Assembly (NCBI GenBank): GCA_027449025.1
Contig: DAIDMK010000030.1
Coordinates: forward strand, 1 to 34,658
DNA: 34,658 bases
Reading direction: 5' to 3'
Origin: Lutibacter sp.
GTDB lineage: Bacteria > Bacteroidota > Bacteroidia > Flavobacteriales > Flavobacteriaceae
Shown: positions 1 to 34,658 of the stretch, piece after piece
Layout of the letters: each line of letters starts with the position of its first letter
How positions within the stretch are numbered: position 1 is the first letter of the stretch
Translations under genes and position numbers: made by a program
Notes under the pieces: model-generated
The model's input: the letters and a program-made list of their open reading frames with translations, nothing else
What the model was told of the DNA's origin: nothing
The model's database searches: none

Positions 1-899
1 AAATTTCCAAAGAAAAGCATTCCCAATAAAGGCAAAGCACTTGGTGAAATAAAAGTGGTTAAGATCAATGCAACAATAGGAAAAAGCATTTTTTCTTTTT
101 GGGAAACTGCTCTGGGTGGTTTCATTCTAATTTTTCTGTCCTCTTTGGAAATGAGCAGTCTCATTAATGGCGGTTGAATTACGGGAACCAATGCCATATA
201 GGAATAAGCGGCGATGGCGATTGGGCCAATCAGGTTTTTAACCACGGTGCCGTCGGCCATAATATTCACGCCATTTGCTAATTTTGAGGAAAGGAAAATT
301 GCGGTTGGACCATCTGCGCCGCCAATAATGCCAATCGCTCCGGCCTCAGGAAGATTGAAACCAAGGTAAAGCGCGCCTATAAATGTGGCGAAAACACCTA
401 TTTGCGCTGCTGCGCCCAACAACATTAATTTCGGATTGGCGATGAGCGACGAAAAATCGGTCATGGCGCCAATTCCTAAAAAGATCAATGGCGGATAAAT
501 TCCTTTTACCACCCCAAAATACAGGTAATTTAATACCGATCCAGTTTCGTAAATGCCTGTCTGGTTTCCGGCAACAAACGGGATGTTTCCAATAATAACC
601 CCTGCGCCAATGGGAATTAACAGCAGTGGCTCATAGTCAAATTTAATGCCCAGATAAATAAATATAATCCCAATTAAAATCATAATTAGGTTTCCTGCTG
701 AGGAATTTGCAAATCCGGTGTAGTAGTAAAATTGTTTAATTCCACCGAGAGCTTCATCAATAAAACGTTCACTGGTTACTTCTTCAGTTTGAACAATTGT
801 TGTTGACTCAGTAGTAGTTTGGACCGAATTTAAGCCGAGTGCAGGTCTTATGAAAATCAAAAGTGACAGCACGCCAAATATTATTAATATTTTTTTCAT
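1..899 (-). CDS. mmdB: Na+-translocating decarboxylase beta subunit (OadB/MmdB family), 3' end outside window
   Basis: This is the membrane carboxybiotin decarboxylase and Na+ channel subunit of a methylmalonyl-CoA (or oxaloacetate) decarboxylase. It takes CO2 off the biotin carrier and exports Na+. The frame is open from the ATG at 899 to the window edge, giving 299 codons. The N-terminus is a hydrophobic signal/anchor followed by a Thr-rich linker (about residues 26-44), as in Bacteroidota members. Several membrane segments follow. The family signature GGADGPT lies at residues 193-199, and its Asp196 corresponds to the Na+-site Asp of OadB. The gene is last in the epimerase-mmdA-oadG-biotin carrier series, but a 243-bp gap with two tandem repeats separates it from the carrier gene. 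The stop of the nearest small ORF is 4 bases from this ATG. The substrate is inferred from the adjacent epimerase. Confidence 0.93.
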   Translation of the reverse strand, partial: MKKILIIFGVLSLLIFIRPALGLNSVQTTTESTTIVQTEEVTSERFIDEALGGIKQFYYYTGFANSSAGNLIMILIGIIFIYLGIKFDYEPLLLIPIGAGVIIGNIPFVAGNQTGIYETGSVLNYLYFGVVKGIYPPLIFLGIGAMTDFSSLIANPKLMLLGAAAQIGVFATFIGALYLGFNLPEAGAIGIIGGADGPTAIFLSSKLANGVNIMADGTVVKNLIGPIAIAAYSYMALVPVIQPPLMRLLISKEDRKIRMKPPRAVSQKEKMLFPIVALILTTFISPSALPLLGMLFFGN

Positions 900-1069
900 C
901 TGTTTAAACTTTATTTTTTAGCGGTAACAGATGCTGTTCGCTATTAATCATTCCTTTATGTTTCAAGATTTGTAATGCTCGTTTCATCTGTTTAAATTTT
1001 ATTTTTTAGCGGTAACAGCTGCTGTTCGCCATTAATCATTCGTTCGTGTATCAAAATTTGTTGTGCTCG
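894..1069 (-). repeat. Two tandem 88-bp direct repeats upstream of mmdB
   Basis: Units 894-981 and 982-1069 are about 89% identical, and six bases of a third unit follow (1070-1075). On the minus strand each unit begins at an ATGAAACGAGC-type start and ends with TAAACAG just before the next ATG. The last unit therefore delivers the mmdB start codon itself. A third, more diverged unit lies at 23374-23461 in the same orientation upstream of comEC. Confidence 0.9.
904..987 (-). CDS. 27-residue ORF inside 88-bp repeat copy 1
   Basis: A short frame starts with MKRALQIL and ends LKNKV followed by TAA. Its stop is 4 bases before the mmdB start (TAA-ACAG-ATG). The same TAA-ACAG-ATG junction separates it from the second small ORF upstream. 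The predicted peptide is basic with no signal or membrane segment. I recognise no family. Of about ten base differences from the neighbouring copy most change the residue, so conservation of the peptide is not demonstrated. It could be a translated leader coupled to mmdB or an accident of a DNA repeat. Confidence 0.3.
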   Translation of the reverse strand: MKRALQILKHKGMINSEQHLLPLKNKV

Positions 1070-1075
1070 TTTCAT
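992..1075 (-). CDS. 27-residue ORF inside 88-bp repeat copy 2
   Basis: This is the second tandem small frame, starting MKRAQQIL and ending LKNKI-stop, 28 codons including stop, the same length as its neighbour. The ATG at 1075 is the first in-frame start after the biotin-carrier gene. It differs from the other copy mainly in the middle (HERMING versus HKGMINS). No function is known to me. The equal length and the retained start and stop in both copies are the only support for translation. Confidence 0.3.
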   Translation of the reverse strand: MKRAQQILIHERMINGEQQLLPLKNKI

Positions 1076-1142
1076 TTTTTCTTTTTTTACGAGTGTTGGC
1101 TCTTAAAATCTAATAATTTCAGAACCAATAACTTTTATATTT

Positions 1143-1562
1143 CTAGGCCAATTCTATCATCAATTCACTTTGCAACACTTGCTGTCCTACTTTTACGTTA
1201 ACAGCGCTCACAACGCCCGATTTTTCTGAAGTGATGTTGTTTTCCATTTTCATAGCCTCAAGAACCAACAATCGGTCTCCTACTTTTATGGTGTCTCCAA
1301 TCTTTATGTCGATAGATAAAATGATGCCTGGTATGGGCGCTAAAATTTTTGTTTTTGCAGAAGCGGGATTCACCTTAATTGGTTCAATTGATTTTCTTGA
1401 CTTCTCCAGCACCATTGTAGGTGTTTTGGTTTTCGCTATTTCCTCTTTCATTTTTACAGAATATGAAGTTCCGTTTACTTCCAACTCTATAATATCTTCT
1501 TCGTGAGAAATAATTTTAACGATGTAATTATTTTCGTGTATTCTAAATTTAAAATTTTTCAT
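1143..1562 (-). CDS. mmdC: Biotin carboxyl carrier subunit (MmdC-like)
   Basis: This is the biotin carrier that shuttles carboxyl groups from the carboxyltransferase (MmdA) to the membrane decarboxylase (MmdB). The C-terminal half (about residues 70-139) is a biotinyl/lipoyl domain with the biotinylation motif EAMKM at 102-106. Lys105 is the modified residue. The N-terminal 65 residues form a short beta-rich region, and residues 60-70 form a Pro/Ala/Lys linker of the kind that lets the domain swing. The length (139 aa) fits stand-alone carriers of Na+-pump decarboxylases. It lies between the OadG-like gene and mmdB in the same orientation. No biotin carboxylase gene is present here, which supports a decarboxylase rather than an ATP-dependent carboxylase role. 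Confidence 0.92.
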   Translation of the reverse strand: MKNFKFRIHENNYIVKIISHEEDIIELEVNGTSYSVKMKEEIAKTKTPTMVLEKSRKSIEPIKVNPASAKTKILAPIPGIILSIDIKIGDTIKVGDRLLVLEAMKMENNITSEKSGVVSAVNVKVGQQVLQSELMIELA

Positions 1563-1631
1563 TGTGTTTGTTGTTTTTCACTGCAAGGATTATTTTTAAA
1601 TAAATTCTGGCAACATATAATCCATAATTCG

Positions 1632-1991
1632 TTAAAGCCTGTTGTGTGTACCATATATTTTTGAACTCCAAGGCGAGTATAATTTCCGTGCTTGCTTGAT
1701 GGTCAATATGGCGTTTTCGTGATCGTGTTTTTCATAAAGGTAAAGATTAATGGCTGTGGCGATGGCAGCGGCAATTTCGCCCGTAAACTTTTCATCGGCA
1801 GCCACCGAAATATCTTTAATTTTTCTATCTCTTCCTTTGGTAATGATTTTATACCCATAAAGTAAAATAGGAACCCCATATTTAAAAAAGAGGGATAAGA
1901 TTATCAACGAACCAAAAACAATGAGCAATCCGGTGATCAAAATAACGTAACCTTCGCTTAATTGATCGATGTATAATAGTTTAGGCATCAT
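1632..1991 (-). CDS. mmdD: OadG-family small membrane subunit (MmdD-like)
   Basis: This is a small single-span subunit that in this enzyme family holds the soluble carboxyltransferase and the membrane beta subunit together. One membrane segment spans roughly residues 13-38. It is followed by a basic stretch and an amphipathic C-terminal helix (AAAIATAINLYLYEK) typical of the OAD_gamma family in Bacteroidota. Its start overlaps the mmdA stop by one base (TAATG), so translational coupling is likely. The length (119 aa) is normal for the family. The symbol follows the methylmalonyl-CoA decarboxylase nomenclature; oadG would be equally defensible. Confidence 0.85.
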   Translation of the reverse strand: MMPKLLYIDQLSEGYVILITGLLIVFGSLIILSLFFKYGVPILLYGYKIITKGRDRKIKDISVAADEKFTGEIAAAIATAINLYLYEKHDHENAILTIKQARKLYSPWSSKIYGTHNRL

Positions 1992-3550
1992 TATAGTGGG
2001 ATATTTGAGTGTTTTTTAGGTGGATTTACTTCTTTTTTGTTGGAAAGCAGCTCCAACGCCCTGATTATTCTAAAACGCGTATTTCTAGGTTCAATCACAT
2101 CATCAATAAAACCATATTTAGCTGCTACATAAGGATTGGCGAACTTAACGGTATATTCCTCTTCCTTTTTCTCGATGTACAATTGTTTTTCATCTGCATC
2201 TTCTATCTTTTTAATGTTGGAACCTTCCAATACTTCTACAGCGCCTTTGGCACCCATAACGGCAATTTCAGCAGTTGGCCAGGCATAATTTAAGTCGCCA
2301 CGTAATTGTTTGCAGCTCATCACATCGTGCGCACCACCGTAAGATTTTCGCAGTGTAATGGTCACTTTTGGAACGGTTGCTTCGCCGTAAGCAAACAATA
2401 ATTTTGCGCCGTGAAGAATAATCCCGCCATATTCTTGTCCAGTTCCAGGCAAAAATCCGGGTACATCAACCAAGGTTACAATAGGAATATTAAAACCATC
2501 GCAAAAACGAACAAATCGCGCTGCTTTTCTTGAAGATTCACAATCTAAAACCCCAGCGTAATATTTTGGTTGGTTTCCTACAATACCAACAGAACGGCCA
2601 TTGAATCTTGCAAATCCAACAACAATATTTCGGGCATAGTTCCTGTGTACTTCAAAAAATTCGGCATTGTCTGTGATTGTTGTAATCACATCAAGGATAT
2701 CATAAGGCTGGTTCGGATTTTCAGGAATAATTTCATTTAATACATCTTCCAATCTATCAATAGGATCGTCGCATTTAATACTTGGCGGATCTTCCAAATT
2801 GTTTGAAGGAAGGTAACTGATTAGTTTTCTTATCAGCAACAGATTTTCTTCATCGTTTTTAGCAAGAAAATGTGAAACACCGGATTTTGTGGAATGAATT
2901 TGAGCACCTCCCAATTCTTCGGCACTTACAACTTCTCCTGTAACTGTCTGCACCACTTTTGGTCCGGTAACAAACATATAACTTGTTTTGTCGGTCATAA
3001 CGGTAAAATCAGTCAATGCGGGAGAATATACGGCACCGCCAGCACAAGGTCCTAAAATGGAAGAAATTTGTGGAATAACGCCCGAAGCCATAATATTTCT
3101 TTGAAAAATCTCGGCATAACCGGCCAAAGATCTAACGCCTTCCTGAATACGTGCACCACCACTATCATTCAATCCAATTACGGGAACGCCAATTTTCATG
3201 GCCATATCCATAATTTTGCATATTTTTAAGGCATACGTTTCAGATAACGATCCACCAAAAACAGTAAAATCTTGCGAGAAAACATAAACGATTCTGCCGT
3301 CAATGGTACCGTGGCCCGTAATAACACCATCAGACAGGTAAATTTCTTTATCCAGTCCAAATGATTTTGTTCTATGGGTTACAAACATATCAAATTCTTC
3401 AAAACTGTTTTCATCCAAAAGAATATCTATTCGTTCGCGCGCGGTTAATTTCCCTTTTGCGTGCTGTGCTTCAATGCGTTTTTCGCCGCCTCCCAATTTT
3501 GCTTCGACTCTTTTTGTGATGAGTTCGTTAATTTTATCTTGATTTGCCAT
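1991..3550 (-). CDS. mmdA: Methylmalonyl-CoA decarboxylase / acyl-CoA carboxylase carboxyltransferase subunit
   Basis: This is a carboxyltransferase of the crotonase-like biotin-dependent family that moves the carboxyl group between methylmalonyl-CoA (or propionyl-CoA) and biotin. It has two tandem carboxyltransferase halves. The N-terminal half contains [13 protein letters not shown] and [13 protein letters not shown] (acyl-CoA and oxyanion-hole loops). The C-terminal half contains [13 protein letters not shown] and [10 protein letters not shown]. At 519 aa it has the usual size of MmdA and PccB. It lies between the epimerase and the OadG-like gene and overlaps the latter by one base. The Na+-pump subunits downstream favour decarboxylase, although the protein alone cannot be told apart from a propionyl-CoA carboxylase beta subunit. 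Confidence 0.93.
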
Positions 3551-3620
3551 TAGTATATAATTTTCTTATCTTTTTAAACTAATTTATTTTTCATTGCCTT
3601 CAATGTGTGGCTGCTTGTTG

Positions 3621-4028
3621 CTATTTTTGTTTTGAACAAAGCTCTGTTAATACGCCGTGGGTTGATTTTGGATGTAAAAAACCAATATTCAATCCTTCTG
3701 CTCCTTTACGCGATTCCCTGTCCACAAGCACCGCTCCGCGCTTTTCAGCCAATTTTAAAGCTTCTGTAGCGTTCTCAACTGCAAAAGCAATGTGGTGAAT
3801 GCCTTGTCCTTTTTTGGCGATGAATTTGCCAATAGGGCCTTCAGGCGAAGTACTTTCCAGCAATTCAATTTTTGTGGTACCTACCAAAAAAAAGGCTGTT
3901 TTCACCTTTTGGTCCACAACCTCTTCTATAGCATAGCATTTTAATCCCAATACATCTTCATAATATTTAATGGATTCTTCTAAGCTATCTACAGCTATTC
4001 CTATATGTTCTATTTGTAAAATATTCAT
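3621..4028 (-). CDS. mce: Methylmalonyl-CoA epimerase
   Basis: This is a VOC-fold metalloenzyme that interconverts (R)- and (S)-methylmalonyl-CoA, linking the mutase to the decarboxylase or carboxylase. It has two beta-alpha-beta-beta-beta modules. Likely metal ligands are His8 in IEHIGIAVD, a His of the GIHHIAFAV motif (78-79) and Glu129 in LTELC near the C-terminus. At 135 aa it has the normal length. It is the first gene of the minus-strand module, with a 70-base gap to mmdA. Its upstream region holds a 14-bp perfect palindrome (4169-4182) but no clear TAnnTTTG box. Confidence 0.93.
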   Translation of the reverse strand: MNILQIEHIGIAVDSLEESIKYYEDVLGLKCYAIEEVVDQKVKTAFFLVGTTKIELLESTSPEGPIGKFIAKKGQGIHHIAFAVENATEALKLAEKRGAVLVDRESRKGAEGLNIGFLHPKSTHGVLTELCSKQK

Positions 4029-4168
4029 TAATATAGTCGTTTTAGATATTAAATTTTAATTAATCCTAAAATAGGATGTTAATTTTTAAATATTCTTAAA
4101 TTATACAGTAAAATTAATTAATACCTAAAGTTAAAAAGATGACCGATGTCATATAATTGATTAAACTG

Positions 4169-4182
4169 CTAAAACGTTTTAG
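4169..4182. promoter_or_regulatory. Perfect palindrome CTAAAACGTTTTAG, possible operator
   Basis: This 14-bp perfect inverted repeat with a central CG lies about 140 bases upstream of the mce start. The shape resembles operators of LacI-type regulators. No regulator gene is nearby, so binding is an inference. Confidence 0.35.
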
Positions 4183-4287
4183 TTTTTTAAGTAGTTAACC
4201 ATCAGGTATTTAATTTTATAATGTTTCGTCTTTTTTTGCAATATTTTTGCATCAACTTAAACGAAGAAAACAAGGTTATTTTAAAAG

Positions 4288-4319
4288 AGAAAGCCCCGAA
4301 ATAAATTTCGGGGCTTTCT
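4288..4319 (-). terminator. Rho-independent terminator after tdh
   Basis: A perfect 14-bp stem (AGAAAGCCCCGAAA and its complement, GC-rich core) has a 4-base loop. On the minus strand it is followed by a T-rich run. It lies 20 bases past the threonine dehydrogenase stop. Confidence 0.85.
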
Positions 4320-4339
4320 TGTAATAGGTCTATTATAGA

Positions 4340-5296
4340 TTATAAGGTTTGGTATTTAATTTGCAAATTCTTTAACATATTGTCAGAAATTTTTTCCAAA
4401 TCAAATTGATGTTTCCATCCCCAATCTTTTCTGGCTTGGGAATCATCAATGCTGCTAGGCCAGCTGTCGGCAATGCTTTGTCGGAAATCGTCATGATAAG
4501 AAATGTCAAATTTCGGAATGAAATTTTTAATTTCTTTGGCGATTTCTTTGGGCGTAAAACTGATGGCCGCCAAATTGTAGGAAGATCTTATTTTTATTTG
4601 TTCCGCAGGCGCATTCATAATTTTCAGGGTGGCATCAATAGCATCATCCATATACATCATAGGCAATTTGGTGTCTTTGTTCAAAAACGAATCATAATTG
4701 CCATCTTGCAGAGCTTTATGATAAATTTCAATGGCATAATCTGTTGTTCCGCCGCCAGGGCTCGTTTTCCAGCTGATGATTCCCGGGTAACGAACGCTTC
4801 TTACGTCAACGCCAAATTTATTATAGTAATATTCACACCAGCGTTCACCGGCAAGTTTGCTTATTCCATAAACTGTGGTTGGCGCCATCACTGTTTCTTG
4901 TGGTGTATTTTCTTTTGGGGTGGTGGGACCGAATACGGCTATAGAACTGGGCCAAAACACTTTTTTAATTTTCCCTTCTTTGGCCAAATTCAGCACATTA
5001 AAAAGTGAGTTCATATTGAGTTCCCATGCTTTTGCAGGGAATTTTTCTCCTGTTGCAGAAAGCATGGCGGCCATTAAATATACTTCATTAATGGCATATT
5101 TATCAATAACTGTTGCAATCTGGTCATAATCCAGCGCATTGATTAATTCAAAAGGTCCTGACTGCATTAATTCTTCACTTCCCCGACTGATATCGGAGGC
5201 AATTACAGCATTTTTTCCAATATTTTCACGTAATTTTAACGTCAATTCTGTGCCAATTTGTCCGCATGCACCAATAATTAATATGCTTTTATCCAT
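4340..5296 (-). CDS. tdh: SDR-type L-threonine 3-dehydrogenase
   Basis: This is an NAD-dependent enzyme that oxidises L-threonine to 2-amino-3-ketobutyrate, the first step of threonine catabolism to glycine. It belongs to the short-chain/extended epimerase superfamily rather than the zinc alcohol-dehydrogenase type. The Rossmann motif GACGQIG is at residues 9-15 and the catalytic Tyr143-x3-Lys147 (YGISK) follows a Ser in WPSSIAVFG. Features of flavobacterial threonine dehydrogenases are present, including PGIISWKTSPGGGTTDYA and PMMYMDDAIDATL. The length (318 aa) agrees with characterised members (about 312). It stands alone with its own promoter and terminator. The partner lyase (kbl) is not in the window. 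A generic NAD-dependent epimerase is the less likely alternative. Confidence 0.9.
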   Translation of the reverse strand: MDKSILIIGACGQIGTELTLKLRENIGKNAVIASDISRGSEELMQSGPFELINALDYDQIATVIDKYAINEVYLMAAMLSATGEKFPAKAWELNMNSLFNVLNLAKEGKIKKVFWPSSIAVFGPTTPKENTPQETVMAPTTVYGISKLAGERWCEYYYNKFGVDVRSVRYPGIISWKTSPGGGTTDYAIEIYHKALQDGNYDSFLNKDTKLPMMYMDDAIDATLKIMNAPAEQIKIRSSYNLAAISFTPKEIAKEIKNFIPKFDISYHDDFRQSIADSWPSSIDDSQARKDWGWKHQFDLEKISDNMLKNLQIKYQTL

Positions 5297-5323
5297 AGAG
5301 CAAATACCTTGTTATTAAGGTTG

Positions 5324-5331
5324 CAAATATA
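5324..5331 (-). promoter_or_regulatory. Bacteroidota -7 element (TATATTTG) for tdh
   Basis: On the minus strand the sequence reads TATATTTG, matching TAnnTTTG, and ends 27 bases before the tdh ATG. A TTTG (CAAA at 5358-5361) lies 26 bases upstream, slightly farther than the usual -33 spacing. Confidence 0.6.
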
Positions 5332-5529
5332 CTTAAAATTAAAATTTTAGTTTATTTCAAATTGTTTTTTCTTGAATTATTATTTTTTATTAAAAAACCT
5401 GTTTTTTAAAACATTTTTTAGCAAATATTTTGACCAAAGCAAAAAGCTGAATTCTATCAATAAAAAACCTATTTGTTTGGTTATTTTTATGCGAAAGTAA
5501 CAATGCCTTTTTACTTCTACAATATTTCT

Positions 5530-5537
5530 TATATTTG
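5530..5537 (+). promoter_or_regulatory. -7 element (TATATTTG) for pyrH
   Basis: TATATTTG matches the TAnnTTTG consensus and ends 19 bases before the ATG at 5557, leaving a short leader. Its position supports the internal ATG over the farther upstream start at 5473. I find no good -33 box. Confidence 0.6.
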
Positions 5538-5556
5538 CATAACTTTTAAAAAAATT

Positions 5557-6264
5557 ATGGCTTATAAAAGAATTCTACTAAAATTAAGTGGCGAATCACT
5601 TATGGGTGATCGTCAATATGGCATAGATCCTTCTCGTTTATCAGCTTATGCCGAAGAAATTAAAAAAATTGTTGAAAATGGTATTGAGGTCGCTATTGTT
5701 ATTGGCGGAGGTAATATATTTAGAGGCGTATCGAGCACAAATAGTGTAATAGACCGGGTTCAGGGAGATTATATGGGAATGCTTGCCACTATTATCAACG
5801 GCTTGGCGCTTCAAAGTGCTATTGAAGCTATTGGCATAAAAACAAGATTGCTAACTGCCATTAAAATGGAACAGGTTGCAGAACCATTTATTAAAAGAAG
5901 GGCGGTTCGCCATTTGGAAAAAGGTCGTGTGGTTATTTTTGGCGGAGGAACCGGAAATCCATATTTTACAACTGATACCGCTGCTGTTTTAAGGGCTATA
6001 GAAATTGGTGCCGATGTTATATTAAAAGGAACGCGCGTTGATGGCGTTTACACCTCTGATCCAGAAAAAGACAAAGACGCCATTAAATTTGATACCATTA
6101 CCTTTAAAGATGTATTGAGCAAAGGGTTAAAAATAATGGATACCACCGCATTTACTCTAAGTCAGGAAAATAATTTACCAATTATTATTTTTGATATGAA
6201 TGTTGAAGGAAATTTAGAAAAAGTGATTTCAGGAGAAAATATTGGGACAAAAGTTGATAAATAA
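5557..6264 (+). CDS. pyrH: UMP kinase
   Basis: This is the bacterial UMP kinase of the amino-acid-kinase fold, which converts UMP to UDP with ATP in pyrimidine nucleotide synthesis. The start [17 protein letters not shown] gives the usual 235 residues. The frame is open to 5473, but that extension is unlike the family and contains the promoter. Motifs include KLSGE near the N-terminus (phosphate binding), [23 protein letters not shown] (UMP/ATP site) and [13 protein letters not shown]. It is followed after 23 bases by frr, a widespread pair, so the two are probably co-transcribed. Confidence 0.97.
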
Positions 6265-6287
6265 TCGTATAATTTATTTTAACAATT

Positions 6288-6842
6288 ATGAAAGAAGAGT
6301 TAGACTTTATTATTGATAGCGCGGAAGAATTAATGCAAAATTCTATTCTGCATTTAGAAAAAGAGTTCAGAAATATTAGGGCAGGAAAAGCAAGTCCGGC
6401 TATGTTGGGAAATGTTACCGTTGATTATTATGGCTCACAAGCACCATTAACCCAAATTGCAAATATTAGCACTATGGATGCGCACACCATTACTGTTCAA
6501 CCATGGGAAAAAAACATGTTGCACGGTATTGAAAAAGCAATTATGTTGGCTAATTTAGGCTTTAACCCTATGAATAATGGTGACATTATTATTATTAATG
6601 TTCCTGTTTTAACTGAAGAAAGAAGAAAAGAACTTTCTAAACAGGCTAAAGTTGCCACTGAATTTGCAAAAGTGAGCATTAGAAATGGCCGCAGGGAAGC
6701 GATGAATGAAATTAAAAAAACAGAAGCTTCTGAAGACATGAAAACCAATGCTGAAACCAGTATTCAAAAATTAACTGATAACTTTATTGTTGAAGTTGAC
6801 AATCATTATAAAATTAAAGATCAGGAAATCATGAAAGTTTAA
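6288..6842 (+). CDS. frr: Ribosome recycling factor
   Basis: This is the ribosome recycling factor, which with EF-G splits post-termination ribosomes. At 184 aa it has the normal length. Characteristic segments are LEKEFRNIRAGKASPAML near the N-terminus, the beta-domain NVTVDYYGSQAPLTQIANIS, and VPVLTEERRKELSKQAK in the long-helix domain. It follows pyrH and ends just before a clear terminator, so pyrH-frr forms a two-gene unit. Confidence 0.97.
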   Translation: MKEELDFIIDSAEELMQNSILHLEKEFRNIRAGKASPAMLGNVTVDYYGSQAPLTQIANISTMDAHTITVQPWEKNMLHGIEKAIMLANLGFNPMNNGDIIIINVPVLTEERRKELSKQAKVATEFAKVSIRNGRREAMNEIKKTEASEDMKTNAETSIQKLTDNFIVEVDNHYKIKDQEIMKV

Positions 6843-6876
6843 TCTTCAAAAAAAAGTTAAATTTATCAAAAAAATT

Positions 6877-6898
6877 AAAGCACTCTTTCGAGTGCTTT
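6877..6898 (+). terminator. Terminator after frr
   Basis: A 9-bp perfect stem AAAGCACTC/GAGTGCTTT with a 4-base loop (TTTC) starts 35 bases after the frr stop and is followed by a short T-containing tail. The promoter of the next gene begins about 10 bases later. Confidence 0.8.
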
Positions 6899-6908
6899 GT
6901 TATTAAGA

Positions 6909-6916
6909 TATATTTG
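6909..6916 (+). promoter_or_regulatory. -7 element (TATATTTG) for the DUF5686 gene
   Basis: This matches TAnnTTTG and ends 24 bases before the ATG at 6941, right behind the frr terminator. No convincing -33 box is present. Confidence 0.5.
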
Positions 6917-6940
6917 TAATGCTTCTCGAAAAAATATTAA

Positions 6941-9460
6941 ATGAAAAAATTGCTTTTCTTATTATTGCTTATTCCATTATTGTCTATCTCCCAAACACAA
7001 ATTCATGGAATTGTATTCGACAGCAAAACCAACCAGCCGTTGCCGTTTGCCACAATCACAACTTCTTCAAATTTTGGGACATTAACAGCTATTGATGGGA
7101 AATTTTCCATAAAAGCACAAAAAACAATAACTCAAATCAACATTTCATATATTGGCTATGAAGCAGTAATTATCCCGATTTCTGAAAATGAGAAGTATTT
7201 AAAAATAGCTTTAAACCCAAAAATTGAAAGTTTAAGAGAAGTTCAAATAGTAGCCAGAGAAAATCCGGCACTTCAGATTATAAGAAATACCATTAAAAAC
7301 AAATCGAAAAACGATATTGAAAAATCGTTAAATTCCTTCAAATTTAATACCTATAATAAAATATTGGTCACTGCAAACCCCGACTCAATTATTGGGAAAA
7401 TCGACTCTATTTTTGTTTTAAAAAATGGCCAGAAAGAATTTAAAAAATTGGATTCTTCAAATTTCAAATTCAAAAAAGAGCTTGACAAATCACACTTATA
7501 CATTTCAGAAAAAATTTCTGAATTTCGATTTGAAAAAGGAAAAGGAAAGAAAGAAGTGGTCTTAGCTTCAAGAATGGCGGGTTTAAAACAACCAATTTAT
7601 GAATTATTGGCGATTACTTTTCAGGATTTTTCGTTTTATAATGAGTTTTACGTTTTGGCAGGAACAAAATATATCAATCCGATTGCTGAGAATGCCTTAA
7701 AAACTTACAATTATAAAATACTGGATACCGTAAAAACGGAGTCTGGAAATTCAATTTTAATTTATTTCAAACCTAAAGAACGTAAAGAAGCCATAGGAAT
7801 TGAAGGTGTTTTATATATTGATACCCGAAGTTTTGCCCTAACAAAAGCCGTTGCTGAGTTAAAAGGTATCGTAAATGTGAAAGCAACCCAAAACTACAGT
7901 TATCTAAAACCAAACAACATTTGGTTTCCGCAAGATATGGATGTGGTTTTAAGAAAGGGAGACAATAATGAGCATATTACATTATTTGGTGGCACCATGA
8001 AATTTGGCACATCAAAAAAAAATGACTCAATTGTAACAACCAAAACAAAAGGTGAAAGTGATGTTACCTATTTTATTTCAAAAGCCACCAATACACGCAT
8101 AGAAATAAATACGCCAATTGTTGTAAAAAGTGCTGCTCCAACGATACAATTTGATGATGATGCGGCGAAAAAAAAAGATGAATTTTGGGACAGCTACAGA
8201 ACGGATTCAATTACCATAAGAGGAAAAAACACATATATAAGGTTAGATAGCATTGTTAAAGTTGAAGGCGAGGATATTGAGAATAAAATTAATATTGCCA
8301 GAAATTTGCTAAAAGGCATATATCCAACAAAATATATCAATTTAAATTTGGGTAAAATAATCAATTTCAATAATTATGAAGGATTCAGACTTGGTTTTGG
8401 TGGTGAAACAAATTCAAACTTTTCAAATACTTTTAAACTGGAATCTTATGTGGCCTATGGGACAAAAGACACCGATTTTAAGTACACTTTAGGCAGTTCT
8501 TTTCGCCTAAATAAAAATACAAATACTTGGCTTGGCGCAAACTTCACCAACGATTTAAAAGAAGCGGCTTCCTTAGACTTTATCGCAATAAACACTACTT
8601 TTAGTTTGTTGAACTTACGAAATATCTATATCGACCAGTTTTACAATTATAAAACGCTGAGTTTATATTTAAAGCATGACATTCGCCCTAATTTAGAAGC
8701 AGAATTTCAATTAGGCACTGGCAATTACAAGCCAATGTTCAACTATCAATATATTTCTTCTGATAAAAACTTATCAGAATATAATTTAACAACTGCTATT
8801 TTTGGTTTTCAATTCAATCCCAAAAGCACCTACATGAACTCGCCAATTGGGAAATTAACCATCAAAAATGAATTTCCGCAATTTACGTTTCAGGTAACAA
8901 AAAGTTTTGAAAATGTGTTGGACAGCGATTTCGACTTTACACAAGTAAATTTTAGGGCAACACATCAAATTAAACGCCTTCAAAAAGCAACAACTTTGAT
9001 AGTGGCAGAAGGTGGAATTGTTCTTGGTGATGCGCCCATTTCACATTTATTTAATGCAACTCCAAATGGCTCTTTCAAAAATCCTTGGGCAGAAAGAATA
9101 GGATTTGCAAGTAAAAACAGCTTTGAAACCATGGGCTTTAACGAATTTATTTCAGATCGGTTTGCCGCAATTCATATCAAACATGCTTTAAAACCTTTCT
9201 CTTTCGGACCAAAATTTAAACCGCAATTAATTTTTGCAACAAGTGCCGCCATTGGAGACATTTACAACTCAATGTACCATAATGGATTGGCGTTTAAAAG
9301 TTTAGAAAAAGGATATCTTGAAAGCGGGCTTGAGTTAAAAAGTTTATTTAAAGGTTTCGGGGTAAGCACATTTTATAGGTATGGCGCCAACAGCAACACA
9401 GAATGGAGCGATAACTTAGCAGTGAAATTAACTTATAAAATTAGTCTAGGATTTAATTAA
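6941..9460 (+). CDS. DUF5686 outer-membrane protein with carboxypeptidase-regulatory-like domain
   Basis: This large predicted outer-membrane protein of unknown function is common in Bacteroidota. It has a signal peptide at residues 1-17 (cleavage near LLSISQ-TQ). A CarboxypepD_reg-like beta-sandwich follows at about 19-95 (GIVFDSKTNQPLPFATI, DGKFSI, ISYIGYEAV), the fold found at the N-terminus of TonB-dependent receptors. The rest matches the DUF5686 pattern: a periplasmic middle region and a C-terminal part rich in alternating strands ending in an aromatic C-terminus (LGFN) typical of beta-barrels. No TonB box or plug is visible. It has its own promoter, and the exporter gene 53 bases downstream also has one. 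A role in envelope function is inferred from the family only. Confidence 0.82.
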   Translation: MKKLLFLLLLIPLLSISQTQIHGIVFDSKTNQPLPFATITTSSNFGTLTAIDGKFSIKAQKTITQINISYIGYEAVIIPISENEKYLKIALNPKIESLREVQIVARENPALQIIRNTIKNKSKNDIEKSLNSFKFNTYNKILVTANPDSIIGKIDSIFVLKNGQKEFKKLDSSNFKFKKELDKSHLYISEKISEFRFEKGKGKKEVVLASRMAGLKQPIYELLAITFQDFSFYNEFYVLAGTKYINPIAENALKTYNYKILDTVKTESGNSILIYFKPKERKEAIGIEGVLYIDTRSFALTKAVAELKGIVNVKATQNYSYLKPNNIWFPQDMDVVLRKGDNNEHITLFGGTMKFGTSKKNDSIVTTKTKGESDVTYFISKATNTRIEINTPIVVKSAAPTIQFDDDAAKKKDEFWDSYRTDSITIRGKNTYIRLDSIVKVEGEDIENKINIARNLLKGIYPTKYINLNLGKIINFNNYEGFRLGFGGETNSNFSNTFKLESYVAYGTKDTDFKYTLGSSFRLNKNTNTWLGANFTNDLKEAASLDFIAINTTFSLLNLRNIYIDQFYNYKTLSLYLKHDIRPNLEAEFQLGTGNYKPMFNYQYISSDKNLSEYNLTTAIFGFQFNPKSTYMNSPIGKLTIKNEFPQFTFQVTKSFENVLDSDFDFTQVNFRATHQIKRLQKATTLIVAEGGIVLGDAPISHLFNATPNGSFKNPWAERIGFASKNSFETMGFNEFISDRFAAIHIKHALKPFSFGPKFKPQLIFATSAAIGDIYNSMYHNGLAFKSLEKGYLESGLELKSLFKGFGVSTFYRYGANSNTEWSDNLAVKLTYKISLGFN

Positions 9461-9489
9461 TCAAATCAATTTAGAACAATCTAATTTTA

Positions 9490-9497
9490 TACCTTTG
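9490..9497 (+). promoter_or_regulatory. -7 element (TACCTTTG) for the MMPL exporter
   Basis: TACCTTTG matches TAnnTTTG and ends 16 bases before the ATG at 9514. No clear -33 element is present. Confidence 0.55.
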
Positions 9498-9513
9498 CAG
9501 AAATTTTTTTTGA

Positions 9514-11889
9514 ATGGATTTCTGGACAAGACTTACGCGGTTTATTTTAAAAAGAAGGTACCTAATCTTGGCCATTATTGCCAGTTTCACCTACTTTTTG
9601 GCTACACAAATGCAATATATGCGCATTTCTTCCACTGAAGCCAATTTACTTCCTGAAAATCATAGCGTCAACATCCAATACAATAAGTTTTTAAAACTTT
9701 TTGGTGAAGAAGGTAATCTAATCATTTTAGCGGTTGAAGATTCTACGCTGTTTACGCCAAAAAACTTTAACGATTGGAATCGTTTGACCAAAAAATTGAA
9801 CAATTTTCCAGAAGTTGACTTTACTGTTGCCATTGGAGATATTAAAGAACTGAAAAAAAACGTTGACAAAGAAATATTCGATTTTGTACCACTTTATACA
9901 GAAGAGCCAAAAACCCAGGAAGAAATCGTACATATAAAGAACGAACTTTTTGAAAATCTTCCTTTTTACGACAATATATTATTCAATAAAAAAACAGGCA
10001 CCATAAGATCTATCATCTATTTAAAGAAAGATATTGTAAACACACCCGCCCGTAAAGATTTTATTTTCAATATCCTAAATCCAGCCATTGAAAAATTTGA
10101 AGCAGAAAGTAATATAGATGTGCGGGTTTCAGGAATGCCCTACATCCGCACCATGAATTCCCAAAATATCATTGATGAAATTGGAATGTTTGTTGGTTTG
10201 GCATTGGGTGTTACCTCCTTAATCTTCTTTTTCTTTTTTCGTTCCATCAGAGCAACACTGATTACGCTTTTGGTGGTAACCATTGGTGTAATCTGGGCAT
10301 TCGGATTTATTGGTTTATTCCGCTACGAAATTTCGGTTTTAATGGCCTTAATTCCGCCATTAATTATTGTAATTGGTGTCCCAAATGCCATATTTCTAAT
10401 AAATAAATACCAACAAGAAGTAAAAAAACACGGAAATCAGGCAAAATCATTACAAAGGGTAATTTCAAAAGTGGGAAATGCCACATTAATGACCAATGTT
10501 ACCACTGCATCCGGATTTGCAACATTTATTTTTACCAAAAGTCAACTCTTAAGAGAATTTGGGATTATTGCGTCCATCAACATTATAGGTATATTTTTGA
10601 TCGCTTTATTCGTTATTCCAATTGTGTATAGTTTTATGCCTCTACCGGAAGAAAAACACCTAAAACATTTGGAACGAAAATGGATTGAATCACTTGTAAA
10701 AAGGATAGAAAACATTGTCAAAAATCATAGAATTGCCGTTTATGCAACAACAATTGTATTAATTATTGTTAGTATGATCGGAGTTTTTATGATAAAAGTT
10801 TCGGGAAGTTTGATTGAAGATATGCCAAAAGGAGAGCAATTTTTTAAAGACATCGTGTTTTTTGAAGAAGAATTTGGTGGCATTATGCCTTTAGAAATAA
10901 TTATTGACACCAAAAAAGAAAAAGGTGTTATGAATTTGGCTACGCTGAAGCGAATGAATGAACTGGAAGAAACCATTGATGAAATTCCGCAACTCTCAAA
11001 ACCAATCTCTGTTCTTAATATTGTAAAATACTCAAAACAAGCTTTTTACGGTGGAAATCCGAAGTTTTATCAGTTACCGACCAATCAGGAAAAAAATTGG
11101 ATTTTGTCTTATACCAAGAATGTAACTTCAAACAACAATTTACTGGATAGTTATGTCGATTCTACAGGAAGATACGCTAGAATCACAACATTTATGAAGG
11201 ATATTGGCACCGATAAAATGGAAGTTATTGAAGAGCGTTTGCAGCAAAAAATTGACAAAGAATTTCCTAAAGAAAATTACCATGTTTCTATGACGGGTAA
11301 AGCTTTGGTGTTTTTAAAAGGAACCAATTATTTAATTCATAATTTGGTGATTTCACTTTCGTTAGCCATTTTACTGATAGCCATTTTTATGGCCTTTCTA
11401 TTTCGGTCATTCAAAATGATCCTAATTTCCTTAATTCCCAATATGTTTCCATTACTGATAACTGCAGGTCTAATGGGGTATTTAGGAATTCCGCTAAAAC
11501 CCTCAACTATTTTGGTGTTTAGCATTGCCTTTGGAATTTCAGTCGATGATACCATTCACTTTTTGGCCAAATACAGGCAAGAATTAATAGCAAATAATTG
11601 GAGAATAAAAATATCCGTTTACAAGGCGCTGCATGAAACCGGTGTAAGCATGTTTTATACTTCCATTGTGTTATTTTTTGGTTTTTTAGTGTTTACCGTT
11701 TCAAGTTTTGGCGGAACCATTGCCTTAGGCGGTTTAGTTTCCATTACCCTGTTATTTGCTATGACTTCTAACTTATTATTGCTTCCGTCGTTGTTGCTTT
11801 CATTAGAGAAGACAATTGCAAACAAAGAGGATTTTAAAGAACCAACTATTCCTATTCTTGACCCTGAAGATGAAAATGGATTTAAATAG
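9514..11889 (+). CDS. RND-superfamily MMPL/HAE3-type exporter
   Basis: This 791-residue membrane transporter has the two-fold RND plan. TM1 is near residues 15-30, followed by a large periplasmic loop, then a block of five TMs (about 225-375). A second TM near 410-430, a second loop and a second five-TM block (about 615-770) repeat the pattern. The size, without the long central docking loops of AcrB, fits the MMPL/hopanoid-type (HAE3) group, which exports lipids or other hydrophobic compounds. GISVDDTIHFLAKYR in the second half is the conserved TM4 acidic motif used for proton coupling, and GVPNAIFLINKYQ is its counterpart in the first half. The substrate is unknown. No adaptor or outer-membrane partner is adjacent. 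Confidence 0.88.
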   Translation: MDFWTRLTRFILKRRYLILAIIASFTYFLATQMQYMRISSTEANLLPENHSVNIQYNKFLKLFGEEGNLIILAVEDSTLFTPKNFNDWNRLTKKLNNFPEVDFTVAIGDIKELKKNVDKEIFDFVPLYTEEPKTQEEIVHIKNELFENLPFYDNILFNKKTGTIRSIIYLKKDIVNTPARKDFIFNILNPAIEKFEAESNIDVRVSGMPYIRTMNSQNIIDEIGMFVGLALGVTSLIFFFFFRSIRATLITLLVVTIGVIWAFGFIGLFRYEISVLMALIPPLIIVIGVPNAIFLINKYQQEVKKHGNQAKSLQRVISKVGNATLMTNVTTASGFATFIFTKSQLLREFGIIASINIIGIFLIALFVIPIVYSFMPLPEEKHLKHLERKWIESLVKRIENIVKNHRIAVYATTIVLIIVSMIGVFMIKVSGSLIEDMPKGEQFFKDIVFFEEEFGGIMPLEIIIDTKKEKGVMNLATLKRMNELEETIDEIPQLSKPISVLNIVKYSKQAFYGGNPKFYQLPTNQEKNWILSYTKNVTSNNNLLDSYVDSTGRYARITTFMKDIGTDKMEVIEERLQQKIDKEFPKENYHVSMTGKALVFLKGTNYLIHNLVISLSLAILLIAIFMAFLFRSFKMILISLIPNMFPLLITAGLMGYLGIPLKPSTILVFSIAFGISVDDTIHFLAKYRQELIANNWRIKISVYKALHETGVSMFYTSIVLFFGFLVFTVSSFGGTIALGGLVSITLLFAMTSNLLLLPSLLLSLEKTIANKEDFKEPTIPILDPEDENGFK

Positions 11890-12079
11890 GAATAAAAAAA
11901 CTTAACCCAAGAAGGGAAAACATATAATTTAATGCTATGGATTTACCTTTTCAACAATTACAATAAAGCAAACTTCACATTAACTTGCATTAAAAACTCT
12001 TGAAATTTCGGTATATATTCACACTACGAAGTTTGAGGGGCTTTTTAACTTTTGACTTTTTAAATATCATCTGAAACCG

Positions 12080-12087
12080 TATCTTTG
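12080..12087 (+). promoter_or_regulatory. -7 element (TATCTTTG) for asnS
   Basis: TATCTTTG matches TAnnTTTG, with 21 bases between its end and the ATG at 12109. A TTTG at 12051-12054 lies 25 bases upstream, a little farther than the usual -33 box. Confidence 0.6.
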
Positions 12088-12108
12088 CATCGCAAAAAAT
12101 AATAGAAT

Positions 12109-13542
12109 ATGACAAGAAGCAATGTGGCTGAACTTTTAAATTCAACCAATTTCTCACAAGAAGTAAGCCTTAAAGGTTGGGTTAGAACATTTAGAGCAAA
12201 TCGTTTTATTGCGTTAAATGATGGATCAACCATCAATACCATTCAATGTATTGTTGATTTTGAAAATACCGATGAACGTATTTTAAAACGCATTACTACA
12301 GGTGCTGCCGTATCCATAAAAGGAATATTGGCAGAAAGTTTAGGAAAAGGACAAAATGTTGAAATCCAAATTTCGGAAATTGAAATTTTAGGTGATTCGA
12401 ACCCTGAAGAATACCCTATTCAGCCCAAAAAACACAGTTTCGAATTTTTGCGTGAAAATGCGCACTTACGCATAAGAACAAATACTTTTAGTGCGGTAAT
12501 GCGTGTGCGATCCGCATTGTCATTTGCCGTGCATAAATATTTTATCAAAAACGGATTTTATAATTTTCATGCACCAATAATTACAGGATCAGATGCAGAA
12601 GGCGCGGGAGAAATGTTTAATATTACCACACTTGACGCCAACAATCCGCCACGAGATGAAGCAGGAAAAATTGATTATTCTAAAGATTTCTTCGGAAAAT
12701 TAACGAATTTAACCGTCTCTGGTCAATTAGAAGCCGAAACCTATGCGATGGCTTTAGGGAAAGTATATACTTTCGGACCAACTTTCAGAGCCGAAAACTC
12801 AAATACAACACGTCATTTGGCTGAATTCTGGATGATTGAACCTGAAGTTGCTTTCAATAATTTAGATGACAATATGGATTTAGCAGAAGATTTTATAAAA
12901 TCTGTTATTTCCTATGTTTTAAAAAACTGTAAAGATGATTTGGCATTTTTAAACGATAGATTGGCTGAAGAAGATAAATCTAAACCAGCATCGGATCGCA
13001 ATGAAATGAGCCTTATTGAAAAATTAAAATTCATTGTTGAAAATAATTTTATTCGCGTAAGTTATACGGAAGCCATTGATATTTTAAAAAATTCAACGCC
13101 AAACAAAAAGAAAAAATTCCAGTATTTAATTGAAGAATGGGGCACCGATCTTCAAAGTGAACACGAACGTTTTTTGGTTGAAAAACACTTTAAATGTCCA
13201 GTAATTCTATATGATTATCCAGCCAAAATAAAAGCTTTTTATATGCGTTTAAATAATGACGGAAAAACCGTAAGAGCTATGGATGTTTTGTTCCCAGGAA
13301 TCGGTGAAATTGTCGGTGGGAGCCAAAGAGAAGAACGGTTGGAAGTGCTACAACAAAAAATGAAAGATCTTGGTGTTGATGAAAAAGAATTATGGTGGTA
13401 TTTGGATACCCGAAAATTTGGTACAGCAGTTCATAGCGGTTTTGGTTTAGGATTTGAACGTTTGGTACAGTTTACTACTGGAATGGGCAACATAAGAGAT
13501 GTAATTCCATATCCAAGAACACCTCAAAATGCAGAATTCTAG
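12109..13542 (+). CDS. asnS: Asparaginyl-tRNA synthetase
   Basis: This class IIb aminoacyl-tRNA synthetase charges tRNA-Asn. An OB-fold anticodon-binding domain occupies about residues 1-105 ([18 protein letters not shown]). The catalytic domain carries motif 2 ([25 protein letters not shown] region, about residues 222-247) and motif 3 ([10 protein letters not shown] with [15 protein letters not shown] at the C-terminus). The residues after motif 2, with no GAD insertion domain, separate it from aspartyl-tRNA synthetases. At 477 aa it is typical of Bacteroidota AsnRS. It has its own promoter, and rpoN follows 77 bases downstream. Confidence 0.97.
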
Positions 13543-13619
13543 TGAATTTTTATCAAAGTAGAATTCATTTGGTGAATGCGATGTTTTTTTCGTATTTTTA
13601 TAAAAAGCAATTTTAATTT

Positions 13620-15086
13620 ATGCTTAAACAAGGTTTACAATTCAAATTATCGCAGAAATTATCTCCGCAGCAAATTCAACTGATGAAGTTGATTCAGCTA
13701 CCTACGCAAGAATTTGAACAACGCCTTAAACAGGAAATAGAAGAAAATCCGGCTTTAGAAATTAAAGATGAAAATGCGGAAGACTACGACAATTCGCAAT
13801 TAAACGATACCTATGATGAGTATGATGACACCGGCAATGAAAGCATAAACACAGAAGACATCAATATTGATGAATATTTAAGTGATGATGAAATTCCGAA
13901 TTACAAAACACAAGCGAATAATTACTCTTCAGATGATGAAGAAAAGGAGATTCCATTTGCATCCGGCCCTTCATTTACGCAACATTTAAAAAATCAAATA
14001 AATACTTATCGCCTAACTGATGATGAAAAAACCATCACCGATTTTTTAATAGGAAGTATTGATGACAGCGGTTATATTCGCAGAGATTTGAGCGATATTT
14101 TAGATGATTTAGCCTTTACGGAAAATGTTTTTACAACGAAAGAAGAATTAGATCGTTTGCTTAAAATTGTTCAGGAATTAGATCCTGCTGGTGTTGGAGC
14201 ACGTGATTTAAGAGAGTGTTTGATCTTGCAACTGGAACGAAAAGAAGAAAAACCATCAATACATCTAGCCATTGACATTTTAGAAAATGGTTTTGAACAT
14301 TTTGTAAAAAAACATTACAACAAATTATTACAAAAGTTCCATGTATCTGAAACAGAATTGAAAGAGGCTATAAAACAAATTGAAAAACTAAATCCAAAAC
14401 CCGGTGGTTCTTTTGTTGGCAACAGCAAAATAACTGAACAAATTGTGCCGGATTTTACCATTAGAATTACTGATGGCAAGTTGGAACTAACACTTAATTC
14501 CAGAAACGCACCAGAACTTCATGTTTCAAATGAATATAACAATCTAATGCATGGATATAAGGATTCTAGCGAAAAATCTAAAGCGCAAAAGGAGGCTGTC
14601 ATGTTTATCAAGCATAAATTGGATGCTGCAAAATGGTTTATTGACGCCATAAAGCAACGTCAGCAAACCTTGCTACTAAATATGAACGCCATCATGCATT
14701 ACCAAAAAGAATATTTTTTAACGGGAGATGAACGCAAATTAAAACCGATGATATTAAAAGACATTGCAGATTTAATAGCTATGGATGTTTCAACTGTTTC
14801 CCGCGTTGCAAGTAGCAAATATGTATCAACACCTTACGGAACAAAATTAATTAAAGAATTTTTCTCCGAATCTATGAAAAATGACCAAGGGGAAGACGTT
14901 TCAACAAGAGAAATAAAAAACATTTTAGAAACAGTCATAAAAAAAGAAGATAAAAAGAAACCTCTAACTGATGATAAATTGGCCTTACTTTTAAAAGAAA
15001 AAGGCTATCCCATTGCAAGAAGAACAATTGCGAAATATAGGGAACAGTTAGATATTCCCGTCGCACGATTAAGAAAAATATTTTAG
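13620..15086 (+). CDS. rpoN: RNA polymerase sigma-54 factor
   Basis: This alternative sigma factor directs RNA polymerase to -24/-12 promoters and needs AAA+ activators. Region I at the N-terminus is the Q/L-rich activator-interacting segment (KLSPQQIQLMKLIQLP). An acidic region II follows (about residues 50-115). The core-binding domain includes LDPAGVGARDLRECL. The C-terminal DNA-binding part has the helix-turn-helix DIADLIAMDVSTVSRVASSKY and ends with the RpoN box ARRTIAKYRE at 466-475. The length (488 aa) is normal. No cognate activator is in this window. A small membrane gene follows after 14 bases and may be co-transcribed. Confidence 0.97.
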   Translation: MLKQGLQFKLSQKLSPQQIQLMKLIQLPTQEFEQRLKQEIEENPALEIKDENAEDYDNSQLNDTYDEYDDTGNESINTEDINIDEYLSDDEIPNYKTQANNYSSDDEEKEIPFASGPSFTQHLKNQINTYRLTDDEKTITDFLIGSIDDSGYIRRDLSDILDDLAFTENVFTTKEELDRLLKIVQELDPAGVGARDLRECLILQLERKEEKPSIHLAIDILENGFEHFVKKHYNKLLQKFHVSETELKEAIKQIEKLNPKPGGSFVGNSKITEQIVPDFTIRITDGKLELTLNSRNAPELHVSNEYNNLMHGYKDSSEKSKAQKEAVMFIKHKLDAAKWFIDAIKQRQQTLLLNMNAIMHYQKEYFLTGDERKLKPMILKDIADLIAMDVSTVSRVASSKYVSTPYGTKLIKEFFSESMKNDQGEDVSTREIKNILETVIKKEDKKKPLTDDKLALLLKEKGYPIARRTIAKYREQLDIPVARLRKIF

Positions 15087-15100
15087 CAAATTGCCTAAAA

Positions 15101-15712
15101 ATGACTATGAAATTTTCAAAAATTATTTCCTATTTTTTTCATCCAATAAATTTCCCCATAATTGGAACCATTTTATTCTTTCTTTATATTCCGAAATTTA
15201 TTTTTAAACCTCAGGAACATATCATTATAACGGTTATTTTTATTGGTACCTATATATTTCCAATATTGTTATTATGGCTATTGAAACGATTTGAAATGAT
15301 AAAAAGTTATTATATGGTAACTATTGAAGAACGAAAATTCCCCTTATTGCTTTTTATTTCTATAACCTTTATTTTAGGACATTGGCTGTACAAGTCTACA
15401 ATAGTTGATTTATTATCTCTTTTCTTTTTTGGCTATGGTTTAAGTTTGATAGGTGTTTCGCTATTTTTATACTTAAAGATTAAAATAAGTCTGCATACAT
15501 TGGCAATTTCTGGCCTTATAGGATTTTTAATTTATTTTAGTTATTTCTATAAAATAAATCTAATAACAATTTTGGCTATCTTATTCGTTTTGGTAGGTTT
15601 GGTAGCATCTGCAAGGTTAAGCTTGCGAGCACATCAGCTAAATGAAGTGCTATTGGGAGGTTTAGTTGGTCTAGGAGCTCAGTTTCTAGTTTATTTTATC
15701 TACATAATGTAA
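15101..15712 (+). CDS. PAP2-like integral membrane protein
   Basis: This small protein has about six membrane segments. It resembles the PAP2/lipid phosphatase fold, with motif 3 recognisable near the C-terminus (SARLSLRAH-x3-EV-x2-G). A weak motif 2 (SLHT) and a weak motif 1 (EERKFPL) are also present. In the standard motifs SRxxxxxHxxxD, PSGH and KxxxxxxRP the acidic residue is usually Asp and a Pro precedes the SGH; both are altered here, so activity is uncertain. An inner Met at 15107 is an equally good start. It follows rpoN by 14 bases. Its 3' end overlaps the convergent PorT-like gene by 13 bp. Confidence 0.6.
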   Translation: MTMKFSKIISYFFHPINFPIIGTILFFLYIPKFIFKPQEHIIITVIFIGTYIFPILLLWLLKRFEMIKSYYMVTIEERKFPLLLFISITFILGHWLYKSTIVDLLSLFFFGYGLSLIGVSLFLYLKIKISLHTLAISGLIGFLIYFSYFYKINLITILAILFVLVGLVASARLSLRAHQLNEVLLGGLVGLGAQFLVYFIYIM

Positions 15713-16377
15713 AACTTCAAACCAATTCTAATATCTTTTAAATCGATACCTTGCTCCTTAAATACAGCATCTTTAAACAAAGGACTTAAACTATAATAAA
15801 AGTAAAGATTCCAATTTCCATAGCCAGCTGCTAAAGTTGCACCATATTGAATTCTATCAATTTCAGGAATATTTTTGGTGGATACCACAACTTCAGAATC
15901 GATAAATTTAGTTTTTGAAGTTACCAAGTAAGAAAATAAAACACCACCATAAACACGCCAAAAGCTATATTTCTCAGGGGTTGAAGTTCTCCATCTGAAT
16001 TCGATAGGCATCTCAATGGAATTAATCCCCAATCTGTTTGTTTTATAATCTTCCGCCAATTCAAATAAAGTAGTTTGGTTTTCTCTGGAGATTTTTAAAT
16101 TTTGAACATATACATTATAGGCGTATCCCACCCCTATTCCAAAGCCTACATTTCTCCGCTCGTTTAACGGAATGTCTTTTATAAATCCTAAAGAAAATCC
16201 ACCTGAAAATCCGTTTTGCGAAATTGATGCTGGTTTGTCAACTAAAATTGTGTAGGTTAATGAAAAATATAACTGATCTTCCAAATATTTAAAATCAATT
16301 ATTGAGTCATTATTAACCTGAGCCTGCGGTTTGACAAAGCTAAACAACAAAAAAATTACCAACCAATATTTACCCAT
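15700..16377 (-). CDS. PorT-like outer-membrane beta-barrel protein
   Basis: This protein has a signal peptide (residues 1-19, FVKPQAQ) and a mature part of about 205 residues made of alternating strands (GGFSLGFIKDIP, GFGIGVGYAYNV, IEMPIEFRWR, YGATLAAGYGNWNLYFYYS) ending in GLKFYIM. This pattern fits the PorT/OMP_b-brl_2 family of eight-stranded barrels. PorT in Porphyromonas belongs to the gliding/type IX secretion set, but this family also holds many unrelated barrels, so that role is not claimed. It lies downstream of the ExbB-ExbD-ExbD block, separated by a strong terminator (16402-16436), so it is probably transcribed separately. Its 3' end overlaps the PAP2-like gene. Confidence 0.65.
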   Translation of the reverse strand: MGKYWLVIFLLFSFVKPQAQVNNDSIIDFKYLEDQLYFSLTYTILVDKPASISQNGFSGGFSLGFIKDIPLNERRNVGFGIGVGYAYNVYVQNLKISRENQTTLFELAEDYKTNRLGINSIEMPIEFRWRTSTPEKYSFWRVYGGVLFSYLVTSKTKFIDSEVVVSTKNIPEIDRIQYGATLAAGYGNWNLYFYYSLSPLFKDAVFKEQGIDLKDIRIGLKFYIM

Positions 16378-16401
16378 AGTTCAAAGGTAGGAATAAAAAT
16401 A

Positions 16402-16436
16402 AAAAAGGCAATCAAATATTACTTGATTGCCTTTTT
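16402..16436 (-). terminator. Terminator after the exbB-exbD operon
   Basis: A perfect 14-bp stem AAAAAGGCAATCAA/TTGATTGCCTTTTT with a 7-base loop lies 35 bases past the last exbD. It is flanked by A and T runs, so it can work on either strand, but its position fits the minus-strand operon. Confidence 0.85.
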
Positions 16437-16470
16437 ATTATTTTCAATAGCATTATAAACTATGATAATG

Positions 16471-16944
16471 CTACTTATAATTACCTCTTAAATCGCTTCC
16501 TTTTGAAGTTGAGAAACTAATTTTTAATGCATTTATATCTCTTAATTGTTCCTTAATGTCTAAAATTGTACCAACACTGGCTTCCTTATCTGCTTTAATA
16601 GAAGTAGTCATAAACTTAACTTCATCTTCTTTTCTTAAAGCTCTTTCAGAAAAGATAAAACTTGGAATGTCTTTAACCTCCACAATTTTATCATTTACCT
16701 GTATTTTATCTCCAGAAATCCGACTATCCTTTGATTTACCAACATAAATAGTGCTTACCAAACTCTTAAGCTCCAACTTCTTCACTTCACTAGCTACAGG
16801 AAGTGCTGGCTTTTTAATCAACAAGTCAGTTTCTCGCATCGTGGTAGATACCATAAAAAAGAACAATAACATAAATACAATATCAGGTAAAGATGCCGTA
16901 GAAATTGCAGGTAAACCTTTTTTCTTCTTTTTAAATTTACTCAT
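16471..16944 (-). CDS. exbD: ExbD/TolR-family biopolymer transport protein
   Basis: This is a single-span inner-membrane protein that with ExbB forms a proton-driven motor energising outer-membrane transport. The N-terminal cytoplasmic tail is basic (KFKKKKKGLP). The TM helix follows, with the key Asp in LPDIVFMLLFFFMVSTTMRE (about residues 19-38). The C-terminal periplasmic domain is about 115 residues. It is the fourth gene of the operon, 9 bases after the other exbD. Paired, non-identical ExbD subunits are usual in Bacteroidota. Confidence 0.92.
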   Translation of the reverse strand: MSKFKKKKKGLPAISTASLPDIVFMLLFFFMVSTTMRETDLLIKKPALPVASEVKKLELKSLVSTIYVGKSKDSRISGDKIQVNDKIVEVKDIPSFIFSERALRKEDEVKFMTTSIKADKEASVGTILDIKEQLRDINALKISFSTSKGSDLRGNYK

Positions 16945-16953
16945 AATATGTTA

Positions 16954-17568
16954 TTATTTTATCGGTTCAGGTTCAGTAATAATTTGAGGATATTTATCTT
17001 TCAAATTGTCAATTTTCTCTTGTAAACTTTTTGAAGGGTTGTCCTTGTAATCATTAAGTAATTCGTCATAAGTTCTGCCGTATAATCTTTTAGAAAGTTT
17101 ATTTCTCAACTCGTTATAAGCGCCTTCAATTTCATTTTGTACAGAGATGTACATCCCATAAGAGGTACCTCTATCACTTTGCAAGGAAATAATTGCTTTT
17201 GATGGATGATCTGAAGAATTTGGATCTTTATCACCACCACAATAATCACAAGGCTCACCTGGTTTACCGTCAATGGGAGTTCCTAAACCACCTCCATTAT
17301 CAATAAATTTCATTGCCAAACGTTTAACGTCAGTTACTTTTACATATTCATTTTCAACCAACAACTGGTTGTTTCTATTGACAACAATATCCAAAACGTT
17401 TTTTTCTTTTACGATTACGTCAGACTGTTGATCTGTTTTCTCAGGTAATTTACGCGCAATACCTGAATCAACATCCATCGTAGTAGTCACTAAGAAAAAT
17501 ATTAAAAGCAAGAACGCAATGTCTGCCATTGAACCAGCATTAATTTCTCCAATTTCTCTTCTTGCCAT
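16954..17568 (-). CDS. exbD: ExbD/TolR-family protein with CxxC insert
   Basis: This is the second ExbD-type subunit, 204 residues. The TM helix carries the conserved Asp in the N-terminal segment (GSMADIAFLLLIFFLVTT). The periplasmic domain is longer than in the partner ExbD and has an insertion around residues 94-120 rich in Gly and Asp. It includes the pair Cys107-x2-Cys110 (PCDYCGG). The two cysteines could form a disulfide or bind a metal in the periplasm. Eight bases separate it from the upstream membrane gene and nine from the next exbD, a tightly packed operon. A role with the ExbB at 18046-18792 is inferred from position. Confidence 0.9.
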   Translation of the reverse strand: MARREIGEINAGSMADIAFLLLIFFLVTTTMDVDSGIARKLPEKTDQQSDVIVKEKNVLDIVVNRNNQLLVENEYVKVTDVKRLAMKFIDNGGGLGTPIDGKPGEPCDYCGGDKDPNSSDHPSKAIISLQSDRGTSYGMYISVQNEIEGAYNELRNKLSKRLYGRTYDELLNDYKDNPSKSLQEKIDNLKDKYPQIITEPEPIK

Positions 17569-17575
17569 AATTATC

Positions 17576-18040
17576 TTAATTTTTTATAAGTGATTTTACA
17601 AAGTCATACAAAAAGAATCCTAAACCAATGGTTCCTAATATAAAACTGTAATTAATTAAGGTGCTTACCCATTTAGAAACACTTCCTGCTTCACCATCTG
17701 CTAATACTTTACCCATAGCGTCTGTTGTAGCTTCATCAGTTGCAAAGGCATAAGCCAGCACCAATAAAAGGGCCATTGCTCCAACGCCCAACAAGGTTCT
17801 TTTTAAAACCTCAGGATGTTTGGATAAATTGAGCAATGAAAAAATTACTGCAATTAATGCTGTAGCAATCAATAAAAATTTAGAAAATGAGATAAATGGA
17901 GATAAAATACTAGCTTGCAAGGCTCCATCTTCCTTTATTGCGTCATCACCTTCCATTACGATTCTAACGAAAAAGTAGAACCCTACCAATCCAATAAAAG
18001 CAGTAACAAAAGTTAATATTTTTGATGTTTTCGTATTCAT
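17576..18040 (-). CDS. Small membrane protein in the ExbB/ExbD operon
   Basis: This is a 154-residue protein with four predicted membrane segments (about residues 8-25, 46-68, 80-100 and 128-150). It has no recognised catalytic motif. It lies between exbB (5-base gap) and the first exbD (7-base gap). Such a membrane protein is often found at this position in flavobacterial exbB-exbD operons, so it may be an accessory part of the motor complex. Its function is unknown. Confidence 0.75.
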   Translation of the reverse strand: MNTKTSKILTFVTAFIGLVGFYFFVRIVMEGDDAIKEDGALQASILSPFISFSKFLLIATALIAVIFSLLNLSKHPEVLKRTLLGVGAMALLLVLAYAFATDEATTDAMGKVLADGEAGSVSKWVSTLINYSFILGTIGLGFFLYDFVKSLIKN

Positions 18041-18045
18041 AATTA

Positions 18046-18792
18046 TTATTTTTTGTGTCTAACCAAAAGGTCAACTAGTGAAATTGAAGCATCTTCCATA
18101 TTGTTTACAATACTATCTACTTTAGAGATAATGTAATTATAAAAAACTTGAAGAATAATTGCAACAACTAAACCAAACACAGTTGTTAACAAGGCTACTT
18201 TAATACCTCCAGCAACAACAGTTGGAGAGATATCTCCTGCAGCTTGAATAGAGTCAAAAGCACTAATCATACCGATTACAGTACCCATGAAACCAAGCAT
18301 TGGTGCCAAAGCAATAAATAAAGATAACCAAGAAATGTTTTTTTCCAATAATCCCATTTGAACGCCGCCATAAGCAACAACTGCTTTTTCAGCTGATTCA
18401 ACTCCTTCATCCATTCTATCTAATCCTTGATAAAATATAGATGCAACAGGACCTTTGGTGTTTCTGCAAACTTCTTTTGCTGCCTCAACACCACCTGAAG
18501 CTAATGCTTCATCTACTTGACCTACTAATTTTTTGGTGTTGGTAGTAGCCATGTTAAGGTAAATAATTCTTTCAATTGCAATTGCCAACCCTAAAATTAA
18601 GGTTACCAATACGATTCCCATAAAGAAAGGACCTCCTTCTATGAAACGTTGTTTTAATTCTTGATGAAATGTTTTTGATTCGGTTGCATCTGCAACTTGT
18701 TCTGTGTTAGCTGCATCCTGTGCAATAGCTTTAGGTGCTGCTCCAAATAACAATAATCCTGTGATTGCAAGGATAGTAAATAGTCTTTTCAT
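18046..18792 (-). CDS. exbB: MotA/TolQ/ExbB proton-channel protein
   Basis: This is the multi-span partner of ExbD that forms the proton channel. The N-terminus looks like a cleavable signal or first TM (residues 1-24, AAPKAIAQ). It is followed by a soluble stretch, a TM near 56-76, the cytoplasmic loop and two further TMs in the MotA_ExbB domain. The conserved run LAPMLGFMGTVIGMISAF (about 162-180) and the later GGIKVALLTTVFGLVVAI are typical. It is the first gene of the four-gene operon. The TonB partner is not in the window. A possible -7 element (minus-strand TAATTTTG at 18969-18976) is far upstream and unconvincing. Confidence 0.93.
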   Translation of the reverse strand: MKRLFTILAITGLLLFGAAPKAIAQDAANTEQVADATESKTFHQELKQRFIEGGPFFMGIVLVTLILGLAIAIERIIYLNMATTNTKKLVGQVDEALASGGVEAAKEVCRNTKGPVASIFYQGLDRMDEGVESAEKAVVAYGGVQMGLLEKNISWLSLFIALAPMLGFMGTVIGMISAFDSIQAAGDISPTVVAGGIKVALLTTVFGLVVAIILQVFYNYIISKVDSIVNNMEDASISLVDLLVRHKK

Positions 18793-19085
18793 TGTCTAAT
18801 AGTTAATTTATTAATTTCACGGGTTAAATATATAATAATTTTTACAAAACAAACAAGTCAGCGAAGAGAAAGATTTTAAAGTCTTTAACTTATCTAATAC
18901 CTCTACGTTCAGACATCTTTTGCGTATGGCAAGTAACAAAAAAATGTTGAGTTCTAAAAATTTTCTGACAAAATTAAAATGATTATTTTTACTGTATATT
19001 TTTTTTATAATTTACAAAAATTATTGCGTTTTAGCATAAAATATTAAAAATTATATCAATAAAACCACATTTAATTAAAAAAAAA

Positions 19086-20123
19086 TTATTCAAGCTCACT
19101 CATTTCTCCTCTAAGTTGGGCTTCAAAAGTAGCTTTAAAATTGTTTTTTGATATATTTTCACCCAATAAGTACATCAATTTAGCCAAAGCTGATTCCGTT
19201 GTGATATCACCCCCATTGATAATTCCTGCTTTTTTTAATTCAATACTGGTTTCATAATGACCCATAATAACACTGCCCGCAATACATTGGGTAACATTAA
19301 TTATATGTATCCCTTTATCAATTGTTTCTTTCAACGAATCAATAAACCATTTTTCGGTGGGAGCATTTCCTGAGCCAAATGTTTCTAGAATTACGCCCTT
19401 AAGACCATCAATAGCTAAGATAGTAGCAACAACATTTTTTGTGATTCCTGGAAAAATTTTTAAGATTACAATATTATTGTCCAACCGTTTTCGAACTGTA
19501 AAGGGTTTTGTTCTATTTGGCTTGTTAATTAATTGCTTATATAGTTTTAAATGAACACCACTTTCTCCAAGCGGTGGAAAATTAGGTGAAGTGAATGCTT
19601 CAAAATGTTCGGCATTGATTTTTGTGGTTCTGTTTGCACGATATAATTTGTATTCAAAATACAGACAGACTTCCGTAATTATTGGATCACCGTTTTCTTG
19701 TGATGCTGCTACTTCAATTGATGTTATTAAATTTTCTTTGGCATCTGTTCTTAAATCGCCAATTGGCAATTGCGAACCTGTAAAAATAACAGGTTTTGAA
19801 AGATTTTCGAACATAAAGCTTATTGCTGAAGCTGTATAAGACATGGTGTCTGACCCATGCAAGACCACAAAACCATCGAACTTTTCATAGTTTTTTTCAA
19901 TTATTTCTGCAATAAAAACCCAATTATCTGGATTCATATTAGATGAATCGATGGGTTCATCAAGCGAAATACTTTGAATGGTGCAATTTAATTGGTTAAG
20001 TTCTGGGATGTGTTTTAAAAGTTTGTCGAAATTAAATATTTTTAAAGCACCTGTTTTATAGTCTTTAACCATACCTATGGTTCCTCCTGTATATATTAAT
20101 AGGATATGAGGGATTTTTGCCAT
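19086..20123 (-). CDS. ansA: Type I (cytosolic) L-asparaginase
   Basis: This enzyme hydrolyses L-asparagine to aspartate and ammonia. The chosen start (MAKIPHILLIYTGGTIGM) gives 345 aa and fits the family. The frame is open to 20171, but the extra 16 residues are unlike the family. The first active-site Thr lies in TGGTIG (12-17), the second motif is VVLHGSDTMSYTASA, and GSQLPIGDLRTDA follows. There is no signal peptide, so it is the type I enzyme. It is transcribed away from the zinc protease gene, with 77 bases between starts. Confidence 0.92.
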   Translation of the reverse strand: MAKIPHILLIYTGGTIGMVKDYKTGALKIFNFDKLLKHIPELNQLNCTIQSISLDEPIDSSNMNPDNWVFIAEIIEKNYEKFDGFVVLHGSDTMSYTASAISFMFENLSKPVIFTGSQLPIGDLRTDAKENLITSIEVAASQENGDPIITEVCLYFEYKLYRANRTTKINAEHFEAFTSPNFPPLGESGVHLKLYKQLINKPNRTKPFTVRKRLDNNIVILKIFPGITKNVVATILAIDGLKGVILETFGSGNAPTEKWFIDSLKETIDKGIHIINVTQCIAGSVIMGHYETSIELKKAGIINGGDITTESALAKLMYLLGENISKNNFKATFEAQLRGEMSELE

Positions 20124-20200
20124 TTTGTCTGTTCCTGTATTTTGGAATAATTTATGATGTAAATTTACCAAAAAAATACAACAATTAAAAAAGGAAAAAT

Positions 20201-20899
20201 ATGATAGGATTTTATATTATAATAGGTTTGATCTCTCTGGTTAGTTGGCTGGTTAGCCAAAAGCTAAAAAACAAATTTAAGTATTACTCAGAAATTCAAC
20301 TAGAAAACGGTTTAAGCGGAAGGGAAATTGCCCAAAAAATGTTAAATGACAATGGCATTTATGATGTAGAAATCATATCAACACCAGGTCAATTGACCGA
20401 TCATTACAATCCACAAAACAAAACCGTCAATTTGAGTGAATCGGTTTATTCTCAACGAAACGCCGCCTCTGCCTGCGTGGCTGCCCATGAAGTTGGACAC
20501 GCTGTTCAACATGCACAAGCATACCAATGGCTGCAATTGCGGTCATCTTTAGTGCCGGCAGTGAATATTTCTTCTAAATTTTCACAATGGCTGGTTATTG
20601 GCGGATTAATTTTGGGTGCCGCATCGGGAGAGTCGGGCATTGGTTTTACCATAGCGGTGATTGGTCTTGCAATGATGGCTGTCGCAACTTTGTTCAGTTT
20701 TATCACCTTGCCTGTTGAATATGATGCCAGTAACAGGGCTTTGGCTTGGTTAAAAACAAATAATATGCTTACAAACAGGGAGCAAGATGGCGCAAAAGAT
20801 GCTTTAAAATGGGCTGCCAGAACTTATTTGGTTGCGGCAATTGGATCATTGGCTATGCTACTTTATTGGGGTATAAGCATTTTAGGAGGCAGAGATTAA
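20201..20899 (+). CDS. yugP: YugP-type membrane zinc metallopeptidase
   Basis: This is a membrane-bound protease of the Zn_peptidase_2 family. An N-terminal TM (about residues 1-20) is followed by the catalytic region, with HEVGH at 96-100 and a nearby His104 (HAVQHA). Two or more further TMs lie in the C-terminal half, where the conserved ITLPVEYDASNRALAWL motif lies. The length (232 aa) is normal. It is preceded by a good AGGA ribosome binding site 5 bases before the ATG, which is unusual in this window. It is followed by a terminator, so it is likely monocistronic. The substrate is unknown. Confidence 0.9.
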   Translation: MIGFYIIIGLISLVSWLVSQKLKNKFKYYSEIQLENGLSGREIAQKMLNDNGIYDVEIISTPGQLTDHYNPQNKTVNLSESVYSQRNAASACVAAHEVGHAVQHAQAYQWLQLRSSLVPAVNISSKFSQWLVIGGLILGAASGESGIGFTIAVIGLAMMAVATLFSFITLPVEYDASNRALAWLKTNNMLTNREQDGAKDALKWAARTYLVAAIGSLAMLLYWGISILGGRD

Positions 20900-20918
20900 A
20901 CAGGTGAAAAGTTTTAAA

Positions 20919-20940
20919 AAAAGCCGTTAATTCGGCTTTT
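20919..20940 (+). terminator. Terminator after yugP
   Basis: A perfect 8-bp stem AAAAGCCG/CGGCTTTT with a 6-base loop is followed by a T-rich tail. It lies 20 bases past the protease stop. Confidence 0.8.
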
Positions 20941-21284
20941 CTTATTTTCATCACTTTATTTTTAACATTTTATAAGCGCCTGAAATACACGTGCTTAAAA
21001 TCAATGTTTTCAATATTTGGGATGGGCTCAAAGGTTAAATAACAGACACCTAGTAGAATAATGAAATGGTGATTGCGAATTATAAAAATCTTTAGCATAT
21101 TGAAAAAGCAGCTGAAAGCAATCACAACATGTATCAAATAGGAATCAATCTACCGGAATCACATTATTAGAAAAAATCCTATTAAAAATGAATGAAATGC
21201 AGGCTCAGTTAATTGAAATTATAATGAAATTTTCTTGGGTTACCCATTCACAAAAACAGAAGGCTCTAAGTGCTTTTTTTATAG
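20941..21284. other. Intergenic region with possible gene remnant
   Basis: This stretch between the yugP terminator and the comEC stop has no intact gene. Its right half contains the remnant described at 21066-21295. The left half shows nothing I can name. Confidence 0.6.
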
Positions 21285-21295
21285 CTATTTATTAA
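21066..21295 (+). pseudogene. Possible decayed reading frame
   Basis: A plus-strand translation gives helix-like stretches broken by one in-frame stop and a frameshift: HIEKAAESNHNMYQIGINL, then after a frame change GITLLEKILLKMNEMQAQL, continuing to a stop at 21293-21295. The composition looks coding (Glu, Lys, Leu and Ile in heptad-like spacing). I do not recognise the parent gene. It could equally be chance in AT-rich DNA. Confidence 0.25.
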
Positions 21296-23330
21296 GGACA
21301 AAAGCTCCTTTTTGCAATGTATTGTGAAAAGGAGTTTTATTTTTCAAGCAGGTTTGTTCCCAATCTTTCATATAACTTTTATAATTTGTGCCATCCGCAA
21401 CCACTATTTTTGGTTTCAATTTTTCAATCAATCTTTCCAGATTTATTTTAGGAGATTGTCGCAAAATTACAATTGTTGGTTTTACTGAATTAACCTTGTA
21501 AATCCCTAAACTGTCGATTAATAAAATAGTTTCTTTGTTAAAACTATACAGGTTTTTTATTTTATCTGAAGGCAGCATTTCATCCAATCCTGCACCAACC
21601 ATATAGGCTAACTTATAATTAGCATTGTGTCTAATAGAATCTGTTGAACTATCGAATCGAATCTTATACCCGTTTCTTATTCCAACCGTGCTTGCCTTAC
21701 TTTCGTTAAAAACAATAAATTCCTTCGTAGATTGTCGCTTTTGTTTTTCAAAAATAAAAATTGTTTGAAGCAATACAATTGAAATTAAAACGAGTATAAA
21801 TCGATAGTATTCTTTTTTCTCTGTCCATTTTAGCACAAAAAATAACAAGGCATAAAATGCCAGCATCAGCAAAAACGATATTGAAATTTGCTTTATGATA
21901 AAAAATTCTTGGTGCGCAATCCAAGCTACAAAATGATTCATTTGCTGAATGATAAAAATGTAAACATCTACCATTAACTGGGGTTCAATTTTTAAAACCA
22001 ACAAAATGATGACAACGATTCCGGTAGTTAAAATAATTCCCAAAAACGGAATGATTACCAAATTAGACACAAAAAACAATCCGGGAAACTGATGAAAATA
22101 ATAGAGACTCAATGGTAAAACGCCAATTTGTGCAGCTATTGAAACCGTTAATAATTGCCATAATTTATCTAAAACCCAAAACCGTGGCTTCCATAAATTA
22201 TAAAATTTTGGCTGAATCCAAACAATAGAAAAAACCGCAGAATAACTCAACTGAAATCCGACTTCAAACAAATAATACGGATTGAACAACAGCAAAAAGA
22301 ACATAGAAATAACCAAGGTTTTATAGGTGCTTGAAGGTCGGTTTACTTGCATTGCAATTGCAATTGCGGTAAACATGGCCACTGCCCTTACTACCGAAGC
22401 AGACAAGCCCGAAAGTATGGCATACATCCATAAAAGAATTATAATAATGATAGTTGCTGATATTTTTCCATGTTTAAAATAATGTAAAGGCTTAAATACT
22501 GCCGTTAAAATCAGCAATATAATCCCGATGTGTAGCCCAGAAATCGCCAAAATATGAATGGCTCCAGCACCCGCATAACTTTGTTGCAGCTCACTTGTAA
22601 TATTTTGCCGCTGACCTAAAATCAATGCCTTAACTACCGCCAATTCATCATCTTTAAATCCGTTTTGAATTAATGACGAATTAATTCTTTCTCTAATGTT
22701 TGCGGCAATTCCCTTTACTGTTAGATTGGTTTTCTTCAATTTCAAATATTGAGAATTGTTTGCATAAATTTGATGGTGAATTTGTTGTTGCTGCAAGTAT
22801 TTTTTATAATTAAAACCATACGGATTTAACGGTTCAGCAATTGCGCTGAAAACCAATTTAACCGCCAAACGATCATTGATCCGCAATTGATTTTTTGTGC
22901 TGTCTTTATAAATATTTACCAAGATTTTACCGATAGATTTTTTGCCGTTCAATTGATATACTTCAGCTTCATATTTATCGTAATAGGCTGTAGGTTTCAG
23001 TACGCTTTCAATGGTAATTAATGCTGTTACAGGATTTTCATCAGAAAAATTTACCACTTTTGAATAATGATGTTTATTATTTAGCTGATTTTTGAGCGTA
23101 ATGGCACCCAAACCAATGAAAAAGGAAAGCAAAAAAACTAGTACGGGAAATATAAATGGGGTTTGAAATTGCTTGTTTGCATAAAAATAAACAGCTGTAA
23201 ATAGCAGGATTAATGCACTAAAAACAACAAGCAAATAAACTAGCTGCAGGTTAAAATAATGTCCAAAAAGAATTCCAGCCATCAAAAAGACAGTAAGTTG
23301 CGCGGGAATAAATTTCAGGAATTTTATCAT
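21285..23330 (-). CDS. comEC: ComEC/Rec2-family DNA uptake channel
   Basis: This is a polytopic inner-membrane protein that carries single-stranded DNA into the cytoplasm during natural transformation. The N-terminal TMs and a soluble OB-like DUF4131 domain (about residues 60-200) precede the Competence domain. That domain carries the signature LAISGLHIGIILLI and LSGLSASVVRA and about eight TMs. The C-terminal portion after about residue 530 corresponds to the metallo-beta-lactamase region of longer ComEC proteins, but I see no HxHxDH motif, so nuclease activity is unlikely in this copy. At 681 aa it is shorter than the roughly 750-800 aa of Firmicutes and Proteobacteria. A diverged copy of the 88-bp repeat ends 44 bases upstream of its start. 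Confidence 0.92.
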   Translation of the reverse strand: MIKFLKFIPAQLTVFLMAGILFGHYFNLQLVYLLVVFSALILLFTAVYFYANKQFQTPFIFPVLVFLLSFFIGLGAITLKNQLNNKHHYSKVVNFSDENPVTALITIESVLKPTAYYDKYEAEVYQLNGKKSIGKILVNIYKDSTKNQLRINDRLAVKLVFSAIAEPLNPYGFNYKKYLQQQQIHHQIYANNSQYLKLKKTNLTVKGIAANIRERINSSLIQNGFKDDELAVVKALILGQRQNITSELQQSYAGAGAIHILAISGLHIGIILLILTAVFKPLHYFKHGKISATIIIIILLWMYAILSGLSASVVRAVAMFTAIAIAMQVNRPSSTYKTLVISMFFLLLFNPYYLFEVGFQLSYSAVFSIVWIQPKFYNLWKPRFWVLDKLWQLLTVSIAAQIGVLPLSLYYFHQFPGLFFVSNLVIIPFLGIILTTGIVVIILLVLKIEPQLMVDVYIFIIQQMNHFVAWIAHQEFFIIKQISISFLLMLAFYALLFFVLKWTEKKEYYRFILVLISIVLLQTIFIFEKQKRQSTKEFIVFNESKASTVGIRNGYKIRFDSSTDSIRHNANYKLAYMVGAGLDEMLPSDKIKNLYSFNKETILLIDSLGIYKVNSVKPTIVILRQSPKINLERLIEKLKPKIVVADGTNYKSYMKDWEQTCLKNKTPFHNTLQKGAFVLNK

Positions 23331-23373
23331 AGCAGGATAAATTTAATAAAAAACCAATAGAAAAAGAATTTCC

Positions 23374-23461
23374 TCTGTTTATATTTTATTTTTTAGCTGG
23401 CACAAATGCAGTTCGCCATTAATCATTCCTTTGTGTATCAATATTTGTAATGCTCGTTCAT
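23374..23461 (-). repeat. Third, diverged copy of the 88-bp repeat
   Basis: This aligns along its full length with the tandem units at 894-1069, including the core TTCGCCATTAATCATTC. On the minus strand the small frame is retained to its stop (RALQILIHKGMINGE..., LKNKI-stop). One base is missing just after the start codon, so the ATG is out of frame and this copy is broken. As near mmdB, the unit lies just upstream of a gene start (comEC) in the same orientation. Confidence 0.8.
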
Positions 23462-23520
23462 CATATCAATTTTAAATTAAATTTTCAGTAACAATTGTTA
23501 CAGTATGATTTTTATCACTA

Positions 23521-23548
23521 TTGTCGCTTTCGTTTCATTGTAATTTTG
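23521..23548 (+). promoter_or_regulatory. Promoter of the secreted protein gene (TTG-N17-TAATTTTG)
   Basis: TTG at 23521-23523 and TAATTTTG at 23541-23548 are spaced 17 bases apart, matching the flavobacterial TTG/TAnnTTTG pattern. The element ends 23 bases before the ATG at 23572. This argues against the earlier TTG at 23521 as a start codon. Confidence 0.65.
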
Positions 23549-23571
23549 ATCGATTAATAAATTATAACATT

Positions 23572-24459
23572 ATGAAAAATATCTTTATCAGCCTTTTATT
23601 TATTTTAATTTTCAGCACGGGTTCCTTCGGACAAGCTATATCGCCCTATATTAAAATTGGTGAAACAACCGAAAACATGAAACAAGCATCGGAAAAAATT
23701 ACCGAAGCTTTACAAAAAAATTCCTTTACAATTTTAGGGTCTTACAATCCTTCAAATAAAAGTTCATTAAAAGTGATTGCTTTTACAAGAACAGATTTGA
23801 AAAACACTGTTGTAAAAGTTACTGACAGAGGTGCTCTTGCCGCGGTATTTAAAGTTGGTTTGGTGGAAAAAAACGGAAAAGTAACTATGTCATATACCAA
23901 TCCAGAATATATTTTAAGAGCTTATTTGGGTGACAACTACAACACCTTTAAAAGCACTTTTCAAAAATTTGACACCGATTTAAAAACTTCTTTTGCTGCA
24001 ATTGGTAATGAATTTAAGCCTTTCGGCGGAACTGTAAAAGCAGAAAATTTAAAAAAATATCATTATAAAATAATGATGCCTTATTTTACAGATCCTGTTA
24101 CACTTAATGAATTTTCATCGTTTGAAGAAGGTGTAAGAATCATAGAAGCCAATTTGAAAGCCAAAAAAGGAGCAACTGTTTTGGTTTATAAACTGATTTA
24201 TGAAAAAGAAGATATTGCTGTTTTTGGCATTGGACTTCAAGATAAAGAAAATGGAGAATCTCATTTTTTACCAATTATTGGAGAAGACAATATTGCCGCC
24301 ATGCCTTATGAAATTATTTTACAGGATAAAAAAGCAACGATGCTTCCTGGAAAATACCGATTGGCTGTGAGTTGGCCAGAATTAAGTATGGGTACTTTTA
24401 TGAAAATTGTGAGTACTCCGGGAAATATAGAAGATACTTTGGAAGCAATTTGCAAGTAA
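23572..24459 (+). CDS. Secreted protein of unknown function
   Basis: This 295-residue protein has a clear signal peptide (MKNIFISLLFILIFSTGSFGQ, cleavage after about residue 21). The mature N-terminal half (KASEKITEAL-type helix followed by FTILGSYNP and strands) is vaguely like DUF302/TT1751 domains, but the match is too weak to claim. The second half carries YHYKIMMPYFTDPVTL and a C-terminal beta-rich part (GKYRLAVSWPELSMG). There are no membrane segments after the signal. It has its own promoter and terminator, so it is monocistronic. I do not recognise its function. A periplasmic or surface location is inferred. Confidence 0.75.
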   Translation: MKNIFISLLFILIFSTGSFGQAISPYIKIGETTENMKQASEKITEALQKNSFTILGSYNPSNKSSLKVIAFTRTDLKNTVVKVTDRGALAAVFKVGLVEKNGKVTMSYTNPEYILRAYLGDNYNTFKSTFQKFDTDLKTSFAAIGNEFKPFGGTVKAENLKKYHYKIMMPYFTDPVTLNEFSSFEEGVRIIEANLKAKKGATVLVYKLIYEKEDIAVFGIGLQDKENGESHFLPIIGEDNIAAMPYEIILQDKKATMLPGKYRLAVSWPELSMGTFMKIVSTPGNIEDTLEAICK

Positions 24460-24478
24460 ACTTTTAATTGAAATTTTT

Positions 24479-24517
24479 AATAGGGTTTAGCGTTTTAATG
24501 AAATTCTAAACCCTATT
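24479..24517 (+). terminator. Terminator after the secreted-protein gene
   Basis: A perfect 12-bp stem AATAGGGTTTAG/CTAAACCCTATT with a 15-base loop is followed by TTCTTTCC. It lies 19 bases past the stop. Confidence 0.75.
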
Positions 24518-24560
24518 TTCTTTCCTATATTTTAACGCAATGAAAATTAGCTAAGAGTAC

Positions 24561-24581
24561 TAAAAACCTAACAGGTTTTTA
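24561..24581 (-). terminator. Hairpin downstream of lpxB, possible terminator
   Basis: A perfect 9-bp stem TAAAAACCT/AGGTTTTTA has a 3-base loop and A/T runs on both sides. It is about 200 bases past the lpxB stop, so it may end the lpxB operon or be part of the repeat beside it. Confidence 0.4.
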
Positions 24582-24760
24582 ATTAGCCTTTCAACTGCGC
24601 TTAGGGTAAACTTATTGTTTGACCTCTTTTTTGCTTTTCGCAAAAAAACACGTAGTGAAATACCTGTATTCATAAATTCCTTATCATCAAAATATAGATA
24701 GCGAATAAAGCCCGACCCAAAGGGGAACGCCCACCGAAATAACGGGCATACCAATAATAT
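24582..24760. repeat. Decayed dispersed intergenic repeat, probable
   Basis: The stretch has segments such as TTTCAACTGCGCTTAGGGT and, on the minus strand, GGCGTTCCCCTTTGGGTCGG. From memory these resemble repeated intergenic sequences found widely in flavobacterial genomes. It is more GC-rich than its surroundings. No second copy is in this window, so the call rests on recollection. Confidence 0.35.
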
Positions 24761-24779
24761 TCTTTAAATAAATTGCTTT

Positions 24780-25889
24780 TTATTTGTTGTTGATAATCAG
24801 TTCTGCCACTTTATTAGAAGCACCTTTACCGCCAAGTTTTTTCTCTAAATCGTAATAATCTATAAACATCACGGCGCGTTGGTAACCATCAATAATTTTA
24901 TGAAGTTCCTTCTCTAAATTTTTTTCGTTAAAATCATCCTGAATCAACTCTTTCACCACCTCTTTGTCCATAATAAGATTTACCAGTGAAATAAATTTCA
25001 ATTTCACCAAACGCTTGCCAATTTGGTAGGATATATTGCTGGTTTTATAGCATACAATTTGTGGAATTTTAAACAAAGCCGTTTCTAGCGTTGCCGTGCC
25101 AGAAGTAACGATGGCCGCGTAGGAAACCGACAACAAATCGTAGGTTTTGTTGGGTACGAATTCCACGTTATTTTTGGTGATAAATTGCTGGTAAAATTCA
25201 AAATCCTGACTTGGTGCGCCGGCAATCACAAACTGAAAATCGGGAAATTTATGGACGATATTTAACATCACCGAAAGCATTTTTTTAATTTCCTGCTTTC
25301 TGCTTCCTGGCAATAAAGCCACAATTGGTTTTTTATTGAGTTGGTATATTTCTCTAAATTTATTTTCATCAATTTGGGTTCTGCTGGCAATGGCGTCAAT
25401 TAATGGATGGCCAACAAAATGGACTGGAAAATGGTGTTTTTTCTCATAAAAATCCTTTTCAAAAGGCAAGATTACATACATCTGATCCACATCGCGTTTA
25501 ATAATTTTGATGCGGTTTTCCTTCCAGGCCCAAATTTGGGGTGAAATGTAATAATGCACTTTAATCCCCGCTTTTTTTGCAAACTCAGCAATTCGCATGT
25601 TAAATCCGGGATAATCAATCAAAATTAAAACATCGGGTTTGAACTGTTGAATATCATTTTTACAAACGCTTATATTTTTAAATATTTCCCTTAAATTCAT
25701 AAATACCTCGGCAAAACCCATAAAAGCCAAATCGCGATAATGTTTTACCAAAGTGCCGCCAACCTGTTGCATTAGATCGCCACCCCAAAATCTAATTTCG
25801 GCCGCAGGATCTTTTTCTAGCAATGCCTTCATTAAATTGGATCCATGCAAATCTCCCGAAGCTTCTCCAACAATAATATAGTACTTCAT
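24780..25889 (-). CDS. lpxB: Lipid-A-disaccharide synthase
   Basis: This is a GT19 glycosyltransferase that joins UDP-2,3-diacylglucosamine and lipid X to give the lipid A disaccharide. It is a peripheral inner-membrane enzyme. The N-terminal motif GEASGDLHGSNLM, the LIDYPGFNMRIAEFAK segment, YYISPQIWAWKENRI and LLPGSRKQEI in the middle, and the C-terminal SGTATLETAL sugar-nucleotide site are all characteristic. At 369 aa it has the normal length. It is last in the surE-unknown-lpxB series, 7 bases after the small membrane gene. Confidence 0.96.
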   Translation of the reverse strand: MKYYIIVGEASGDLHGSNLMKALLEKDPAAEIRFWGGDLMQQVGGTLVKHYRDLAFMGFAEVFMNLREIFKNISVCKNDIQQFKPDVLILIDYPGFNMRIAEFAKKAGIKVHYYISPQIWAWKENRIKIIKRDVDQMYVILPFEKDFYEKKHHFPVHFVGHPLIDAIASRTQIDENKFREIYQLNKKPIVALLPGSRKQEIKKMLSVMLNIVHKFPDFQFVIAGAPSQDFEFYQQFITKNNVEFVPNKTYDLLSVSYAAIVTSGTATLETALFKIPQIVCYKTSNISYQIGKRLVKLKFISLVNLIMDKEVVKELIQDDFNEKNLEKELHKIIDGYQRAVMFIDYYDLEKKLGGKGASNKVAELIINNK

Positions 25890-25896
25890 GAGTTTT

Positions 25897-26181
25897 TTAC
25901 GATTTAAATAGTGTTAACAATAAAACAATAAAAGCGATTAAAAATGTTTCCATTAAAACGCCCCTAGCCCTGTAAATTTGTTTCTTTTTTAAGAATACAA
26001 AAAATACAAAAAAGTTTGCAATGGCACCCAATACCAATACTTTTCCTTCTAAATTCCCTTCTTTTATGCGCTCCAAACTTTCGTAAAAATCTAAAGGAGA
26101 AAAGAATTCAATAAACAGAAAACAGCCAAAAGAAGTTGCGACCAAAGCAACTAAAAAGCCAATAAAAATCTCCTTTTTCAT
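25897..26181 (-). CDS. Small membrane protein between surE and lpxB
   Basis: This is a 94-residue protein with three predicted membrane segments (about residues 5-27, 48-64 and 73-92) and a short basic loop (LKKKQIYRARG). It lies 28 bases after surE and 7 before lpxB, in a gene order I recall as common in flavobacteria. No family function is known to me; the operon suggests a link to the cell envelope. Confidence 0.75.
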   Translation of the reverse strand: MKKEIFIGFLVALVATSFGCFLFIEFFSPLDFYESLERIKEGNLEGKVLVLGAIANFFVFFVFLKKKQIYRARGVLMETFLIAFIVLLLTLFKS

Positions 26182-26209
26182 ACCTTCAATTTATTTAATT
26201 AACGCTAAG

Positions 26210-26974
26210 TTACAAATTCCAACTGTTTAATTTTTGCAAAAAATGATGGGCGGTCAAATCAAATTGAACGGGAACAACTGAAACGTAATTGTTTGCAAGC
26301 GCCCACTCATCAGTATCTTCTCCCTTGTCCCCATTTACAAATTTTCCTGTAAGCCAATAATAAGCTTTTCCTTGCGGATTGATTCGTTTATCAAATTCTT
26401 CCACCCAATTTGCCCGTGCCTGACGGCAGATTTTAAGTCCATTAAAGCTCTCACTTTTAGGGAAATTAACATTGAGCACAACGCCATCTGGCAATCCGTT
26501 TTCCAAGACATTCAATGCGATTTTTTTGATGTATGCCTTTAAGGGTTCAAAATTGGCATTCCAAGAATAATCGAGCAATGAAAACCCGATGGCGGGAATT
26601 CCTTCTATGCCAGCTTCCACAGCTGCACTCATTGTTCCTGAATAAATAACGTTGATAGAGGAATTTGATCCATGATTTATTCCGGAAACACATAAATCGG
26701 GACTTCTATCTAAAATTTCACTTACAGCCAACTTTACGCAATCGGCTGGTGTTCCGGACGATTGATATTCTTTTTGGGGTCCATCATCAATTTCTACGAG
26801 GTCGCAAAACAAAGTTTCATTAATAGTAATTGCGTGCCCCATACCGCTTTGAGGACTGTTGGGTGCAATGACCACCACATCGCCTATTTCATTCATCACT
26901 GAAATTAAGGTTCTAATTCCAGGAGCTGTTATACCATCATCATTGGTCACTAAAATCAAAGGTCTTTTATTCAT
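26210..26974 (-). CDS. surE: 5'/3'-nucleotidase SurE
   Basis: This is a metal-dependent nucleoside monophosphatase linked to stationary-phase survival. The start at 26974 (MNKRPLILVTNDDG) gives 254 aa. An extension to 26995 is open but runs into the promoter. Metal-binding Asp12-Asp13 lie in VTNDDGITAPGI. The family motifs PNSPQSGMGHAIT, SGTPADCVKLA and SGINHGSN follow in order. It is first in the surE-unknown-lpxB operon and has a good promoter immediately upstream. Confidence 0.96.
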   Translation of the reverse strand: MNKRPLILVTNDDGITAPGIRTLISVMNEIGDVVVIAPNSPQSGMGHAITINETLFCDLVEIDDGPQKEYQSSGTPADCVKLAVSEILDRSPDLCVSGINHGSNSSINVIYSGTMSAAVEAGIEGIPAIGFSLLDYSWNANFEPLKAYIKKIALNVLENGLPDGVVLNVNFPKSESFNGLKICRQARANWVEEFDKRINPQGKAYYWLTGKFVNGDKGEDTDEWALANNYVSVVPVQFDLTAHHFLQKLNSWNL

Positions 26975-26992
26975 ATTTCTCCATTTAAGCAA

Positions 26993-27021
26993 CAAATTTA
27001 GGGTATTTTATTTGCTTACAA
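26993..27021 (-). promoter_or_regulatory. Promoter of the surE-lpxB operon (TTG-N18-TAAATTTG)
   Basis: On the minus strand TTG (27019-27021) and TAAATTTG (26993-27000) are 18 bases apart and end 18 bases before the surE ATG. This is the best match to the flavobacterial consensus on this strand. Confidence 0.7.
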
Positions 27022-27139
27022 TAAATAAAAAATTAACATTTTTTTCAGTATCATTAAACTCGTATTTGATTAATATTGCCCTATCCAATAAAAAATTCAT
27101 AAAAAAAATAAACAATGCACGGTAATTAAGCATTCGGAA

Positions 27140-27147
27140 TATTTTTG
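27140..27147 (+). promoter_or_regulatory. Possible -7 element (TATTTTTG) for prc
   Basis: This matches TAnnTTTG but lies 116 bases before the prc start, implying a long leader. The leader contains the palindromes TATAAATTTATA (27180-27191) and TTAGACGTCTAA (27205-27216). Confidence 0.35.
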
Positions 27148-27204
27148 TTAAATTAGTGATAAAACATGGTAAGCCTCCCTATAAATTTATAAAAAAAGGT
27201 TAAT

Positions 27205-27216
27205 TTAGACGTCTAA
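27205..27216. promoter_or_regulatory. Perfect palindrome TTAGACGTCTAA upstream of prc
   Basis: This 12-bp perfect inverted repeat with a central CG lies 47 bases before the prc start. It may be a regulator site. No regulator is known here. Confidence 0.3.
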
Positions 27217-27263
27217 CTAATGAATGGCACTATTTTAGCAGATCAAAAACATATTAACAATTA

Positions 27264-29387
27264 ATGACTCGACAGATGATGTTTAGAAAATTCAAATTCA
27301 TATTGCCTTTACTCTTTGTTTTTAGCTTATTTACAAGCTTCCAAACAAATGTAACCAACGACCCGAAAGATAAAGTTTTATTAACTATTTTAAAATATGT
27401 GTTGGTGCAAGGGCATTATGAGCCGCAAAAAATTGACGATGCTTTTTCCATAAAAGTTTATGATGAGTTTTTGGAAAGATTGGATCCTTCAAAAAGATAT
27501 TTTCTGCAATCGGATATTGATGAATTTTCCGCTTTCAGAACAAAAATAGATGACCAAATCAACAATGAAGATTTATCTTTTTTCTTTTTGGTTTACAACC
27601 GTTTTATGCAACGTACTGAAGAATCAAAAATCTACTATAAAGAATTATTGGCAAATAAATTTAATTTTAAAGCGGAAGAAAATTTAGAAGTAGATCCCGA
27701 TAAAGTGCCTTACGCCAAAACTAAAAATGATTTGGTAAACAATTGGAACAAACAATTAAAATATAATGTACTTACACGTTTGTATGATAAAATGAATGAT
27801 GAGGAAGACAAATTTAAGGCCGACAGCACTTATATTAAAAAGCCTACAGAATCTCTTGAAATTGAAGCGCGGGGAGCAACACTAACCAGTATGAACGATC
27901 TTTATGAAAGAATTGACGAACTTACTTATTCAGATTGGTTTTCAACTTTCGTAAATTGTATTGCCGAAACATTTGATCCGCATACCACCTATTTTGATCC
28001 AAACGTAAAAAAACAGTTTGATATATCCATGGCTGGTAAATTAGAAGGCATTGGCGCACGCCTTCAAAAGAAAAATGATTATACCCGGGTTGATGAATTG
28101 ATTTCAGGCGGTCCGGCATGGAAATCGGGTGAATTGGAAGTTGGCGATATTATTTTAAAAGTAGCACAGGGAAACCAAATACCAATTGACATTGTGGGAA
28201 TGCGTTTAGACCATGCAATTGAATTTATCAAAGGAAAAAAAGGAACAGAGGTTAGATTGACCGTCAAAAAAATAGATGGTACCATTAAAGTCATTTCAAT
28301 TATAAGAGACATTGTTGAGCTGGATGAAACATTTGTAAAATCGAGTATTCTGAAAAAAGATGGCAGAACTTTTGGCGTCATCAATTTGCCAAAGTTTTAT
28401 ATTGATTTTGACGAAAAAAACTTCAGAAACTCCGCCACTGATATGGCTCAGGAAATTGAGCGTTTGAAAAAAGAAAACGTTGAAGGAATTTTGTTGGATT
28501 TAAGAAATAATGGCGGCGGATCTTTACAAACTGCCATTGAAATTAGTGGACTTTTCATCAACAAAGGGCCAATAGTTCAAGTAAAATACAGAGACGCAAA
28601 ACCTGATGTAAAAAATGACACCGATCCTAAAATTCAATGGGACGGTCCTTTGGTGGTTTTGGTGAATGAACTTTCCGCATCTGCCTCAGAAATTTTTGCC
28701 GCAGCCATGCAAGATTATCATAGAGCCATAATTATTGGGGGCAAACAAACCTATGGAAAAGGAACAGTTCAAAGTGTATTGGACTTAAATAAATACCATA
28801 ATTTAAATGAAGATTTGGGTGCTCTAAAAATAACCATTCAAAAATTCTACAGAATTAACGGTGGTTCCACACAAATGGAAGGTGTACATTCTGATATTAT
28901 GTTGCCAAGCCGATACAGTTATATGGAAATTGGAGAACGCGATATGAAAAACGCCTTGGCTTTTGATAAAGTTCCTGCAGCCACTTATTCGCTTTGGAAC
29001 AATTACGAAAATTATGACCTTACCATCAACAACAGTAAAAAAAGAATTGAAAACAACAAATATTTCAAATTAATAGACGAAAATGCGAAATGGTTAAAAA
29101 GTTCACAAGATGATAGTTTAGTTCCTTTAAGTTATGAAGCTTATAAAAATGATTTGGAAAGTCGTAAAACCGAATCTTTAAAATATAAAGCCCTTGGAGA
29201 ATACACTTCTGATTTGACCTATACATCGCCGCTATATGAACAACCTTTGCTTGATGCCGATAAAGATTTGGCAGAAAAACGCGAAGTTTGGCATAAAAAT
29301 TTGAAAGAAGATATTTATGTTGAAGAAGCCATAAATGTTTTAAGTGAATTAAAAATTAAGTCCCAGTTTCAATTGGTTAAAAATTAA
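27264..29387 (+). CDS. prc: Carboxy-terminal processing (tail-specific) protease
   Basis: This is a periplasmic or inner-membrane-anchored S41 protease that cleaves proteins from their C-termini. The signal peptide is at about residues 1-26. An N-terminal helical domain follows, then a PDZ domain (about 250-340, with GIGARLQKKNDYTRVDELI and GPAWKSGELEVGDIILKV). The catalytic S41 domain carries LLDLRNNGGGSL and the Ser-Lys dyad, Ser473 in ELSASASE and Lys499 in TYGKGTVQS. A C-terminal helical part extends to 707 aa, the Prc rather than the shorter CtpA plan. Starts at 27264, 27276 and 27279 are all possible. An OppC-like permease follows 41 bases later. Confidence 0.94.
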   Translation: MTRQMMFRKFKFILPLLFVFSLFTSFQTNVTNDPKDKVLLTILKYVLVQGHYEPQKIDDAFSIKVYDEFLERLDPSKRYFLQSDIDEFSAFRTKIDDQINNEDLSFFFLVYNRFMQRTEESKIYYKELLANKFNFKAEENLEVDPDKVPYAKTKNDLVNNWNKQLKYNVLTRLYDKMNDEEDKFKADSTYIKKPTESLEIEARGATLTSMNDLYERIDELTYSDWFSTFVNCIAETFDPHTTYFDPNVKKQFDISMAGKLEGIGARLQKKNDYTRVDELISGGPAWKSGELEVGDIILKVAQGNQIPIDIVGMRLDHAIEFIKGKKGTEVRLTVKKIDGTIKVISIIRDIVELDETFVKSSILKKDGRTFGVINLPKFYIDFDEKNFRNSATDMAQEIERLKKENVEGILLDLRNNGGGSLQTAIEISGLFINKGPIVQVKYRDAKPDVKNDTDPKIQWDGPLVVLVNELSASASEIFAAAMQDYHRAIIIGGKQTYGKGTVQSVLDLNKYHNLNEDLGALKITIQKFYRINGGSTQMEGVHSDIMLPSRYSYMEIGERDMKNALAFDKVPAATYSLWNNYENYDLTINNSKKRIENNKYFKLIDENAKWLKSSQDDSLVPLSYEAYKNDLESRKTESLKYKALGEYTSDLTYTSPLYEQPLLDADKDLAEKREVWHKNLKEDIYVEEAINVLSELKIKSQFQLVKN

Positions 29388-29397
29388 TTTTAAAATA

Positions 29398-29419
29398 GTG
29401 TAACTTTACACGTGTAAAG
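29398..29419. promoter_or_regulatory. Alternating palindrome before the TTG start of the permease
   Basis: Three half-sites GTGTAA-CT-TTACAC-GTGTAA are arranged as overlapping inverted repeats, and 29404-29419 (CTTTACACGTGTAAAG) is a perfect 16-bp palindrome. It ends 9 bases before the TTG at 29429, where a bound protein or a hairpin could block transcription or translation. Confidence 0.4.
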
Positions 29420-29428
29420 AAATAACTA

Positions 29429-30523
29429 TTGAAAACGAAGACAAATTCATTATCAACACTAGCACTCCAGAAGTTTAAAAAAAATACTGCTGGAGTGTTT
29501 GCTTTTTGGTTTGTTATTTTATGCGCTTTGGCAGCCATATTTGCTTATGTTTTAGCACCCGATAACAGCAGCAATGCCAATCAGATGCATCTGGAAATTC
29601 ATTCTAAAAAACCTGGTTTTGAAGTTTTAATGTTGACCATTCCATCTGAAAAAACAATCGAACAATCATTCTTCAACACTGTTTTATTCGGTAAAAAAAA
29701 TCAAAAAACTGAAATTCCAATTTCAAATTACAGCATTTCCACTACCAAATTAACCATACATACCTATACCGAAAACAATGCGATAAGTTTGACAAAAACA
29801 TTTCCGCTTTCAAAATTTCAGGGAAAGGACATGTCAACCTTTATTAAAACAAAAAAATTCTATTTAGGAACCGATAAATACGGAAGGGATTTGTTAAGCA
29901 GAATGTTAATTGGCACAAGAATTTCATTTTCCATAGGATTTATTGCTGTTTTCATTTCCTTGGTCATTGGTCTTTCCATTGGCGCCATTGCAGGCTATTT
30001 TGGCGGAAAAATTGATGCGTTTATCATGTGGTTAATCAACATTACCTGGTCAATTCCCACACTGCTTTTGGTAATTGCCATCACCTTGGCTTTGGGAAAA
30101 GGATTTTGGCAAGTTTTTATTGCAGTTGGCTTAACGATGTGGGTTGAAGTTGCACGGGTGGTGCGCGGACAACTTATCAGCGCAAAGGAAATGCAATATG
30201 TGGAAGCTGCAAAAGCATTGGGGTTTTCAAACTTCAGAATCATTTTTAAACATATTTTACCCAATATTATGGCACCTGTGATTGTGATTTCGGCTGCAAA
30301 CTTTGCCAGTGCTATTTTAATGGAAAGCGGCTTGAGTTTTTTAGGAATTGGCGCCCAGCCGCCAATACCTTCTTGGGGCGCTATGATTAAAGACCATTAC
30401 AGTTATATTATTTTAGGAAAAGCTTATTTGGCCATCATTCCCGGTTTGGCCATTATGAGTTTGGTGATGGCATTTATGCTTATTGGTAATGCCCTTCGTG
30501 ATGCATTGGATGTAAAAAATTAA
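29429..30523 (+). CDS. OppC/DppC-type ABC transporter permease
   Basis: This is an inner-membrane permease of the binding-protein-dependent family for peptides or nickel-type substrates. It probably starts at a TTG, since no ATG fits the N-terminus and the TTG-started sequence (MKTKTNSLSTLALQKF) begins just before TM1. TM1 (about 24-44) is followed by an unusually long non-membrane stretch of about 100 residues before the conserved LGTDKYGRDLLSRML. The remaining five TMs follow. The EAAKALGFSNFRIIFKHILPN loop that docks the ATPase is intact. No permease partner, ATPase or binding protein is adjacent, so it must work with subunits encoded elsewhere. Its last 78 bases have a decayed copy at 34242-34318. 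Confidence 0.88.
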   Translation: MKTKTNSLSTLALQKFKKNTAGVFAFWFVILCALAAIFAYVLAPDNSSNANQMHLEIHSKKPGFEVLMLTIPSEKTIEQSFFNTVLFGKKNQKTEIPISNYSISTTKLTIHTYTENNAISLTKTFPLSKFQGKDMSTFIKTKKFYLGTDKYGRDLLSRMLIGTRISFSIGFIAVFISLVIGLSIGAIAGYFGGKIDAFIMWLINITWSIPTLLLVIAITLALGKGFWQVFIAVGLTMWVEVARVVRGQLISAKEMQYVEAAKALGFSNFRIIFKHILPNIMAPVIVISAANFASAILMESGLSFLGIGAQPPIPSWGAMIKDHYSYIILGKAYLAIIPGLAIMSLVMAFMLIGNALRDALDVKN

Positions 30524-30600
30524 ATCAAAAATTAGGCAAAAGCTTCAAAAAGCTGATTTTTGTTTAAATTTTTTGATGCTTTATATATAAATCTTATATA

Positions 30601-30608
30601 TATTTTTG
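30601..30608 (+). promoter_or_regulatory. -7 element (TATTTTTG) for the secreted HU-repeat gene
   Basis: This matches TAnnTTTG, about 96 bases before the ATG at 30705. A TTTG at 30572-30575 is 25 bases upstream. An inverted repeat (30612-30631) begins immediately after the element, about where transcription should start. Confidence 0.45.
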
Positions 30609-30611
30609 TAC

Positions 30612-30631
30612 ATTGTAACTTATATTACAAT
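30612..30631. promoter_or_regulatory. Inverted repeat ATTGTAA-N6-TTACAAT, possible operator
   Basis: A perfect 7-bp inverted repeat with 6-base spacer overlaps the predicted start of transcription. The half-site TGTAA is shared with the array before the permease gene (29398-29419). Confidence 0.35.
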
Positions 30632-30704
30632 ATAAAACCCTTAATGCTAACGTATTAATTTTTTTTAGCCCCTTTATTGAAATACTAACTACAAACAAAA
30701 TGAT

Positions 30705-32645
30705 ATGAGAAATACAATTTTTTTTATTTTTTTTATGTGTGTGATACCTATTGGTTATTCACAAATTTCAAAGCTAGAAGAGTCAGATAGTTTAGAAATA
30801 TCTGATGGATTAGATAACGATTGTGACAGTGATACCTCTACAATAAAAAGAATGAATAAAGGAGAGTTGATTGACGCTATTGCAAAAGATGTAGGATTAT
30901 CTAAAGCTGATGCCGGAAAGGCCTTAAATGCCATAACAACTAATTTATTGACTTCTTTTAAACTACAGGCCGGTCCTATATTTATACTTAGTCCTCCTGA
31001 TCCTGGTGTTTCAGGTACTGAAAGAACTGGAAGGAATCCTCAAACGGGGGCAACAATTAAAATTGCAGTTAAAAAAGTAGCGAAATTTAAAGCTGGAAAA
31101 GCTTTGGCTGATGAACTGGTAAATAGAATTGATAATTCTCAAAACCCACAAGGAGATGATGGCGAAATTCAAATGAATAAAGGAGAACTAATTGATGCTA
31201 TCGCTAAAGATGCTAATTTAACTAAAACGGATGCGGGTAACGCATTAAATGCTTTTATAGCTATTCTATCGGAAGAATTAAACAATGGAAATTGCGTCAA
31301 ATTAATTGTTCCTGTTGCTATCAATAAAGGAATTAGAGAAGGCGGAAAAACAGTTGATCCGGGAGTAGATGAAATTTTAAAAAGAAAAGCTCCTGGCAGG
31401 ATTAAATATTCTAATATTACCTTAGAAAGAGGTTATATTGATGATGATTCTGACGATGATGGACTATCAGATAGTTTAGAAATATCTGATGGCATAGATA
31501 ACAATTGTGACAGTGATACTTCTTCAACAAAAAGAATGAATAAAGGGGAGTTGGTTGATGCCATCGCTAAAGATGCCGGCTTATCTAAGGCTGATGCCGG
31601 AAAGGCCTTAAATGCCATAACAACCAATTTATTGACTTCCTTAAAAAAGGATGAATCTATACAATTAATTGATTCACCTAATGTTTCAGACAATGATAAA
31701 ACAATAAAAAATCCTCAAACTGAGGCAACCATGAAATATGATGGTAAAAAATTGGCCGATACCGTTAAAAGAACAGACAATTCTCAAAACCCACAAGGAA
31801 ATAACGACAACATTCAAATGAATAAAGGAGAACTAGTTGATGCTATTGCTAAAGATGCCAATCTATCTAAGACGGATGCCGGCAAGGCTTTAAATGCTTT
31901 TATGGCCAATATGTCTAAAGAAATAAACAATGGAAATTGTGTGAAATTAATTGTTCCTGTTGCTATTAATAAAGGAATTGGAGAAGATGGAAAAACTGTT
32001 CTACCTAACAATAAAAATCAACAAGGTTACACAAAGGAATCAGCCATGATATTTGTTAAAGTAGATGAGACTTCCTTAAGAAATTCAAATACAAAAATCC
32101 CTAATAATAAGCTTGTTCAAGACAATGATAAAAGAATGTCTAAAAGCACTTCACAAGATAAAGCAAGAACACTAAGAACCGCGGATAAAAGATACAGTGA
32201 TATACGCGATGAAAGAGTAAAAGCTAGGGCACTAAGAACGGCGGACAAAAGATATAGTGAAAAAATAAGTGGACATCGTGTGAGAGATAAGGAAAACACA
32301 ATTCAGATTGATAAGCCTGTACAAATAACAACTGAAGAAAATAATAAGGTAAATCCTTCGAATAATTTAAGTACTAGATTTTTAAAAGCTCAAAATAACG
32401 AAACCATCCAAATATCAAAAAGTAAATTCCAATTAACAGCCCCACTTTTAATAAGCAATAATCAAAATGAACTCATTGTTTATAATTGGGCGGTTAAAAA
32501 TAAAATAAAAAATAAAGTAGCTAAATTTACTGGAAAAACCATTAATTATGATTTTGATGTTAGTGGCACTTATGAAATTGAAATAATACCCGTAATTAAC
32601 AACAAAAATCTAAATCCATTTCATGTCAATATTATTTGTGATTAA
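30705..32645 (+). CDS. Secreted protein with four HU-type DNA-binding modules
   Basis: This is a 646-residue protein I do not recognise as a described family. The signal peptide is at 1-20 (cleavage after GYSQ). HU-like modules begin at Met50, Met157, Met278 and Met372, each with MN-K-GEL-(I/V)-DAIAKD followed by LSK-x-DAGKALNA or close variants. Module 1 (50-139) is the most complete: it keeps the DNA-binding arm RTGRNPQTGATIKI with the Pro of the RNP motif and the C-terminal helix VAKFKAGKALADEL. In module 3 the arm is eroded (KNPQTEATMKY). Modules 2 and 4 share a different second half (NGNCVKLIVPVAINKGI). A TSP3-type calcium motif DxDxDGxxDxxE lies at 248-259. An Arg-rich region with a 20-residue repeat (RTADKRYS) spans 476-530. 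A PKD/Ig-like domain (GTYEIEIIPV) ends the protein. The peptidylarginine deiminase gene follows 12 bases later, so they are probably one operon. Its role in binding extracellular DNA is inferred. Confidence 0.85.
   Translation: MRNTIFFIFFMCVIPIGYSQISKLEESDSLEISDGLDNDCDSDTSTIKRMNKGELIDAIAKDVGLSKADAGKALNAITTNLLTSFKLQAGPIFILSPPDPGVSGTERTGRNPQTGATIKIAVKKVAKFKAGKALADELVNRIDNSQNPQGDDGEIQMNKGELIDAIAKDANLTKTDAGNALNAFIAILSEELNNGNCVKLIVPVAINKGIREGGKTVDPGVDEILKRKAPGRIKYSNITLERGYIDDDSDDDGLSDSLEISDGIDNNCDSDTSSTKRMNKGELVDAIAKDAGLSKADAGKALNAITTNLLTSLKKDESIQLIDSPNVSDNDKTIKNPQTEATMKYDGKKLADTVKRTDNSQNPQGNNDNIQMNKGELVDAIAKDANLSKTDAGKALNAFMANMSKEINNGNCVKLIVPVAINKGIGEDGKTVLPNNKNQQGYTKESAMIFVKVDETSLRNSNTKIPNNKLVQDNDKRMSKSTSQDKARTLRTADKRYSDIRDERVKARALRTADKRYSEKISGHRVRDKENTIQIDKPVQITTEENNKVNPSNNLSTRFLKAQNNETIQISKSKFQLTAPLLISNNQNELIVYNWAVKNKIKNKVAKFTGKTINYDFDVSGTYEIEIIPVINNKNLNPFHVNIICD
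30783..31355 (+). repeat. Internal duplication, unit 1 of the HU-repeat gene
   Basis: This encodes residues 27-217: the acidic SDSLEISDG linker, HU modules 1 and 2 and the SQNPQG linker between them. It corresponds to 31467-32000. Large blocks are close to identical at the DNA level, such as the 31 bases around AAGGCCTTAAATGCCATAAC. Confidence 0.85.
31467..32000 (+). repeat. Internal duplication, unit 2 of the HU-repeat gene
   Basis: This encodes residues 255-432 and repeats unit 1 with the same order of linker, HU module, linker, HU module. It is about 13 residues shorter because the DNA-binding arm of the first module has been trimmed. Confidence 0.85.
32160..32260 (+). repeat. 60-base tandem repeat coding an Arg-rich segment
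   Basis: Two copies of about 41 bases (32160-32200 and 32220-32260) with a period of exactly 60 bases encode KAR-x-LRTADKRYS twice. Eleven arginines occur within residues 477-527. Confidence 0.85.
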
Positions 32646-32657
32646 AAATAATATTAT

Positions 32658-34073
32658 ATGAACCTAAAGCTAAGTATTCCATTACTTATTTTCTTTTCTT
32701 CTTGGTTTGGTTATAGTCAAACTTCAAATCCAAGACATCCAGCAGAATGGGAAGAAATAAGCAGTGTTGTTATGGAGTATCGTTATTTTATAAATTCGAA
32801 TATAAATTGGGATGAAGTTTTAGATCCCTATATAAAAACAGCCAAAGCTTGTATTGAAGAAGGTATTAATTTATATATTATAAAACCCTCTAACAACAGT
32901 AAATATCCTTATCAAGCCAATTTAGATTCCATTTTTAAAAATAGAAATATAAGCTCACCTTTTGTGCATATTATTTCAAAAGATACCATTTTAGGTTCTT
33001 TCCCTTGGGTAAGAGACCACGGCATGAATTTTGTTTATAAAAACGATGTTGAGCAAGCTTATTTGTATAACTTTTCTAAAGATTATACCGGAGATTTTAT
33101 TGCAAATAGAATGCGTTACCCAAATGCTATTATAACACCAAAAATAACTAGTGAGTATTACACAGACGGTGGTAATTTTTTAACCGACGGGCACGGAACA
33201 TTTAATATTGCTGCAACTGATCTCACAGAAGATATACCAACCAGTTTAGAATTTGAATATGATTACTTTTATCAATATTTCGGGATACGAAAAACATTAA
33301 ATGTACTTATCCCTTTTGTTCATATTGATTATTTTTTAAAATTAATTAACGAAGAAACTGCCATTATTTCTTATATTCCAAATAATAATTATGACATATC
33401 AATAGATGAATATTATGACCATCAATATTATATAGACCAAGCTGCAATTTCAATATCCCAATATTTAAAATCTGCTTATGGCAGAGAGTTAAAACTTATT
33501 CCAATACAAAATGCACCAACAACTTATGATAAAAAAACTGAAACTATTTTAGGTACTTCAAAAGCAACTTATACGAACTCTTTAATTTTGAATAAAACTG
33601 TTTTGGTGCCTCAATATAATATGGCTCCTTTTGATTCATTAGCTTTAGATACTTATAAAAAAGCAATGCCCGGATATAAAATAATTGGCGTAAATTGTAA
33701 ACACTACGCGCAATTTTCGGGTGCAATACATTGCTTAACACATGAAATTTATGCCGAAAATCCTATTTATATAAAACACAAATGGTATCAAGGGATTGAG
33801 AAAAATAATGAGAGTGGATTTCCTATAAGTCTGGTTACAAAATCAAAAGACGGCATTCAAAAAGCAATTTTATATTGGAAAACTAATGAAACTATGCCCT
33901 ATCAATCTCTTTTTATGCAAAATATTGAAAATGATGTTTTTGAAGCCATTATTCCTCCTGCAAAAAGTGGAACAACAATTAATTACTATATAAAAATTCA
34001 AAATAATAATGGCAAAGTAATGCACAAGCCAATGGTTGCTCCGAAATATTCCTACAGCTTTACGGTTGAGTAA
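32658..34073 (+). CDS. Secreted peptidylarginine deiminase, PPAD-type
   Basis: This is a guanidino-modifying enzyme of the PAD_porph family, predicted to turn arginine into citrulline with release of ammonia. The signal peptide is at 1-21 (GYSQ-TSNP), the same type as in the upstream gene. The catalytic residues of the Porphyromonas enzyme are recognisable: Asp120 (FPWVRDHG), His222 and Asp224 (VHIDYFL), Asn307 (TYTNSLI) and Cys359 (GAIHCLTH). The TDGGNFLTDG loop is at 169-178. Arg151 and Arg153 (RMRYP) match the pair that in PPAD binds the carboxylate of a C-terminal arginine. An Ig-like domain (about 385-471) ends the protein without a clear type IX sorting tail. Agmatine deiminase is the alternative, but that enzyme is cytosolic and has no signal peptide. 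It lies 12 bases after the HU-repeat gene. Confidence 0.88.
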   Translation: MNLKLSIPLLIFFSSWFGYSQTSNPRHPAEWEEISSVVMEYRYFINSNINWDEVLDPYIKTAKACIEEGINLYIIKPSNNSKYPYQANLDSIFKNRNISSPFVHIISKDTILGSFPWVRDHGMNFVYKNDVEQAYLYNFSKDYTGDFIANRMRYPNAIITPKITSEYYTDGGNFLTDGHGTFNIAATDLTEDIPTSLEFEYDYFYQYFGIRKTLNVLIPFVHIDYFLKLINEETAIISYIPNNNYDISIDEYYDHQYYIDQAAISISQYLKSAYGRELKLIPIQNAPTTYDKKTETILGTSKATYTNSLILNKTVLVPQYNMAPFDSLALDTYKKAMPGYKIIGVNCKHYAQFSGAIHCLTHEIYAENPIYIKHKWYQGIEKNNESGFPISLVTKSKDGIQKAILYWKTNETMPYQSLFMQNIENDVFEAIIPPAKSGTTINYYIKIQNNNGKVMHKPMVAPKYSYSFTVE

Positions 34074-34406
34074 TCTATTTATAACTAAATTTTTTCCAAG
34101 CTAGAAATATAATTAAAGATTTTACTGTATCGAGTTTATAGTATAATCAACTGGCAATAATTAAATGCTGAAGTGCGATTCAATTTATATCCAGCAAGCA
34201 ATTCTAAAGAAAATTTTAAGCCCTTGTAGAAAATTTCAACTTTTGCCATTATGAGTTTGGCGATGATTCTGTGTTGACAGGAAATATTTTACACGATACT
34301 TTGGATGATAAAAATTAGGTAACCAATAATAATTTCAACCTTTTTTTACAATCGCTTTATTAAAACAAAAGTTAAGCCCTAAATTAGCACTTTCAAAAAA
34401 AACTCA
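34074..34406. other. Intergenic region with a permease-gene remnant
   Basis: Between the deiminase stop and the thioesterase start there is no intact gene. The only structure I can support is the decayed permease 3' end at 34242-34318. The 168 bases before it are AT-rich without a recognisable signal. Confidence 0.7.
34242..34318 (+). pseudogene. Decayed copy of an OppC-type permease 3' end
   Basis: This aligns with 30446-30523, the last 78 bases of the permease gene, at roughly 70% identity with one missing base. The first 21 bases (GCCATTATGAGTTTGG-x-GATG) differ at only one position. After the frameshift the reading SVLTGNILHDTLDDKN-stop parallels FMLIGNALRDALDVKN-stop, and the stop falls at the same place. 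It is too short and broken to be functional. Confidence 0.65.
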
Positions 34407-34646
34407 ATGAATTTCGAAATTACCTTCAAAACAAAATGGTCGGATTTTGACCCAAACCGCCATATGCGACATACGGCGTATAACGATTATGCAGCAGAAG
34501 TTAGGGTGCGCTTTTTTCAAGAACACGGACTTTCCATCAACGAATTTGCCAAACTGAATATTGGTCCAATTTTATTTAAAGAACGTGAGTTCGATATAAA
34601 AAAGCATAAAATATTTGGAAAAGAAGAGATAGTTTTTTATATTTAA
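34407..34646 (+). CDS. 4HBT-fold acyl-CoA thioesterase, truncated or frameshifted
   Basis: The N-terminus is a hotdog-fold thioesterase: FKTKWSDFDPNRHMRHTAYNDYAAEVRVRFF is the conserved region with the catalytic Asp and the long helix (about residues 7-37), followed by NIGPILFKE. The frame stops after 79 residues, whereas relatives run to about 130-150. Removing one T from the run at 34632-34637 would keep the frame open to the window edge (EEIVFIFNVLK), so a frameshift, natural or from sequencing, is possible. The window ends 12 bases later, so the gene cannot be judged as a whole. Confidence 0.6.
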   Translation: MNFEITFKTKWSDFDPNRHMRHTAYNDYAAEVRVRFFQEHGLSINEFAKLNIGPILFKEREFDIKKHKIFGKEEIVFYI

Positions 34647-34658
34647 TGTGTTGAAAAT

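Follow-up and report, generated by a model that had tools for sequence, protein, structure and literature searches.

What could a protein assembled from pieces of the nucleoid protein HU be doing behind an export-type start? The question is raised by a gene of a marine Lutibacter sp. that lies in a 34,658-nucleotide stretch of DNA, referred to here as the window, in whose list of open reading frames a 646-aa frame, open for 646 codons, occupies exactly positions 30705-32645. A preliminary description had read its product as four HU modules following a signal peptide, with a TSP3 motif and a PKD-like end, and had suggested a purpose-built organiser of extracellular DNA. The gene is real, unusual and under selection, and it is built from known parts.

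HU pieces behind an export-type start

The N-terminus, MRN-TIFFIFFMCVIPI-GYSQ, is signal-peptide-like (residues 1-20, 30705..30764; this and all features of the window given below lie on the + strand), with a hydrophobic h-region whose top 11-mer scores 2.96 on the Kyte-Doolittle scale, and with GYSQ as its end. The claim of an export-type start ahead of the HU-derived segments was borne out in this form: the ortholog L008 (Lutibacter sp. STE_174; 645 aa, 84% identical to the window protein in alignment A2) has it too, another is found in the ortholog of genome G011, and the deiminase encoded downstream begins comparably. Judged by these sequence features, the window protein is probably exported.

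The gene halves are tandem duplicates: repeats of 237 nt and 180 nt, 85% and 89% identical and spaced by 645 and 684 nt, make up two units, each running from an acidic MopE-like motif through a full-type HU module to a half HU module. The first unit comprises a MopE-like motif (30765..30851; PF11617 stretch 28-44, below cut-off), HU module 1 (HU1; 30852..31121) and the N-terminal half of HU module 2 (HU2; 31173..31349), which consists of hairpin and first strand and matches PF00216 over profile positions 1-45. Between the units lie a KAPGRIKYSNITLERG segment (31350..31445), which has a weak likeness to tail-tube gp19 (PF06841, E 0.0089) and is found again in sister exported-type proteins, and a TSP3-like stretch that, together with the second MopE-like motif, spans 31446..31535 (assigned from the sequence; PF11617 again below cut-off). 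The second unit continues with HU module 3 (HU3; 31536..31763) and the N-terminal half of HU module 4 (HU4; 31815..31994; PF00216 profile 1-44). It is followed by a conserved GYTKESAMIFVKVDET stretch, by an Arg-rich array of RTLRTADKRYS repeats (32115..32324) and by a PKD/Ig-like C-terminal domain (32379..32642) placed by AlphaFold and Foldseek. The other two named elements held up as well: the TSP3 motif is visible by eye as DxDxDG, beside MopE-like motifs that score 23.5 bits over two stretches of the 646-aa protein, below the Pfam cut-off of 27, and the PKD-like end is modelled with a pLDDT of about 87 over residues 561-646, for which the Foldseek matches are PKD and fn3 domains (the best at E 1.5e-3, with no match reaching 0.001).

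In Pfam, the 646-aa protein matches PF00216 with an E-value of 4.8e-42 and 142.5 bits in total over five stretches, against a gathering score of 22.4; a whole-genome scan gives 38.7 bits to HU3, 37.4 and 21.9 to a split HU1, 34.7 to HU2 and 33.9 to HU4. Modules 1 and 3, on whose match the HU assignment had been made to depend, therefore both belong to the set that matches. HU-HIG (PF18291) clears its cut-off of 26.2 with 48.3 bits, well short of the 142.5 bits of PF00216, and so is not the best description. Two ordinary HU genes are present in this genome (108.7 and 100.9 bits against PF00216 in the whole-genome scan), so the exported-type HU gene is an extra.

The complete HU fold of two helices, saddle, arm and C-terminal helix is reached by none of the modules in the window protein, and is nearly reached in L008. 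HU1 retains its helices and the arm RTGRNPQTG; when its DNA is compared with that of L008, insertions of 7 nt and 2 nt jointly keep the frame, and the saddle strands between them are replaced. HU3 likewise has intact helices, and its alignment with L008 reveals that the RTGR consensus of the arm and the last helix are lost. Summed over modules, the NCBIfam HU-beta model gives L008 a score of 194.8, which passes the cut-off of 157, whereas the window protein, at 131.2, fails it. Of the four proposed HU modules, the homology to PF00216 stands in every segment and the folded domain in none, since HU2 and HU4 are halves, the saddle of HU1 is replaced, and the arm and C-terminal helix of HU3 are degraded. 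The window protein is made of HU pieces, not of four HU domains.

With the HU/IHF (DNABII) proteins of PF00216 it shares, besides this homology, an intact helical hairpin and the arm motif of module 1; it differs from them in its export-type start, its fusion of several copies per chain, its two half modules and its degraded saddle and C-terminal helix, and the stand-alone cytosolic format of about 90 residues is not matched by a 646-aa frame with a signal-peptide-like start. The DNABII proteins of biofilms are ordinary HU/IHF proteins found outside cells. These, for example those of nontypeable H. influenzae, resemble the window protein as HU material outside the cytoplasm, but the window protein has an export-type start and is a multi-part fusion. 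Among the matches listed in an open-access library, which leaves out subscription papers, we found no description of an exported or multi-HU protein or of the bead strings; six of the papers contain the phrase 'clades of the HU', presumably in citing a 2017 survey of the HU superfamily.

AlphaFold, run on the window protein with 20 alignment rows and also on the G011 ortholog, modelled the former with a mean pLDDT of 52.1. Its confident parts are four two-helix hairpins (residues 52-63 and 67-86 in HU1, 159-170 and 174-193 in HU2, and 374-385 and 389-408 in HU4, among them), whose 10-residue pLDDT means are 67-86 along most of their length, a short strand near 441-452, and the last 86 residues. 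Structure prediction thus bore out the hairpins and the PKD domain, but not the saddles and arms of HU1 and HU3, where pLDDT falls below 50. HU is absent among the 50 Foldseek matches listed for the window model. Shallow alignment may be the cause of the low confidence outside the hairpins and the PKD domain.

As to location, the N-terminus of the G011 ortholog is predicted to form an OmpA/NspA/OmpX-like barrel (pLDDT 74.6 from six sequences; OmpA E 2.5e-8, TM 0.46/0.39), and its HU modules come after the barrel. In OmpA, the region after the barrel is periplasmic. By analogy with OmpA topology, the HU modules of the G011 ortholog would sit on the periplasmic side, as in OmpA-like outer-membrane proteins whose C-terminal part is periplasmic. 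The window protein differs from these in lacking the barrel and in having no match in Pfam to an OmpA-type peptidoglycan-binding domain; being without a barrel, it may be periplasmic or released. The T9SS sorting domain TIGR04183 has no match at E-values up to 1 in the three multi-HU proteins and four island deiminases searched, while all three control PADs match it, two above the cut-off and the third below.

Constraint on the hairpins

We estimated omega by part from one ortholog pair, window versus L008, with 95% intervals from a bootstrap over codons and with gene conversion possible. The four hairpins yield 0.129 (0.066-0.239; 149 codons), and the saddle, arm and alpha3 of HU1 and HU3 yield 0.692 (0.363-1.248; 89 codons), a value raised in part because the frameshifted stretch inflates it; the two intervals do not overlap. 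The second halves of HU2 and HU4 give 0.158 (0.031-0.522), the Arg array 0.158 (0.058-0.355) and the PKD domain 0.296 (0.102-0.929), and over whole genes omega is 0.256 for the HU protein, 0.231 for the deiminase and 0.064 for OppC. The hairpins are therefore under strong purifying selection, and the saddle and arm parts are not. In HU, helical hairpins make up the dimer body. Constraint is thus greatest on the dimerisation hairpins and least on the parts that contact DNA.

This distribution of constraint speaks against the idea that this genome encodes an organiser made specially for extracellular DNA. So does the occurrence of HU pieces, single or out of fold, in other exported-type proteins: L008 7473-7856 encodes a 127-aa protein in which a signal-peptide-like start is followed by HU helix 1, HU arm, HU C-helix and a KKGYNHYKA bead, fragments too broken up to fold as HU, and tandem HU C-ends occur in G034 and a short HU start in G037. 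The extracellular part of the proposal also fits poorly with the missing T9SS sorting domain and with the barrel order of the G011 ortholog, which would put HU modules in the periplasm.

A deiminase partner and an Arg-rich array

Twelve base pairs downstream of the HU gene lies a PAD_porph deiminase gene (32658..34073; PF04371, E 7.8e-30) with a signal-peptide-like start and an Ig-like domain. Its closest PDB relatives are structures of the P. gingivalis enzyme PPAD (4yt9, 5ak7, 6i0x), to which the Ig-like domain aligns too, ahead of agmatine deiminases. With reference to the catalytic residues of PPAD given in an excerpt of PMC4893104, H222, D224, N307 and C359 align to His236, Asp238, Asn297 and Cys351. 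D120 was matched to Asp130 by the WxxD spacing from Trp, and all five residues are invariant in alignment A1, a full catalytic set of Asp, His, Asp, Asn and Cys. Agmatine deiminases also belong to the enzyme family, so a small-molecule substrate is conceivable for the window enzyme, on which the agmatine-deiminase models are weak (TIGR03380, 38.5 against a cut-off of 381.8; NF010070, 37.9 against 483).

The NRPRPxDD loop, which from our own alignment we take to be the site of PPAD Arg152 and Arg154, is missing in all four island deiminases and present in all seven others aligned (of 21 non-island loci). As excerpted from PMC4893104, these arginines contact the C-terminal carboxylate of the substrate, and internal arginines are proposed to be poor PPAD substrates. 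The arginine pair for the C-terminal carboxylate appears to be absent from the island deiminases, and we read the loss of the loop as opening the enzyme to internal arginines. The partner gene therefore resembles PPAD in its PAD and Ig-like domains and its catalytic residues; it departs from PPAD in the loop aligned to the C-terminal-Arg-binding arginines, in the T9SS sorting domain, which was not found, and in being encoded beside an Arg-rich exported-type protein.

The two genes keep company. In a sample of 38 genomes of the genus, the multi-HU gene is found in four: that of the window (G000), G011, G023, which contains L008 (these three by PF00216), and G034, whose contig includes no more than the C-terminal part. 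The same four genomes hold a close-form deiminase (57-100% identity; distant hits of 28% and 29% in G020 and G035 were set aside), and the two genes are adjacent in all four. G017 also matched, but only by a PKD-like end within another large protein, and a fragment in G021 proved to be an ordinary HU/IHF-like start. Being present in 4 of 38 genomes, the multi-HU gene is dispensable for the genus at large.

Per 60 residues, the four deiminase-paired proteins hold 11 (the window protein), 11, 19 and 14 arginines, against 3-8 in eight of nine sister mosaics without a close deiminase (G027 left out, G006 and G017 incomplete or with gaps); of the 25 other frames of at least 150 aa in the window, 23 have 2-7.

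Beyond the genus sample, PF00216 was searched for in 397 family genomes, three of them Lutibacter; 395 have a match, the count per genome never exceeds four outside the genus, and the 21 non-genus genomes with three or four matches, when rescanned, contained no frame with two. The HU2-bead-HU3 segment of L008 has matches in 56 of the 397, the specific segment occurring only in the window's genome and the remainder being frames of 76-150 aa that resemble ordinary HU. A wider contig scan returned, among the matches listed, L008 and one ordinary gammaproteobacterial HU.

The explanation we favour, tentatively, is that of an exported, fast-changing mosaic of the Lutibacter cell envelope, self-associating via HU hairpins and encoded with a PPAD-like deiminase that acts on the Arg array. 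As modules arranged in tandem, the hairpins would let the protein self-associate, either inside one chain or from chain to chain, and could so give rise to a scaffold located in the periplasm or at the outer membrane. A polyanion (DNA, lipopolysaccharide or a wall polymer) might be what the Arg array binds, and by turning internal arginines of the array into citrulline the deiminase would turn that binding down. Adjacency and composition are what link enzyme and substrate, and they suggest the Arg array as the candidate substrate.

A variable site and competing readings

The gene stands at a site whose content changes between genomes. Its left border is an oppC-like permease gene (29429..30523), and its right border the start of a gene that we take to be thioesterase-like (34407..34646), at the contig end. 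Past GPILFKE the latter frame diverges from its relatives; this and its stop at 34646, close to where the contig ends, may be an assembly-end artefact. At a threshold of E 1e-80, 24 of the 38 genomes have an oppC ortholog and 14 have none. The oppC and thioesterase-like genes are directly adjacent in 11 of the 24, and in five (G012, G035, G010, G032, G017) a pair of a barrel-type and a large exported-type gene follows oppC, the thioesterase-like gene lying outside the stretch examined in G032 and G017. Elsewhere oppC is followed by the multi-HU/deiminase pair (G000 and G023), by another mosaic and then the contig end (G025), by other genes (G019 and G008), by contig ends (G015 and G034) or, in G022, by a signal-peptide-like start and six copies, the first partial, of the 15-residue bead AQDHNASRSNTTSSK. 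In G011 the pair also precedes lipoprotein-like and thioesterase-like genes, with other large exported-type genes upstream. Lutibacter genomes vary in the exported-type genes that they carry between oppC and the thioesterase-like gene (window 29429-34658, L127-L148).

Several features of these relatives deserve record. The G022 bead frame (L142, G022:C1, 1499-1846, reverse complement) carries a bead also seen in other Lutibacter exported-type proteins. In G011, L040 7445-10951 has two 85-residue Cys/Lys-rich units (KKECLENGGSFW...C; 100% and 98% to one query) flanking the HU modules, and no Pfam family could be clearly assigned to this unit. A gp19 origin of the KAPGRIKYSNITLERG bead was considered and is doubtful: the bead recurs in the exported family with a likeness too weak to establish homology (E 0.0003-0.14), the true gp19 of G022 is poorly alike, and the attribution is weakened further by L083 (G105), where a lipoprotein-like protein from a different family has a string resembling the bead, NPGRTEYGNITLKK. 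A flavobacterial-type promoter pattern at 30573 (presumed consensus, spacer widened to 25) was given no weight, there being 10 matches per strand in the window.

A phage, plasmid or viral source of the gene was also rejected, the whole protein having no relative in viral contigs. The L008 HU module matches 32 phage and 1610 plasmid records, all below 60% identity; among the matches listed (12 phage, 12 plasmid), every annotated one is an HU gene and the others have no annotation, and the best viral-contig match, L149, is an ordinary 91-aa HU adjoining genes that resemble transposition genes. Because the module is about equidistant by identity from the seven Flavobacteriales HUs compared (55-61%) and this viral HU (58%), no donor can be named.

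Such a site could hold a hypervariable surface mosaic that phages or competitors have moulded, in which HU, gp19-like and other beads are stuffing without bead-specific function. The differing stretches after oppC in the 24 genomes and the short beads that sister proteins have in common, in varying order, are consistent with this, but stuffing would hardly account for hairpins under strong constraint, for an Arg array constrained likewise (omega 0.158, 0.058-0.355) or for the pairing with a deiminase whose catalytic residues look intact, and we regard this reading as doubtful.

Unlikely, too, is a DNA binder outside the cytoplasm, extracellular or periplasmic, whose HU modules bind matrix DNA or help to hold DNA for uptake or digestion. 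The PF00216 segments and the arm RTGRNPQTG of HU1 agree with it in the window protein, but both full-type modules there are damaged in the DNA-contacting parts, which evolve near-neutrally. The relatives make a better case. In L008 the HU modules lack little (79.2 bits over profile 1-88 and 76.3 bits over 1-89) and have a Pro-bearing arm, and that protein's passing of the HU-beta cut-off argues for DNA binding there; one G011 module reaches 78.4 bits over profile 1-78, also with a Pro-bearing arm, but is without the last helix. These better modules in two orthologs make a DNA-binding ancestor credible. According to excerpts of PMC8289736, Lutibacter populations incorporated carbon from added DNA, and MAGs and/or related genomes contained genes for extracellular nucleases; an excerpt of PMC5219744 gives a biofilm as the source of L. 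profundi LP1. The L008 and G011 modules, the assimilation of DNA carbon and the biofilm origin of L. profundi keep this reading alive, against which its confinement to 4 of 38 genomes also counts. By sequence, DNA binding is possible above all in the relatives with near-intact modules, and for the marine bacterium's own protein an envelope scaffold is more likely than a DNA organiser.

More improbable is an exported histone-like HU scaffold whose Arg-rich tail would be citrullinated by a co-exported PPAD-like enzyme freed of its C-terminal-Arg restriction, switching the grip on extracellular DNA or envelope, a bacterial counterpart of histone and arginine deiminase. A decaying chimera with no function left in the window's lineage, as the compensated frameshift in HU1 and the lost end of HU3 might suggest, is highly improbable given a frame open for 646 codons, an overall omega of 0.256 and the intact catalytic residues of the partner.

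What adds most to the picture is that constraint has moved from the DNA contacts to the hairpins and that the deiminase partner is conserved. Since PPAD prefers C-terminal arginines, a relative acting on internal arginines is testable in vitro; should the Arg array prove to be modified by the deiminase, this enzyme would have a dedicated bacterial protein substrate, which we know for no other protein-arginine deiminase. The self-associating envelope mosaic that we favour would show a nucleoid protein turned into envelope building material.
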